A stretch of DNA of 64,000 nt. Origin: Alphaproteobacteria bacterium. GTDB lineage: Bacteria; Pseudomonadota; Alphaproteobacteria; Micropepsales; Micropepsaceae. The DNA lies in NCBI GenBank assembly GCA_947467345.1, contig CANIHD010000010.1, positions 1 through 64,000 on the forward strand, read 5' to 3'. The position numbers and the translations under genes are program-made. Shown here piece by piece: positions 1 through 64,000 of the stretch; position 1 is the stretch's first letter, and every line of letters starts with the position of its first letter. Below the pieces are notes generated by a model, which saw only the letters and a list, made by a program, of their open reading frames with translations, was not told where the DNA came from and ran no database searches.

Positions 1-288
1 GTCGCGCCGCCGTTCCGGCAGGTCGAGTTCGACATCATGTACGGCGTCGGCATTTCCAAGACCGGCGAGCTTTTGGATCTCGGTGCCAAAGCCAACGTGG
101 TCGAAAAATCCGGCTCTTGGTTTTCCTATGAAGGACAGCGCATCGGGCAGGGCCGTGAAAACGCCAAGCAATTCTTGGCGGCGAACAAGGATATCGCCAA
201 CGCCATCGAGGCCAAGATCCGCAGCAATGCCGGTCTGATCTCAACCGCGCTCACCGTCGCGCCGGACGATTCCCGCGCCACGGAATAG
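1..288 (+). CDS. recA: Recombinase RecA, C-terminal part (5' end outside window)
   Basis: Only the last 95 codons are present; the reading frame is open from base 1. The visible part begins with [15 protein letters not shown], the conserved strand of the RecA core near its end, and continues through the C-terminal domain ([19 protein letters not shown], then [15 protein letters not shown]). RecA forms the ATP-dependent strand-exchange filament on single-stranded DNA and stimulates LexA self-cleavage. A terminator follows closely, so the gene ends its own transcription unit. alaS follows on the same strand, a common alphaproteobacterial order. Identification is secure; promoter and start lie outside the window. 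Confidence 0.97.
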
Positions 289-334
289 GCGACGCGAACA
301 GAACTCCGTTCCTTCGGCAGAGGAACGGCTCCCG

Positions 335-370
335 AAAGGGCGCTCCGCAAGGGGCGCCCTTTCAACTTTT
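335..370 (+). terminator. Rho-independent terminator of recA
   Basis: A 12-bp stem (AAAGGGCGCTCC with GGGGCGCCCTTT, one G-T pair) closes a GCAA tetraloop, and the 3' arm runs into TTTCAACTTTT. It lies 47 bases after the recA stop and before alaS, so it should separate the two genes. Confidence 0.8.
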
Positions 371-521
371 ATGGGGCACGCCTGGCCCATCGCCCGTTAA
401 ACATGTCGTGGGTAGAGCTCCGGTGATCCGGCAGTTCATCCAGCAAAAAACCCGGCAAACCTGCGGCTGTGAGACCCTTCGCCCGGTGGACCGGGAAGAC
501 ATCCCTCTGCTAAGAGGCCTT

Positions 522-3185
522 ATGACCAGTCTCAAAGACGTCCGCGCCACGTTTCTCGAGTATTTCCGCCGCAACGGCCACGAAGTCGTGGCTTCGTCGC
601 CCCTCGTTCCGCGCAACGATCCCACGCTTCTCTTCACCAATGCGGGGATGGTGCAGTTCAAGAACGTCTTCACCGGGCAGGAGAAGCGCGACTATGTTCG
701 CGCCACCACGTCGCAGAAATGCGTGCGTGCCGGCGGCAAGCACAACGATCTCGACCGTGTCGGCTATACGGCGCGCCATCACACTTTCTTTGAAATGCTG
801 GGGAATTTCTCCTTCGGCGATTATTTCAAAGAACAGGCGATTTCTCACGCTTGGAATCTGGTCACCAAGGATTTCGCGCTTCCCAAAGACCGGCTGCTGG
901 TCACCGTCTATGCCGAGGACGACGAAGCCTTCGGCTTCTGGAGAAAAATCGCTGGGCTGCCCGAATCCCGCATCATCCGCATTCCGACCTCGGACAATTT
1001 CTGGTCCATGGGCGACGCCGGCCCGTGCGGTCCGTGCTCAGAGATTTTCTTCGACCACGGCGACCGCATTCCGGGTGGTCCGCCCGGCTCCCCGGATCAG
1101 GATGGCGATCGCTTCATCGAGATTTGGAATCTCGTGTTCATGCAATACGAGCAGCTGCCGGGCGGCGCGCGCGAGAACCTGCCGCGCCCCTCCATCGATA
1201 CCGGCATGGGTCTGGAGCGCATGACCGCGGTGCTGCAAGGCACCCATGACAATTACAATATCGATCTTTTCCGCCGCCTCATCGCCGCGTCCGCCGATCA
1301 TTCTGGCACCTCGGTTGCCGGGCCGCACGCGGTCAGCCATCGCGTCATCGCTGATCATTTGCGCTCGTCCGCATTTCTTATTGCCGACGGCGTGCTGCCG
1401 TCCAATGAAGGGCGCGGCTATGTCCTTCGCCGCATCATGCGCCGCGGTATGCGTCATGCGCATATTCTGGGATCGAAAGATCCTTTGATGCATCGCCTCG
1501 TCGCAACGCTCGTTGCCGAGATGGGCGAGGCGTTCCCCGAACTCGCGCGCGCCGAGCCTTTGGTGCGTGAAACGCTGCGAATCGAAGAAACGCGCTTCCG
1601 CGAAACGCTGGCGCGCGGGCTGAAGCTGTTGGATGAAACCACCGGAACGATGAAATCCGGCGACGTGCTGGCCGGCGAAGTCGCGTTCAAACTTTATGAC
1701 ACGTTCGGCTTTCCGCTCGATCTGACGGAAGATGCGTTGCGCGCGCGCGGTATCGCGGTCGATCAGGCCGGGTTCACCTCCGCCATGGCGCGGCAGAAAG
1801 CCGAAGCCCGCAAAGCCTGGTCAGGCTCCGGGGAATCCGCCACCGACAAGACCTGGTATGAACTGCGCGAAGAGTTGGGCGCTACCGAGTTCCTGGGCTA
1901 CGACGCGGAGAGCGCCGAAGGCGTGGTGACGGCGATCATTCGCGATGGCGCGCGCGTTAGCTCGGCGGACGCCGGCGAAACCATTCGCCTCATCACCAAT
2001 CAAACGCCGTTTTACGGCGAAAGTGGCGGCCAGATCGGCGATCGCGGCGCCATGTTCTCGTCCAAGGGCGCCGAAGGCGAAGTCGTCGAAACCGAGAAGA
2101 AGCTCGGCGATCTTTTCATTCATGTGGTGAAAATCACGCGTGGAAATTTCGCGGTGGGTGACGCGGTAGAACTGCGTGTCGATACCGAACGGCGCAGCCT
2201 GACCCGCGCCAATCATTCCGCGACGCATCTTTTGCACGCCGCGCTCAAGCATGTGCTCGGTGCGCATGTTTCACAGAAGGGCTCCTATGTCGGCCCCGAC
2301 CGTCTGCGTTTCGACTTCTCGCATCCGAAGGCGGTCTCGCTGGAAGAATTGGCATTGGTTGAAGATGAAGTGAACGCGGTCATTCGGCAAAACAGTGATG
2401 TCACCACGCGGCTCCTTCCCACGGCGGAAGCGATCAAAGCGGGCGCCGTCGCGATGTTCGGCGAAAAATACGGCGACGAAGTGCGTGTGCTGACAATGGG
2501 CAGTGCGCTGGAAGGTGCCGGCACCTATTCGGTGGAATTGTGCGGCGGTACGCATGCGCGCCGTCTTGGCGATATCGGCCTCTTCAGCGTGCTGGCGGAA
2601 TCGGCGGTCGCGTCGGGCGTGCGGCGCATCGAAGCGCTGACATCGGAAGGCGCCCGCCGCTATTTGGAAGCGCAAGCCAATATCGCGCGCGATGCGGCGG
2701 CCGCTCTCAAAACCTCGCCAAGCGAACTCGCACAGCGCGTAGCGCAATTGTTCGAAGAGCGCCGCCGTTTGGAAAAAGAACTCTCCGACGCCAAGAAGGC
2801 GCTGGCGCTTGCGGGGCCGCGCGGCCCCGCCTCAGATGCGACCCGCGAAATCGGCGGCGTGAAAGCGGATTTGCGCCTCGTAGAAGACGTAGCGCCGAAA
2901 GATCTGAAAGCTCTCGCTGACGACGCCAAGAACAAGATCGGTTCGGGCGTGGTCGCATTCGTGACAGTCGCGGAAGGCAAAGTGTCGCTCGTTGTTGGCG
3001 TCACCGCCGATTTAGCTAACCGTATCAACGCGGTGGATCTGGTGCGCGTGGGCTCTGAAGCGGTCGGCGGCAAAGGCGGCGGTGGCCGCCCCGAAATGGC
3101 GCAAGCCGGCGGTCCCGATGCGACGCGCGCGCAGGACGCAATCGCCGCCATCGAACGCCGCCTGGCCGAACTCGCCGCGGCTTAG
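522..3185 (+). CDS. alaS: Alanine--tRNA ligase
   Basis: Charges tRNA-Ala with alanine in the cytoplasm and hydrolyses mischarged Ser/Gly-tRNA-Ala. The 887-residue length fits the family. The N-terminal class II core shows [13 protein letters not shown] and the [17 protein letters not shown] signature. The editing domain has the zinc-ligand pair NHSATHLLH and [11 protein letters not shown]. The C-Ala domain ends in the glycine-rich [16 protein letters not shown]. The frame stays open about 38 codons upstream, but the ATG at 522 ([15 protein letters not shown]) begins the conserved protein and has an AAGAGG sequence a few bases upstream, so I use it. Bases 371-521 hold no other recognisable feature. 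Confidence 0.97.
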
Positions 3186-3263
3186 CTCATTGAATGCTCC
3201 GCTCATGGTTCGAGACGGACGCTCCGCTTCCTCCTCACCTTGAGGGCTATTTAAAGCGCAAAC

Positions 3264-3293
3264 AAAAAGGCCGCGCTTTTGGCACGGCCCTTT
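3264..3293. terminator. Bidirectional terminator between alaS and icd
   Basis: An imperfect stem (GGCCGCGC with GCACGGCC, short TTTTG loop) is flanked by an A-run on the left and CTTTC on the right. Read leftward from icd it ends in GGCCTTTTTGTTT, a good intrinsic terminator. Read rightward from alaS the T-run is weaker. The two genes are convergent, so one element can serve both. Confidence 0.65.
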
Positions 3294-3313
3294 CACGCGA
3301 AAGAAGCGCGCGT

Positions 3314-4525
3314 TTATTTCATCGCCACTTTCAGATTGGAATCTATCTTGTCGAGGAAGCCTTCGGTGGTCAGCCATTTCTGCTCGGGGCCAACCAACAG
3401 CGCCAGATCTTTGGTCATGTCACCGGATTCCACCGTGTCGAGCGTGACCTTCTCCAGCGTGGCGGCGAATTTCGCTAGACCCGCATTGTTGTCCAGCTTG
3501 GCGCGATGCGAGAGGCCGCGCGTCCAAGCATAGATCGACGCCACCGAATTGGTGGACGTCTGTTCGCCCTTCTGATGCTGGCGGAAATGGCGCGTAACCG
3601 TGCCATGCGCCGCTTCCGATTCCACTGTCTTGCCGTCCGGCGTCATCAACACGCTGGTCATCAGACCCAGCGAGCCGAAGCCTTGCGCCACAGTGTCAGA
3701 TTGCACGTCGCCGTCATAATTCTTACAGGCCCAGACATAGCCGCCGGACCATTTCAGCGCCGCAGCCACCATGTCGTCGATCAAGCGATGTTCGTAGGTG
3801 ATGCCCGCCGCTTTGTATTTCGTGGCGAATTCTTCGTCGAAAATTTTCTGGAACAGATCTTTGAAGCGGCCGTCATAGCGCTTCACGATGGTGTTCTTGG
3901 TCGAGAGATAGAGCGGATAGTTGCGCTGCAGCGCGTAGTTCATGGAAGCGCGCGCGAAATCGATGATCGATTGATCGAGATTGTACATCGCCATCGCGAC
4001 GCCGCCGCCCGGGAAATCGAACACTTCGCGTTCGATCTTCTGGCCGTCTTTGCCTACCCAAGTGAGTGTCAATTTGCCTTCGCCCGGCACCACGAAATCG
4101 GTGGCGCGATATTGATCGCCGAACGCATGACGGCCGATCACGATCGGTTTGGTCCAGCCGGGGATCAGACGCGGCACGTTTTTGCAGATGATGGGTTCGC
4201 GGAAAATCGTGCCACCCAGAATATTGCGGATGGTGCCGTTCGGGCTCTTCCACATTTCCTTGAGATTGAATTCCTTCACGCGCGCTTCGTCGGGGGTGAT
4301 GGTCGCGCATTTCACGCCGACGCCGTGGCGCAGGATCGCGTTCGCCGCATCGATCGTCACCTGATCGTCGGTGGCGTCGCGGTGCTCCATGCCGAGGTCG
4401 TAATATTCCAGATTGATGTCGAGATAGGGCAGGATCAGTTTCTGTCTGATCAGGGCCCAAATGACGCGGGTCATCTCGTCGCCGTCGAGTTCGACAACAG
4501 GATTGGCGACCTTGATTTTGGTCAT
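3314..4525 (-). CDS. icd: NADP-dependent isocitrate dehydrogenase (eukaryote-like dimeric type)
   Basis: Oxidatively decarboxylates isocitrate to 2-oxoglutarate in the TCA cycle, producing NADPH. The product is 403 residues and begins [20 protein letters not shown], the start of the 400-residue homodimeric family shared with eukaryotic IDH1/2 rather than the longer-studied E. coli Icd. Further hallmarks are [41 protein letters not shown] and [12 protein letters not shown]. The frame is open 30 codons further up, but the ATG at 4525 has GAGGA eight bases before it and matches family starts. It is divergent from trmJ and feeds the 2-oxoglutarate dehydrogenase genes at the far end of the window. 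Confidence 0.96.
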
Positions 4526-4706
4526 GGAAATTGTCCTCGGAGGGTCGGAAGGTGGCGGCCAAAAAGTGGTGGGCGAAGGCGCGGCTCTCTTACCGGCTGC
4601 ATTCGGCCCCGTCAAAGGCGCTGCGGCCGGTATTATTGCCCATGGATTATTGCCCGTGGATCATACCTCTGGGCGCTGCCGCGGCAGGCCTGCTAAACGT
4701 CGCGGC

Positions 4707-5501
4707 ATGAGCGAAACACGCGGCCCCAAATCCCCCGCCCCTGCCATTGTCCTGTCCGAACCCCAGCTGGGTGAAAATATCGGCGCGGCTGCCAGAGCCA
4801 TGGCCAATTTCGGCCTCTCGGATTTGCGCCTGGTGCGACCGCGCGACGGCTGGCCGAATGAGCGGGCCGAGGCCATGGCGGCCGGCGCCGTCTTTGTGCT
4901 CGAAGGGGTGCGCGTGTTCGACAGCGTCGAGGCCGCCATCGCCCCCCTCCATTTTGTCGTGGCGGCGACTGCGCGCGACCGCGCCATGGCCAAGCCGGTT
5001 CTGACCCCCGCCGAGGCGGCTTTGCGCCTGCGAGCCGTGGAAGCTGCCGGGCAGGGCACGGCTATTCTCTTTGGGGGCGAGCGCTCCGGCCTCAGCAATG
5101 ACGAGGTAGCCCTGGCCGATGCGGTGGTCACTATCCCCACCGATCCCGCCTTTTCCTCGCTCAATCTCGGCCAGGCGGTGCTCCTGACCGGGTATGAATG
5201 GTTCAAGGCGAAAGACGCTACGCCGCCGGAGCGGATCGACCACGGTGCCGCCCTTCCGGCGCCTCGGGATGAGCTTTTCCGCCTTTTTGAGCATTTGGAG
5301 GAGGAGCTGGAGAAGAGCGGCTTTCTGTATCCGCCTGGCAACCGCGCCAGTATGATCCGAAACCTCCGTTCCATACTCCACCGCGCTCAGCTGACCGACC
5401 AAGAGGTGCGCACCCTTCGGGGGGTGATCGTCGCCCTTAGCCGCGGCAAGCGCCGGAAGAATGATGCAGCAGCCGCCACCGGCGAATTCGAGCGCGAATA
5501 G
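4707..5501 (+). CDS. trmJ: tRNA (cytidine/uridine-2'-O)-methyltransferase TrmJ
   Basis: SPOUT-class enzyme that methylates the 2'-hydroxyl of nucleotide 32 in the tRNA anticodon loop using S-adenosylmethionine. The 264-residue protein has the N-terminal motif [20 protein letters not shown] (motif 1). The knot region reads [14 protein letters not shown] and then [16 protein letters not shown], the conserved cofactor-binding loops of the TrmH/TrmJ family. A helical C-terminal extension of about 80 residues ([20 protein letters not shown]) is typical of TrmJ. The upstream part of the open frame overlaps the icd start, so I choose the ATG at 4707 ([10 protein letters not shown]). It precedes rpsD on the same strand, but rpsD has its own promoter. 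Confidence 0.9.
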
Positions 5502-5528
5502 GCCTTTATTTTCGTTGGTCAGGATCGC

Positions 5529-5569
5529 TTGACCGGGAAAGGCCCATGGCTATAGTGCGCGCCTTCCGC
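5529..5569 (+). promoter_or_regulatory. Sigma-70 type promoter of rpsD
   Basis: TTGACC (5529-5534) and TATAGT (5551-5556) are separated by 16 bases. The predicted start is near 5563, about 60 bases before the rpsD ATG. The 41 bases from the -35 box through GCCTTCCGC are 34/41 identical to the promoter of rplU at 38219-38259, including parts outside the -35 and -10 boxes. Confidence 0.75.
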
Positions 5570-5623
5570 GGGGGACCCCGGCGGGCTCCCATTCCACCTT
5601 GCCAAGGTCTTTATGGTTTCCGC

Positions 5624-6241
5624 ATGACGAAACGCTCGACTGTCAAATACAAGCTCGACCGCAAGACCGGCGAGAATATCTGGGGCCGCGCCAAGAGCCC
5701 GGTCAACAAGCGCGCTTACGGGCCCGGTCAGCACGGCCAGCGCAAATCGCGCAAGCTGTCGGACTACGGAACGCAGCTGCAAGCCAAGCAGAAGCTCAAG
5801 GGCTATTACGCCAACATCACCGAGCGCCAGTTCCGCAAATATTACGCGGAAGCCGTGCGCAAGCCGGGCGATACGGGCGAGACCATGATCGGTCTTCTGG
5901 AGCGCCGCCTCGACGCCGTCCTTTTCCGCGCCAAATTCGTACCGACCCCGTACGCGGCGCGCCAGCTCGTCAGCCATGGCCACATCGCGGTAAACGGTAA
6001 GCGCACCAATGTTGCGTCCTATCTGGTCAATGCCGGCGACACGATCGAACTGCTCGGCAAGGCCAAGGACATGGCGCTGGTTCTGGAAGCGGTGAAGAGC
6101 ACGGAACGCGACGTTCCCGATTATATCGATGCCAACCACACGAAGATGAGCGCGAAATATCTGCGCATCCCCAAGCTCGGCGATGTGCCCTATGCGGTGC
6201 AGATGCAGCCAAGCCTCGTGGTGGAATTCTACTCGCGCTGA
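5624..6241 (+). CDS. rpsD: 30S ribosomal protein S4
   Basis: Primary rRNA-binding protein of the small subunit; organises the 5' domain of 16S rRNA and contributes to decoding accuracy. The product has 205 residues, as expected for bacterial S4. The N-terminal segment [20 protein letters not shown] is the alphaproteobacterial form without zinc cysteines. The S4 RNA-binding domain follows ([20 protein letters not shown], then [16 protein letters not shown]). The protein ends in VEFYSR, as S4 proteins do. The frame is open from 5546, but that segment contains the promoter, so the ATG at 5624 is the start. It is a single-gene unit with its own promoter and terminator. Confidence 0.98.
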
Positions 6242-6263
6242 TTTTTGCCGCGAACGATTTGCG

Positions 6264-6299
6264 AAAGGCCGCTGGGGTTTCCCAGCGGCCTTTTTTGTT
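6264..6299 (+). terminator. Rho-independent terminator of rpsD
   Basis: A 13-bp stem AAAGGCCGCTGGG / CCCAGCGGCCTTT with a GTTT loop, followed by a run of T (TTTTTTGTTT). It begins 23 bases after the rpsD stop. Confidence 0.9.
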
Positions 6300-6378
6300 T
6301 CGGCGCTGCTCGGACCCGTGGCGTGACTTGGGCCATGTTCCGTGGAAGTTTTGCGTCTGAAATTTTCGGAACCTGCGC

Positions 6379-7008
6379 ATGACGTACACGCTCTATGGCG
6401 AGCCCGGCTCGGGTTCGTTTTGCGCTGAAGCTGCGTTTGCCGAGGCGGGAGTCGCGGTGGAACTTTTCAATCTCGATCTGAAGAAGAACGAGCAGCTGGC
6501 GCCGTCTTATCTCGCGGTCAATCCCACCGGAAAAGTTCCATCGTTGAAACTTCCCACCGGCGAGATCGTCACCGAGTCGGCGGCCATTCTTCTGACCATC
6601 GCCGATCGCCATCCGGAAGCCGCGCTTCTTCCGGAACAAGGAAGCGCGGCGCGCGCTGCCGCCTTGCGCTGGATCGTGTTCGTGAGTTCCGAAATATATC
6701 CGATGGTCGAGATCGTCGATTACCCGCAGCGCTTCGCGAGCGGCGACGAAGCGATTCAGAATTTGAAAGATACGGCACGGACGCGTTTGCGCGCGCGGTT
6801 CCTTGTATTGGAACACGCCATTGCCGGCTCGTTCGTTTTAGAATCGGGTTTCGGCCTCCCCGACATTTACGCCGCCAATCTTGGGCAATTTTACGTCGGT
6901 CATGCGTGGCGCCGCGAGCATTGTCCCAAGCTTGAAATGCTGACGAACGCAGTTGTCGAGCGTCCGAAAATCGCGCCGATATGGCGCCGACATTTCGCTT
7001 CAAATTAG
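6379..7008 (+). CDS. Glutathione S-transferase family protein
   Basis: Cytosolic GST of 209 residues, expected to conjugate or reduce substrates with glutathione; the substrate cannot be told. The N-terminal thioredoxin-like domain (about 1-80) reads MTYTLYGEPGSGSFCAEAAF, with VNPTGKVPSLKLPTGE holding the cis-proline and ESAAILLTIADRHP holding the GSH gamma-glutamyl-binding Glu-Ser. The all-alpha C-terminal half follows with the short motif GFGLPDIYAANL, where the family usually has sTvADiyl. It stands alone between the rpsD terminator and the DUF1800 gene. Which GST class it belongs to is unresolved. Confidence 0.88.
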   Translation: MTYTLYGEPGSGSFCAEAAFAEAGVAVELFNLDLKKNEQLAPSYLAVNPTGKVPSLKLPTGEIVTESAAILLTIADRHPEAALLPEQGSAARAAALRWIVFVSSEIYPMVEIVDYPQRFASGDEAIQNLKDTARTRLRARFLVLEHAIAGSFVLESGFGLPDIYAANLGQFYVGHAWRREHCPKLEMLTNAVVERPKIAPIWRRHFASN

Positions 7009-7170
7009 ATTCGCATTTCGGAACTTGTCACAAGAATCACAAAGTGATGATTGAGCAACGCGCGGCAATCATGCATTAACGGCGCAATTGCACGCCGCTC
7101 GAATCTCGAAGTTCGTTATATAAGATAACGACAGGGTGATTCGAAAAGGGCCGCAACTCTAAAACCGATT

Positions 7171-8892
7171 CTGCGCACACTTGTTGTTTGTCTGCTCGTC
7201 GCGGTTACGACCGCGTGCGGTGGCGGTGGCGGCGATAGCAATGGTGGAGGTAGCGGCGGCGGCGGCCGTGGCGTTGGACCGGCACCACCTCCTCCAGCAC
7301 CAACGCTTACCGACGCGGAAGCGGGGCGCCTTCTGGCGCAAGCCACATTCGGCGCCACGGAATCCGGCATCGCCGAGGTTCGTAGTTCCGGCGTCAATAG
7401 CTGGCTCAATACCGAAATAAACACGCCGCAAGGTGGCAATTTCGCCGCTCAGCTCGATGCACGGCTGGTGCAGCTACGCGTGGCAGATCCGAATGCCGGC
7501 CTGGGTCCCAATCAGTTCTATGAAGCGTTCTGGCAGAACGCGGTCACCGGCAGCGACCAGTTGCGCCAGCGTATGCGCTTTGCACTCTCGCAGATTTTCG
7601 TCATTTCGCTGGTGGACCCAAATATCGATATTCGCGGTGCCGCCTCCTATTACGACATGCTGGGCGCCAACGCGCTGGGCAATTACCGCACATTGCTGGA
7701 GCAGGTGACGCTGCATCCAATGATGGGCGTCTATCTCACACATCTCGCCAATCAGAAAGAAGACACCGCCGGCACGCGCTCGCCCGACGAGAACTATGCC
7801 CGCGAAGTGATGCAGCTAATGTCCATCGGGCTGTTCATGCTGAACCCCGATGGAACAAAGCAACTCGATACAAGCGGCCAGCCGATTCCGACCTATACGC
7901 AGGACGATATTAGCGGCCTCGCCAGAGTGTTCACCGGCCTCAGCTGGTATGCGCCGACGCCGACCAACAACACGTTCTTCGGCGGCAACCGCAATGCGGA
8001 CGCCACCATTCGGCCGATGATTTTTTACAATAATTATCACTCGACCAGCCAGAAGCGCTTTCTCGGCACCACCATTCCGGCCTCCGCGACGGTCGATATC
8101 GCCGGCGACTTACGCATCGCGCTGGATACGATTTTCAATCACCCGAATGTCGGGCCGTTTATGGCGCAGCGGCTGATCCAGCAATTCGTCACCAGCAATC
8201 CGAGCCTAGCCTATGTTCGGTGTGTGGCGACCGTGTTCAACAATAATGGCTCGGGCGTGCGCGGCGATCTGGCGGCGGTGATACGCGCCGTTCTCACCGA
8301 TTCCGAAGCCAGAAATATCGGGGTGGTGTCGAGTGCGAGCTTCGGAAAATTGCGCGAGCCGGTCATTCGCCTGGCCAATTGGATGCGCGCGTTCGGCGCC
8401 ACGTCGCAATCGGGCAATTGGCTAATGGGTTCGACATCGGCAAACACCTCGCTATCGCAAGCGCCACTGACATCGCCATCGGTGTTCAATTTCTGGCGGC
8501 CGGGCTATGTGCCGCCCAGCACCCAACTCGGCGCGCAAAATCTTCAGGCGCCGGAATTCCAGGTTGTCGATGAGGTCACGGTCGCCGACTACCTCAACAC
8601 GATGCAGAACGCGGTCAATGCCGGCGTCGGATCAGGCAACGACATCCGCTCGGCCTATACGGCGGAAATCGCGATCGCCAATGATCCGGTGGCTTTGGTC
8701 GATCGGGTCAACAAGCTGCTAGTTTACGGGCAGTTGTCCGCCATTTCGCAGCAACGCATCAATGAAGCGGTGACGGGCGTGGCTATTCCGGCCACCGGCA
8801 CGCAGGCGCAGATCGATGCCGCGCGTCTGAACCGCGCGAAACTGGCTGTGTTTCTGGCGATGGCTTCTCCCGAATATCTAGCGCTGCGTTGA
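7171..8892 (+). CDS. DUF1800 family secreted lipoprotein (non-canonical start)
   Basis: Protein of unknown function (PF08811), exported and usually encoded beside a DUF1501 protein, as here. The frame is open from 7129. It contains a convincing lipoprotein signal, RTLVVCLLVAVTTAC, with the lipobox Cys at about residue 16, then a Gly/Ser/Pro-rich linker and the DUF1800 body (TDAEAGRLLAQATFGATES, RSPDENYAREVMQLMSIG, ISGLARVFTGLSWY). No ATG, GTG or TTG exists in frame before the signal peptide. CTG at 7171 or ATT at 7168 fits best. A GTG at 7136 in the next frame would give a charged N-terminus if one base were gained or lost before 7160. The GTG at 7468 would remove the signal and part of the domain. 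The stop is 10 bases before the next gene. Confidence 0.85.
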   Translation: MRTLVVCLLVAVTTACGGGGGDSNGGGSGGGGRGVGPAPPPPAPTLTDAEAGRLLAQATFGATESGIAEVRSSGVNSWLNTEINTPQGGNFAAQLDARLVQLRVADPNAGLGPNQFYEAFWQNAVTGSDQLRQRMRFALSQIFVISLVDPNIDIRGAASYYDMLGANALGNYRTLLEQVTLHPMMGVYLTHLANQKEDTAGTRSPDENYAREVMQLMSIGLFMLNPDGTKQLDTSGQPIPTYTQDDISGLARVFTGLSWYAPTPTNNTFFGGNRNADATIRPMIFYNNYHSTSQKRFLGTTIPASATVDIAGDLRIALDTIFNHPNVGPFMAQRLIQQFVTSNPSLAYVRCVATVFNNNGSGVRGDLAAVIRAVLTDSEARNIGVVSSASFGKLREPVIRLANWMRAFGATSQSGNWLMGSTSANTSLSQAPLTSPSVFNFWRPGYVPPSTQLGAQNLQAPEFQVVDEVTVADYLNTMQNAVNAGVGSGNDIRSAYTAEIAIANDPVALVDRVNKLLVYGQLSAISQQRINEAVTGVAIPATGTQAQIDAARLNRAKLAVFLAMASPEYLALR

Positions 8893-8901
8893 GGAATTGA
8901 T

Positions 8902-10455
8902 ATGAGCGAAGAATTTTCACGCCGGCACTTTATGCGCTGCGCCAGTGCTCTTGGTCTGGTCGGCCAGGCTGGACTTCCCTTCGCGCTTCAACTCGCCGCC
9001 ATGAACGGCGCCGCTGCGCAAACGACGTCCGATTACAAAGCTCTGGTCTGCATCTTTCTCTTCGGCGGCAACGACGCCAATAACATGGTGCTGGCGACCG
9101 ATACCGACACGTGGGACCGCTATTGGCTGGCCCGCAACACCGGCACCAATCCGATTTCGCTGATGCCTGTGGGCACAGCGGCGACGCCGGTCGGCAGTGT
9201 GAATGCCGTCACCGGCCGTGTCGTGACGTCGCGCGCCGATCCCGCTGCGTGGGGCGGCGTGTTGCCGATCGTTCCGCGCACTGCAAATCCCATCCCCGCC
9301 GGCACCAATGCGACTGCGCGCACATTCGCTCTGCATCCGATGCTTGCGCCGCTTCGGCCGATCTTCAGCGCCAATCGTCTCGCGGTCATGGCCAATGTCG
9401 GAACGTTGGTGACGCCGACGACGAAGGCGCAATACAATGCGCGTTCGGTTCCGCTGCCGAAAAATCTCTATTCGCACAACGATCAGCAATCGATCTGGCA
9501 GGCCGGCAGCATCGAAGGCGCCCAGCGGGGCTGGGGCGGCCTGATGGCCGACGCCATGTATTCCATGAACGGCCAGAATTCGGTGTTCACCGCGGTGTCG
9601 GCGGCCGGCAATGCCGTTTTCATGGCCGGGCAGAACGTCGTGCAATATCAAATTTCCACGGGCGCGCTGCCCTCGATCCGCGTCAATGGCGCGGTTGCGA
9701 GCTCCTTGTTCGGCTCGACGGCTGCGCCGGCGCGGCTGCGCTCTATGATCCGCGATATTTCATCCCCGAGCCTTTTCGCGAGCGATCATGCGGGCGTTGT
9801 CACGCGCTCGATGGATTTTGCCGATGCGCTGAATGCCGCTTACGGCATGCCGGCGGCCACCTCAGTTCCGGCACCGCCCGTTTTCACCAATCCAATTTCT
9901 GGCGGAACCGAAGCCAATCCCCTGGCGAGCCAGCTTCAGGCCGTCGCCAAGATGATCGCCAGCAATATGGTTCTGGGCATGCGACGTCAGGTGTTCTTCG
10001 TCAGCCTTGGCGGCTGGGACAGCCACGATTTCCAAAACACGGCGCAGCCCAATCTTCTGGCCAAGGTGGCGCACGGAATGTCCTATTTCGACGGCGTGCT
10101 GGGAAACCTCAACGGCGTGAACATGCGCAACACCGTCACCACGTTCACCGCGTCGGATTTCTCGCGCACTTTCAGCACCAATGGCGACGGCACTGACCAC
10201 GCCTGGGGCGCGCACCATTTCGTCATGGGCGGTGCGCTGAACGGCGGCGATGTCTACGGGCAATTCCCGACACTGGGCAATGACCGCACCGGCTTCAACA
10301 ATCCCAACATGGCGGGCAATGCGTTGATACCGACAATGTCGGTGGACCAGTATGCCGCCACGATGGGGCGCTGGTTCGGCGTCTCCGACGCGAACTTAAG
10401 CGGGATATTCCCGAATTTGCGGAATTTCACGCCGAACACGGTGGCGTTTGTCTAA
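8902..10455 (+). CDS. DUF1501 family exported protein
   Basis: Protein of 517 residues of the DUF1501 family (PF07394), related to the alkaline phosphatase/sulfatase fold and of unknown substrate. The N-terminus SRRHFMRCASALGLVGQAG looks like a twin-arginine signal (SRRHFM), with cleavage plausible after AAAQ. The family motif LFGGNDANNMVL follows. Later segments are LPKNLYSHNDQQSIWQ, FVSLGGWDSHDFQNT and FTASDFSRTFSTNGDGTDHA, which carry the His/Asp clusters typical of DUF1501. A GAGGAA ribosome site overlaps the DUF1800 stop, so the pair is co-transcribed and probably works together at the cell surface. Confidence 0.9.
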   Translation: MSEEFSRRHFMRCASALGLVGQAGLPFALQLAAMNGAAAQTTSDYKALVCIFLFGGNDANNMVLATDTDTWDRYWLARNTGTNPISLMPVGTAATPVGSVNAVTGRVVTSRADPAAWGGVLPIVPRTANPIPAGTNATARTFALHPMLAPLRPIFSANRLAVMANVGTLVTPTTKAQYNARSVPLPKNLYSHNDQQSIWQAGSIEGAQRGWGGLMADAMYSMNGQNSVFTAVSAAGNAVFMAGQNVVQYQISTGALPSIRVNGAVASSLFGSTAAPARLRSMIRDISSPSLFASDHAGVVTRSMDFADALNAAYGMPAATSVPAPPVFTNPISGGTEANPLASQLQAVAKMIASNMVLGMRRQVFFVSLGGWDSHDFQNTAQPNLLAKVAHGMSYFDGVLGNLNGVNMRNTVTTFTASDFSRTFSTNGDGTDHAWGAHHFVMGGALNGGDVYGQFPTLGNDRTGFNNPNMAGNALIPTMSVDQYAATMGRWFGVSDANLSGIFPNLRNFTPNTVAFV

Positions 10456-10489
10456 GGCGGCGTTTGTCTAAGCAGGCACGCGCCGCGAC

Positions 10490-10825
10490 TTAGGCCGTTT
10501 GGCGCGCGACGCCCTGCTCGTCGAAAAATGCTTCCAGTTCGCCGCCCTCATACATCTCTTTCAAGATGTCGCTGCCGCCGACAAATTCGCCCTTCACGTA
10601 AAGCTGGGGAATGGTCGGCCAGTTCGAGAACTCTTTGATGCCCTGGCGGATTTCGGGGTCCTTCAGCACGTCCACGGATTTGAACTTCACGCCCAGCTGC
10701 GAAAGAATCCCGACTGCCGCGGCCGAAAATCCGCATTGCGGGAACACCGGTGTGCCCTTCATGTAAAGAAGCACGTCGTTCTCGGAGACGTCTTTGGCGA
10801 TGCGGTCATGGACGGGGTTGGTCAT
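10490..10825 (-). CDS. grxD: Monothiol glutaredoxin (Grx4/GrxD type)
   Basis: CGFS-type glutaredoxin, 111 residues, which binds and transfers [2Fe-2S] clusters with glutathione. The active site PQCGFS has its single Cys at about residue 31, preceded by VLLYMKGTPVF. The GSH-binding WPTIPQLYVKGEFVGGSDI follows. The start at 10825 (MTNPVHDRIAKDV) has AAGGA eight bases upstream; the ATG 18 bases earlier has no such site. It lies 49 bases downstream of bolA on the same strand, the well-known functional pair in iron-sulfur and iron-status signalling. Confidence 0.95.
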   Translation of the reverse strand: MTNPVHDRIAKDVSENDVLLYMKGTPVFPQCGFSAAAVGILSQLGVKFKSVDVLKDPEIRQGIKEFSNWPTIPQLYVKGEFVGGSDILKEMYEGGELEAFFDEQGVARQTA

Positions 10826-10874
10826 GGCGAAGGGTCCTTTCACGCTCTTTAGCTAGGAGCGACAAGGCGTCAGG

Positions 10875-11117
10875 TCAAGACGCCGGCTCTTTCACAACTG
10901 TCTGCAGTGCCAGGGCATGAAGCACGCCGCCCATGCGCCCCGACAGCGCGTCGTAAACCATCTTATGCTGCTGCACTCGTGACTTACCCTTGAATGCAGC
11001 GCTCTCCACGCGGGCGGAATAATGATCGCCGTCGCCGGCGAGGTCGGTGATGGTCACCTCCGCGTCGGGAAGAGCGGCGCGGATGGCCTGTTCAATGTCT
11101 TTGGCCGGCATCGGCAT
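10875..11117 (-). CDS. bolA: BolA family protein
   Basis: Small BolA/IbaG-type protein of 80 residues. BolA proteins form [2Fe-2S]-bridged heterocomplexes with CGFS glutaredoxins, and the adjacent grxD gene encodes that partner. The class II KH-like fold is visible: IEQAIRAALPDAEVTITDL, then DHYSARVESAAFKGKSRVQQHKMV with the conserved His, then LHALALQTV. Starts at 11117 and 11111 are both possible; the first has AGGAA upstream. The gene sits between purL and grxD on the same strand, a gene order often kept in Alphaproteobacteria. Confidence 0.93.
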   Translation of the reverse strand: MPMPAKDIEQAIRAALPDAEVTITDLAGDGDHYSARVESAAFKGKSRVQQHKMVYDALSGRMGGVLHALALQTVVKEPAS

Positions 11118-11147
11118 GGGGTTCGTTCCTGGTAGGTCGGCGGGAGT

Positions 11148-13343
11148 TTAGCTCGGCGCGCGCATCAATTGCGGCAGGAAAGATTCATGCCCCTTGCGCA
11201 AGACTGCAAGCGAAACGGAAGCGCTTGCCGCTTCGACAAAGGGGGTGTTGAGCACGCGGCCGATATCGACACACGAAACCTTCGCGGCACGGGCTTCGGC
11301 ACGAATGCGGTCCAGGTCCGCTGCCGGAACGCTCAGCACGTAGCGGCCCTGATCCTCGCCGAATAGAAACGGCACCTTCTTGACGCCCACGGGCAGCGCC
11401 ACCGACGCGCCGATGTTTCCGGCCAGTGCCATTTCCGTCACCGCCACCAGAAGCCCGCCGTCGGAAACGTCGTGCACCGTGTCGACGCGGCCCGCTTCAA
11501 TCAGCCCACGGACGAAATCGCCGTTACGCTTCTCATGTGTCAGATCCACCGGCGGGGCGGAGCCGGCTTCGCGGCCATCGATTTCGCGCAAATAGATCGA
11601 CTGCCCGAGATGGCCTTTGGTGTCGCCGATCAACAGCAGCACGTCGCCGAAGCGCTTCAGGGCCACGCTTGCGGTGCGCGTGACATCGCGGATCAGCCCG
11701 ACGCCGCCGATGGCCGGTGTGGGCAATATCGGCTCGCCATTGGTTTCGTTGTAGAGCGAGCAATTGCCGGAAACGACTGGGAAGCCCAGCGCGATGCAGG
11801 CGGCGGCAATGCCGTCTATGGCGCCCACGATTTCGCCCATGGTCTCGGCGCGTTCCGGATTGCCGAAATTGAGATTGTCGGTGACCGCCAGCGGCGTGGC
11901 GCCGACGGCGGAAAGATTGCGCCAGCATTCCGCCACGGCCTGCTTGCCGCCCTCGAACGGATCGGCGCGGACATAGCGCGGCGTCACGTCGGTGGAGATC
12001 GCCAGCGCCTTATTCGTGCCGTGCACGCGCACCACCGCGGCGTCGCCGCCCGGTGCCTGCACCGTGTCGGCCATGACGGAGTGGTCATATTGCTCCCAGA
12101 CCCAGCGCCGCGAGGCGAGGTCCGCCGACGACATCATTTTCACCAGCGAGTCCGCAATCGGCTTGGATGAGTCGAAATCGTCCGGCCCCAAAGCAGCGGC
12201 GGGCGTACGATGCGTAAAGGGGCGCTGATAGACGGGCGCGTCTTCCGACAGCGCATGCACCGGCATGTCGGCGACAACTTCGCCTTTGTGTTTGACGATC
12301 AATCGCCCGGTATTAGTGGTGATGCCGATGACGGCGAAATCGAGTTCCCATTTCTTGAAGATGCGTTCGGCTTCCGCTTCGCGTCCCGGCTTGAGTACGG
12401 CCAGCATGCGCTCTTGCGATTCCGACAGCATCATGTCGTAGGCCGTCATGTTCGCTTCGCGCTGCGGCACATGGTCGAGATCAAGCTCGATGCCCGAGCC
12501 GCCTTTCGAACCCATCTCGGCGGAGGACGATGTCAGTCCCGCCGCGCCCATATCCTGAATGGCGATGATGGCGTCGGTCGCCATCAATTCGAGGCACGCT
12601 TCCAATAGAAGTTTCTCGGTGAAGGGGTCGCCCACTTGCACGGTCGGGCGCTTCTCTTCGGAATCTTCGTTGAACTCCGCCGACGCCATGGTGGCGCCGT
12701 GAATGCCGTCGCGCCCCGTCTTGGAGCCGATATAGACGACAGGATTGCCTGCGCCTTCCGCTGCCGATTTGAAAATCTTGTCGGTGCGCGCCACGCCGAC
12801 GCACATGGCGTTGACCAGAATATTGCCGTTATAGGCGGCGTGAAAATTCACCTCACCGCCCACGGTGGGCACGCCCATGCAATTGCCGTAGCCGCCAATG
12901 CCCGAAACGACTCCGGCCACCAAATGCCGCGTCTTGGGGTGATCGGGCGCGCCGAAGCGCAACGCGTTCATCATCGCCACCGGACGCGCGCCCATAGTGA
13001 AGACGTCGCGCATGATGCCGCCCACGCCCGTGGCGGCGCCCTGATAAGGCTCGATGAAGGACGGGTGATTGTGGCTTTCCATTTTGAACACGACGGCATC
13101 GCCGTCGCCGATGTCGACAACGCCGGCATTCTCGCCGGGCCCTTGAATGACTTGCGGTCCCGTGGTCGGCAGACGGCGCAAATGCGCACGCGTGGATTTG
13201 TAGGAGCAATGCTCGCTCCACATCACCGAGAAAATGCCGAGTTCGACATAGTTCGGCGCGCGCCCCATCAATTCTTTGATGCGGCCATATTCGTCCTCCG
13301 AGAGACCATGCTCGCGGACAATCTTCGGTGTGATTTCAATCAT
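11148..13343 (-). CDS. purL: Phosphoribosylformylglycinamidine synthase, large subunit PurL
   Basis: ATP-dependent amidation of FGAR to FGAM, step four of purine synthesis. This is the 731-residue small-type PurL that works with separate PurQ (glutaminase) and PurS. Motifs include [20 protein letters not shown] at the start, [20 protein letters not shown] (catalytic His, ATP site), [20 protein letters not shown], and the later [14 protein letters not shown] and VHDVSDGGL loops of the AIRS-like domains. The open frame reaches 13409, but the ATG at 13343 overlaps the purQ stop as ATGA, which implies translational coupling. The order purC-purS-purQ-purL follows transcription. Confidence 0.97.
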
Positions 13344-14008
13344 GTGAGAGCTTCGACCAGGCTTTCGAAGAGTGGCCGCCCGTCCGTGCCGCCGAGCATC
13401 GCGTCGCACACGCGTTCGGGGTGAGGCATCATGCCGAGCACGTTACGCTTCTCGTTCAGAATGCCGGCGATGTTGCGGATCGAGCCGTTAGGGTTGTCGC
13501 CGTTGGCGTAGCGAAAGGCCACGCGGCCTTCGCCTTCCAGGCGCTTCAGTGTTTCGTCATCGGCGAAATAATTGCCTTCGCCATGCGCCACCGGAAAGCG
13601 AACATGATCGCCGGTGGAATATTTGCGCGTAAATGCCGATTGCGATTCCTCGACCACCAGATTCACCGGTCGGCAGACGAATTTCAGATCGGCGTTGCGC
13701 AGCAATGTGCCTGGAAGCAATCCTGATTCGGCGAGGATCTGGAATCCATTGCAGATGCCGAGCACGGCGACGCCTTCGTCCGCCTTTTTCTTGATGTCGC
13801 GCATGATGCGCGAGTGCGCCGCCATGGCGCCGCAGCGCAAATAATCGCCATAGGAAAATCCACCCGGCAGTACGATGAGATCGACGTCCGGCACATCCGA
13901 TTCGCCGTGCCAAACCATCGCCGGCTTGGTGCCGGTGAAGTACTCAAGCGCGGTCGCGGCATCGCGGTCGCAATTGGACGCGGGAAAAACAATGACGGCG
14001 GCTTTCAT
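13340..14008 (-). CDS. purQ: Phosphoribosylformylglycinamidine synthase, glutaminase subunit PurQ
   Basis: Class I glutamine amidotransferase that releases ammonia for PurL. The protein is 222 residues. The nucleophile elbow GICNGFQ puts the catalytic Cys at 86, and GMMPHPERV carries the His196/Glu198 pair of the triad. [17 protein letters not shown] is the conserved oxyanion-hole segment. It overlaps purL by four bases (ATGA) and lies 110 bases downstream of purS. Confidence 0.97.
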
Positions 14009-14118
14009 GGTAGGCCTTCTTCGCGCTTACGAATATTTTCCAGAGCAGACGGCGCGGTCGCAACCGACTTGGCGCAGACCCCGCATCTCAGAGCGCGTTG
14101 CATGACAAAATTCCTATG

Positions 14119-14358
14119 TCAGCGCAGCTCGATCTCATATTTTTCGATCACGGTGTTGGCGAGAAGCTTTTCGCACATATCCTTGAGCTGAGCTTTCGCG
14201 CGCGTTGAATCGCTTTCGCCGAGCTCGATCTCGATCACCTTGCCCTGGCGTACGTCGCCGACAGAGGCGAAACCGAGATTGTGCAACGCGTTGCCGATGG
14301 CTTTGCCTTGCGGATCCAGAACGCCATTCTTCAAAGTCACAAAAACACGGGCTTTCAT
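14119..14358 (-). CDS. purS: Phosphoribosylformylglycinamidine synthase subunit PurS
   Basis: Small (79-residue) structural subunit that bridges PurL and PurQ in the FGAM synthase complex. The family pattern is clear: MKARVFVTLKNGVLDPQGKA, then ALHNLGFASVGDVRQGK and the C-terminal CEKLLANTVIEKYEIEL. It sits between purC and purQ on the same strand. The 110-base gap after it shows nothing further. Confidence 0.96.
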   Translation of the reverse strand: MKARVFVTLKNGVLDPQGKAIGNALHNLGFASVGDVRQGKVIEIELGESDSTRAKAQLKDMCEKLLANTVIEKYEIELR

Positions 14359-14417
14359 AATCTATCTCTGCTGAAACATGCGTCGTGCTTAGGCGGTGAA
14401 GTGAAACGCGGAACGGT

Positions 14418-15182
14418 TCACTTCACCAATACCGGTCCGCCGCCTGAAGGAGGCGTCGATTCGGGCAATATTCCCAGCCGGCGCGCCACTTCGGAATAGG
14501 CTTCGGCAACGCCGCCGAGGTCGCGGCGGAAACGGTCTTTGTCCAATTTCTCGTTGGTCTGCAAATCCCACAGGCGGCAGGAATCCGGGCTGATCTCATC
14601 GGCCAGCACGATGCGCATATAGTCGTTTTCCCACAGCCGTCCGAACTCTATTTTGAAATCGACCAGCTTGATGCCGGCGCCAAGGAAGAGGCCGCTAAGG
14701 AAATCATTGATGCGGATGGTGAGGTTCACGACGTCGTCGAGATCTTGCGGACTGGCCCAGCCGAACGCGGTGATGTGCTCTTCCGAAACCCAGGGATCGT
14801 GAAGCTGATCGGATTTATAATAATACTCGATGATCGAGCGCGGCAGCGGCTGCCCTTCTTCGATACCGAGACGTGTGGAGAGCGAGCCGGCGGCGACGTT
14901 GCGCACTACGACTTCTAGCGGAATGATCTCCACTTCCTTGATCAACTGTTCGCGCATGTTCAGCCGGCGCACGAAATGCGTTGGAATGCCGATCGCATTC
15001 AGCTGCGTCATCAAATATTCGGAGATGCGATTGTTGAGAACGCCCTTGCCTTCGATGACCGCGCGTTTTTTCGCGTCGAACGCGGTGGTGTCGTCTTTGA
15101 AATACTGAATAAGCGTCCCCGGCTCCGGCCCTTCGTAGAGAATCTTGGCCTTGCCTTCGTAAATCGTTCTGCGGCGTTTCAT
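14418..15182 (-). CDS. purC: Phosphoribosylaminoimidazole-succinocarboxamide synthase (SAICAR synthetase)
   Basis: Joins CAIR and aspartate with ATP to form SAICAR in purine synthesis. The 254-residue protein starts [18 protein letters not shown], with the ATP-binding [19 protein letters not shown] and the substrate loop VDFKIEFGR and [13 protein letters not shown] are hallmark PurC motifs. The ATG at 15182 has AAGGA nine bases upstream and is preferred over the one at 15197. It is the first gene of the minus-strand purine group; purB is about 13 kb away. A stable hairpin lies about 140 bases upstream in its probable leader. Confidence 0.97.
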
Positions 15183-15318
15183 GAATCGGTCCTTCACGCG
15201 ATTGGGGAGTTCTTTCGGCGCCGCTCCAGCGCATAGTCCGGCGATGTGTCGTTGGTTCGCCGCGAAAATGCCAGGCGATTCTGGAGCAAGAAGACGCTTT
15301 TTCAGGGCCCAAAACGCG

Positions 15319-15346
15319 AACGGGGCCTGTCGAGTCAGGCCCCGTT
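15319..15346. promoter_or_regulatory. Perfect 11-bp hairpin in the purC / zeta-subunit divergent region
   Basis: AACGGGGCCTG and CAGGCCCCGTT pair perfectly around a six-base loop. The whole divergent gap, 15183-15509, has no gene. Read on the minus strand the stem is followed by CGCGTTTTGGG, so it could act as an attenuator in the purC leader. On the plus strand no T-run follows. A possible promoter for the zeta gene (TTGTCG at 15424, TCTATT at 15448, 18-base spacer) lies to the right. Function is inferred only from structure and position. Confidence 0.4.
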
Positions 15347-15509
15347 ATTCGTCAACTTAGCGGATGGTTGCCGCCCACGGCAACGCACGTTCCGCCGCAC
15401 CCACAGCCCCGCGTCGATAGTTCTTGTCGCGCCGGGGCCTAACTTTGTCTATTCTGGGCCAAATCCCGCGAGCCATGGAAATATACGTTTCTTATCAAGA
15501 GGATAGAGA

Positions 15510-15842
15510 ATGAGTTCGTTCGACCAGAGAGAAAAGAGCTTCGAAGCCAAGTGGGCGCGGGACGAGGAATCCCGTTTCAAGGTGTTTGCACGCCGCAACA
15601 AGATTCTCGGCATATGGGCCGCAGGCCAGCTGGGCCTCGAGGGCGTTGCCGTCGAGGCCTATGCCAAAGAGGTGGTCGCCGCCGATTTCGAGAAGGCCGG
15701 TGACGACGACGTGCTGCAGAAAGTGTCCAAGGATTTCGCCGCCAAGGGCGTGGCCATTTCCGACCATTCCTTGCGTCGGACGATGACCGAGCTTCTCGAC
15801 ACCGCCGCCCAGCAGATCGAACAAGAAGCCGCGAAGAAGTAG
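15510..15842 (+). CDS. F1Fo-ATP synthase inhibitor, zeta subunit (DUF1476)
   Basis: Small protein of 110 residues, family DUF1476, shown in Paracoccus to be the zeta inhibitor that blocks reverse rotation of the alphaproteobacterial ATP synthase. The inhibitory N-terminal segment MSSFDQREKSFEAKWARDEE is characteristic. A four-helix body follows (RRNKILGIWAAGQLGLEG, then DDVLQKVSKDFAAKGV). It acts in the cytoplasm on the F1 catalytic interface. The gene is divergent from purC, a neighbourhood kept in many Alphaproteobacteria, and is separate from the atp genes. Confidence 0.93.
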   Translation: MSSFDQREKSFEAKWARDEESRFKVFARRNKILGIWAAGQLGLEGVAVEAYAKEVVAADFEKAGDDDVLQKVSKDFAAKGVAISDHSLRRTMTELLDTAAQQIEQEAAKK

Positions 15843-15891
15843 TTTGTGCCGGTGGCGAGCATGGCGTTCCCCGCTCGCCGCCGCTTCCTTC

Positions 15892-17889
15892 TCAATACGA
15901 ATATCGCAGCATCAGCCGGACATTGCGCCCCGGCAGCAGAACATAGTCCTTGGTGAAGGACACATGGTTGCGGCCCACTGCATCGGTCAGATTGGTCGCG
16001 GCCAGCGTCATGTCGAGGCCGCCTTTGCTTTGAGCGATCAGCCGATAAGTCGCTGAGGCATCGACCATCGTACAGCCGTCTGTCGGGGTTTCGCCCGCCG
16101 CGACGTCGTCTTGTGTCTCGGTGCGCAAGAACCCGATTTCCGCCCGCAGCCTCTCGCCTTCGAAGAAGAGTGCGCCGCCGAAGCGAAAGGGCGGAATGCG
16201 GGGGACATTGCCCCCGCCCTCACCGAATTTGGCGCGGACATAGTCGGTCTTGAGATCGACGCCGAAATAGCCGTTCCCGACAGGATAGAGGGGCACATGC
16301 GCCTCGGCTTCGAAGCCCGAGAAGTCCGCATTGCGCTGTATATAATGAAGCTCGGCGAAGTCACCGGCATCGCCCAGTACGAAATTGCCCTCCTCATCAT
16401 AGGAATTCCCGGTCAAGACACCGGCCACAAAACCATGGAAGGCGCTGGAAAACAGGCCGAGCGAGGCATGCGCCCGGTTGGCGCCGTCGTAATGAATGCC
16501 GGCTTCCACCGAACGGGCGCGTTCTTTACCAAGCGTTGGGCTGCCGATCTCGAATGTGCCGGAGGCTTCGTGCGGCCCTTGTGCGAAGAGCTCTACCGCG
16601 TTCGGCGCGCGCTCGGTTTGCGACAGATTGAGTGACAGCGAAAGCGAGTCGATGGGGCTGAATACGACGCCCAGCGCAATGCTTGTCGGCATGAAGTCGC
16701 GGTCGAAGGCGCCACCTGCATTCGTGGCGCCTTTGACGTTGGCTGATTCAACACGCAGCGCGCCCTCCAGCATCAAGTCTTGCCGAAGCTGGAAGCGCTC
16801 GAACGCATAGCCGGCGAAGCTCTGCGTTTTGGTGGGCAGAAGAAAATCCGCGCCTTCGCCTAACGCCTCGAAATCGCGGTCGCTCCATTGTGCGCCAATC
16901 GCGCCGCTTTCCAGCAGGCCGAAGCCGCCATGCAGCGCTTCCACGCGCCCTTCCCATTCCTTGTTGTTGAAGGTGGCGAGGATGCCCTCGCCGGCGACGA
17001 TTTCATCATGGCTGTAGTCGGAATAGCCGATGCGGCCGTTGATGTTTTTGATCCCCGGAAGTGGCGCGTTCAGCCGCGCGGCGCCGGCATAATTGTCTTG
17101 TTTGAGATTGATCTTCGAGACCTCGCCGCCCGGTTCGCTGGCAATGCCGTAGCGGGAAGCGAAATGCGTGAAAGAACCGCCGCCGGCGCCTTGGTCGCCC
17201 ACATAGGCGCCGCCAAGCGCAAAGGCTTCGCCATTCGCCCAGGTGTTTTCTTGGGGTCCACGGGGTGTGTCGAAGTCATCGGAGCCGCGGATAACGCCAT
17301 CGGCATGAAAGGCAAAGCCGGCGCCGCGATAATCGACCACGCCGCCGGTCATGCGTTCCGTGGCGTTGGTGGCGCCGCCGGCAAAGAACTCGCCGCTCGT
17401 GCCTTCGGCGATGTCGAAGGGAATGCGGTTGTTGATGGCATTCACCACGCCGCCAATGGCCTGGCTGCCGTAGCGCAATGTGCCGGGGCCGCGCAGAACC
17501 TCCACTTCGATGGCGGACAATGGATCAATCGGCACGCCGTGGTCGCCGCTAATGTCGGAGGCGTCATGGCTGCCGATACCGTTTTCCGTCACCCGCACGC
17601 GCGAGGCGTCAAAGCCGCGGATCACCGGGCGAGCGGCGCCCGGTGAAAAACTGGACGAGGTGACGCCCGGGACATTCTTCAAGACGTCGCCGAGGCCAAA
17701 GCCGCCCGACGACATCAAGGTCTCGCGGGAAACTTCGGCCACGCTTTGGGTCTGGTCGATGGCGTCACCGAGGAGCGGCGAGGCCGTGATGTGAATTTCT
17801 TCAGTCAAAACTGGCGGGTTAGCAGGGGGCTGAGCAAAAGCGGACGAGGCGCAAAGGAGCGCGGCGGCGCTCGAGAAAGCGATCTTCAT
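15892..17889 (-). CDS. TonB-dependent outer-membrane receptor, ZnuD-like
   Basis: Outer-membrane receptor of 665 residues with signal peptide MKIAFSSAAALLCASSAFA. The plug domain contains VAEVSRETLMSSGGFGLGDVL, then RPVIRGFDASRVRVTENG. The stretch SGDHGVPIDPLSAIEVEVLR plus GTLRYGSQAIGGVVNAINNR closely resembles the ZnuD zinc/heme receptor family. The C-terminus GRNHVSFTKDYVLLPGRNVR and final aromatic LRYSY also fit ZnuD. Zinc is therefore the best guess for its ligand, but this is inference. The ATG at 17889 has GGAGAA upstream; the in-frame codon at 17895 is TTG. A DUF2946 gene lies 158 bases upstream on the same strand. Confidence 0.85.
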   Translation of the reverse strand: MKIAFSSAAALLCASSAFAQPPANPPVLTEEIHITASPLLGDAIDQTQSVAEVSRETLMSSGGFGLGDVLKNVPGVTSSSFSPGAARPVIRGFDASRVRVTENGIGSHDASDISGDHGVPIDPLSAIEVEVLRGPGTLRYGSQAIGGVVNAINNRIPFDIAEGTSGEFFAGGATNATERMTGGVVDYRGAGFAFHADGVIRGSDDFDTPRGPQENTWANGEAFALGGAYVGDQGAGGGSFTHFASRYGIASEPGGEVSKINLKQDNYAGAARLNAPLPGIKNINGRIGYSDYSHDEIVAGEGILATFNNKEWEGRVEALHGGFGLLESGAIGAQWSDRDFEALGEGADFLLPTKTQSFAGYAFERFQLRQDLMLEGALRVESANVKGATNAGGAFDRDFMPTSIALGVVFSPIDSLSLSLNLSQTERAPNAVELFAQGPHEASGTFEIGSPTLGKERARSVEAGIHYDGANRAHASLGLFSSAFHGFVAGVLTGNSYDEEGNFVLGDAGDFAELHYIQRNADFSGFEAEAHVPLYPVGNGYFGVDLKTDYVRAKFGEGGGNVPRIPPFRFGGALFFEGERLRAEIGFLRTETQDDVAAGETPTDGCTMVDASATYRLIAQSKGGLDMTLAATNLTDAVGRNHVSFTKDYVLLPGRNVRLMLRYSY

Positions 17890-18047
17890 GGACAATTCTC
17901 CGAAGCCCCGCGCGCGGATGCGCCGGGCCAGAAATAGGGGAATGGGATGGGGAGCGGCCTAGCGTGAAGCCGGCCATGCGCGGACGTGAATGCAAGCGGC
18001 GCGCGGGACGTATCTCCCGCGGGCTTGATCACATCTCGCGCGTGTTC

Positions 18048-18485
18048 TTAAGCGATAGGTGGCGCGCGCCCATGCCAGGCGTGGGAAACGCTGCGCGGTT
18101 CATGCGCGGGCGCGGCATAAGAAATGCGCCGCACATTGGCGTAGCCGGGCAGGGCGAACAGCGCCGCTGATGGCGCAAAATACTGCCCCGCCGTATGGGC
18201 CTGATGGCAAAGCGCGCAATCGATGGCGTGGCTCTGCGCGGGCGCGTTGTCCGGGGACGAGTTATCGCCCGTTACTGGGGACGCGGCGGTGTCACCGACA
18301 ACAGTCAGGGATGCGGACGAAGATTCAGCAAAAGCCGGTTTTTGGACGTGCGTTTGGACGACCAGGATCTGCATCGCGAGCGCGGCCAGCGCCCCGATAA
18401 CAAAACCGAGAGGCGCTCTTCTATCCCGGCGGCGCGGGCTAGCCGCAAACCGCGCCTGCATTCTCCGTATCGACCGATTTTCCAT
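18048..18485 (-). CDS. DUF2946-type membrane-anchored protein with CxxCH motif
   Basis: Protein of about 145 residues. A basic N-terminus (RFAASPRRRDRRAP) is followed by one hydrophobic segment (LGFVIGALAALAMQILVV) acting as anchor or signal, then a Ser/Asn-rich region and the motif DCALCHQAHTAG. This layout, and a position next to a TonB receptor, is typical of DUF2946 proteins, which are often linked to metal (copper or zinc) handling. CALCH also fits the CxxCH heme-attachment pattern, though one isolated motif is weak evidence. The start is uncertain; 18485, 18461 or further upstream are all possible. Confidence 0.65.
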   Translation of the reverse strand: MENRSIRRMQARFAASPRRRDRRAPLGFVIGALAALAMQILVVQTHVQKPAFAESSSASLTVVGDTAASPVTGDNSSPDNAPAQSHAIDCALCHQAHTAGQYFAPSAALFALPGYANVRRISYAAPAHEPRSVSHAWHGRAPPIA

Positions 18486-18583
18486 GGTCTTCGGGGCCTG
18501 GGAGCAAACTGTGGCCATTTTCACACGCTCCGCCGGCCAATGTCGAGGGTGCATCTCAAGGCTGAGGGGGCGCTGGATGCTCC

Positions 18584-18602
18584 TGCGTAATACCCTAACG
18601 CA
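18584..18602. promoter_or_regulatory. Candidate operator (inverted repeat) between divergent metal-uptake genes
   Basis: TGCGTAA-taccc-TAACGCA is a near-perfect 19-bp dyad (6 of 7 positions per arm). It lies about 45 bases upstream of the plus-strand TonB receptor and 99 bases upstream of the DUF2946 start, where a Fur- or Zur-type repressor could control both. It does not match a Fur or Zur consensus that I know well, so the regulator is not assigned. Confidence 0.35.
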
Positions 18603-18646
18603 ACAAGACCGGCCTCGTGTGCGAGCGCCAGTCCGAGGGGAAAGAC

Positions 18647-20614
18647 ATGAAAAAACTATTGTTGGCCACCGCCGCTACGGCGGCGCTGGCCTCGCCTGTA
18701 TTTGCCGCGGGCGTGGGCACGGACGAAAATATCGTCATCACGGGGCGCTTGGAAGAAACAGTGCCGCAGGATCTGGCCGAGGTGGGTAACCGCGTCAACG
18801 TGGTTACGGCTGCCGAAATTCTAAATGGCGGCTATATCGACGTCACCCAAGCCCTGCAAAGCTCCATACCCGGGCTCTACATCTCTCCGCTCAGCGGCCC
18901 CTTCGACTATCATGATGCATCCTTCCAGGGCGGCCGGACCAGCGATCTGCTGTGGCAGATTGATGGCGTTCGTATCAATAACCGTCTTTATTCCACCACC
19001 CCGCCGCTCGACACCATTCCCGCGTACATGATTGAGCGGGTCGAAGTTGTTGAGGGTGGCCAAGCTCTCTTCTTCGGCACGCAGGCGGTCGCGGGGGCGG
19101 TCAACATCGTGACCAAGGAATTCTCCGCGACGCCCGATGGCGCCATCAGTGTCGGCGGTGGCAGCAACCAGGAAATTCACACCAACGGCTATTTCCGCGA
19201 CACGATCGGCCCTCATCAATTCTTCGTCTATGGGTCGGCGGATCATGCCAAAGGCTTTCAGCCCTTCTCGGATGACGAATATCAACCGAGCGCTACCGAT
19301 CGCAGACGCGGATACGACGTCATCACGGTAGGCGGAAAATACGGCATCAATTTCGGGGGCGATGCGCGCTTTAGCGCCAATTACCAGCACACGGCAGCCA
19401 CGCTGGACTTCCTCAATCGTCCGAAATTCACTGCCAAAGCCTTTAACGAGCGCAAAGAAGATCTTTTAAGCGCCAAGTTCGATTGGTCGCCAACCGACAA
19501 TTTCGATCTCTACCTTAAGGGCTACTATCATTGGTGGGACACGGAATACACCGAGTATCGCAATGACATCGCCAATCCCGGCAATCTGATCGTCATCGAC
19601 GATGCCGATTTCTGGGGCTTCGAAGATTACGGCATCAATGCTGTCGGCAAATATTCGTTCGGCAACGGCATCGATCTTTACGGCGGCTACGACTACCAAA
19701 ACTATTGGGGTGAGGACCAAGTGTTTCTCATCAAGAAGAAAACGGAATCGGTGCACGCGCCATTCGCGCAGCTTCGCATGACGAACCTCGTTCCGAATCT
19801 TACGTTGGCTGCAGGCGTGCGCTATAATGCGCCGAGCGATGGCCCAAGCTCGACAATTTGGAACGTCAGCGGTCAGTGGGACATCCTGCCGACATTATTT
19901 GTGAAGGGCTCCGTCGGCACGGCCTTCCGTTTGCCTGATGCCTACGAACTCTACGTCGTCGATCCGTGCTGCGAACAAGGCAATCCCAATCTGAAACCCG
20001 AAGAAAGCACCAATTTCAACGGCTCCATCGGCGGAACAGTGCCGCTCGGCATGGCTACGTTGCGGTGGGAAGCGGTTGGATTTTACCGCGATGTAAGGAA
20101 GCTCATTGTGATCGTGTTCGACCCGGTTCGCGGAATCGACACATTCGATAATAGCGGTCCTAAAGTGGAAGTGCGCGGCGGTGAGCTGATTCTCGGTGCC
20201 GATATTGGCAACTCGTTCTCGGCAGACTTCAGCTACTCGTTCAATTCGAGTGAGCAGCACGGCACCGACGACCAGCTTGGCGATATACCGGAATCATTAG
20301 CCAAGGCGGTTTTCGACTTTCACCCGACGGACATGCCGTTCGGCGCATCTGTCACCATCAATCATGTCGGCGATGTCCATCGCACCTTCGATACAGTTGA
20401 AGAATTCGGCGATTACACCGTGGTGGATTTGGGCGTGCGTGCATTCGTCGATGAGGGCCGCAAACATCGCATCGGCCTGAACGTCACGAACCTTTTTGAC
20501 GAGGACTATGCGACGCGTGTCAGGTCTACGACGACGGATACCGGCACGCCCTTTATATATCATTATCGCGGCATGCCGCAGTCGTTTCAGGTCAACTACA
20601 CCTATGCCTTCTAA
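18647..20614 (+). CDS. TonB-dependent outer-membrane receptor
   Basis: Receptor of 655 residues with signal peptide MKKLLLATAATAALASPVFA. The plug shows VVTAAEILNGGYIDVTQALQ, LLWQIDGVRINNRLY, MIERVEVVEGGQALFFGTQA and VAGAVNIVTKEF. The beta-barrel ends in SFQVNYTYAF with a terminal Phe, as needed for BAM-mediated assembly. An unusual Cys-Cys pair occurs in VVDPCCEQGNPNLKPEEST, the extracellular part before a conserved barrel strand. The substrate is unknown; the PepSY membrane gene 148 bases downstream suggests an iron chelate or other metal complex. The ATG at 18647 starts the signal peptide; the upstream in-frame start at 18617 is less likely. Confidence 0.88.
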   Translation: MKKLLLATAATAALASPVFAAGVGTDENIVITGRLEETVPQDLAEVGNRVNVVTAAEILNGGYIDVTQALQSSIPGLYISPLSGPFDYHDASFQGGRTSDLLWQIDGVRINNRLYSTTPPLDTIPAYMIERVEVVEGGQALFFGTQAVAGAVNIVTKEFSATPDGAISVGGGSNQEIHTNGYFRDTIGPHQFFVYGSADHAKGFQPFSDDEYQPSATDRRRGYDVITVGGKYGINFGGDARFSANYQHTAATLDFLNRPKFTAKAFNERKEDLLSAKFDWSPTDNFDLYLKGYYHWWDTEYTEYRNDIANPGNLIVIDDADFWGFEDYGINAVGKYSFGNGIDLYGGYDYQNYWGEDQVFLIKKKTESVHAPFAQLRMTNLVPNLTLAAGVRYNAPSDGPSSTIWNVSGQWDILPTLFVKGSVGTAFRLPDAYELYVVDPCCEQGNPNLKPEESTNFNGSIGGTVPLGMATLRWEAVGFYRDVRKLIVIVFDPVRGIDTFDNSGPKVEVRGGELILGADIGNSFSADFSYSFNSSEQHGTDDQLGDIPESLAKAVFDFHPTDMPFGASVTINHVGDVHRTFDTVEEFGDYTVVDLGVRAFVDEGRKHRIGLNVTNLFDEDYATRVRSTTTDTGTPFIYHYRGMPQSFQVNYTYAF

Positions 20615-20664
20615 CAACGCCTGCTGACGGACTAAACGGCCGGCGATTGCCGGCTTGGGGAGCA

Positions 20665-20700
20665 AGAGGGTGAAGCAGCGTGCGCGCAGCTTCACCCTCT
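20665..20700 (+). terminator. Strong hairpin between TonB receptor and PepSY genes
   Basis: A perfect 12-bp stem, AGAGGGTGAAGC with GCTTCACCCTCT, has a 12-base loop and is followed by TCGCTTTC. It begins 50 bases after the receptor stop. The T-run is poor, so it may be a partial terminator or 3' stabiliser that lowers expression of the downstream membrane protein relative to the receptor. Confidence 0.5.
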
Positions 20701-20762
20701 TCGCTTTCATGATAAGCTGGTGCCTGTTCTTGCGCCGTAAAGGTTGAGAGAATGCGCCTGAC

Positions 20763-22250
20763 ATGAGCTTCAACCGCTTTCTCTTTCTTGTGCACCGCTA
20801 CCTAGGCATCGCGCTTGGCGTGCTCATGGTGATGTGGTGCGTCTCCGGCATCGTCATGATTTACGTGCCCTATCCGGCTCTCGTGGATGACGACCGCCTG
20901 CGCGGATTGGAACCGTTGAGCGCGAGTGAGTGCTGCGCTTTGGTCGGCAAAGATTTTCCCACGGACGACACGACACTCCGTTCCTTCCATGTCGAAATGC
21001 TGGGCGGTCATCCGGTGCTACGGTTGGCCGGGCCGCGTCTGCGGAATTATGATTTGACCACTGGCGCAGCCATCGCCGGAATTGCCGAGGAACAAGCCAG
21101 AGCGATCGCGCACATTTACGCGGCAGCGCACGGCATAGCCGGCGTCGCGCGTGTCGACGGACGAATCTTATGGGATCAATGGACGGTTGGCGGCTTCAGA
21201 GCCGACAGGCCGCTATATCGCATCGCCTTCGACGACGCGCCGCGCACCGAGCTTTATGTTTCCAGTGTCTCGGGTCAGGTCGTTCAATTCACCAACCAGC
21301 CGATCCGCTTTTGGAATTGGCTGGGCTCGGTGCCGCATTGGCTTTATTTCTCGTCTTTGCGTTCCAATCTGCCGCTCTGGAGTCAGATCGTTATTTGGAC
21401 GTCGCTGATCGGTTGCGTGCTCACGATTGTCGGCATCTATATCGGCATCCGCCAGGTGAAGCGCCGCCGCTCCGATGGAAAGCTCGCTTCGCCCTATCGC
21501 GGCTTTTGGTATTGGCACCACGTGCCGGGATTGGTCTTCGGTGTGTTCACGCTGACCTGGGTGTTCAGCGGTCTTCTTTCGATGAACCCTTGGGGCTATC
21601 TCGGCGGTGGTGACCCCACGCCGGTGATCGAACGTTTGAACGGCGCCGAGCCGGATTGGGCAACTATCCGCGCGGCGTTGCCGCAAATCCTGCGCGCGCT
21701 CCCGCCGGGTACCGTGAATATCCAATCGGCACCGTGGGACGGAAAATTATTCGTCGTGGCTTTTTCTTCCGACGGCACGCGGACGCGGTTGAATACGGAA
21801 GGTGCGCCGTCGCCGCTTAGGCAAGATGATTATGCCGAAGCGGCTCTCAAGATTGGCGGTGAGAGCGCCGCAAACTGGAGCCTGCTTAGGCAAGAGGACG
21901 CCTATTATTATGGGCGCTCAAATGATCCACCGCCGTTTCCGGTCTTGCGTGTGATCACCGGCGGTGCGGATGGCGCGCGCTTTTACCTTGATGCCGTCAC
22001 GGGGCGCCTTGTTCGTTTTGCCGATGCCGACGGCCGCACCTTTCGGTGGCTGTTCAGCGGTTTGCACAGTCTCGATTTCAATTCCGTCTTACGCTGGCGC
22101 CCCTTCTGGGACGTCATGATGGTGGTGCTGTTGCTCGGCGCCACCGTGGTTTGCGGCACAGGAACCTGGATCGGTTTGAAACGCCTGATCGGGCGGCCGC
22201 AATGCGGCGGACTTTTGGGTGGTTCACAGGAGCCGCCAGCGAAACTTTAA
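20763..22250 (+). CDS. PepSY-associated transmembrane protein (probable metal-uptake reductase)
   Basis: Inner-membrane protein of 495 residues. Hydrophobic segments lie near residues 10-35 (LVHRYLGIALGVLMVMWCVSG), 205-228 (IVIWTSLIGCVLTIVGIYIG), 248-275 (VPGLVFGVFTLTWVFSGLLS) and 450-475 (VMMVVLLLGATVVCGTGTWI). Large periplasmic PepSY-like loops lie between them. Members of this family are found next to TonB receptors and several act as ferric-siderophore reductases; the His residues in the helices could bind heme. It is downstream of the TonB receptor on the same strand. Reductase activity is inferred. Confidence 0.8.
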   Translation: MSFNRFLFLVHRYLGIALGVLMVMWCVSGIVMIYVPYPALVDDDRLRGLEPLSASECCALVGKDFPTDDTTLRSFHVEMLGGHPVLRLAGPRLRNYDLTTGAAIAGIAEEQARAIAHIYAAAHGIAGVARVDGRILWDQWTVGGFRADRPLYRIAFDDAPRTELYVSSVSGQVVQFTNQPIRFWNWLGSVPHWLYFSSLRSNLPLWSQIVIWTSLIGCVLTIVGIYIGIRQVKRRRSDGKLASPYRGFWYWHHVPGLVFGVFTLTWVFSGLLSMNPWGYLGGGDPTPVIERLNGAEPDWATIRAALPQILRALPPGTVNIQSAPWDGKLFVVAFSSDGTRTRLNTEGAPSPLRQDDYAEAALKIGGESAANWSLLRQEDAYYYGRSNDPPPFPVLRVITGGADGARFYLDAVTGRLVRFADADGRTFRWLFSGLHSLDFNSVLRWRPFWDVMMVVLLLGATVVCGTGTWIGLKRLIGRPQCGGLLGGSQEPPAKL

Positions 22251-22363
22251 GTGCGTGCCTATATTTCAGGCAGCGCGCCCGGATTTAGCGAGCTAAGTTC
22301 CTTTCCTATGAAAGTCCTGCCGGATGGGCTAGGGTAAAGCGCTACTAGGCCCGGGGGGACCAC

Positions 22364-22753
22364 ATGCCTGATGCCATGCACCTGGCAGCTATCGACACGC
22401 TGCTCGCCGCCTTTTTGACCTTCGCACTTGGAGGGCGCGCAGGCATCTTGCGGGCGCGCCACCGCATTGAAGCGCCAGCCTGTGTCGGGCACCCGGATTT
22501 CGAGCGCGCCTTCCGCATCCACTCCAATACTGTCGAAAATCTGGTGCTGATGATCCCGCTGCTGTGGATCGCCTCCGCCTATTACGGCGGCCAATTGCCG
22601 TTTTGGATCGGTCTTGTCTGGGTCGTTAGCCGCCTCGTTTACGCCGTTGGCTATGCGCAGAAGAATACGCAGCTCCGCACGCCCGGTGCCGGCATCGGCA
22701 TTCTTTGCCTTCTTGCGCTTCTGGTTCTCGGCGCTCTGGGCGTGGCGAGTTAG
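22364..22753 (+). CDS. MAPEG family membrane protein
   Basis: Integral membrane protein of 129 residues with about four helices. The family signature is visible in FERAFRIHSNTVENLVLMIP, where an Arg and an Asn-x-x-Glu bind glutathione in characterised MAPEG enzymes. Hydrophobic segments are LAAIDTLLAAFLTFALGG, LVLMIPLLWIASAYYGG, PFWIGLVWVVSRLVYAVG and GIGILCLLALLVLGALG. MAPEG proteins are glutathione transferases or peroxidases in the membrane; the bacterial substrate is unknown. A GGGGGG ribosome site precedes the ATG. Confidence 0.88.
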   Translation: MPDAMHLAAIDTLLAAFLTFALGGRAGILRARHRIEAPACVGHPDFERAFRIHSNTVENLVLMIPLLWIASAYYGGQLPFWIGLVWVVSRLVYAVGYAQKNTQLRTPGAGIGILCLLALLVLGALGVAS

Positions 22754-22803
22754 GGCGATACGCATTTCATCCGCTCCGGCCGCGCCGCTGTGATCTCTCG
22801 CCG

Positions 22804-23985
22804 ATGAAGATCCTGATCTGGGCTACGAGCTTCGGTGCGGACCTTTGGAGTCTCGCGCGCTTTCTTGCTGCGCGTCAGCACGAAGGCGCCGATCTCGATG
22901 TCCGCGTCGTGTTAGACGATCCCGCAGCCTTCGCGCGCGAAGGCGTGTCGCAGTTTTTTCCGCTCAGAATTCCGCTTGTGAAACGTCGTCTGCAAGGCGT
23001 CGTCGGTGTGCCGGGATTTCGCCCCGATATCACGATACTCGACAATCGCCTGCCCTTGGTTGCGCCGGCGCGCAAAGGCTTCGTACTCTGGCATGGCTTC
23101 GGTTGGAAAGGCCCCAATGACCGCGAGGAATTCAAGGTTCTGCACGCGCAATTGAGGCATGCCTTTGGCGATCCGCATGAGCCCAATCCCAATTTTCGCT
23201 GGTCGTGTTTTGGCCCGTGGGATTTTCAACACCGCACGCAAGTGTCCGGGTTTCATCCGGACAATTGCCGTGTCGTCGGTGCCGCCTCGCATGATGATTT
23301 GCGCGAGTCCTTCGATAAGGTCCGCGCGCAAGCCTTCTACCCGTTCGATATCGTTGGACGGCGCACCATCATGCTGGCGCCAACGTGGCATTATGGCGAG
23401 GTGTTCGCGCATTGGGGCCGGGATGCCGAATTATTCGAGCGGCTGATCACCCATCTCGAGCGTCGCGACGTGAATACTATTTTACGACTGCACGATTCCT
23501 TTCGCTACGACTTGGAATATCGTGAATTCCTGGCGGATCTCGCGCGCCGCCATCCGCGCGTGCTGCTCAAATATAAAGATAAAAACCCGGACAATTTCCT
23601 CGATCTGCAAATCGCCGATGTGCTGATCACGAATTATTCGTCGATCGCCAATCTCTTTTACGCCACGCGGCGCCCGACCATTCATATTTACCCTGTGCGC
23701 GATGCCGACGAGGTGTTTCAATGGCGCACCTACACGCTACTGGGCGTGCGCAAGACCGAAGCCGCCAATGCGCGCCTCATCTGGAAGCTCCCGCCGGAAG
23801 ATCATGGCGGGCTGATGGTGCGCGATTTCGAGGCGCTTTTGAGCGCGATAGATCAGGCACTCGACGATCCGGAATGTTGCCAGGCGCCTGCGCAGGATTT
23901 TCTCGACCGGCACATGCTGGGCGCCGATGGCGGCAATTGCCAACGCGTGTTTTCAGCCCTCACCGAACTCTACCATGCAGCTTAA
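22804..23985 (+). CDS. CDP-glycerol glycerophosphotransferase family protein
   Basis: Protein of 393 residues related to TagB/TagF polyol-phosphate transferases (PF04464). These enzymes move a polyol phosphate from a CDP-activated donor onto a lipid or glycan acceptor. Landmarks are LWHGFGWKGPND (HG motif), TIMLAPTWHYGE, NTILRLHDSFRYD, and ADVLITNYSSIANLFYATRR, the donor-binding NYSS segment. I see no signal peptide, and it should act on the cytoplasmic membrane face. The next genes encode inositol-phosphate synthase and a CTP-type nucleotidyltransferase, so the donor may be CDP-inositol rather than CDP-glycerol (inference). The in-frame segment before the ATG at 22804 overlaps the MAPEG gene and is not conserved in appearance. 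Confidence 0.82.
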   Translation: MKILIWATSFGADLWSLARFLAARQHEGADLDVRVVLDDPAAFAREGVSQFFPLRIPLVKRRLQGVVGVPGFRPDITILDNRLPLVAPARKGFVLWHGFGWKGPNDREEFKVLHAQLRHAFGDPHEPNPNFRWSCFGPWDFQHRTQVSGFHPDNCRVVGAASHDDLRESFDKVRAQAFYPFDIVGRRTIMLAPTWHYGEVFAHWGRDAELFERLITHLERRDVNTILRLHDSFRYDLEYREFLADLARRHPRVLLKYKDKNPDNFLDLQIADVLITNYSSIANLFYATRRPTIHIYPVRDADEVFQWRTYTLLGVRKTEAANARLIWKLPPEDHGGLMVRDFEALLSAIDQALDDPECCQAPAQDFLDRHMLGADGGNCQRVFSALTELYHAA

Positions 23986-24091
23986 GATGAGAATTGCACG
24001 GACGAATTCGACAGCCCAGTCGCCCGAGATCGCTTGTGGCTTGGGGGTGGCTGGTGCACCCTCGCCCGTTCAACGGAGTGCCTGAGACGCC

Positions 24092-25414
24092 ATGCCCACC
24101 ACGCATCCGCCTCTTCCACTTGCGCCTTCCGAAGGCCGCCTTCTGGTCCTCACGCCCGGTATGGGCGCCGTCGCCACAACCTTCATTGCGGGGGTCGAAG
24201 CCGTGCGCCGTGGCCGCGCCGCGCCCATCGGCTCCTTGACGCAGATGCAAACCATCCGCGTGGGTGAGCGCTCCAAGAATAAGAACCCGCTGATCAAGGC
24301 CTTGCTGCCGCTGGCGCCGCTGGACGATCTGGTCTTCGCCGGCTGGGATGTTTTTCCCGATAGCGCCTACGAAGCCGCACGCCGGGCGGAAGTTTTGCAG
24401 CCCGAGGATTTGGAACCCCACAAAGAATTCCTTCACGGCATACGTCCGATGAAGGCGGCATTCGACGGCAATTACGTTCGCCGGCTCGACGGGCCGAATG
24501 TGAAAAGTGAAAATTCCAAACGCGCGCTCGCGGAATCGCTGCGGCAGGATATTCGCGACGCCATCGCCGCGGCGAAAGCCACGCGCGCGGTGATGATCTG
24601 GTGCGGCTCCACCGAAATCTATCTCACGCCCGCGCCCTGCCATGCTTCGATCGAGGCGTTCGAGAAAGGCCTCGATCGCGATGACCCCGGCATCGCGCCA
24701 TCGCAGCTTTATGCTTATGCCGCGATCATGGAAGGCGTTCCTTATGGCAATGGCGCGCCAAATCTTTCCGCCGATAATCCGGCGTTGGAGGAATTGGCGC
24801 GGGCACGCGGCGTTCCGCTCGCCGGCAAGGATTTCAAAACCGGGCAAACCTTGATGAAGACGGTGCTGGCGCCGGGATTCAAGGCGCGCATGCTTGGTCT
24901 CGACGGTTGGTTCTCAACCAATATTCTCGGCAATCGCGATGGCGAAATTTTAGAAGATCCTGACTCGTTCCGCGCCAAAGAAGTCACCAAATCGGGCGTG
25001 CTCGACGCAATCTTGCAGCCCGAGCTTTATCCCGAGCTCTACGGCAAGCTCTATCACAAGGTTCGCATCAATTATTATCCGCCGCGCGGCGATGCGAAGG
25101 AGGGCTGGGACGCGATCGATATACGCGGCTGGCTCGGTTACAAGATGCAGATCAAGGTCGATTTCCTTTGTCGCGATTCCATTCTGGCAGCGCCGATCGT
25201 GCTGGATCTGGCGCTGTTTCTTGATATGGCGAAACGCGCCGGCTATAGCGGCGTGCAGGAATGGCTGTCCTTCTATTTCAAATGTCCGCACACCGAGAGC
25301 GGCCATGTGCCTGAGCACGATCTCTTCATTCAGCATTTGCGCCTGAAGAACACGTTACGTGTCATCGCCGGTGAGGAGCCTGTTACGCACCTCGCCGAAG
25401 GCTTCGAGGTTTAG
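24092..25414 (+). CDS. ino1: myo-Inositol-1-phosphate synthase
   Basis: Converts glucose 6-phosphate to 1L-myo-inositol 1-phosphate with tightly bound NAD. The protein is 440 residues. Signature segments are RLLVLTPGMGAVATTFIAGV (Rossmann glycine loop), GLDGWFSTNILGNRDGE (the family STNILGN-DG loop with the active-site region) and KMQIKVDFLCRDSILAAPIV (matching the conserved C-terminal CRDSxLAAPL block). A cytidylyltransferase gene starts five bases after its stop, which points to further activation of inositol phosphate. Such genes are uncommon in Alphaproteobacteria, so recruitment by transfer is possible, though base composition does not stand out. Confidence 0.92.
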   Translation: MPTTHPPLPLAPSEGRLLVLTPGMGAVATTFIAGVEAVRRGRAAPIGSLTQMQTIRVGERSKNKNPLIKALLPLAPLDDLVFAGWDVFPDSAYEAARRAEVLQPEDLEPHKEFLHGIRPMKAAFDGNYVRRLDGPNVKSENSKRALAESLRQDIRDAIAAAKATRAVMIWCGSTEIYLTPAPCHASIEAFEKGLDRDDPGIAPSQLYAYAAIMEGVPYGNGAPNLSADNPALEELARARGVPLAGKDFKTGQTLMKTVLAPGFKARMLGLDGWFSTNILGNRDGEILEDPDSFRAKEVTKSGVLDAILQPELYPELYGKLYHKVRINYYPPRGDAKEGWDAIDIRGWLGYKMQIKVDFLCRDSILAAPIVLDLALFLDMAKRAGYSGVQEWLSFYFKCPHTESGHVPEHDLFIQHLRLKNTLRVIAGEEPVTHLAEGFEV

Positions 25415-25418
25415 GGCG

Positions 25419-26156
25419 ATGGGCCGCGTCGGCGTGATACTCGCCGCAGGCCTCGGGTCGCGGTTGGCCGGCGATAATAAGCACGCGTCGAAACCACTGA
25501 CGTGCGTTGGTGGTATTCCGCTTTTGCGGCGCGCGGTCGAGGGCATGGCGAAAGCGGGTTGCGCGCGTGTCGTCATTGTTGTCGGACATGCCAAGAATGC
25601 GATTGCCGCCGCCTTTGAAGCGCAGGATTGCGGCGTCGAAATCATTCTCGCCGAAAACCACCGTTACGATCTCAAGAACGGTGTTTCGGTGCTGGCGGCG
25701 CGGGCCCATATCGGCAATGGCGATTTTGTTTTGGCCATGGCCGATCACTTGTTCTGCGACGATGTTCTCGAAATCGCCCGCAATTGGAATCCGGCGCCGG
25801 GAACGGCGGCTTTGTTGGTGGATTACAAACTGTCGACGATCTTCGACATGGACGACGCCACCAAAGTTCTCGCCGACGGCGATAAAATATTGAAAATCGG
25901 CAAGACGATTTCTCACTATGACTGCGTCGATTGCGGCATCTTCGTCTGCTCGCCCGCACTCATGGACGCTATTGAAGTCGTGTACGCCCGCGAGGGTGAT
26001 GCCTCCTTGTCGGATGGCGTGCAGGCGCTCGCAGCTTTGGGGCGCATGCATGTCGTCGACATCGGCGACGGCTTCTGGCAGGACATCGACACGCCTGAAA
26101 TGCTGGCGCATGCCGAGAAGGAGCTGGAGCGGCGCCAGCTTGCGGGCCTCGCGTAA
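25419..26156 (+). CDS. Nucleotidyltransferase, probable CTP:inositol-1-phosphate cytidylyltransferase
   Basis: Single-domain GT-A-like nucleotidyltransferase of 245 residues. The N-terminal loop VILAAGLGSRLAGDNK and SKPLTCVGGIPLLRRAV are the nucleotide-binding signature. A metal-binding aspartate lies in FVLAMADHLFCDD. The end FWQDIDTPEMLAHAE matches the DIDTPED motif seen in inositol-1-phosphate and sugar-phosphate cytidylyltransferases. Its closest functional match, given the adjacent inositol synthase, is the IPCT enzyme that forms CDP-inositol. Unlike some archaeal proteins it is not fused to a CDP-alcohol transferase domain. A phosphocholine or hexose-phosphate nucleotidyltransferase remains possible. 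The ATG at 25419 follows the ino1 stop closely with AGGG upstream. Confidence 0.78.
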   Translation: MGRVGVILAAGLGSRLAGDNKHASKPLTCVGGIPLLRRAVEGMAKAGCARVVIVVGHAKNAIAAAFEAQDCGVEIILAENHRYDLKNGVSVLAARAHIGNGDFVLAMADHLFCDDVLEIARNWNPAPGTAALLVDYKLSTIFDMDDATKVLADGDKILKIGKTISHYDCVDCGIFVCSPALMDAIEVVYAREGDASLSDGVQALAALGRMHVVDIGDGFWQDIDTPEMLAHAEKELERRQLAGLA

Positions 26157-27298
26157 GGCTTGCCTATCCCCGATCAATATCTGCCGAACAACGCCACCGA
26201 TACGCTGCAACTCGCCAATATGGCGGCTTCTTTCGGCAATGCCGGAATCGATTTGATTCTGGTGTCGCCTTCTACGGCGGACAAGCCTGTCACCCTGCAA
26301 GCCATGACGGCACATTATGACATCGCGCCGAGTTTTCGCGTCGCGCTATTCGGCGCGCGCAAGTCTGCGCCGCCTTATTTGCGTGGCGTAGAAAAACTTC
26401 GTTTCGCCTGGCGTGCTGCGCGTTCGGCGCGGACGTTGAACGCTGACGCGCTCTACACCCGCAATCTGCCGATGGTTCTCGCCGGATTGTTCCTGAGCCG
26501 CCTTCCGGTGTTCTATGAAACTTATCGGCCATGGCCGAAGCAGTCGTTGCTCAAGCGGCTATTGTTTCGTGGGTTGGAACGCGTTCCGCGTTTCGCCGGA
26601 TTGATTCTGCATTCGGCATTTGCTGCCGAGAGTTATATCGCGCTCGGCTATACGGAAGAGCGGATATTGGTGGCGCGCAACGCCGTTGACTTCCGCCATT
26701 TTGTCGATGCGCCGTCGCGCGACATCGCCCGTGCGCGTGTGGGACTTTCTGCTGGCGAGCGCGTGCTCGCCACCTATGCCGGCACGGTGTCATTAGCGAA
26801 AGGCCTTGGTCTTATCCTAGATGCGGCGGCGCAGCTGCCGCATCTAGATTTCGCGCTTGTCGGTTCAACCGGCGTGGGCGCGGTCGAACAGCGCGCCGCG
26901 GCATTGCCGAATATGCGTATCGTCCCGCGTGTGGGGCAGGCGGAAACGGCGATGTGGCTAGCCGCGTCCGATATTCTGATTGTGCCGCCCAGTTCCCACG
27001 CGCTGGAAGTGGGCGGCAACACGGTGCTGCCGATAAAGGTGTTTTCCTATCTCGCATCGGGGCGCGCCATCGTGGCAGGCGCAACGCCCGATTTCGGGGA
27101 AATCCTAACGGATGGCGTCAACGCGAAGCTAGTCACGCCGGACAACGCGCCGGCGCTGATTGAAGCCTTGCGCGAGCTCGCCGGAGATCAGCAGCTTCGC
27201 GCCCGCTTCTCGGAGGCTGCACGCGAAACCATGCACGCCAATGATTGGAATGCGCGGGCGTTGCACATCCAGGATTTTATGGCCGCACGGCTGGAGTC

Positions 27299-28603
<1,305 letters not shown>

Positions 28604-28852
28604 GAGGTGCGATCCGAAGGAGCGAGAGGTTTCCGTTTCTTCTAGCCCCAGGTTCGGCGCGAAGGAAGTGCGGCGGACGCGCCCAGGTGTGGGGGCGACA
28701 ATGCCATCCATATGCAAGCAAAGCTGAGGCCTAAAAGCCAGCAAAACCAAGCATTTCTCGACCGCACTTGTCAGCTTGCCGTCAGCCCCGCGTCAGCTCT
28801 TCGAAAGCGGGTGTGTGCGATCTTTGCGTCGTCGCCCCTCAAGGAGAGCCCC

Positions 28853-28981
28853 ATGAGCCTCGCACAAGCCCACCACGCAAATGCCAATGTCGAACCCGCC
28901 ATCGCCGGATGGTTCAGTGCCGCGACGCTCGCCGGCGCTGCCTATCTGGTTTTCGCGATGTTCGCCCTTGGCCTCGCCTAA
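28853..28981 (+). CDS. Small membrane protein of 42 residues
   Basis: Unrecognised small protein. A strong AAGGAGAG ribosome site lies seven bases before the ATG at 28853. The sequence MSLAQAHHANANVEPAIAGW is a hydrophilic N-terminus, followed by one membrane helix (AATLAGAAYLVFAMFALGLA) that runs to the stop. An open frame extends 47 codons upstream but shows no ribosome site. The region between purB and this gene (28604-28852) shows nothing else. Small single-span proteins of this kind often attach to membrane complexes; its partner cannot be inferred. Confidence 0.6.
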   Translation: MSLAQAHHANANVEPAIAGWFSAATLAGAAYLVFAMFALGLA

Positions 28982-29126
28982 GCAATCCCCCCAGCCAAGG
29001 GGGCATGGCCTTACACAACGCGCTGTCCGGGCGGCTTGAATTCGCCGTGAAAGCGGATTTCCGGCCCGCGACAGCGCGTGGTGTCTGTGCCAAGCTTTTC
29101 GCTAGCGACAAGGCGGGAGATCTTAC

Positions 29127-29690
29127 ATGCGCGCGTTCATTCTACCGGCACTGACGGTGCTCCTAGCAGCCAGTCCCGCAGCCGCGCAGGATTGGATCGA
29201 GTACAGCAATCCGACCTTCGGCTTTTCCATCAATTTTCCCGGTGAGCCGAAATCAGAACGGGTCGAATATAAGAATTTCTACGGGAAGACGGTGCCCGCG
29301 CGCGTGTTCTCCGCGGAGCGCGGCAATGGGCGGTATGTCATGACCGTGGTCAATTTCGGCGGTGAGCCGACCGATTCCCTTACCGCAGTTTCGCATGCCG
29401 CCGACGCCATCCGCGCTGAGGGCAATGTCACCTATTACGCCTTTCACCAGCTCGACGGCATTCCGGGTCAGGTTGTCAGCGTCACCCAAGCGGACGGACG
29501 GCTGGTTCAGGCCGGCATCTATTTTCTGGATCAGAGGCTTTATATCGCCGAAGGCAGCGTCGCGGCCGGAAGCCCGGCGCCGTCGCATTTTCAGCAATCG
29601 CTTATCATCACTGACGGTGAAGGCGAGAAGATCGATCTTAGCGACAATTACCGTCCGGCGCGGGCGCCGGCAGCAGCCCCGGCGCCCTAA
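29127..29690 (+). CDS. Secreted protein of unknown function
   Basis: Protein of 187 residues with a clear signal peptide, MRAFILPALTVLLAASPAAA, cleaved before QDWIEYSNPTF. The mature part has alternating beta-rich segments (FGFSINFPGEPKSERVEYKN, YVMTVVNFGG, IPGQVVSVTQADGRLVQAGI) and a Pro/Ala-rich tail. The start of the mature domain (YSNPTFGFSINFPGEP) resembles the opening of PsbP-like and other small periplasmic domains. I do not assign a function. GGGAG precedes the ATG. It is followed by a TonB receptor gene 118 bases downstream. Confidence 0.8.
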   Translation: MRAFILPALTVLLAASPAAAQDWIEYSNPTFGFSINFPGEPKSERVEYKNFYGKTVPARVFSAERGNGRYVMTVVNFGGEPTDSLTAVSHAADAIRAEGNVTYYAFHQLDGIPGQVVSVTQADGRLVQAGIYFLDQRLYIAEGSVAAGSPAPSHFQQSLIITDGEGEKIDLSDNYRPARAPAAAPAP

Positions 29691-29707
29691 GAGGGCCCCC
29701 AAAACCG

Positions 29708-29759
29708 TTCGCTTCATGCGAAGATATCGTGGACACATCGTGATATCCGAACGTATATA
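29708..29759 (+). promoter_or_regulatory. Candidate control region of the large TonB receptor
   Basis: Within 52 bases there are two dyads and a TATATA box. TTCGC-ttcat-GCGAA is at 29708-29722, and a pair of GATATC sites at 29723-29728 and 29742-29747 follows. TATATA at 29754-29759 would serve as a -10-like element 49 bases before the receptor ATG. No clear -35 box is seen. The assignment rests on symmetry and position only. Confidence 0.3.
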
Positions 29760-29808
29760 ACGCCCCTGAGTCGTTTTTGGACAACGACATTGGCCGGGGG
29801 GCTAAGGC

Positions 29809-32343
29809 ATGACGGGCAGGCGTAGTCTTGTTTCGGTGCTTCGGGCAGCATCCGGGCTGGCATTGGTTCTGTGTGCGGCCGCGCCCGCATCTGGCGCCGC
29901 GGCTGATAGAGCCCCTGGTACCGTGGCCGAGGAGATCACCGTCACCGCGCGCCGCCGGGAAGAAAATCTGCAGCGCGTTCCGCTCGCCATCTCTGTGGTT
30001 AGTGGCGGTACGCTGGACGGCGCCGGCACGGTGAACACGCACTCGCTCACGCAGCTTGTGCCGTCCCTCTATTACAACTCCGCGAATCCGCGCAACACGG
30101 CGTTTACAATCCGAGGGCTAGGTTCGAACACGCTCTTGGTCAGCGCAGCGAACGACGGCATTGAGTCTGGCGTCGGTTTCTATGTCGATGGCGTGTATCA
30201 CGGGCGCCCGGCGACGGCCGCCTTCGATTTCACCGACATCGAACGCATCGAAATTCTGCGTGGGCCGCAAGGAACGCTCTTCGGCAAAAATACTGCGGAC
30301 GGGGCCATCAACATCATCAGCCGCATGCCGACTTTCGAGCCCGAGCTCAACGCCGAAATCTCGTATGGCGAATACCAATTCATGCAGGCGAAGATGAGCG
30401 CCTCTGGCGGCATCGCCGAGCACCTCGCCGGTCGTCTTTCTGCGCAGGTCACCAGGCGCGACGGGTTCATCACCAATGTCAGGGATGACCGTAAACTCAA
30501 CGACCAGAACAACATCGCATTGCGCGGACAGCTGCTGTTCCAACCGAACGATGATGTGCGGATTCGTCTGATCGCGGATCTGTCGAATTTCGAGGCGGAT
30601 TGCTGCACCCAGAGTTACCTTCGCGTTGGCACCAGCCTGCGCGGGGCCGCGCGCCAGTTCCCGGGGCTCTCAGCGGGTCTGCCGGCCCACGGTTTTCCCG
30701 CCTATGTGCCGGCCAGCATCAATATTTACGACCGCTTATCCGACATTGATTCCGCGCTGCATGTCGACACGCGGGACGGCGGAATTTCGCTCAATGCCGA
30801 TTGGGATCTGGGACCTGTAACGCTGACGTCTATCTCGGCGTGGCGCTACTGGAACTGGGACGTCGCCAATGACCGCGATTATATCGGTGTGCCAATCCAG
30901 CTGGTGCAGCGCATTCCGTCGCGCCAGGACCAATACAGCCAAGAGCTGCGACTCGCTTCCAACGGAAACGGACCGCTCGACTATGTTGCCGGTTTGTATT
31001 TCTACACGCAGACGATCAATGGCAACCCCACCAGCGTGTACGGTCCTGCTGCCGCCTATTGGCTGATTAGCACCACGAATTTTTCTGCCGCGGACCGACC
31101 AGACAATCTGGTTGACGGCTACGGACAATATGGCGATTCGCATTTCACGATGGACAGCTATGCCGCCTTCGGCGAAGCCAATTACCACGTCACCGAGCAA
31201 CTGACCGCGACACTTGGTTTGCGTTACACGCATGAGATCAAGAATGGCGATTATTCGACCTACGTTAAAGGCGGCGTGCCGTTTTCGACTCTGCCGGATC
31301 CCGTGACGTGCACGATGCTCAATGGCGCAACGCTGAGCGGGCGCGACAATGCCAAGCTCTCTCTGTTCCGTCCGCAATGCTATTCGGTGAGAGATAGCGG
31401 CGGCAGCCTATCGGGCCGCGCCAACGTGGCGTGGCAGTTCACCGACGAGATGATGAGCTATATGAGTTACGCGCGCGGTTACAAAGCGGGCGGCCTCAAC
31501 ATGTCGGGCTTGCAGCTGACGGGTGGCTCCGGGCCAGGCGCCAATCTGCCGGCGGTGGATACGGCGGTGATCGGCGACGAAACGAACACCACATACGAGA
31601 TCGGCTTCAAGTCCACGCTGTTTGGCGGCCGCGCCACCGCGAACTTGGCCGCGTACAAAACCATTGTTGAGGATTTCCAGGCGAACATTGCAACGCCGGT
31701 GACGGCCAATAATGCCGCGCCGCTGCGCACGTTTCCTGCGAATATTCCCGAGGTGCAGGTGAAGGGCGTGGAAGCGGATATCGCTGCTCTGCTTTTTCCC
31801 GGCTTCACGGTGCGGGGTTCGCTGGCCTATAGCGATGGTGAGTACACGGATTATCCCGAGGGGCCTTGCCCACTCGAGTGGCAAAATCCGAATGCCGATG
31901 GCGGATGCCAACCGTTGAATCCGCCCGCCAGCCTCGCCAACAAGACGCCGAATCCGCGTGGCAATCCGACCATTCCGGGAGCCTATGTGCTTACCGGATT
32001 GCCGCTGGCAGGCCTTTCCAAATGGGCGGGATCGGTGAGTTTTGACTACGCGGTGCCGGCCGGCACCGGTCAATTCGTGGCGCACGGCGATTGGAATTAT
32101 CGCTCTGGCTACAATGCCGACACCACCAACTCTCAATTCACCAAGATCGATGGCTTCGACGTCTTCAATGCAAGCGTCGGCTATCGGTTCGCAAGCGGTT
32201 GGGAAGCGCAAGTGTTCGCCCGCAATTTGTTCGACACGAACTACGTTACTGCGCTCACAGTTCAGGCAGGCAATTCCGGCCTCATTATCGGCCAGGCCGG
32301 CGATCCGCGTTTGATGGGCGTGCTACTGCGCGTGAGGTACTAA
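29809..32343 (+). CDS. TonB-dependent outer-membrane receptor (large)
   Basis: Outer-membrane receptor of 844 residues with signal sequence (SVLRAASGLALVLCAAAPA). The N-terminal TonB-box area EEITVTARRREENLQRVPLA is typical of the Caulobacter/Sphingomonas receptor expansion. The plug contains AFTIRGLGSNTLL, GVGFYVDGVYHGRP and RIEILRGPQGTLFGKNTADG. The barrel shows MSYMSYARGYKAGGLNMSG and ends in LLRVRY with the expected terminal aromatic. The ligand is unknown; such receptors import siderophores, vitamins or plant-derived carbohydrates. AAGG precedes the ATG. Its stop overlaps that of the convergent radC by four bases. Confidence 0.92.
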   Translation: MTGRRSLVSVLRAASGLALVLCAAAPASGAAADRAPGTVAEEITVTARRREENLQRVPLAISVVSGGTLDGAGTVNTHSLTQLVPSLYYNSANPRNTAFTIRGLGSNTLLVSAANDGIESGVGFYVDGVYHGRPATAAFDFTDIERIEILRGPQGTLFGKNTADGAINIISRMPTFEPELNAEISYGEYQFMQAKMSASGGIAEHLAGRLSAQVTRRDGFITNVRDDRKLNDQNNIALRGQLLFQPNDDVRIRLIADLSNFEADCCTQSYLRVGTSLRGAARQFPGLSAGLPAHGFPAYVPASINIYDRLSDIDSALHVDTRDGGISLNADWDLGPVTLTSISAWRYWNWDVANDRDYIGVPIQLVQRIPSRQDQYSQELRLASNGNGPLDYVAGLYFYTQTINGNPTSVYGPAAAYWLISTTNFSAADRPDNLVDGYGQYGDSHFTMDSYAAFGEANYHVTEQLTATLGLRYTHEIKNGDYSTYVKGGVPFSTLPDPVTCTMLNGATLSGRDNAKLSLFRPQCYSVRDSGGSLSGRANVAWQFTDEMMSYMSYARGYKAGGLNMSGLQLTGGSGPGANLPAVDTAVIGDETNTTYEIGFKSTLFGGRATANLAAYKTIVEDFQANIATPVTANNAAPLRTFPANIPEVQVKGVEADIAALLFPGFTVRGSLAYSDGEYTDYPEGPCPLEWQNPNADGGCQPLNPPASLANKTPNPRGNPTIPGAYVLTGLPLAGLSKWAGSVSFDYAVPAGTGQFVAHGDWNYRSGYNADTTNSQFTKIDGFDVFNASVGYRFASGWEAQVFARNLFDTNYVTALTVQAGNSGLIIGQAGDPRLMGVLLRVRY

Positions 32344-33101
32344 AGCAGTCCCAGCGCCTTGAAGCTGGAATGCGTGCCGCGTCCGATCACGAGATGGTCG
32401 TGCACCTCGATCTTCAGCGCTTTCGCGGCAGCCACGATTTCGCGTGTCATGGCGATATCGGCGCGTGAGGGTGCCGCGTCGCCGCTCGGATGATTGTGCA
32501 CCAGGATCAACGACGATGCGCCAAGCTCGAGCGCGCGCTTCACGACTTCGCGCGGATAGACGGGCGTGTGATCAACAGTGCCGTGCTGATGGCGCTCATC
32601 GGCAATGAGTGCGTTCTTACGGTCGAGAAAGAGAATGTGGAATTCCTCGACTTCGGAGCGCGAAAGCGTGGCGCTGCAATAGTCAAGCAACGCATCCCAT
32701 GACGATACCACGGGGCGATTGAGCATTCGGCCTTTGGTGAGGCGCCGTGCCGCTTCATGCACCGCCTTCAGATTGGCGATGCCGGAATCCTTCAGGCCGG
32801 GAAATTTCCGCAAGCGTTCCGGCGGTGCGGCGATGACATCGGCGAAGGAGCCGAAATGCTCGATCAGCTCTTTCGCCAGCGGCTTCACGTCTTTGCGTGG
32901 AATCGCGAACAGCACCAATTCCAGCATTTCATAATCGGGCAACGTATCGCCGCCAGCCGCCAGAAACCGCGCCCTTAAGCGGTCGCGGTGGCCTTCGTAA
33001 TGGGGAGTCTCGCCGTCTTGCTTGGGAAGCGTCGCGTCGCCGTCAGAGATAAGGCGGGCAGTGCCAGCCTTTGGGCGAGAGCGTGAAGATTTCAAATCCA
33101 T
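32340..33101 (-). CDS. radC: RadC family (JAB/MPN domain) protein
   Basis: Protein of 253 residues. A helix-hairpin-helix region (ERLRKFPGLKDSGIANLKAV) precedes a metallo-JAB domain whose motif VHNHPSGDAAPS carries ligands His202, His204 and Asp208. RadC was once linked to DNA repair; the evidence for that is weak, and its substrate is unknown. The 5' end overlaps the 3' end of map by 59 bases on the same strand, so the two genes are likely co-transcribed. Its start (MDLKSSRSRPKAG) lies within map; a later start would cut only a low-complexity N-terminus. Confidence 0.92.
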   Translation of the reverse strand: MDLKSSRSRPKAGTARLISDGDATLPKQDGETPHYEGHRDRLRARFLAAGGDTLPDYEMLELVLFAIPRKDVKPLAKELIEHFGSFADVIAAPPERLRKFPGLKDSGIANLKAVHEAARRLTKGRMLNRPVVSSWDALLDYCSATLSRSEVEEFHILFLDRKNALIADERHQHGTVDHTPVYPREVVKRALELGASSLILVHNHPSGDAAPSRADIAMTREIVAAAKALKIEVHDHLVIGRGTHSSFKALGLL

Positions 33102-33903
33102 TCTCGGTCACGCCAATGCTGTGCTCGAATTGCGCCGACAAAGAGCGGTCGCGCGTCACCGCGGTCCACCCATCGTTCAGAACTTTCACGCCAAAGCCGC
33201 CGAGATTGATCATCGGCTCCACGGTGAAGAACATGCCTTCTTTCAGCGCGATGCCTTGGCCGGGCCGTCCGTAATGGACGATATTGGGCAGCGCATGGAA
33301 AATGCGCCCCAGACCATGGCCGCAAAAATCACGCACCACGGCGCAGCGCTCTTCGTCTTCCGCGTAAGATTGAATACCGTAGCCGATATCGCCGGTGGTG
33401 GCGCCGGGGGTGACCACGCCAATGCCGCGCATCAGTGATTCATAAGTGATTTCGACCAGACGCTGCGCTTTGCGCTTCACGTCGCCGACGTAATACATGC
33501 GGCTCGTGTCGCCATGCCAGCCGTCGAGCACGACAGTGACGTCGATGTTCAGAATGTCGCCGTCTTTGATGGGACGATCACTCGGAATGCCATGGCACAC
33601 GACATGATTGATCGAGGTGCAGACCGTGTGGCGATAGCCGCGATAGCCGAGGCACGCGGGCAGGGCGCCGTGATCACGCACATATTCAAACGCGATCTTG
33701 TCGAGGGCGGCGGTGGTAACGCCCGGTTTCACCAAATGCACCATCAGATCCAGCACCTCGGCGGCCAAACGGCCGGCCCGGCGCATGCCCTCGAAATCTT
33801 CGGGGCGATGGGTGGCAATGGCGAAGGCTGCCCGGCGCGCGACCTCGATCGCTTCACGATCAAGCAGCAGGTCTGTGGGCGGTTGGAGCAGAGTGTCGTT
33901 CAT
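33043..33903 (-). CDS. map: Methionine aminopeptidase, type I
   Basis: Removes the initiator methionine from nascent proteins. The protein has 286 residues with the pita-bread fold. The five metal ligands can be placed at Asp121 (GDILNIDVTV), Asp132 (WHGDTSRMY), His196 (CGHGLGR), Glu229 (FTVEPM) and Glu260 (AQFEHS), with the catalytic His104 in VVCHGIPS. An N-terminal extension of about 35 residues (LLQPPTDLLLDREAIEVARR) precedes the catalytic domain. Its 3' end overlaps radC. The plus-strand region upstream holds no gene until 34268. Confidence 0.96.
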   Translation of the reverse strand: MNDTLLQPPTDLLLDREAIEVARRAAFAIATHRPEDFEGMRRAGRLAAEVLDLMVHLVKPGVTTAALDKIAFEYVRDHGALPACLGYRGYRHTVCTSINHVVCHGIPSDRPIKDGDILNIDVTVVLDGWHGDTSRMYYVGDVKRKAQRLVEITYESLMRGIGVVTPGATTGDIGYGIQSYAEDEERCAVVRDFCGHGLGRIFHALPNIVHYGRPGQGIALKEGMFFTVEPMINLGGFGVKVLNDGWTAVTRDRSLSAQFEHSIGVTENGFEIFTLSPKGWHCPPYL

Positions 33904-34077
33904 CGTTTTCCAATGTGGTGCCGATTAGGGCTGGGCGCCATTGTCGGCAGAAAGAAATTTGCGACAGGAACGAAATGGGCGGCGAGGCGAAAACACAGCG
34001 TCTCGACTTCTACCGCATTGAAGTTACACGCAGGCTGACGAAGGTGCCAGTCGCAACTCCGAGCATTAGTCCCGCCT

Positions 34078-34105
34078 TGTGACAAAGTTGTGGCTGTTTA
34101 CAATG
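34078..34105 (+). promoter_or_regulatory. Candidate promoter for small secreted protein
   Basis: TTGTGA (34078-34083) and TACAAT (34100-34105) are separated by 16 bases. The predicted start near 34112 leaves a leader of about 156 bases before the ATG at 34268. The surrounding gap 33904-34267 contains no gene and no other structure I can support. Confidence 0.4.
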
Positions 34106-34267
34106 TTCAATTTGAGCACCCGCTGAGCGGCATTTCCCTTGATATTTCTATGGTCTCAATGCTTAACAGGGAACGATTTTCCGGGTTGCTGCCGGGACCC
34201 GGCCCATGGCAGGGTGATGGCGGGCTAACGAATTGAAGCGCCGATACGGCGCGAGGGCGGAGTGCGA

Positions 34268-34546
34268 ATGAACGCAAGACGCATATTGGCTGCGGCCATC
34301 GGAGGCATTCTTTTTGCCGCGGCCGGCGTTGCCGCCGCCGGCAATTTTGCCTCTGACCGCCAGGTCGATTTTTTCGCCGAAGGCACCCATCAGTTCTATG
34401 TTTGGTGCTCAGGCAATAAGGATTACCTCGCCACCGCGCAGGGCGCGAACGCTGAGGAAGCGCAGATGAAGCTCTACAACGCCGCCAAAGACTCAGGCAA
34501 AGCCGCGTGCTGGCCGGTCTGGCAGGGCCGCGTCGCAGCCGGCTAA
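34268..34546 (+). CDS. Small secreted protein of unknown function
   Basis: Protein of 92 residues with signal peptide MNARRILAAAIGGILFAAAG ending VAAAG. The mature part has two Cys (FYVWCSGNKDYL and GKAACWPVW) that could form a disulfide, and a central helix (GANAEEAQMKLYNAAKDSG). The spacing of GGAG before the ATG at 34268 favours it over the GTG at 34262. The gene stands alone, with its own candidate promoter and strong terminator. I do not recognise the family. Confidence 0.78.
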   Translation: MNARRILAAAIGGILFAAAGVAAAGNFASDRQVDFFAEGTHQFYVWCSGNKDYLATAQGANAEEAQMKLYNAAKDSGKAACWPVWQGRVAAG

Positions 34547-34575
34547 ACGGCAACAATTTCAAAGTCGTGGAAGCT

Positions 34576-34607
34576 GCGGCGGCCCTTCGGGGTCGCCGCT
34601 TTTTTTG
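34576..34607 (+). terminator. Rho-independent terminator of small secreted protein
   Basis: A 10-bp stem GCGGCGGCCC / GGGTCGCCGC closed by a TTCG tetraloop and followed by eight T. It begins 30 bases after the stop. The tetraloop makes it exceptionally stable. Confidence 0.92.
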
Positions 34608-34642
34608 TGCTGTTGTGGGTCGTGCGGCCTGGGCCGACGCTC

Positions 34643-35656
34643 TTACTCCAGCCCGCTGGCGGTCGCTTGTTTCTTGAGTTCGCCTTGGGCCGCCGGATCG
34701 TCGGCGAAAATCTCCCGCGCGCGGTGCAGCACGGCGCTGGCTTTGTCGGGCTGGCCCAGAACGCCATAGGCGCGGATCAGCATCAGCCAATCGTTCAAAT
34801 CGCCGCCCTGAGTGGCGAGGCGCGCCGCCAATTGCTGGACCATGGCCGGAATATTGGGCGGCTGCGCGCCACCTGCGGTGGGACCCGTGGCGGCACCCGG
34901 CGCCGGCGCGCGTCCGAGCCGCGCGGCCAACACGGCAATCTGATCCGGCAGCGAATCGCGCCACGGCGCAGGGCCCGGTTCGGCGGCCAACGCCTCCCAC
35001 ATCTTCAAGGCTTCTTCGTTCTCGCCGCGCGAGACGTGGCCGAGGCCGAGATAATAGCGCGCGTCCTGGTTCTTCGGATCGATGGCGAGAACATCGCGGA
35101 AGGTCGCCTCGGCCTCCGGCGTCATGGCCTGGGCCATTTGCGCCTGTGCAATGCCATAGCTGGCCAGAACATCCGGCGGCACGCGGCCGTCACCGGCGCG
35201 GTAAAGAAGGACCGCCCGCTCAAGCGCCCGTACAGCCTGGGGCGGGTTGCCGAAAATCAGATAGTTGCGGCCCAAAAGCGTCCAGCCGGTGGGATCGTTG
35301 GCGCGGTAGCGCATCTGCCGGGCGAGGAGGTCGATGACCGCAACCGGATCGTGCTGGAGGAGGGCAAGAATCGCCTTTTCGTCGCCCTGCGCCGGGCGCT
35401 CGAGATCACGCACCGCCATGATCGGCTCACCGATGAACGCATAGGCGCCGAGGCCGATGGCAATCACCGAAATCGCCGCGGCGGCCGGCACCGCCCAGGA
35501 AGGGCTGCTGGGCTTAGGGACATCGAGCCCGGCTGGCGCCGCCAAGGCTTCGGTCATGCGGGCGCGGCGCAGGATCGGCACCGCCGCGAAGGCAGCGGCG
35601 GCCGCAGCCACCAGGGCGAAAATCAAAAGGGCCAGAGCGAGCATCGGGTAATACAT
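34643..35656 (-). CDS. ccmI: Cytochrome c biogenesis protein CcmI/CycH (TPR)
   Basis: Protein of 337 residues with the CcmI layout. A first membrane helix (MLALALLIFALVAAAAAAF, about 5-25) and a second (PAAAAISVIAIGLGAYAFIG) flank a cytoplasmic loop. TPR-like helices follow in the periplasm (LIFGNPPQAVRALERAVLLY, EATFRDVLAIDPKNQDARYY). CcmI presents apocytochrome c to the heme-ligation CcmFH complex. The usual neighbours ccmE, ccmF and ccmH are not in this window next to it, so this copy stands alone. It is probably functional. Confidence 0.87.
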   Translation of the reverse strand: MYYPMLALALLIFALVAAAAAAFAAVPILRRARMTEALAAPAGLDVPKPSSPSWAVPAAAAISVIAIGLGAYAFIGEPIMAVRDLERPAQGDEKAILALLQHDPVAVIDLLARQMRYRANDPTGWTLLGRNYLIFGNPPQAVRALERAVLLYRAGDGRVPPDVLASYGIAQAQMAQAMTPEAEATFRDVLAIDPKNQDARYYLGLGHVSRGENEEALKMWEALAAEPGPAPWRDSLPDQIAVLAARLGRAPAPGAATGPTAGGAQPPNIPAMVQQLAARLATQGGDLNDWLMLIRAYGVLGQPDKASAVLHRAREIFADDPAAQGELKKQATASGLE

Positions 35657-35823
35657 GGCTAACGCCTAGCACGGGTGTGTCCCGCCGTCATCGCGAAGCG
35701 GGGTAACCTTCGCGCACAAGATTGCGCGCCGGGGTAGGTTTCTCAGGGCCAATGGCTTTCTCAGGGACCACGCTTTCTCCTAAAAGGAGTGCGCGGGCGG
35801 CCGAGACAGCGCCCCCGCAAGTC

Positions 35824-35911
35824 GGCCCCGTGGTGGAATGGTAGACACACCGGACTTAAAATCCGTAGTTCCGAAAGGGACGTGCCCGTTCGAGTCGGGC
35901 CGGGGCCACCA
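35824..35911 (+). tRNA. tRNA-Leu (anticodon TAA), with encoded CCA
   Basis: The acceptor stem GGCCCCG (35824-35830) pairs with CGGGGCC (35901-35907), followed by discriminator A and an encoded CCA. The D arm reads TGGTGGAATGGTAGACAC. The anticodon loop is CTTAAAA, with TAA at 35857-35859, so it reads UUA/UUG leucine codons. A long class II variable arm (GTTCCGAAAGGGACGT) precedes the T arm GCCCGTTCGAGTCGGGC. All these features indicate tRNA-Leu. Confidence 0.95.
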
Positions 35912-35950
35912 GCAAAACAATAGTTTGTGTAGTCGTGCCCTGAGCCCATC

Positions 35951-37189
35951 ATGAAAAAAAATCGAAACCGGGATGTTTGGACTACGCGTATCACTAGCGC
36001 CGCGGCGTTCGTGCTGCTTTGCCTCGTCGGGTCATTGCTGCCGGCGAAAGCGCAAGAAGATTACGCACCCCAGGGTGTTGCCAAGGGTTCGTTCCGCGCC
36101 TTCCCCATGCTCTATTCCGGCATATTTTACGACGACAACGTGTTCCGCACATCAAGCGGCCCGATCAGCGATTACATCTACAATTTCGGCGGCGCCCTTG
36201 CGGTGCAATCGAATTGGAACAATCACGCGCTGAATTTCACGGCCGCTGCCGACCGTTTCCAGTTCGATAAATTCACCGAAGAGTCGCGGACCGAATGGAG
36301 TGTAGGCGCCGACACGCGGCTCGACATTCGGCGCGGCGAAAGCTTCACCGCCGCCGCGTCCTACGCCACGCGTTACGAGCCGCGCAATTCGGCGAATACG
36401 CCAAGCTCCGCCGCGTCGCCGATTGAATATCGCGCGCTGCATGCAGAAGCCGTGCTTGGCTATCGTCCTGCCCGCGTCGGCTTCGAGATCGGCGCGAATT
36501 ATGACCGCTACGACTACGACAATGTGCGTCTGATCGGCGGCGGCCTTCTGAACAATCAGGACCGCGACATGCGCATCGCTAGCGTGTGGAGCAAAGCCGC
36601 CTACGAGTTCTCGCCCGGCTACGCCGCCTTCGCGCGCCTCACCTATAATAGCCGCGACTTCGAACAACGCCTCGATCGATTTGGTGTGAACCGCGATTCA
36701 AACGGATATGCGGTGGAGGCCGGCGTCGATATGCGCGTGACCGCTCTTATCAGCGGCAATTTTTATGGCGGCTGGTTTCAGCAAAATTATCGCGCGCCGC
36801 TCGCCGATATCAGCGGCTTCAATTTCGGCGCCGCGCTGACGTGGTCCCCGACGCAATTGCTCACCGTGAAACTGAATGCCGCGCGCCGGCTGGTCGACAC
36901 GACTGTGCCGGGCGCCTCCGCGTCGAATGAAACCAGCGTCGTCCTGGGCGCCGATTTCAGCATCACGCGAGATATTTTGCTGTTCGGTGCGCTCGACTAT
37001 GTCGAGGCCAGCTTCTCCGGCACCAACCGAGACGACGAGACCGTGATTTTCGCGGCGGGGCTCAGATACCGGATGAACCGCTATATGTCCGCCGAAGCCC
37101 GCTACACCTATCAAACACGGGAGTCTTCGGAATTGGGCGCCGGCTTCGACGCCAATAGCTTCATGGCGCTCCTCAATTTTCATCTTTGA
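35951..37189 (+). CDS. Outer-membrane beta-barrel protein (BBP2-like porin)
   Basis: Protein of 412 residues with signal sequence (SAAAFVLLCLVGSLLPAKAQ). The mature part is a series of amphipathic strands (GIFYDDNVFRTSS, NFGGALAVQSNWNNHALNF, EAVLGYRPARVGFEIGANYD, FARLTYNSRDFEQRLDRFG) and ends LLNFHL. This matches the putative beta-barrel porin 2 family (PF10082), which occurs in polysaccharide export regions but has no established activity. It starts only 39 bases after the tRNA, so its promoter may lie inside or before that gene. No polysaccharide genes adjoin it. Confidence 0.78.
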   Translation: MKKNRNRDVWTTRITSAAAFVLLCLVGSLLPAKAQEDYAPQGVAKGSFRAFPMLYSGIFYDDNVFRTSSGPISDYIYNFGGALAVQSNWNNHALNFTAAADRFQFDKFTEESRTEWSVGADTRLDIRRGESFTAAASYATRYEPRNSANTPSSAASPIEYRALHAEAVLGYRPARVGFEIGANYDRYDYDNVRLIGGGLLNNQDRDMRIASVWSKAAYEFSPGYAAFARLTYNSRDFEQRLDRFGVNRDSNGYAVEAGVDMRVTALISGNFYGGWFQQNYRAPLADISGFNFGAALTWSPTQLLTVKLNAARRLVDTTVPGASASNETSVVLGADFSITRDILLFGALDYVEASFSGTNRDDETVIFAAGLRYRMNRYMSAEARYTYQTRESSELGAGFDANSFMALLNFHL

Positions 37190-37351
37190 TTGCTGCTTCG
37201 GCGAATGCCGCCCGGGCTAAACCCCTGAAAATCCCGCCTTCAGGGCCGGTTTTTCACGCCTATTCCGGTGCGTTCTCTCGCACTCGATTTCGTGATAAAA
37301 ATAACACTGTCATGTATTTTCTTTCATTTTTATGGATTAACTAGAAAATAA

Positions 37352-37380
37352 TTGAAGCCTGTGACTTTTCTGCCTATATT
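37352..37380 (+). promoter_or_regulatory. Strong sigma-70 promoter upstream of candidate small RNA
   Basis: TTGAAG (37352-37357) and TATATT (37375-37380) are separated by exactly 17 bases. They lie in the lowest-GC segment of the window (37270-37380), after the beta-barrel gene and with no protein gene downstream on this strand until rplU. The predicted start is 37387. Confidence 0.72.
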
Positions 37381-37386
37381 CATCGG

Positions 37387-37529
37387 CGGTGGGATTGTGT
37401 TTGTCTGCATTGCCCCCGCTCGCCGACCAACTGCATCCCCTTCAGTACCGGCTTCCCCTCCCGGTACGAGCGCTTCAAAAGCGCATTAAGCGGCCGGTCG
37501 ATGCCCCATCGATCGGCCGCTTTCTATTT
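37387..37529 (+). ncRNA. Candidate small RNA with C-rich loops and strong terminator
   Basis: Predicted transcript of about 143 nt from the promoter at 37352. A first hairpin (TGCATTG at 37406-37412 with CAACTGCA to 37435, one bulge) has a loop rich in C (CCCCCGCTCGCC). A second (GTACCGG at 37445-37451 with CCGGTAC at 37461-37467) has loop CTTCCCCTC. A small GCGC stem follows, then a 16-bp terminator hairpin (37488-37503 with 37507-37522, loop CCC) and TTTCTATTTG. No open reading frame in it looks coding. The layout of two C/U-rich loops plus terminator recalls the alphaproteobacterial cuckoo-type (CCUCC-loop) RNAs; the family assignment is only a suggestion. Confidence 0.65.
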
Positions 37530-37545
37530 GGGGTGTCGGTATCGA

Positions 37546-38142
37546 TTAGTCCGGCGCTTGCAGCGCTTTGTAGGCGCCGATCTCGCCGCGGGCTTTCAGC
37601 CACTGCGCGAAAACGCTGGGATCATAGGATTCGCGTATCCAGGCGCCCAGGGAGCGGGTCCCCATGCCTTCGACGGCGAAGACGGGAAAGTGCTTCAGCC
37701 ATTTTTGCCCCTTCTTGGGCCGGTGCAGGAATGGCCAGAACGCGAATTGTGCTTGGCCCTTTGCGAGTGCCGCAGGCCCCTCCGAGAACAGAAAGAAAAG
37801 GGCGGAAGCCAGGCTGGTTCGGTCCTGCCCTCCGGAGCATTTGACCAGCATCGGCCGGGGCGCCGTCTCGAAAGCCTCGATCAGCTCCACCAAAGTCGCC
37901 CGCGTCGGCACTAGGCGCGACGATAGGCGCACGTCGAAATGGGCAATACCCATGCTTTTGGAAATGCTTCTTTCCAGCGGCCACCAGCGATGTAAGGGGT
38001 TGGCGCCGCGCAAATTTATGACGCTGCGAATGCCGTGAGATGCAAGGAAGTGGCCTTGAAAGCCAAGGTAAGGCTGGGCCGAGCGCGCCAGCTCCGGCGT
38101 AACCCAATGCATATTGTAGAGGCGGTCGAGCAACGCAGACAT
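37546..38142 (-). CDS. Tyrosine-phosphatase-like protein (CX5R loop)
   Basis: Protein of about 198 residues. The phosphate-binding loop VKCSGGQDRTSLASALFF has Cys102 and Arg108 in the CX5R spacing with the following Thr, so it fits the dual-specificity/atypical tyrosine phosphatase fold. The usual His before the Cys is Lys here, and the general-acid Asp could lie in GIAHFDVRLSSR. The opening ARSAQPYLGFQGHFLASHGI and SVINLRGANP match the Siw14/DUF442-like class. The substrate is unknown. The start at 38142 (MSALLDRL) is preferred to the earlier 38184. The inverted repeat at its 3' end can terminate it and the small RNA. Confidence 0.72.
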   Translation of the reverse strand: MSALLDRLYNMHWVTPELARSAQPYLGFQGHFLASHGIRSVINLRGANPLHRWWPLERSISKSMGIAHFDVRLSSRLVPTRATLVELIEAFETAPRPMLVKCSGGQDRTSLASALFFLFSEGPAALAKGQAQFAFWPFLHRPKKGQKWLKHFPVFAVEGMGTRSLGAWIRESYDPSVFAQWLKARGEIGAYKALQAPD

Positions 38143-38218
38143 GATAACGGGGTACAAGGCGCTGCTGCCCCAAAGCAAGGGCACCCGCGTTTTACATGGC
38201 TTTCCGGGCCAGACTGGG

Positions 38219-38259
38219 TTGACTGAGGAAGGTCCCTGGCTATATTGCCCGCCTTCCGC
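38219..38259 (+). promoter_or_regulatory. Sigma-70 type promoter of rplU-rpmA
   Basis: TTGACT (38219-38224) and TATATT (38241-38246) are separated by 16 bases, with the start near 38253 and about 50 bases of leader. It aligns without gaps to the rpsD promoter at 5529-5569 with 34 of 41 bases identical. Identity includes the spacer end CTGGCTATA-like block and the initial transcribed GCCTTCCGC. Confidence 0.78.
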
Positions 38260-38302
38260 AAAGGCAGGTCCTTGGCGAAGTCAATTTTGGTAGGATTCCA
38301 CA

Positions 38303-38614
38303 ATGTTTGCGATTATTCGCTCAGGCGGCAAGCAATACCGGGTCGTTAAGGACGATGTCCTCGACGTCGATCGCCTCGATGGCGAGGCTGGTGCGTCTGT
38401 CTCCTTCGGCGAAGTTCTTATGTTGGGTGGCGACTCGCCCCAGAGCGGTGCGCCCCTCATCGGCGGCGCCTCTGTCGCGGCCGAGATCGTTGCGCAAAAG
38501 CGCGCGCCCAAAGTGGTGGCGTTCAAAAAGAAGCGCCGGAAGAACACACATCGCAAGCGCGGCCATCGCCAGATGTTGACCACCGTCAAGATCACGGGCA
38601 TCAGCGCGAATTGA
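38303..38614 (+). CDS. rplU: 50S ribosomal protein L21
   Basis: Binds 23S rRNA domain II near L20. The protein has 103 residues and begins MFAIIRSGGKQYRVVKDDVL, the standard L21 start. The C-terminal RNA-binding motif KVVAFKKKRRKNTHRKRGHR is complete. TAGGA precedes the ATG. It forms an operon with rpmA 56 bases later, the universal bacterial pair upstream of obgE. Confidence 0.98.
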   Translation: MFAIIRSGGKQYRVVKDDVLDVDRLDGEAGASVSFGEVLMLGGDSPQSGAPLIGGASVAAEIVAQKRAPKVVAFKKKRRKNTHRKRGHRQMLTTVKITGISAN

Positions 38615-38670
38615 TTTTAACCGGCGGCGCGGGTCATCGCGCTCCGATCGAAGTTTAAAGGGTTTTTGTC

Positions 38671-38940
38671 ATGGCTCACAAAAAAGCAGGCGGTTCATCC
38701 CGCAACGGCCGCGACTCAGCTGGTCAACGCCTTGGCGTGAAGTGCTTTGGCGGTGAGGCCGTAGGCCCCGGCAATATCATTCTGCGCCAGCGCGGCACGC
38801 AGTGGCATCCCGGCGTCAATGTCAGCATGGGCAAGGATCATACGATCTTCGCGACGGCTGCCGGCCACGTCGAATTCAAGAAGGGCCTGAAGCGCCGCAC
38901 CTATGTGTCGGTTGTTCCGGCGACAAACGTGGCAGAATAG
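38671..38940 (+). CDS. rpmA: 50S ribosomal protein L27
   Basis: Ribosomal protein at the peptidyl-transferase site, 89 residues. [20 protein letters not shown] is the invariant N-terminus that reaches the P-site tRNA. No cleavable Firmicutes-type N-terminal extension is present. The signature [20 protein letters not shown] follows. It is the second gene of the rplU operon; a terminator lies 49 bases after the stop. Confidence 0.98.
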
Positions 38941-38989
38941 AGCGGCTGAAAACATAGGCCGCCAGTTACATGGCGGCCCTTAGATGCGA

Positions 38990-39018
38990 GGGAGATGGGC
39001 ACGCCATCTCCCTTTTTT
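38990..39018 (+). terminator. Rho-independent terminator of rplU-rpmA
   Basis: A 9-bp stem GGGAGATGG / CCATCTCCC with a GCACG loop is followed by TTTTTTATT. A second hairpin (GGCCGCC with GGCGGCC, 38957-38978) precedes it. It lies just before the GNAT gene, so expression of GNAT-obgE depends on readthrough or an internal promoter. Confidence 0.88.
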
Positions 39019-39049
39019 ATTCCCCTCGCAACTCGTTCCGGAGGGGAAC

Positions 39050-41756
<2,707 letters not shown>

Positions 41757-41765
41757 GGATCCACC

Positions 41766-43064
41766 ATGAGCAATCTGGCCAAAGACACACGCCCTCTTGA
41801 GATGAATTCGCTCGAAGCCGAGATGCGGCTGATGGGGCGCAAAGCGCGCGAAGCTGCTGCCACTTTGCGCAACGCCAGCACTGCGGCGAAAAACGCGGCG
41901 CTGCTTGCGGCGGCCTCCGCCATTCGCGCGGGCCGCACCGATATTCTCGCGGCTAACGAGAAAGACATGCAGGCCGCCGAAGCGCGCGACCTGTCGGGCG
42001 CCATGCTCGATCGCCTGAAGCTCGACGAGAAGCGCGTCGAAGCGATGGCGAAGGGGTTGGAAGAGGTGGCCGAACTCCCCGATCCGGTCGGGCGCGAATT
42101 GGCGCGCTGGTCGCGGCCGAACGGTTTGGATATTGCGCGTGTCGCCACACCCATCGGCGTGATTGGAATCATCTACGAAAGCCGGCCCAACGTGACCGCC
42201 GACGCCGGCGCGCTCAGCTTGAAAGCGGGCAACGCTGTTATCTTACGCGGCGGTTCGGAATCGGCGCAGTCGTCGGGCGCCATTCATCGCAGCCTGAAAG
42301 CGGGCCTCGCCGCCGCCGGCCTGCCCGAGAGCGCCATTCAATTGGTGCCCACCACCGACCGCGCCGCTGTTGGCATGATGCTGGCGGGGCTTGATGGTGC
42401 CATCGATCTCATCATCCCCCGCGGCGGCAAAAGCCTGGTGGCGCGTGTGCAAACGGAAGCGCGCGTGCCTGTGCTCGCGCATCTCGAAGGCATTTGTCAC
42501 ACCTATGTTCATGCACGCGCCGACCTCGCCAAAGCGCGCGCCATTGTGCTCAATGCCAAGATGCGGCGCACCGGTGTGTGCGGCGCCACGGAAACGCTGC
42601 TGATCGATCGCGCTGTCGTGGCCACGCATTTGAAACCCATTCTCGACGATCTGGCGAAAGCGGGCTGCGAAATTCGCGGTGATGAAACGGTGCGTGCCGC
42701 CTATCCATCCGCCCAGCCCGCGACTGAGGAGGATTGGCGAACGGAATATCTCGAGTCCATCATCGCCGTGCGCGTTGTCGGCGGGCTCGAAGATGCCATC
42801 GCGCATATCGCGACCTATGGCTCGCAACATACCGATTCCATCGTCACCGAGGATTCGGCGGCGGCGGAAACTTTTTTGTCTGAAGTCGATTCCGCCATCG
42901 TCATTCACAACGCCTCGACGCAATTCGCCGATGGCGGCGAGTTCGGCATGGGCGCGGAAATCGGCATCGGCACCGGAAAATTGCATGCGCGCGGTCCGGT
43001 CGGCGTCGAACAGCTCACCACGTTCAAATATATCGTCCGCGGTACCGGACAGACGCGCCCGTGA
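41766..43064 (+). CDS. proA: Gamma-glutamyl phosphate reductase
   Basis: NADPH-dependent reduction of gamma-glutamyl phosphate in proline synthesis. The protein has 432 residues of the aldehyde-dehydrogenase fold. [20 protein letters not shown] and [20 protein letters not shown] are family blocks, and [18 protein letters not shown] holds the catalytic Cys. GAGG precedes the ATG. It follows proB by nine bases. Confidence 0.96.
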
Positions 43065-43094
43065 ACTGGCGTGTGGATTCGCTCTCCCGGACCG

Positions 43095-43670
43095 ATGGAA
43101 GGACGGCGCGTCGGCCTGCTTGGCGGCTCGTTCAACCCCGCGCATGAAGGTCATGTTCACGCCAGCCTGCTGGCGCTGAGGCGCCTTCATCTCGATTGCG
43201 TGTGGTGGCTGGTGAGCCCGCAAAACCCGCTGAAATCGTCGCGCGGCATGGCGCCGTCCGCGTCGCGCCTCGTTCAAGCACGTTCAATCGCGCATGACCG
43301 CCGCATTCTTGTCACCGATATCGAGACGGAACTCGGCACGGTTTACACCGCCGACACGCTGGCTGCGCTGAAGCGAAAATTCCCGCGCACGCATTTCGTA
43401 TGGCTAATGGGCAGCGACAATCTATTGCAGTTGCCGCGTTGGCGGCGCTGGCAATCCATACTTCGTCTGGTGCCTGTCGCGGTTGTGAACCGGCCAGGTA
43501 GTGCTTTGAAGGCCCGCAGCTCGGAAGCCGCGGGCAAATTCGCGCGCTATTTTTGCCCCGCCGATGGGCGTTTTGCCCTTCGCAAACCGCCCGCGCTCAC
43601 CATATTGGATGCACGTCGCAACGCCCAAAGCGCCACGTCTTTGCGCCGGAAAAGCGGAATATCCCCCTAA
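43095..43670 (+). CDS. nadD: Nicotinate-nucleotide adenylyltransferase
   Basis: Adenylates nicotinate mononucleotide in NAD synthesis. The nucleotidyltransferase motif VGLLGGSFNPAHEGHVHASL (HxGH-type) is at the N-terminus. FVWLMGSDNLLQLPRWRRW is the GSDN block. The C-terminal ISxTxxR-type motif has become SATSLRRKS. A GTG at 43071 gives an extra eight residues; I use the ATG at 43095, which lies 30 bases after proA. Confidence 0.9.
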   Translation: MEGRRVGLLGGSFNPAHEGHVHASLLALRRLHLDCVWWLVSPQNPLKSSRGMAPSASRLVQARSIAHDRRILVTDIETELGTVYTADTLAALKRKFPRTHFVWLMGSDNLLQLPRWRRWQSILRLVPVAVVNRPGSALKARSSEAAGKFARYFCPADGRFALRKPPALTILDARRNAQSATSLRRKSGISP

Positions 43671-43737
43671 GGATGGCTCGCGCGGCGCGCCTGTGCTAGC
43701 TTCGCTGTAGCCTAGAAATACCGAGAAGGAGTTCGCC

Positions 43738-44142
43738 CTGAACCGCGTGTCCAGCCTTTCTTCCAATTCTTCAGGAGCGGACAGCCCTGCCGAGCCCAAC
43801 CTTCTCGAGCGAATCCAAACATCCCTCGACGACGACAAAGCGGAAGACATCGTAACGATCGACCTCAAAGGCCGCTCATCGCTGTGCGATGCGCTGGTCA
43901 TTGCCACGGGACGTTCGGCGCGCCATGTCGCCGCGACGGCAGAACATCTGGCGCGCAAATTGAAGGAAGCGGGCTTCGGCGCCGCGCGGGTTGAAGGATT
44001 GCCGGCAGGTGACTGGGTGTTGGTCGATGCGGGCGACGTGATCGTCCATCTCTTCCGCCCCGAAGTGCGCGAATATTACGATCTCGAAGGCATGTGGTCG
44101 GTGGGCGAGGGCGGCCGCGTGCACGCCGGCGCGTCGGTTTAA
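43738..44142 (+). CDS. rsfS: Ribosome silencing factor RsfS, probable CTG start
   Basis: Binds L14 and blocks subunit joining in starvation. The family core is DDKAEDIVTIDLKGRSSLCD, GRSARHVAATAEHLARKL and GDVIVHLFRPEVREYYDLE. An AAGGAG site (43726-43731) sits six bases before the CTG at 43738 but 15 bases before the first in-frame GTG at 43747. CTG therefore looks like the true start. Product about 134 residues. The N-terminal Ser-rich stretch NRVSSLSSNSSGADSP is not conserved in kind. It lies between nadD and rlmH, a standard position. Confidence 0.92.
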   Translation: MNRVSSLSSNSSGADSPAEPNLLERIQTSLDDDKAEDIVTIDLKGRSSLCDALVIATGRSARHVAATAEHLARKLKEAGFGAARVEGLPAGDWVLVDAGDVIVHLFRPEVREYYDLEGMWSVGEGGRVHAGASV

Positions 44143-44158
44143 TTCGCAGTCACGCCGC

Positions 44159-44647
44159 ATGCGGCTGACAATTCTTTCGGTCGGACGCCAAACCCAATCG
44201 CCGGAACAGGCGCTGTGTGAATCCTATGTCGCGGAGGCGCAAGGCTTCGCGCGCAAGCTCGGCTTCCAGGCTTTAGAACTCCAAAGCATAGATGCATCGC
44301 GGGCCGCAACGCCGGCGGCGCGCATGAAGGACGAAGCCGCACGTTTGATCACGCGCATTCCTGCGGGGGCGCATCGCATTGCATTGGATGAGCGCGGGAA
44401 AACCCGCACCAGCGAAGAGTTCGCCGCGCATCTGGGAACGCTGCGCGACCGCGCCTTGCGCGATGCGGTATTCATCGTCGGCGGTGCCGACGGGCTAGAA
44501 GCTGCGTTTCGCGACGCGGCCGAAGAGCGGCTTGCCTTCGGGCCACAAACGTGGCCGCATCAATTGGTGCGCGCAATGCTGGCGGAACAGATCTTCCGCG
44601 CGCTCACCATCCTGGCCGGCCACCCCTATCATCGCGGCCGCGCCTGA
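44159..44647 (+). CDS. rlmH: 23S rRNA pseudouridine-1915 N3-methyltransferase RlmH
   Basis: SPOUT methyltransferase that modifies helix 69 of 23S rRNA on the assembled ribosome. It has 162 residues. MRLTILSVGRQTQSPEQAL is the family start. The SAM knot motifs are FIVGGADGLEAAFRD and LTILAGHPYHRGRA, which ends close to the usual HPYHR. It lies 16 bases after rsfS. Confidence 0.96.
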   Translation: MRLTILSVGRQTQSPEQALCESYVAEAQGFARKLGFQALELQSIDASRAATPAARMKDEAARLITRIPAGAHRIALDERGKTRTSEEFAAHLGTLRDRALRDAVFIVGGADGLEAAFRDAAEERLAFGPQTWPHQLVRAMLAEQIFRALTILAGHPYHRGRA

Positions 44648-44744
44648 GGGGAAACGCGGTTCGAACGCGCGTTATTCGATTATTAATCATACTGCGCGAC
44701 GCTGCGGGTGATTTTCCAAGCTGCAGGAAAGCGTAAGGCATCGA

Positions 44745-45185
44745 ATGGAAATCAATGGACCACGCCGAATCGACTCCGCGCGAACCGCGCGCAGCCGAAG
44801 CGTGTCCGGATCGGATGGCAAAAGCTTTCTCAGCGACGAACCTGTCGAGGCCCGCGCGGCGACAGGGCTGACCGGCACGGGCCAAATCGCTGCTGTCGAC
44901 ACGATCATCGCGCTGCAAGGCATCGGCGATTGGGACGAGCAGAATGCGCGCGGCGCACGCCACGGCGAACAGCTTTTGTTTTTGCTCGACGAAGTGCGCG
45001 ATGGTCTTCTCACCGGCGGCATTCCGCGCATGACACTCACCCGTCTGGCAGCCGCAACCGCCAAGCGCCGTGATTCGTTCACCGACACAAAATTGCAGTC
45101 CATCTTGGACGAAATTGACCTGCGCGCCCGGGTGGAATTGGCAAAGCTTGAACAGGCAGAGCGGCAAAGCCCTCAGTCGTTCTAA
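44745..45185 (+). CDS. fliX: Flagellar assembly regulator FliX
   Basis: FliX links flagellar assembly to the FlbD/sigma-54 class III-IV programme in Caulobacter and is confined to Alphaproteobacteria. The 146-residue product opens MEINGPRRIDSARTARSRSV and has the C-terminal helices GLLTGGIPRMTLTRLAAA and LQSILDEIDLRARVELAKLE. AAGG precedes the ATG. It often sits beside flgI; here flgI is absent and rlmH lies upstream, a sign that the flagellar region is rearranged. Confidence 0.9.
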   Translation: MEINGPRRIDSARTARSRSVSGSDGKSFLSDEPVEARAATGLTGTGQIAAVDTIIALQGIGDWDEQNARGARHGEQLLFLLDEVRDGLLTGGIPRMTLTRLAAATAKRRDSFTDTKLQSILDEIDLRARVELAKLEQAERQSPQSF

Positions 45186-45304
45186 TAAGTCTTTGTTCTG
45201 CCTTCAAAATTTTATACGCAACTTTCTCTTTTCCGATTGCTCGTTCGGGCTGGCGCCGCTATAACCCCGCGCGCCAGGGTAGCCCAGAACTTGAGGCATT
45301 GCGT

Positions 45305-45721
45305 ATGGCGACAGAATTGCCGCCCGCTTATCGACCGACCGAAAAAGAGCCGTTCATGAATGAACGGCAGCGCAAATATTTTCGTCGGAAGCTTATCGCG
45401 TGGAAGGAAGAGATCCTTCGCGAGAGCCGCGAAACGATTCAGAATTTGCAGAGCGAGCCGACGCCCAACGCCGATCTCGCGGACCGTGCCACCACCGAAG
45501 CCGAGCGTCAGCTTGAGCTCCGTACGCGCGACCGTCAGCGCAAGCTGATCTCCAAGATCGATTCGGCGTTGCGCCGTCTCGAAGATGGGTCTTACGGATT
45601 TTGCGAAGAGACCGGCGAGCCGATTTCGCTGAAGCGTCTCGACGCGCGCCCCATCGCCACGCTTTCCATTGAAGCCCAAGAGCGCCACGAGCGCCGTGAA
45701 CGCGTCTATCGCGACGATTAA
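45305..45721 (+). CDS. dksA: RNA polymerase-binding protein DksA (zinc-poor type)
   Basis: Binds the RNA-polymerase secondary channel and, with ppGpp, adjusts transcription of rRNA and other genes. The 138-residue protein has the coiled-coil region KYFRRKLIAWKEEILRESRE and the conserved DxxDxA-like tip PNADLADRATTEAERQ. The zinc finger site is FCEETGEPISLKRLDARPIA: only one Cys of the usual four remains (C-x-x-T ... A-x-x-T). A TTG at 45299 is possible; the ATG at 45305 is preferred. The gene lies between fliX and flgH, as in related alphaproteobacterial flagellar clusters. Confidence 0.93.
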   Translation: MATELPPAYRPTEKEPFMNERQRKYFRRKLIAWKEEILRESRETIQNLQSEPTPNADLADRATTEAERQLELRTRDRQRKLISKIDSALRRLEDGSYGFCEETGEPISLKRLDARPIATLSIEAQERHERRERVYRDD

Positions 45722-45743
45722 TTCTGCCCAGGAACGTGAAATG

Positions 45744-45775
45744 AAAAAGGGCCGGGATTTCCTGGCCTTTTTTTT
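45744..45775 (+). terminator. Rho-independent terminator of dksA
   Basis: The stem GGGCCGGG / CCTGGCCT with an ATTT loop is extended by A-T pairs and followed by eight T. It lies 22 bases after the dksA stop. Confidence 0.88.
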
Positions 45776-45804
45776 ATTTCTGGTCTCGTAGTTCGACGCG
45801 ACAA

Positions 45805-45918
45805 CTCCCTGTCATGGCCCGGCTTGACCGGGCCATCCAGCGCTCGCGCGTCCGCGTGAGCAATAAAGTCCATGATCAACTGGATGGCCCGCTTTTGCGG
45901 GCCATGACAATGAGGGAA
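45805..45918. repeat. Composite palindromic intergenic repeat
   Basis: Two hairpins face each other. The left one has CATGGCCCGG-CTTGA-CCGGGCCAT, and the right has ATGGCCCGC-TTTT-GCGGGCCAT. The outer ends TCCCTGTCATGG and CCATGACaatgAGGGA also pair, and inner CCATCCAG pairs with CTGGATGG, so the full element is a long imperfect palindrome. Similar GGCCCGGCTTGACCGGGCC elements occur many times in alphaproteobacterial genomes as repeats between genes. No other copy was seen in this window. Confidence 0.72.
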
Positions 45919-45992
45919 TGGGACGCGCCGGGTGGGTCATGACACTTTAGGAACGCGCGTCATGGAAGGATGACACTTTGTATTCCCGTTGC

Positions 45993-46737
45993 TCAGAACG
46001 GAAAGACGAGGTCGTAAAGCTGCTGGCCGTAGCGCGGCTGCTGCACGTCGGTAATCTGGCCGCGCCCGCCATAGGAAATCCGCGCTTCTACAATTTGCGT
46101 TTGATTGATCGTGTTGGCATTGGAAATGTCTTCCGGGCGCACGATGCCGGAGATGGTGAGTTCGCGCACTTCGAAATTCACCCGCACTTCCTGGCGGCCT
46201 TGGATCACGAGGTTGCCGTTCGGCAAAACATCGACCACCACCGCGGCGACGGTGAGCTTGATGCTTTCCGAGCGATTCACCGTGCCGGTGCCGGTGGAAG
46301 AGCTATCGGAGCCGCCGCCCACGAGATCGGCGGGATCCACCGCATCGGGAAGAATTTTGTTCAGCTTGCTTTCGAGGCCGAGAAAGCTTGTGAGGTCGGC
46401 ACTTTCCGCTGCGCTGCGTGTGCGCGTCGTGGTGTTGGCAAGTGACGCTTCGTCGCCGATCTCGATGGCGACGGTCAGAATGTCACCGGCTTTGGCCGCG
46501 CGCGGGTCGCGAAAAAAAACTGCGTGAGCCCGGGCGCCGCAGCGTATTCGCTTGGCGCGGCTGCTGCGGTTCTGCCGCCATTGGTGCCATGGTAGCGCCA
46601 TAGGTCACCGGCGTGATGCCTAACGGGCTCAGACGCGGCGCTTGGCCGATATCCGCAAGCCGTTCGGTAGAACAGGCGGTCACACCCATGCCGATCGCAA
46701 GCAGCGATGACAGTGAAACGAAGGACCTGGATTTCAT
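45993..46737 (-). pseudogene. flgH: Flagellar L-ring lipoprotein FlgH, frameshifted at an A8/T8 tract
   Basis: FlgH forms the outer-membrane L ring. The 5' part encodes a lipoprotein signal (SLLAIGMGVTACSTERLADI) and the start of the protein, ending in PGSRSFF. The rest continues in the next frame with FFRDPRAAKAGDILTV and EIGDEASLANTTTRTRSAAE, to LYDLVFPF. The frames meet at eight T on the coding strand (A at 46512-46519). Removing one T gives the normal SRSFFRDPRAAKAGDI, so the intact gene would have 247 residues. Explanations are a real mutation, a reversible phase-variable tract, transcriptional slippage, or a sequencing error. It is downstream of flgA. Confidence 0.88.
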
Positions 46738-46755
46738 GGCTAATATCCGATTCTG

Positions 46756-47259
46756 CTAGTGGCTTGCGGTGATGGCGACACGAGAAGGCTTCGGCGCCGC
46801 GCCTACGCGCACCCGACCCGGCGCGATCACCATGGCCTGGACCTGACCATACGAAGTCGGGTTGAGCACCGAGATCACGTCGCCTTCGGCGCCGTCCGCC
46901 ATGGCACGGCCGGTTGAACTGAGCGTCACACCGCCGGACTCGAAGACCATGGTGACGGTGGCGCCTTTGGCGACCAGCGCATGCGGCTTCACATCGATGG
47001 TGCGAATGAGTTCGCCGGTGCGCAAAGCGCGGCGTGCTTCCAATCCCACCAGATCGGCGATGCTGCGCGCAATCGATTCATTGGCGCGCGTGGAAGGCAC
47101 GGCCTTGTAAGTAAGATCGCTCTCGCTCAGCACCGCGCCGCGCGCGATCTCGTGCGCGGGAACGGCGACGTCGACTTCGGGCACAGGCGCCGGCACTTGC
47201 GCAAACGCGCTGAACGCGAAGAGACAAAACAGGAAAGTAAGAGAATGGCGCATCATCAT
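46756..47259 (-). CDS. flgA: Flagellar P-ring assembly chaperone FlgA
   Basis: Periplasmic chaperone needed to assemble the FlgI P ring. The product is about 167 residues with a signal sequence (LTFLFCLFAFSAFAQ). The SAF-like domain reads VPAHEIARGAVLSESDLTYK and VGLEARRALRTGELIRTIDV, and the C-terminal part has VISVLNPTSYGQVQAMVIAP. The open frame starts with a TTG at 47268 overlapping the flgG stop; ATG codons at 47259, 47256 and 47253 are better starts. The gene is intact although flgI, its client, is not in the window. Confidence 0.9.
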   Translation of the reverse strand: MMMRHSLTFLFCLFAFSAFAQVPAPVPEVDVAVPAHEIARGAVLSESDLTYKAVPSTRANESIARSIADLVGLEARRALRTGELIRTIDVKPHALVAKGATVTMVFESGGVTLSSTGRAMADGAEGDVISVLNPTSYGQVQAMVIAPGRVRVGAAPKPSRVAITASH

Positions 47260-47264
47260 GGTCG

Positions 47265-48050
47265 TCAACTCATTCTGGAGGTTGTGTCGAGCATCTGGTC
47301 GGCGGCCGAGATGACTTTGGAATTCATCTCGTACGCGCGCTGCGCGGTGATCAGCGTCGTGATTTCCTGCACCGCGTTGACGTTCGATGTTTCCAAGAAG
47401 CCCTGTTGCAGCGAGCCGTAGCCCGGTGAACCGGGAAGTCCTGCGAGCGCAGGGCCGGAGCCGGCGGTTTCGGTGAAGAGATTGTCGCCGTTGGCTTGCA
47501 GGCCGCCATCATTGGCAAAGCGCACAAGTTCAAGCTGGCCAAGCGTTTGCGGTTCGGCTTCGCCGGCCAATACCGCTTGAATCTGGCCTTGCGAATTGAT
47601 CGTCACCGCCAGCGCGCCTTGCGGGACGGCGATACCCGGTGCAACCATGAAGCCTTTGGGCGTTACGATCTGCCCGTCGGGCGAAAGTCCAAAGGCGCCG
47701 TCACGCGTATAGGCGTCGGTCCCGTCCGGCATGGTGACACGAAAATAACCCTGTCCCTGAATGGCGACGTCGTAAGGATTTCCCGTGCTGGCAAGATTCC
47801 CTTGCCCGGTGATGCGATAGATCGCGGCGGTGCGCACACCGACACCGATCTGAATGCCTGACGGCAGCACGGTGTTGGCATCGGACGATGCGGCGCCGGG
47901 CCGTTCGACGTTCTGATAGAGAAGGTCCTGAAACTCGGCCCTCTGCATCTTGTAGGCGGTCGTATTCATGTTCGCGAGATTGTTCACGATGACTTCCACG
48001 TTTGTCTGCTGGGCCAACATGCCGGTGGCGGCGATACTTAAAGCGCGCAT
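47265..48050 (-). CDS. flgG: Flagellar distal rod protein FlgG
   Basis: Distal rod subunit of the basal body, 261 residues. The N-terminal rod motif is ATGMLAQQTNVEVIVNNLAN, with the ANMNTTAYKMQRAEFQDLLY extension. The central D1 domain contains VAIQGQGYFRV and YTRDGAFGLSPDGQIVTPKG. The C-terminus ALQ-like end is QQGFLETSNVNAVQEITTLI and QRAYEMNSKVI. The gene is complete. It lies 11 bases downstream of the flgF fragment. Confidence 0.96.
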   Translation of the reverse strand: MRALSIAATGMLAQQTNVEVIVNNLANMNTTAYKMQRAEFQDLLYQNVERPGAASSDANTVLPSGIQIGVGVRTAAIYRITGQGNLASTGNPYDVAIQGQGYFRVTMPDGTDAYTRDGAFGLSPDGQIVTPKGFMVAPGIAVPQGALAVTINSQGQIQAVLAGEAEPQTLGQLELVRFANDGGLQANGDNLFTETAGSGPALAGLPGSPGYGSLQQGFLETSNVNAVQEITTLITAQRAYEMNSKVISAADQMLDTTSRMS

Positions 48051-48061
48051 GATATTTGCTC

Positions 48062-48240
48062 CTATCCTTGCGGCACGTTGGCGAGCTTTTCGAGCGCCCG
48101 CTTCAGAAGATCCTGGGTTTTGTCGGTGATGTCGGCGCCGGCCTGATAGGCGCGCATAACCTCGATCATGCGCGAGATTTCGATCACCGGTTCGACATTC
48201 GATTTCTCAAGCATGCCTTGGCGATCGCTGGCAGGCGGAG
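48062..48240 (-). pseudogene. flgF: Flagellar rod protein FlgF, 3' fragment only
   Basis: Only the C-terminal end of FlgF is left: RQGMLEKSNVEPVIEISRMI followed by RAYQAGADITDKTQDLLKRA, about 55 residues. A normal FlgF has about 240 residues and an N-terminal rod domain, which is absent. Upstream of about 48240 the reading frame continues into unrelated sequence (PQSVRASAQANRDRRQVHKR) that is antisense to another truncated gene. The 5' end with start and promoter has been lost by deletion. Confidence 0.85.
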
Positions 48241-48519
48241 GGAGATCTAAGCGCTCCGGAACAGGCACAAATCCTGCGCGCGGCTGTCGCTTATGCACTT
48301 GGCGGCGATCACGATTCGCTTGCGCGCTTGCGCGAACGCTTTGGGGCAAAAATGGCAAAGGGCACTGAAAGCAAAGCCTTCGCCGCGGTCACGGAATCAT
48401 CCGACATCGACGGTCTCGCTTTACGCGACATGGCCAAGCGCGTGGCGTCGATCGACACGCTGCAAGCCTTCATGGACGAATTGAAGTCCCGCGCGGCCGC
48501 CAAGGTCGCGACGAACTAG
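48238..48519 (+). pseudogene. 3' fragment of a plus-strand gene (helical protein, unrecognised)
   Basis: An open frame on the plus strand has a natural stop at 48519 but no plausible start. It codes for about 93 residues of helical, charged sequence (SAPEQAQILRAAVAYALGGD, LARLRERFGAKMAKGTESKA, ALRDMAKRVASIDTLQAFMD). It looks like the C-terminus of a larger helical-repeat protein. Its 5' break point, about 48225-48245, is the same as that of flgF on the other strand. I infer that flgF and this gene were divergent and that a deletion removed their common 5' region. Confidence 0.6.
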
Positions 48520-48530
48520 AACGCTTCGCC

Positions 48531-49022
48531 TCAGCGTGTCGTCAGGTCCGCGAAGGCCGCGATGACGCGGGCATAGATCTCGCGTTTGAACGGAACGATG
48601 AGCGCGGGAAGTTCGCTCGCATTCACCCATTTCCATTCGTTGAATTCCGGGTGCGCCGTCTTCAGATTGATGTCGCTGTCATTTCCTGCGAAGCGCAGCG
48701 CGAACCATTTCTGCGTCTGCCCGCGATAGCGCCCTTGCAGCGCGCTCCCAATTAAATGGGGCGGCAAATCATAGTTCAGCCATTCAGGATTCTCGCGCAG
48801 GATGACGCCTTTGCGCGTGCCGATTTCCTCGTCCATTTCGCGGATGAGCGCGTCGTTGGGACTTTCGCCGGGATCGATTCCGCCTTGCGGCATTTGCCAG
48901 GCCTCAAGCGTCTGGTCGATGCGCTTGCCCACGAACACGCGCCCCTCAGCGCTGAGCAGCATGATGCCGACACAAGGACGGTACGGCAGCGAGTCGGCGG
49001 GAACGGGTGTTTTGGTGATCAT
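48531..49022 (-). CDS. rppH: RNA pyrophosphohydrolase RppH
   Basis: Nudix hydrolase that removes pyrophosphate from 5' ends of mRNA or cleaves dinucleoside polyphosphates. The 163-residue protein has PYRPCVGIMLLSAEGRVFVG at the start and a complete Nudix box at 47-68 (GGIDPGES..., then REMDEEIG). AWQMPQGGID is the typical RppH motif. It ends 12 bases after the end of the truncated gene to its left. It lies downstream of the divergent polysaccharide deacetylase gene on the minus strand. Confidence 0.94.
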   Translation of the reverse strand: MITKTPVPADSLPYRPCVGIMLLSAEGRVFVGKRIDQTLEAWQMPQGGIDPGESPNDALIREMDEEIGTRKGVILRENPEWLNYDLPPHLIGSALQGRYRGQTQKWFALRFAGNDSDINLKTAHPEFNEWKWVNASELPALIVPFKREIYARVIAAFADLTTR

Positions 49023-49068
49023 GGCCGCAATGAAGCACGGCGCGTGCGCGCCTGAAAGACTCTCGGCG

Positions 49069-50097
49069 TCAAGGTGCTGTTGGCGGCTTCGCGGCCAATT
49101 GCGTCAACGGAACCAAAACATAGCCGCGCGAGTCCAATTGCTCCGCCCAATTAGCGATGCGCTCAATGGTGACCGGCGCAATCGCCGCCGTGCCGATAGC
49201 GGAACCGCTCTGGATAGCGAGCATTTGCAGTTCGGCCAGCTGGTTGTCGAGGGCATCGGGCGTCTGCACCGAATCAAGGCGGATGCTGCCGAGCGCAAAC
49301 GGCGTTGCCGCGTGGCGTGCTGCCGTCAGCGCCACAGAATTAGCAAAAGTGCCGTTGTCGAAAAACATCAGCCCGCGATGTGAAACGGATTCTAGCACCG
49401 GCTGCAACGCCGGCATCTCGCCGAGAAAGCGCCCGCCTAAAAGGCCGGTGATACCGACATAGCCTGTGGCTTTGCGCAAGGTGAGATTCAGCTTCTTGAT
49501 GTTGTTCTCTGCGTTGGCGGCAACCATCAGCGCATTGGGACCGGGATCGCTCTCGGGATAATCGAGCGGCTCCATCGGCACTTCCAGCAGCACCTCGTGA
49601 CCTCGCCCTCGCGCGCCATCGACCACCGTCTGAACATTCGGCGCGAAGGGAACGATCGATAACGTGATGTCGGGGGGAAGCTTGGCCAGCGCCAATGCGG
49701 TCAGGCTATCGCTCATGCCGATGCCGCTGATCACCAGGGCAATGCGTGGGCGTTTATCGACCGCCGTGAAACTCGCCGCATAGGCCGCCATCGGTGTGCG
49801 GCCGTCATCCGCAATGCGGGGCAGCGACCCCTCCGCTGTTTCTTCAAGCAGCGCCAGATCGGAGACGAGGTTGTTATTGACGTAGCGCGCGGCGCGTCCG
49901 CTCGGAAGCGCGATGGCCGCCGGTGCAACGTCGTGCTCTGCCGGTCCGAGCGCGAATCGCGCGCGCGGCTCGCCGTCTTCGCCCGAGCCGAAAAAGGCGA
50001 TCGCGAGCACGCCCGCAATCAAGAGTCCGCATGTCGTGAAGAGGGCCACGCCGAATGGACGCATGCCCCGTTGGCGATCCGATGGAAGCGCACTCAT
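49069..50097 (-). CDS. Divergent polysaccharide deacetylase family protein
   Basis: Protein of 342 residues. One membrane helix (PFGVALFTTCGLLIAGVLAI, about residues 14-36) anchors a periplasmic domain. PRIALVISGIGMSDSLTALA and HEVLLEVPMEPLDYPESDPG are the family signature, with GLMFFDNGTFANSV later. The family (DUF610, PF04748) belongs to the glycoside hydrolase/deacetylase fold and is often next to envC and ctpA, suggesting a role in the cell wall. Activity is unproven. A gap of 195 bases separates it from ctpA upstream, with nothing recognised. Confidence 0.88.
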   Translation of the reverse strand: MSALPSDRQRGMRPFGVALFTTCGLLIAGVLAIAFFGSGEDGEPRARFALGPAEHDVAPAAIALPSGRAARYVNNNLVSDLALLEETAEGSLPRIADDGRTPMAAYAASFTAVDKRPRIALVISGIGMSDSLTALALAKLPPDITLSIVPFAPNVQTVVDGARGRGHEVLLEVPMEPLDYPESDPGPNALMVAANAENNIKKLNLTLRKATGYVGITGLLGGRFLGEMPALQPVLESVSHRGLMFFDNGTFANSVALTAARHAATPFALGSIRLDSVQTPDALDNQLAELQMLAIQSGSAIGTAAIAPVTIERIANWAEQLDSRGYVLVPLTQLAAKPPTAP

Positions 50098-50292
50098 GTG
50101 AGCGCCACGTATATTCCGATCTTCGGCACGAACTCGGCCTCGCTTCTTTCCGGATCACATCCGAATCGAGCCGATTCATGATTACAAGCGCGTAAACAAC
50201 GGCGCAAGGCCAGCACGAATCATCGCATTACGCCCAGAATGGGAAGTTCCGGCCGCAGAAAACGCGACAATCAGAAGGTGTGACGCCCGAAA

Positions 50293-51624
50293 CTAGCGCG
50301 CCGGCGTGGCTTCCGCTGCTTGCACAGGGAGCGGCGTGACGATGCCATTCAGCCGATCCAGCGCGTAAGACAGCTGGAAATCGTCGACCGTCTGGCCTGC
50401 AACAGGCCGGATCACCGGCATGCTGGTGTCGCGCTGCGCGCCTTCCGCATCGAGATGTCCGCTGAGGCTCGCTTCCGTCCGCAGCACGAATTGATTGCGT
50501 GCCGCGTCCTGTGCCGCCGTCAAATTCGACACCGCGATATCTGGCGCAATACCGGTCGCCTGAATGGAGCGTCCCGAAGGCGTGTAGTAGCGCGCCGTGG
50601 TGAGCCAGAGCGCGCCGCCAGTGCCGCCGCCAAACGGGATGACGTTTTGTACGGAGCCTTTGCCGAACGAGGTCACGCCGATGATGGTGGCGCGTTTGTG
50701 GTCCTGCAATGCGCCGGCCACGATTTCCGACGCCGAAGCTGAGCCTTCGTTGATCAGAACGACAACCGGCTTGCCTTCGGTGGTGTCGCCCGGTTTGGCA
50801 TTGTAGCGCTGCGTGTCTTGCGCGCGGCGGCCGCGAATGGAAACGACTTCGCCGCCGGGCAGGAATTCGTCGGATACGGCAATGGCCTGATCCAGAAGCC
50901 CGCCGGGATCGTTTCTAAGATCGACGATATAGCCTTTGATTCCGGTGCCGATCTGGCGCTTCAACGTGCGCAGCGCATTGGCAACGTCCTGCGCCGTGCG
51001 TTCGTTCATGAAGGTGGCGATGCGCAGATAACCGACGTCGCCCTTGCGTTCGAATTTCACGCTGGATGTTTTGATCACCATGCGCGTCATGGTCAGATCG
51101 AAGGGCGCATTTTCGCCCTTGCGCATCATCGTCAGCGTCACTTTGGAATCCGTAGGGCCGCGCATTTTTTCAACCGCTTCGTTGAAGGGCACACCCTCAA
51201 CGCTGGTCCCGTCGATCGCCACGATCAGATCGCCGCTTTGAATGCCGGCGCGCTGTGCCGGCGTGTCGTCGATCGGCGTGACGACTTTGACGAAGCCGCC
51301 TTCGGCGCTCACTTCAAGGCCGAGACCACCATATTCACCGCGTGTTTCTTCCTGCGATTCCTGAAATTCGTCGGGCCCGAGATAGCGCGAATGCGGATCG
51401 AGGGACGTGACCATTCCGTTGATCGCCGCGCTTACCAACTCGTCGTCCTCGACTTCGCGCACATAATTTGCGCGCACGCGTTCGAACGCGTCGCCGAGAA
51501 GATCGAGTTGCTGATAGGCCGTGACCAGGTTTGGTGCGCCCGCGCCTTGCGCGGTCGAAAACAGCGCCGCAGCGCCGACAAAACCAACCGACATATACAA
51601 TGCGGGAAGCAAATACCGCTTCAT
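50293..51624 (-). CDS. C-terminal processing peptidase (S41), copy 2 of tandem pair
   Basis: Periplasmic serine protease of the CtpA/Prc group, 443 residues. The signal/anchor is LLPALYMSVGFVGAAALFST. A PDZ domain (GGLGLEVSAEGGFVKVVTPI, ... IQSGDLIVAIDGTSVEG) precedes the protease core with GSASASEIVAGALQDH (catalytic Ser) and TSFGKGSVQNVI (catalytic Lys). It is homologous to the next gene over the whole length. The open frame extends upstream of the ATG at 51624, but MKRYLLPALYMS is a clean start with AGAGAG upstream. Hairpins near 51791-51825 lie between the two copies. Confidence 0.94.
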   Translation of the reverse strand: MKRYLLPALYMSVGFVGAAALFSTAQGAGAPNLVTAYQQLDLLGDAFERVRANYVREVEDDELVSAAINGMVTSLDPHSRYLGPDEFQESQEETRGEYGGLGLEVSAEGGFVKVVTPIDDTPAQRAGIQSGDLIVAIDGTSVEGVPFNEAVEKMRGPTDSKVTLTMMRKGENAPFDLTMTRMVIKTSSVKFERKGDVGYLRIATFMNERTAQDVANALRTLKRQIGTGIKGYIVDLRNDPGGLLDQAIAVSDEFLPGGEVVSIRGRRAQDTQRYNAKPGDTTEGKPVVVLINEGSASASEIVAGALQDHKRATIIGVTSFGKGSVQNVIPFGGGTGGALWLTTARYYTPSGRSIQATGIAPDIAVSNLTAAQDAARNQFVLRTEASLSGHLDAEGAQRDTSMPVIRPVAGQTVDDFQLSYALDRLNGIVTPLPVQAAEATPAR

Positions 51625-51873
51625 ACGGGAAATCTCTCTTGCGCGAACGATCTCGAAATTAGCCCTCAATCTAGGGCATTTCAGGGCCAAGGAGTGTCCC
51701 GAACCTGCAACAAGGTTAGAAACTTAGACAGGTCGGTTTTCAGGAACCCGTTTCCCCGCAGTAGTGGGGGAGTTAAGGGCAGCAAATGCAAGGGCCGGCC
51801 TGCTGTCGCAAACCAGCCCCTGTTTTCAAGACCTTAGGTACTCAAAACCCAATATCCGTTCTGCAATCCAGCC

Positions 51874-53202
51874 TCAGTTCTGCGACACCGGTGCGGTCGG
51901 CTGCGGCTGTGCCACCACGATTTTTCCATGCAGGCGGTCGATGGCGAATTGCAGCTGGAAGTCGTCATAGGTTTTTCCGGCTTCCGGACGGACTGTCGGC
52001 AGCTTGGTGTTGCGCTGCGCGCCTTCGGCTTCCAAATGGCCGGGCAGAACCGCTTCGCTGCGCACCGCGAATTGATCGCGGGTCGCCTGTTCCTGCTGGG
52101 TCAAATTCGACACCGCGACGTCCGGCGTAATACCGGTCGCCTGAATGGTGCGTCCCGACGGCGTGTAATAACGCGCCGTGGTCAGACGCAGCGCGCCGCC
52201 TTGCTGTCCGCCCAGCGGAATGATGGTCTGCACCGAGCCTTTGCCGAACGAGGTCTCGCCGACAATGGTCGCGCGCTTATGATCTTGCAGCGCGCCGGCC
52301 ACGATTTCCGAAGCCGAAGCGGAGCCTTCGTTGATCAGCACAATGATCGGCTTGCCGTCGGTGATGTCACCCGGCCGTGCATTGTAACGCTGCGTGTCTT
52401 GCGCCCTGCGGCCGCGGGTCGAAACGACTTCGCCGCCGGTCAGGAAATAATCCGACACCGCGATGGATTGATCCAGAAGCCCGCCGGGATTCTGGCGCAA
52501 ATCCAGCACATAGCCTTTCAGCCCGCCGCCGATTTGACGCTTCAGAGTACGCACGGCGTTGTTCACGCCTTCCGCGGTCCGCTCGCTGAATGAGCTGATG
52601 CGGATATAGCCGATATCGCCTTTGGCTTCGAACTTCACGCTCTGCACGCGGATAACGGCACGCGTCAGCGTCAATTCGAACGGCGTTTTTTCGCCTTTGC
52701 GCAGGACAGTGAGGGTGACCTTCGATCTCTCGGCGCCGCGCATTTTTTCCACCGCGTCATTCAGTGGCAGGCCTTGAATGGAAATTCCGTTGATAGCGGA
52801 AATGAAGTCGCCGCTCTGAATCCCTGCACGTTGCGCCGGCGTATCGTCGATCGGCGAAACTACTTTCACGAGTCCGTCTTCGGCGGTTACCTCAATGCCG
52901 AGGCCGCCAAATTCGCCGCGCGTTTGGGTCTGCATGTCCTCGAAATCTTTCGGGTCCATGTAGCTGGAATGCGGATCGAGCGATGTCACCATGCCGTTGA
53001 TGGCGGCGTTCACCAGCTCTGAGTCTTCGACTTCGCGCACATAATTGGCGCGTACGCGTTCAAACGCGTCGCCGAACAGATCGAGCTGCCGATAGGCAGA
53101 GATTGCGTTCGGCGCATTCGCACCTTGCGCTGTCGAAAGCGCGAGCGCGCCGGCAAATCCGATGGCGATGCCCACACCCGCAAACGCGAAGCGATTCAAC
53201 AT
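51874..53202 (-). CDS. ctpA: C-terminal processing peptidase (S41), copy 1 of tandem pair
   Basis: Periplasmic serine protease of the same family, 442 residues, with signal LNRFAFAGVGIAIGFAGALA. Shared blocks include LFGDAFERVRANYVREVEDS, TSLDPHSSYMDPKDFEDMQ, the PDZ loop and GSASASEIVAGALQDHKRAT plus TSFGKGSVQTIIPL. CtpA enzymes degrade or trim periplasmic proteins and peptidoglycan factors. One base separates its start from the envC stop, so the two are cotranscribed. The envC-ctpA order is conserved in Alphaproteobacteria; the second copy is a local duplication. Confidence 0.95.
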   Translation of the reverse strand: MLNRFAFAGVGIAIGFAGALALSTAQGANAPNAISAYRQLDLFGDAFERVRANYVREVEDSELVNAAINGMVTSLDPHSSYMDPKDFEDMQTQTRGEFGGLGIEVTAEDGLVKVVSPIDDTPAQRAGIQSGDFISAINGISIQGLPLNDAVEKMRGAERSKVTLTVLRKGEKTPFELTLTRAVIRVQSVKFEAKGDIGYIRISSFSERTAEGVNNAVRTLKRQIGGGLKGYVLDLRQNPGGLLDQSIAVSDYFLTGGEVVSTRGRRAQDTQRYNARPGDITDGKPIIVLINEGSASASEIVAGALQDHKRATIVGETSFGKGSVQTIIPLGGQQGGALRLTTARYYTPSGRTIQATGITPDVAVSNLTQQEQATRDQFAVRSEAVLPGHLEAEGAQRNTKLPTVRPEAGKTYDDFQLQFAIDRLHGKIVVAQPQPTAPVSQN

Positions 53203-53203
53203 T

Positions 53204-54397
53204 TCATCTCGCCTTTCTCAACGCGGCGCTCATCCAAGGCGCCGGGTCTATTCTTACGCCATTCCGCCTCAATTCGAGGTAGAGACGCGCATTGGTACCG
53301 GCGGGAAGAACCCCGACTGGCTCACCGGCAAGCACCAGATCACCGCTCTTCGCATCGATGCGATCAAGGCCTGCCAACAACAGATGGTAACCGCCGCTGA
53401 TTTCCAATAGCAAGACATGCCCAAATTTTTGGTAGAGGCCCGCGAAGATAACTTCGCTGTCACCTGGGGCCACCGCCTGGGCGCCGCCGGCGCTCTCGAA
53501 CCACAGCCCCAACGGCCCGGAAATTCCTGGCGTTCTTCCAAATCCGGCAGGGTCCCCCGGCTGCGAAACGCCCACTACGGGTGGTAAAAGGGAACCTGGC
53601 CTTAACGCTGTATTGCGCGCGGTGCTGGGTGTGACGACCACCATCGCAGAGTCGGGATCGTCCTGCTGACGCAAGGACGAGATGCGGTCGATTAAGGATT
53701 TTAAATCTTCGGTCTGTCGCGCCGCGTCTTCGGTGACGGCGCGTAAAGCCGCCAGCTTCACCTCGGTTTCGCCGACCTCGCGTGTGCGGGTCGCGAGAAG
53801 TTCCGCAAGTTCATCGCGGGCAGTGGTAAGTGCCACCGCTTGCGCGCGCGCCTCGTTGTTTTTGGTTTGGACGGCCGCGCGCGCCGCCGACAATTGCTTC
53901 AATCGATCCGCGAGCGCTTTGGCCTGCTCGTAAACGGGCGGCAGCATGGCACCCATGATCATGGTTCCCCGCGCCGCAGCCAGGGAATCGCCCGGGCGAA
54001 GCGTCAGCGCCGGCGGGCGGTCCGAATCCAGGCGCTGCAACACGGCCAGAAGCTTAGCCACCTTGTCGCGATCTTCCGCGAATTTCCGCGAGAGGTCGGT
54101 TTCGGTGACGCGCAACTCCGCAAGTTCCGCCGCGGTAGAAGCCTGGGCCTCTTCCAGCTCTTGCACCCGTGCGGCATTGGCGACGAGCTTTTGCTGCAGC
54201 GATTGCGCGTCAGAGGCCAGGCGGTCGCGCACGACCTGGGTTTCGTTTTCCGTTGCACGCTGTTCGTCGAGTGCGCGGCGTGCCTCGCTGTAACGTTCGG
54301 CTAACGCGGCGCCCGGTGCGGCGGCCCGGGCTTGTGACAACGCAAAGGATGCGGCCACGGCCACCAAGACGGCGGCGAGGGCGCGCGCACTTCTCAT
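53204..54397 (-). CDS. envC: Murein hydrolase activator EnvC family protein
   Basis: Periplasmic activator of cell-separation amidases, 397 residues with signal peptide (LAAVLVAVAASFALSQARAA). Two long coiled coils follow (AERYSEARRALDEQRATEN and LADRLKQLSAARAAVQTKNN). The C-terminal LytM-like domain is degenerate: it keeps GHVLLLEISGGYHLLLAGLD and LYLELRRNGVRIDP, but the HxxxD and final HxH metal ligands are missing, as in known EnvC activators. It overlaps gpmI by ATGA and is followed by ctpA. Confidence 0.92.
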   Translation of the reverse strand: MRSARALAAVLVAVAASFALSQARAAAPGAALAERYSEARRALDEQRATENETQVVRDRLASDAQSLQQKLVANAARVQELEEAQASTAAELAELRVTETDLSRKFAEDRDKVAKLLAVLQRLDSDRPPALTLRPGDSLAAARGTMIMGAMLPPVYEQAKALADRLKQLSAARAAVQTKNNEARAQAVALTTARDELAELLATRTREVGETEVKLAALRAVTEDAARQTEDLKSLIDRISSLRQQDDPDSAMVVVTPSTARNTALRPGSLLPPVVGVSQPGDPAGFGRTPGISGPLGLWFESAGGAQAVAPGDSEVIFAGLYQKFGHVLLLEISGGYHLLLAGLDRIDAKSGDLVLAGEPVGVLPAGTNARLYLELRRNGVRIDPAPWMSAALRKAR

Positions 54398-55974
54398 GCG
54401 GGGCTCTTCACGTCTTCGACAACCAAGGTCTGCCCTGTCATCTGCGGCGGCTTGGCGATGCCGACAAGGTCAAGAAGAGTCGGCGCCACATCCGCCAACC
54501 TGCCGTTGCGCAGTTCCACCCGCCCGCCGGTAATGCCGGTGTTGATGGCGATGATCGGAACATCCACCAGCGTGTGCGCGGTGTGCGGCTCGCCGGTTTC
54601 GGGATCGCGCATCTGTTCCACATTGCCGTGGTCGGCAGTGAGCAGCATCACGCCGCCGGCCTTTTCGATAGCCGCGCGCAAGCGTCCCAAACACAGATCA
54701 ATCGTTTCCACCGCCGAGATCGCCGCGGACATGATGCCGGTGTGTCCGACCATGTCCGGATTGGCGTAGTTGCAGATGATCAGATCGTAGGTGCCGCTAA
54801 GAATCGCCTCCACCAATTTGTCGGTGAGTTCGGGCGCGCTCATCTCGGGCTGCAGATCGTAGGTCGCGACCTGCGGGCTCGGCACCAGAATGCGGTCCTC
54901 GCCCGGAAACACCGTTTCGCGTCCGCCATTCATGAAGAAGGTGACGTGCGCGTATTTCTCAGTCTCCGCGATGCGAAGTTGTTTCAGCCCGCGCTCGGCG
55001 AATACCTGGCCTATCGTTTCGGTCACGTCCTGCGGCGGAAACAAAGCCGACATGAGCGGCTTCAGCTTGGCGGAATATTCCGTTAGGCCGGTGGCGCGAA
55101 TAAAGCGCGGCGCCTTCGTGCGCGCAAAACCGTCGAACGCCGGATCGAGCAGCGCCGCTAAGATTTCGCGCGCCCGGTCGGGGCGAAAATTTCCGAACAA
55201 CAGCGCGTCGCCGTCAGCGGCGCCGGCGTAATCGTCAATCACGCATGGCAGCATGAATTCGTCGGTGGTTCCGGCTTCGTAAGACGCCGCGATGGCGGCT
55301 TTCGCGTTCGGGAATCGCGCGCCCGTGGCGCCAGCAATCGCGAGATAGGCTTTTTCAACACGGTCCCAGCGTTTGTCGCGGTCCATCGCATAATAGCGGC
55401 CCGAAACGGTGGCGATGCGAACGCCCTTCAGACCCGCAATATCGGCGAGGAATAATTCGACAAAACCTTGTGCGCTTTTCGGCGGCGTATCGCGTCCGTC
55501 GAGAAAAGCGTGGATTTCCACGCGCAAGCCTTCGGCGGCCAGGCCTTTTGCCAGCGCCGCGATATGAGCTTGGTGCGAATGCACGCCGCCGGGTGAAATC
55601 AAACCCATCAAATGCACCCGACCCGTCGAAGCCTTCGCCGCTTCCACTAGCGCGCGAAAACTCGGCATCCGGGTCAGCGACCCATCGGCCACGGCATCGT
55701 CAATGCGGGGGAGATCCTGCATCACCAGGCGGCCGGCACCGATATTGGTGTGCCCCACTTCGGAATTGCCCATCTGTCCTTCAGGCAGGCCGACGGCGCG
55801 CCCGGAGGTTTTCAACTGGGCGTGCGGGCAATCCTGCAGCATCCGATTGAAGTTGGGCAGCTTCGCCGCCGCGATGGCGTTGTCGGCTTTTTCCGCGCGC
55901 AGGCCCCAGCCGTCCAAAATGCAAAGCAGCGCCGGGCGCGGACGGGGATTGGTGCGGGATGACGCGGCGGACAT
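54394..55974 (-). CDS. gpmI: 2,3-bisphosphoglycerate-independent phosphoglycerate mutase
   Basis: Interconverts 3- and 2-phosphoglycerate with two Mn ions. The 526-residue enzyme opens RPALLCILDGWGLRAEKADN with the first metal-binding Asp, and the phosphoserine loop is QMGNSEVGHTNIGAGR. The alkaline-phosphatase-type motif ICNYANPDMVGHTGIM and VMLLTADHGNVEQM complete the site. The in-frame upstream codon is TTG; the ATG at 55974 is used. It overlaps envC by four bases. Confidence 0.96.
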   Translation of the reverse strand: MSAASSRTNPRPRPALLCILDGWGLRAEKADNAIAAAKLPNFNRMLQDCPHAQLKTSGRAVGLPEGQMGNSEVGHTNIGAGRLVMQDLPRIDDAVADGSLTRMPSFRALVEAAKASTGRVHLMGLISPGGVHSHQAHIAALAKGLAAEGLRVEIHAFLDGRDTPPKSAQGFVELFLADIAGLKGVRIATVSGRYYAMDRDKRWDRVEKAYLAIAGATGARFPNAKAAIAASYEAGTTDEFMLPCVIDDYAGAADGDALLFGNFRPDRAREILAALLDPAFDGFARTKAPRFIRATGLTEYSAKLKPLMSALFPPQDVTETIGQVFAERGLKQLRIAETEKYAHVTFFMNGGRETVFPGEDRILVPSPQVATYDLQPEMSAPELTDKLVEAILSGTYDLIICNYANPDMVGHTGIMSAAISAVETIDLCLGRLRAAIEKAGGVMLLTADHGNVEQMRDPETGEPHTAHTLVDVPIIAINTGITGGRVELRNGRLADVAPTLLDLVGIAKPPQMTGQTLVVEDVKSPA

Positions 55975-56055
55975 GAGCAACCTGCCAAAGATTCGAATAT
56001 GCCCAAAAGATAGGGAGCGGGACGGGGCCTGTCCACGCGCGGACGGACGGAGCGT

Positions 56056-56487
56056 TTATAGGTCGTAATCGAACATGGTGGCGGCGGAGGCATCGCCGCC
56101 AGTCGCGATGTAGAAATTGATGGCGTTGCTGTCGCGCCCCTCGGCCAAAACCCACATCTCGCTGGCGCCGCGTGCGCGCCCAAGTTCCTTGAGGAACTCA
56201 AGCATGGCACGGCCTACGCCTTTGCGCCGTTGGGCGCGATGGACGTCTATGGAGTTGATGAAAATCTCAGCACGCGCGTCGTCGATGCGGGCGAGAAGAT
56301 GCGCCGTTGCGCGGCCGACAATGCGGCCCTCAAGGCGAGCGACGATCAGGAAATTATTGGGGTCGGCAAGAAACGCCGAAATGTTCTCAAGAGTGCCGTG
56401 CAGATCTGAGAATGCTGCGTTGAGCGTTGCAAGTTCCGCCGCGCCTACCGATGTAATCCGCTCCACGGTGAATGTGGAGGCGGTCAC
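56056..56487 (-). CDS. GNAT family N-acetyltransferase
   Basis: Acetyltransferase of 143 residues. The acetyl-CoA loop is HRAQRRKGVGRAMLEFLKEL (R-x-x-G-x-G/A pattern), with INSIDVHRAQ as the preceding strand. The C-terminal SEMWVLAEGRDSNAINFYIA resembles AAC(3)-I and related small acetyltransferases. Its substrate is unknown; aminoglycosides should not be assumed. It overlaps lpdA by ATGA, so it is translationally coupled to the 2-oxoglutarate dehydrogenase genes, an uncommon attachment. Confidence 0.88.
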   Translation of the reverse strand: MTASTFTVERITSVGAAELATLNAAFSDLHGTLENISAFLADPNNFLIVARLEGRIVGRATAHLLARIDDARAEIFINSIDVHRAQRRKGVGRAMLEFLKELGRARGASEMWVLAEGRDSNAINFYIATGGDASAATMFDYDL

Positions 56488-57887
56488 ATCTGCATGGTCC
56501 AGCCGTCAACGCCCATCGCGGCCTGGCGGATGGCTTCCGTCAGTGTCGGATGTGGATGGCTGGTGCGGGCAATGTCTTCGGAGGAGGCCGAGAACTCGAG
56601 GGCCAACGCCGCTTCGCCGATCATATTGCCGACATCCGGGCCAACCATATGCACGCCAAGAACGCGGTCGGTCTTGGCGTCAGCGAGAATTTTCACGAAG
56701 CCTTCGGTGGTCAAATTCGATTTCGCGCGCGCATTGGCGGTGAAGGGGAATTTCCCGACCTTGTAGGCAATGCCGGCGGCTTTGAGTTCGTCCTCGGTTT
56801 TGCCCACGCTCGCCACTTCCGGATAGGTGTAGATCACCGAGGGAATGGCGTCGTAATTCACATGCCCGGAACGGCCGGCCAGAATTTCGGCCATGGCCAC
56901 CGCCTCGTCTTCGGCCTTGTGCGCAAGCATGGCGCCTTCGCGCACATCGCCGATGGCGTAGATGCCGCTGACATTGGTGGCAAAATGCGCATCCGTGGCG
57001 ACGCGCCCGCGCGTATCGCGCTTCACGCCGACAGCGTCGAGGCCGAGGCCGTCGGTGAAGGCGCGCCGGCCAATGGCGACAAGAATGACATCGGCTTCCA
57101 GCGTTTCGCGCGTGTCGCCGGCCGCAGGTTCAATCGCAACCGCATAGGCGCCCTTCTTTTTCTCAACGCCGACAACTTTGGAACCGAGCTTGAACGCAAA
57201 GCCCTGCCGCTCCAATAGGCGCTGGAATTGTTTCGCCACTTCGGAATCCACGCCCGGGACGATGCGATCGACAAATTCGACCACCTGCACTGCGGAGCCC
57301 AAACGGCGCCACACCGACCCCAGTTCGAGGCCAATCACGCCGGCGCCGACAATCAGAAGCCGCTTCGGAACCTCGGCGAGCGAAAGCGCACCGGTCGAAG
57401 AGACGATGGTTTTTTCATCGATGGTCACGCCGGGCAGTGGGGCGACATCGGAACCGGTGGCGATCACGATGCTCTTGGCAGTCAATTCGCGCGTGCCGTC
57501 TTTGGTTGTGACGCGCACTTTGCCGGGTGCGGTGATCTCGCCGGCGCCGACAATGCCTTCGACCTTGTTCTTCTTGAACAGAAACGCGATGCCCTTGGTC
57601 AGCTCGTCGACGGTCTTTTCCTTGTGCGCCATCATCGCTTTCATATCGATGCTGACATTCGACGCTATGATGCCGACCTTGGAAAATTGGTGCTGCGCGT
57701 GATCGAAAAGTTCGGTCGTGTGCAGCAGAGCCTTGGACGGGATGCAGCCAATATTGAGACAGGTGCCGCCGAAAACGCCGCGCTTGTCGATGCACGCGAC
57801 CTTCAAGCCCAGCTGTCCGGCGCGGATGGCGCAATTATAGCCGCCGGGTCCGCCCCCGATGACGATCACATCGAAATTGTCAGCCAT
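56484..57887 (-). CDS. lpdA: Dihydrolipoyl dehydrogenase (E3)
   Basis: Flavoprotein that reoxidises lipoyl groups of 2-oxoglutarate dehydrogenase. The 467-residue protein has the FAD motif DVIVIGGGPGGYNCAIRAGQ, redox Cys43 and Cys48 in GGTCLNIGCIPSK, the NAD motif LIVGAGVIGLELGSVWRRLG, and the catalytic His-Glu pair in the C-terminal part of ARTSHPHPTLTEAI. It lies 52 bases downstream of sucB. Confidence 0.97.
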   Translation of the reverse strand: MADNFDVIVIGGGPGGYNCAIRAGQLGLKVACIDKRGVFGGTCLNIGCIPSKALLHTTELFDHAQHQFSKVGIIASNVSIDMKAMMAHKEKTVDELTKGIAFLFKKNKVEGIVGAGEITAPGKVRVTTKDGTRELTAKSIVIATGSDVAPLPGVTIDEKTIVSSTGALSLAEVPKRLLIVGAGVIGLELGSVWRRLGSAVQVVEFVDRIVPGVDSEVAKQFQRLLERQGFAFKLGSKVVGVEKKKGAYAVAIEPAAGDTRETLEADVILVAIGRRAFTDGLGLDAVGVKRDTRGRVATDAHFATNVSGIYAIGDVREGAMLAHKAEDEAVAMAEILAGRSGHVNYDAIPSVIYTYPEVASVGKTEDELKAAGIAYKVGKFPFTANARAKSNLTTEGFVKILADAKTDRVLGVHMVGPDVGNMIGEAALALEFSASSEDIARTSHPHPTLTEAIRQAAMGVDGWTMQM

Positions 57888-57939
57888 GGCTCAGTTCCCG
57901 GAAGGCGTGCGGCCTTCGTATGCGTAGAGATAAGAGGGG

Positions 57940-59160
57940 TTACAGGTCCAGCAGAAGACGCTGCGGATCTTCCAGCGCATCTTTCACGCGCACCAGGAAG
58001 GTGACCGCTTCACGGCCGTCGACGATGCGGTGATCATAGGTCAGCGCCAGATACATCATCGGCCGGATTTCGATCTTGTCGCCGATCGCTACAGGACGGT
58101 TCTGGATTTTGTGCATGCCAAGAATGCCCGATTGCGGCGTGTTGAGGATCGGCGTCGACATCAGAGAGCCGAACACGCCGCCGTTCGAAATCGTGAACGT
58201 GCCGCCGATCATCTCTTCCAGCTTCAATTTGTTGTCGCGCGCGCGCAGGCCGAAATCATTGATGGAGGATTCGACCTCAGCGATGGAAAGCCGGTCGGCA
58301 TCGCGCACCACCGGCACGACAAGGCCGCGCTCAGTCGAAACCGCCACGCCCATGTCGTAGTAATTTTTGTAGACCATATCGTCGCCGTCGATTTCGGCGT
58401 TCACCGATGGAATTTCCTTCAGCGCCGCGACGCAGGCTTTGACGAAGAATCCCATGAAGCCGAGCTTCACATGATGCTTCTTCTCGAAAATATCCTTGTA
58501 CGCGTTGCGCGCCGCCATGACTTTGGACATGTCGACTTCGTTGAACGTCGTCAGCTGCGCGGCAATCTCTTGGCTTTCTTTCAGGCGGAGCGCGATGGTT
58601 TTGCGCAGGCGCGACATCGGCACGCGCTCTTCGCGTTCGGCGCGTGAACGCGGGCCTGTACTGCGCGGCGCCGCTGGCGTGGCCTGTTTGGTGCGCGCTT
58701 CGAGAGCGGCCAGCGCATCGCCTTTGGTCACTTGGCCATGCTTGCCGCTGCCGGAAATGCCCGACGTGTCGAGCTTCTCTTCCTCGGCGATGCGCCGCAC
58801 GGATGGCGGGAGGGGCGGTGGTGTCGCCGTCTTGGTTTCGGCTTTGGGCGCTTCGACTTTCGCGGGAGCCTTCACGGGCTCGGCGGCCTTAGCGGCAGGC
58901 TTGGCGCCTTTCGCGGCGCCGGCGCCTTCGGTGATGCTGCCAAGCATCCCGCCCACTTTCACGGTCTGGCCTTGCTGCACCAGAATTTCGTCGAGCACGC
59001 CTGCGGCCGGAGCCGGCACTTCGACGCTCACCTTGTCGGTTTCAAGTTCGACCAGCGGCTCGTCCTGGGCGACAACGTCGCCCTGTTTCTTGAGCCAACG
59101 ACCCACGGTCGCTTCGGTCACGGATTCGCCCAGCGTGGGCACTTTGATTTCTGCGGTCAT
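57940..59160 (-). CDS. sucB: Dihydrolipoyl succinyltransferase (E2 of 2-oxoglutarate dehydrogenase)
   Basis: Transfers the succinyl group from E1 to CoA. The 406-residue protein has one lipoyl domain ([20 protein letters not shown], with lipoyl Lys43 in [13 protein letters not shown]), an Ala/Pro/Lys-rich linker, a peripheral-subunit-binding domain ([20 protein letters not shown]) and the catalytic domain ending in [15 protein letters not shown] with His377 and Asp381. The frame is open 11 codons earlier, but MTAEIKV is the family start. It follows sucA by 72 bases. Confidence 0.97.
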
Positions 59161-59232
59161 CACGGCCTCTCGGCGCTCTTGGAATTCGAACACCGCACCC
59201 CGAGCGTATCGAAGGGTGCGGCGCGTTGCGGT

Positions 59233-62211
59233 TTAGAGTGTCAGCGCGTCGTCCAGGAACGCTTTCAGCTCGGCAAGGTGCTGGCTCATCTGTCCCGCTG
59301 CGGGCGAGGCCGATGCTTTGCGTCCGGTGTAGCGCAGCCGGCCTTTGTGGCCGAGCTGTTCCATCACGCTTTCGATGAATGGGGCGACAAAGCTGTAAGC
59401 GCCCTGGTTCTTCGATTCTTCCTGACACCAAATGATTTCGGCTTTCGGAAAGCGCGTCAGCTCGTCGGTCAGTGCCAGGCCCGGGAATGGATAAATCTGT
59501 TCGAGGCGCAAAATCTGAATGTGATTTTCGCCGCGCGCTTCGCGCTCTTCGAAGAGATCGTAATAGACCTTGCCGGTGCACAGAACGACGCGTTTGATTT
59601 CTTCGTTCGGCACCAATTTCAGCGTAGTCGATTCCGGATTGTATTCGGCATCGTCCCAAAGCACGCGGTGGAACGACGAACCCAGTCCGAACTCCGACAA
59701 TTTCGACACCGCGCGCTTGTGGCGCAACAGCGATTTTGGCGTCATCAGAATAAGCGGCTTGCGGAAGGTGCGGTGCAGCTGGCGGCGCAGAATGTGGAAA
59801 TAATTCGCCGGCGTGGTGCAATTGCCGACCTGCATATTGTCGTCGCCGCAAAGCTGCAGGAAGCGCTCAAGACGCGCTGAGGAATGCTCCGGCCCTTGGC
59901 CTTCATAGCCATGCGGCAGAAGCAACGTCAGGCCCGACATGCGCAGCCATTTCATTTCGCCTGAAGCGATGAACTGATCGATTAGAACCTGCGCGCCATT
60001 GGCGAAATCGCCGAACTGCGCTTCCCAGAGAACCAATGCTTTGGGCTCCGCCAGGCTGTAGCCATATTCGAAACCGACCACCGCCTCTTCCGAGAGCAGC
60101 GAATCGACAACTTCGAATTCCGCCTGTTCCGCATCGACATGGCTGAGCGGGATGTAGCGTTCCTCGGTTTCCTGATCGACCAAAGCCGCGTGACGCTGCG
60201 AGAACGTGCCGCGCGACGAGTCCTGGCCGGAAAGGCGAACGGGATAGCCCTCGTCCAGCAGCGAGCCGAACGCCAAAGCTTCGCCGGTCGACCAGTCGAT
60301 GCCGTTGCCGGTGTCGAACATCTGCTTCTTGGCGGCCAGCTGGCGCACGATGGTTTTGTGCGCGTTGAAGCCATCGGGCGTGTGCGAAAGCGCGTTGCCG
60401 ATCTTCTTCAGGGTTTCCATGTCGACGGCTGTGGTGCCGCGGCGGTCGCCCTTCGGTGCTTTTTCGAATCCGGTCCAACGGCCGTCGAGCCAGTCCGCTT
60501 TATTGGGGCGGTGCGCTTTGGCGACGTCGAGCTCGTCTTCGAGCTTCTTGTTGAAGCCGGCGATCATCTGATCGACATCGCCTTGCGACAGCACGCCCTC
60601 GGCGATCAGCTGCTTGGCATAGATATCAAGCGTAGACGGATGTTCCTTGATGGCGCGGTACATCAAAGGCTGCGTGAATGACGGCTCGTCGGACTCGTTG
60701 TGGCCGAAGCGCCGATAGCAGAACATGTCGATGACGACGTCTTTGTGGAATTTCTGCCGATATTCGATGGCAATGCGGGCGCAATGCACCACCGCTTCCG
60801 GGTCGTCGCCGTTCACATGGAAAATCGGCGCTTGCACCATCAACGCCACATCCGACGGATAGGGCGAAGAGCGCGCATAAGCGGGCGAGGTGGTGAAGCC
60901 GATCTGATTGTTGATGATGAAATGAATGGTGCCGCCGGTGCGGAAGCCTTTGACGCCCGACATGGCAAAACATTCCGCCACCACGCCCTGGCCGGCAAAA
61001 GCCGCATCGCCGTGCAGAAGAAGCGGCAACACGCTGGCGCGCGTAACCTTGTCGCCCACTTGATATTGCTTGGCGCGGACCTTGCCGAGAACGACCGGAT
61101 TCACCGCTTCCAGATGCGAAGGGTTGGCGGTCAGCGACAAATGCACTTCGTTGCCGTCGAACGAACGGTCCGACGAAGCGCCGAGATGGTATTTGACGTC
61201 GCCCGAGCCTTGCACGTCCGACGGCTTCGCCGAGCCGCCATGGAATTCGTGGAAGAGCTGGCGATACGGCTTGCTCATCACATTCGCGAGCACGTTCAAG
61301 CGTCCGCGATGCGGCATGCCGAGAACGATGTCGCGCACGCCGAGTTGGCCGCCGCGTTTGATGATCTGTTCCAGCGCCGGAATGGTGGATTCGCCGCCGT
61401 CCAAACCAAAGCGCTTGGTGCCGAGGAATTTGACACCGCAAAACTTTTCGAAGATTTCCGCTTCGATCAGCTTGTTCAGAATTGCTTTCTTGCCTTGCGG
61501 CGTGAAGCTGATGTCGTTGTCCGTGCTTTCAATCCGCCGTTGCAGCCAATCTTTCTGCTCCGGGTCGTTGATGTGCATGAACTCGTAGCCGACATGGCCG
61601 CAATAGGTGTGCTGCAGACGTTCGACGATCTGACGCGGCGTCGCGCTTTCCAGGCCGATGACGCCGCCGAGATAGACCGGCGTATCCAGATCTTCGTCCT
61701 GGAATCCGTAACTTGCCGGTTGCAGCTGTACCTGCTTGGCGCGCTTCTCCAACCCAAGCGGATCGAGGTCGGCTTCCAGATGGCCGATGATCCGATAGGC
61801 GCGGATAAGCTGAATGGCGCGGACCGAAGCCTGCGCGGCTTTCACCACGGCATCGGTCGAGGGCGCGTCTTTGGGAGCTTCGCCTTTGGCGGGTGCTTTC
61901 CCGTTGGCCTTAGCCGGCTCCGGACCCCATTCACCGGTCAGGGCGCTGATCAGGTCCCCTTGCGCGTGCTGAACCTTGCCCTTCGCCCAAGAGGGAGCGG
62001 CGCCGAGTTGCGGTTGCGACAGCTTGGGATCGCCCAAAGCTTCGAAAAACGCCCGCCAGGTTCCGTCTACGGAACCGGGGTCCTTCAAATATTGTCCGTA
62101 AAGCCCCTCGATGAAGCCGGCATTGGCCCCAAACAAAAATGAGGTGGCCTCGAGGACTTCGTTGGGGGAGCTACCGTTCGGGCGTGGCTGCGAGCCGGAT
62201 TCTATCGTCAT
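59233..62211 (-). CDS. sucA: 2-Oxoglutarate dehydrogenase E1
   Basis: Thiamine-diphosphate enzyme that decarboxylates 2-oxoglutarate. The 992-residue product has the conserved N-terminus SFLFGANAGFIEGLYGQYLK, the THDP region GIVGMPHRGRLNVL-like (DIVLGMPHRGRLNVLANVMS), ITHFIINNQIGFTT-like (GTIHFIINNQIGFTTSPAYA) and the C-terminal LPHGYEGQGPEHSSARLERF. The long Ala/Lys-rich linker (ANGKAPAKGEAPKDAPSTDA) is typical of alphaproteobacterial SucA. The frame is open 26 codons upstream, but MTIESGSQ at 62211 gives the usual start. It lies between sucD and sucB. Confidence 0.97.
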   Translation of the reverse strand: MTIESGSQPRPNGSSPNEVLEATSFLFGANAGFIEGLYGQYLKDPGSVDGTWRAFFEALGDPKLSQPQLGAAPSWAKGKVQHAQGDLISALTGEWGPEPAKANGKAPAKGEAPKDAPSTDAVVKAAQASVRAIQLIRAYRIIGHLEADLDPLGLEKRAKQVQLQPASYGFQDEDLDTPVYLGGVIGLESATPRQIVERLQHTYCGHVGYEFMHINDPEQKDWLQRRIESTDNDISFTPQGKKAILNKLIEAEIFEKFCGVKFLGTKRFGLDGGESTIPALEQIIKRGGQLGVRDIVLGMPHRGRLNVLANVMSKPYRQLFHEFHGGSAKPSDVQGSGDVKYHLGASSDRSFDGNEVHLSLTANPSHLEAVNPVVLGKVRAKQYQVGDKVTRASVLPLLLHGDAAFAGQGVVAECFAMSGVKGFRTGGTIHFIINNQIGFTTSPAYARSSPYPSDVALMVQAPIFHVNGDDPEAVVHCARIAIEYRQKFHKDVVIDMFCYRRFGHNESDEPSFTQPLMYRAIKEHPSTLDIYAKQLIAEGVLSQGDVDQMIAGFNKKLEDELDVAKAHRPNKADWLDGRWTGFEKAPKGDRRGTTAVDMETLKKIGNALSHTPDGFNAHKTIVRQLAAKKQMFDTGNGIDWSTGEALAFGSLLDEGYPVRLSGQDSSRGTFSQRHAALVDQETEERYIPLSHVDAEQAEFEVVDSLLSEEAVVGFEYGYSLAEPKALVLWEAQFGDFANGAQVLIDQFIASGEMKWLRMSGLTLLLPHGYEGQGPEHSSARLERFLQLCGDDNMQVGNCTTPANYFHILRRQLHRTFRKPLILMTPKSLLRHKRAVSKLSEFGLGSSFHRVLWDDAEYNPESTTLKLVPNEEIKRVVLCTGKVYYDLFEEREARGENHIQILRLEQIYPFPGLALTDELTRFPKAEIIWCQEESKNQGAYSFVAPFIESVMEQLGHKGRLRYTGRKASASPAAGQMSQHLAELKAFLDDALTL

Positions 62212-62336
62212 TTCATCTACTTGATGGACGCCTTGGGGAAACCCCGGCGGCGCGTCCAATCCTTCCGGGGAAGGGCGCCGGGGCGTCACACCTGTTTAGC
62301 GCAAGTCGGTTAAGATTGCATCATGAAGGACTTAGA

Positions 62337-63215
62337 TCAGCGCCCTTGTAAGAGATCGGCCAAAGTGGTGCCCAAAGCGGCCGGATTCGGCGACACCCGG
62401 ATCCCAGCCGAGCGCATCGCCTCGATCTTGGACTCCGCGCCGCCTTTGCCGCCCGAAATGATGGCGCCGGCATGGCCCATGCGGCGGCCCGGCGGGGCCG
62501 TGACACCGGCGATGAAGCCGACCATCGGTTTCTTGATCTTGGAGCTGCGCAGGAACTCCGCCGCATCTTCTTCGGCGCTGCCGCCGATTTCGCCGATCAT
62601 GATGATGGCCTTGGTTTCGTCGTCGGCCAGGAACATCTCCAGCACGTCGATGAACTCGGTGCCCTTCACCGGATCGCCGCCGATACCCACGCACGAGGTC
62701 TGACCGAGGCCGACCGCTGTCGTTTGTCCGACGGCTTCATATGTAAGTGTGCCCGAGCGCGAGACAATGCCGACAATGCCGCGTTGATGGATGTGTCCCG
62801 GCATGATGCCGATCTTGCATTCGCCCGGCGTGATGACGCCCGGACAATTGGGTCCGATCAGGCGCGTCTTCGATCCCGAGAGCGCGCGCTTCACGCGCAC
62901 CATGTCGAGCACCGGAATGCCTTCGGTGATGCAGATCACCAGCGGAATTTCCGCGTCGATCGCTTCCAGAATGGCGTCGGCCGCAAAAGGCGGCGGCACA
63001 TAGATGCCGCTGGCATCGCAGCCGGTTTTTTCTTTGGCTTCGCGCACGGTGTCGAACACTGGCACGCCGACGGCGGTCTGTCCGCCTTTGCCCGGCGTGG
63101 TGCCGCCGACGACATTGGTGCCGTAAGCAATCGCCTGTTGCGTGTGGAACGTGCCCTGCGCACCGGTGATGCCCTGGGTGATGACGCGTGTGTTCTTGTT
63201 GACGAGGACCGACAT
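62337..63215 (-). CDS. sucD: Succinyl-CoA synthetase, alpha subunit
   Basis: Forms succinate with ATP or GTP production; the alpha subunit carries the phosphohistidine. The 292-residue product starts [20 protein letters not shown]. The CoA-binding [20 protein letters not shown] is present, and His248 is in [16 protein letters not shown]. It follows sucC by five bases and precedes sucA. Confidence 0.97.
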
Positions 63216-63220
63216 GGTTT

Positions 63221-64000
63221 TCAGTTACCCTTCACCAGACGCACGATCTTTTCGGCGCCGTCCGCAAGATCATTTCCGGTCACCACCGGCAGGCCCGAAT
63301 TGGCCAGAATATCCTTGCCCTGCTGCACATTCGTGCCTTCCAGGCGCACCACAACCGGCACCGACAATTTCACGTCGCGCGCGGCGGCCACGATGCCTTC
63401 GGCAATAATATCGCAGCGCATGATGCCGCCGAAAATATTGACCAGAACGCCCTTCACGGCAGGATCGGAGAGAATGATTTTCAGCGCCGCCGTAACTTTT
63501 TCGCGCGACGCGCCGCCGCCGACATCGAGGAAGTTTGCCGGCGCAGCGCCGTAATGCTGAATGATGTCCATCGTCGCCATGGCAAGGCCGGCGCCGTTCA
63601 CCATGCAGCCGATCGAACCGTCGAGCTTGATGTAGCTGAGGTCGAATTTCGCGGCTTCGCGCTCCATCGGATCCTCTTCTTCGGGATCGCGAAGTTCTTG
63701 CAAATCTTTGTGGCGGTAGAGCGCGTTGTCGTCGAAATTGATTTTCGCATCGAGGCAAATGACCTGGCCGGATTTGGTCACCACCAGCGGATTGATTTCC
63801 AGAAGGCTCATGTCCTTCGCGACGAAGGCGGAATAGAGGCTGTTGATGACGGCGCCGAGCTGCTTCGCCTGTTCGCCTGCCAAATTCAGGCTGGCAGCGA
63901 TGGTGCGACCGACATAGCCCGAATATCCGACAACCGGATCGATCTGGAAGGTGAGGATTTTTTCCGGGCTCACTTTGGCGACGTGTTCGATGTCCATGCC
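63221..64000 (-). CDS. sucC: Succinyl-CoA synthetase, beta subunit (5' end outside window)
   Basis: The frame is open to the end of the window, so only the last 259 residues of about 398 are seen. The beta subunit binds the nucleotide and succinate. Visible blocks are [40 protein letters not shown] and [20 protein letters not shown], with [17 protein letters not shown] near the end. The window begins this minus-strand TCA group; mdh may lie next upstream, as is usual. Confidence 0.97.

Follow-up and report, generated by a model that had tools for sequence, protein, structure and literature searches.

How did the ends of two genes, neither of which has a start, come to lie back to back beside a run of flagellar genes, and what has disappeared from between them? 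The window analysed here is a stretch of 64,000 bases (1-64000) from contig C10 (107 kb) of genome G000, a draft of 2.49 Mb in 25 contigs with completeness given as 96%, which we explored by targeted searches and in selected stretches. Gene order and missing lengths are measured against G002, a flagellated genome of the same genus. As a proxy for the ancestor G002 stands at 60-80% protein identity, and the exact ancestral break sequences are deduced. Each search that reported a gene as absent from G000 recovered that gene from G002 and from motile controls.

On the minus strand, flgF is reduced to its last 53 codons and stop (48062..48223), with neither start nor promoter. The translated stump matches Pfam Flg_bbr_C (E 3e-12) and is 68.5% identical to residues 235-288 of G002 FlgF, so that FlgF is retained from G002 residue 238 onward. 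The plus-strand stump comprises the final 100 codons and stop of a large, putatively periplasmic MotK/CC_2058-like gene (48217..48519), and no start codon occurs between the upstream in-frame stop and the body of this frame. Its product corresponds to the C-terminus of a 1122-aa G002 protein (47% over residues 1016-1111, E 1e-21) and is retained from G002 residue 1020 onward. As judged by sequence comparison, the homology of the stumps, collinear on both sides, is far beyond chance. A sequence-only reading of the window had described two start-less stumps back to back, and Pfam and homology to G002 confirm both.

The two stumps share the heptamer CTTGGCG (48217..48223, assigned to neither strand), which encodes flgF codons (R-Q plus one base) in one frame and codons of the large gene (L-G plus one base) in the other. 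The motif LGxRW, common to relatives of the large protein, and the motif QGM, common to FlgF relatives, both fall at these nucleotides. The microhomology amounts to 4-7 nt, and random blunt joins would overlap by at least 4 nt in 1.6% of cases and by at least 7 nt in 0.04%. Because 4-7 nt are common to both sides of the break, the junction points to illegitimate, short-homology joining. The break had earlier been put near 48235, with the stumps about 20 bases apart; the back-to-back arrangement stands, but the position was off by about 15 nt and the two ends overlap. An insertion sequence (IS) was looked for at the window junction and not found, and the window holds no match to the IS3-family end at a second junction, on contig C13. 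An IS or IS remnant, the mark of an IS-mediated deletion, is present only at that C13 junction.

The intact arrangement in G002 reads RppH, the 1122-aa protein gene (4467-7835, immediately after the motE-like gene), motE-like, DUF6468, fliM and fliL, then the divergent flgF, flgG, flgA and flgH. Across the family, 15 loci were examined: fliL, fliM and motE adjoin flgF in every one, and 11 of them also have the large gene. Judged by this synteny, the ancestral order is flgF divergent from fliL-fliM-DUF6468-motE-large periplasmic gene. The comparison with a flagellated relative that had been proposed as a check shows flgG and RppH to be collinear anchors in the window and G002, and 6814 bases of G002 (about 6.8 kb) between the retained points to be missing from the window. 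The right-hand anchor, a NUDIX hydrolase gene (RppH-like; 48531..49022, minus strand), has 66% identity to its counterpart at the same position in G002.

A single deletion of about 6.8 kb, by the G002 measure, would account for the truncation of both flgF and the large gene. It would have fused the two 3' ends and taken both 5' parts, their common promoter region and everything between. The lost operon would be the divergent fliL-fliM-DUF6468(PflI-like)-motE-MotK-like unit, with the large gene last. The sequence-only reading had proposed just such a single event, removing a divergent promoter and both 5' parts, and had guessed that fliL and fliM went with them; synteny with G002 and at other loci supports the single event, and fliL and fliM are indeed gone. 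We infer one event, and several nested deletions would look alike. FliL, MotE and the large gene have no other copy on the G000 stretches compared.

Beyond the flgF stump, flgG is intact (47265..48050, minus strand, 82% to G002), its native upstream promoter region having been deleted by comparison with G002, and flgA is an intact open reading frame (46756..47268, minus strand; Pfam ChapFlgA). The flgH gene (45993..46737, minus strand) is broken, as had been noticed: a frameshift at an A8/T8 run (46512-46519) leaves two frames that overlap, as is evident from a Pfam FlgH match on the downstream frame and from alignment to the 254-aa G002 FlgH. The shift could be a genuine mutation, or the product of slippage or of a sequencing error. 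The fliX gene is intact (44745..45185, plus strand; Pfam FliX). The absence of flgI beside it had been taken as a sign of decay; flgI is indeed absent from G000, but the local argument fails, as in G002 rlmH comes directly after fliX and flgI sits on a different contig, which rules out a local loss. To the right of RppH, two S41-type peptidase genes lie in tandem (50293-51690 and 51874-53202), and both match the one gene that G002 has there (C9:84655-85995).

The second junction, on contig C13, is of the same kind. A truncated fliI, stopping near residue 397 of 462, runs into a 95-bp IS3-family left end (C13:37353-37447), which is followed by a truncated flgL resuming at about residue 105 and then by mnmA. 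The IS3-family identity was assigned from matches to annotated IS3-family elements on sphingomonad plasmids. About 22.6 kb of G002 is missing here, including flgK, fliK, flgD, flgE, fliF, fliG, fliH, fliN, a FlbD-type regulator, flhA and an FlhF-like gene. This deletion would thus have taken hook, MS-ring, C-ring, export and regulatory genes. The contig holds this IS end a second time, as a longer but still truncated copy in inverted orientation at C13:39598-39927, so that the flgL stump and mnmA lie between two opposed left ends. An in-frame orfA-flgL fusion (C13 37417-38070) starts in the end at 37353-37447.

Whole-genome searches of the 96%-complete G000 assembly returned no FlhA, FliF, FlgI or flagellin, and FliM is likewise absent, a whole-genome FliMN_C search giving only a 94-aa FliN-like ORF. 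The genome search that had been called for accordingly found neither fliM nor flgI, and flgB and flgC proved intact. Still intact in G000 are flgG, flgA, fliX, flgB, flgC, fliE, fliPQR, flhB and motB; contig C19 carries fliP, flgB, flgC, fliE, fliQ, fliR and flhB in the G002 order, and motB is on contig C6. The flagellar decay suspected from the window is borne out by the genome-wide absences and by the C13 junction. Because at least two block deletions removed essential parts, the G000 cell is predicted from its gene content to be unable to build a flagellum and to be non-motile. We put a probability of about 0.93 on the reading that a single deletion left the scar at 48217-48223, that this genome has undergone two or more block deletions, that no flagellum can be built and that the remaining genes are recent relics.

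We also note a stand-alone short FliN-like (FliMN_C) ORF beside a lipB-like gene in G000 (C17:74382-74591), G001 (C5:7432), G005 (C291) and G002 (C21:22509). Its retention in three genomes with no detected FlhA or FliF suggests a non-flagellar role.

The age of the loss can be gauged from private changes at positions where the relatives are conserved. In the flagellar genes that remain, 31 such changes are found only in G000 and 19 only in G002, and the same count in two control genes gives 4 versus 13 (Fisher p 0.01). The G000 excess lies mainly in FlgA and FliR, with p rising to 0.12 when these two are left out, and FlgG, FlgH and FlhB show no excess. Strong relaxed selection on the retained G000 genes is rejected, and relaxation is at most weak in this test. 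Since the retained genes are at most weakly relaxed, the flagellum was probably lost recently relative to the split from G002; their slight decay fits a recent loss and would equally fit an assembly error. G000 represents an intermediate stage, with two loci stripped of whole blocks and most other flagellar genes intact, which suggests that large deletions come first and point decay afterwards.

Other members of the genus bear on whether the loss was older than this. Of seven genomes of the genus that were searched, six yielded no FlhA or FliF, as would be expected from one ancestral loss before the flagellum-less congeners split, with nested deletions later producing the window junction. In G005, flgL and fliI are intact, flgK survives as a 41-residue end and flhB solely as its C-terminal part; this flgK-fliI deletion could have been swallowed by a later, larger one in G000. 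In G001, however, fliP to fliR are deleted, whereas fliPQR is intact in G000. There flhB, lacking about 13 codons, directly follows a Rieske gene and precedes a CckA-like gene (C28:12047-13118). A small tree groups G001 with the flagellated G002 (UFBoot 93, falling to 70 when flagellar genes are left out), and the lack of strong relaxation in G000 also speaks against an ancestral loss, which we consider unlikely. Several independent losses in the genus are probable, with limited tree support, because G001 groups with flagellated G002 and because G001 and G005 have different block deletions at related loci. For the fuller proposal of at least three independent recent losses, in the G000, G001 and G005 lineages, each through the clean removal of blocks from one small set of loci but with differing break points, we see the odds as even. 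If it is true, the genus forms a natural series on the dismantling of a complex machine; it offers a comparison of one flagellated species with several that keep different relics. Literature searches on flagellar loss in this lineage returned nothing specific.

Assemblers require far longer shared words than 4-7 nt, so a misjoin at the repeat-free window junction, with its overlap of just that length, would be unlikely. We accordingly regard it as highly improbable that the assembly misjoined the two ends of an intact flagellar region and lost its middle in binning, even in a draft genome (25 contigs, 96% complete) whose retained genes are little decayed. The C13 junction could be prone to such a misjoin, as its IS3 end recurs elsewhere on that contig, but both junctions are contig-internal (C10 at 48.2 of 107 kb; C13 at 37.4 of 85 kb) and related mid-contig deletions occur in congeners. 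Moreover, this reading would also require fliM, fliF, flhA, flgI and flagellin to have dropped out of the assembly, and flgH is frameshifted independently. Least credible is a re-purposing of the stumps or retained genes, for instance as a partial FliP-FliQ-FliR-FlhB export complex serving some other purpose: the FliPQR/FlhB, FlgB, FlgC and FlgG frames are intact with near-normal conservation, but no working export apparatus is possible without FlhA and FliF and with a truncated FliI, and the subsets lost in G001 and G005 differ, leaving no common retained set.

Block deletion in G000 has parallels among known systems. The lost operon, as seen in G002, resembles those of Cereibacter sphaeroides (fliL-pflI-motE-motA-motK) and Caulobacter (the CC_2058 operon), whose genes are needed for flagellar rotation (PMC10954123), in running from fliL to motE and then to a large periplasmic protein gene; unlike the Cereibacter operon it has fliM and no motA. 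The large gene holds the MotK/CC_2058-type position, after motE in the fliL operon, and is called MotK/CC_2058-like by position and size rather than by direct comparison; its N-terminus, where an AMIN-like domain would be expected for this type, is absent from the window, and no Pfam or NCBIfam model scores above cut-off for the G002 gene.

IS-associated deletion of flagellar blocks is already published, and G000, in which contiguous genes are missing between conserved flanks and essential flagellar parts are absent, is a further case of that kind; knowledge of flagella themselves is unchanged by it. Xanthomonas fuscans subsp. fuscans 4834-R is non-motile and has lost 33 kb with 34 flagellar genes in an IS-associated event, and other xanthomonads show different flagellar deletion patterns (PMC3826837). 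As in G000, a contiguous flagellar block is missing from 4834-R (PMC3826837). In 4834-R a single block has given way to a complete ISXfu2, whereas G000 is affected at two loci at least, with an IS-free junction in the window and a 95-bp IS3 end on C13; motility was tested in that strain, whereas G000 is known from its genes alone. In Brucella, also an alphaproteobacterium, a review lists fliL, fliM, fliG, fliK and others as pseudogenes (PMC8781033). That review lists its pseudogenes one gene at a time, whereas G000 is marked mainly by large, clean losses of whole blocks and keeps most of its remaining genes intact.
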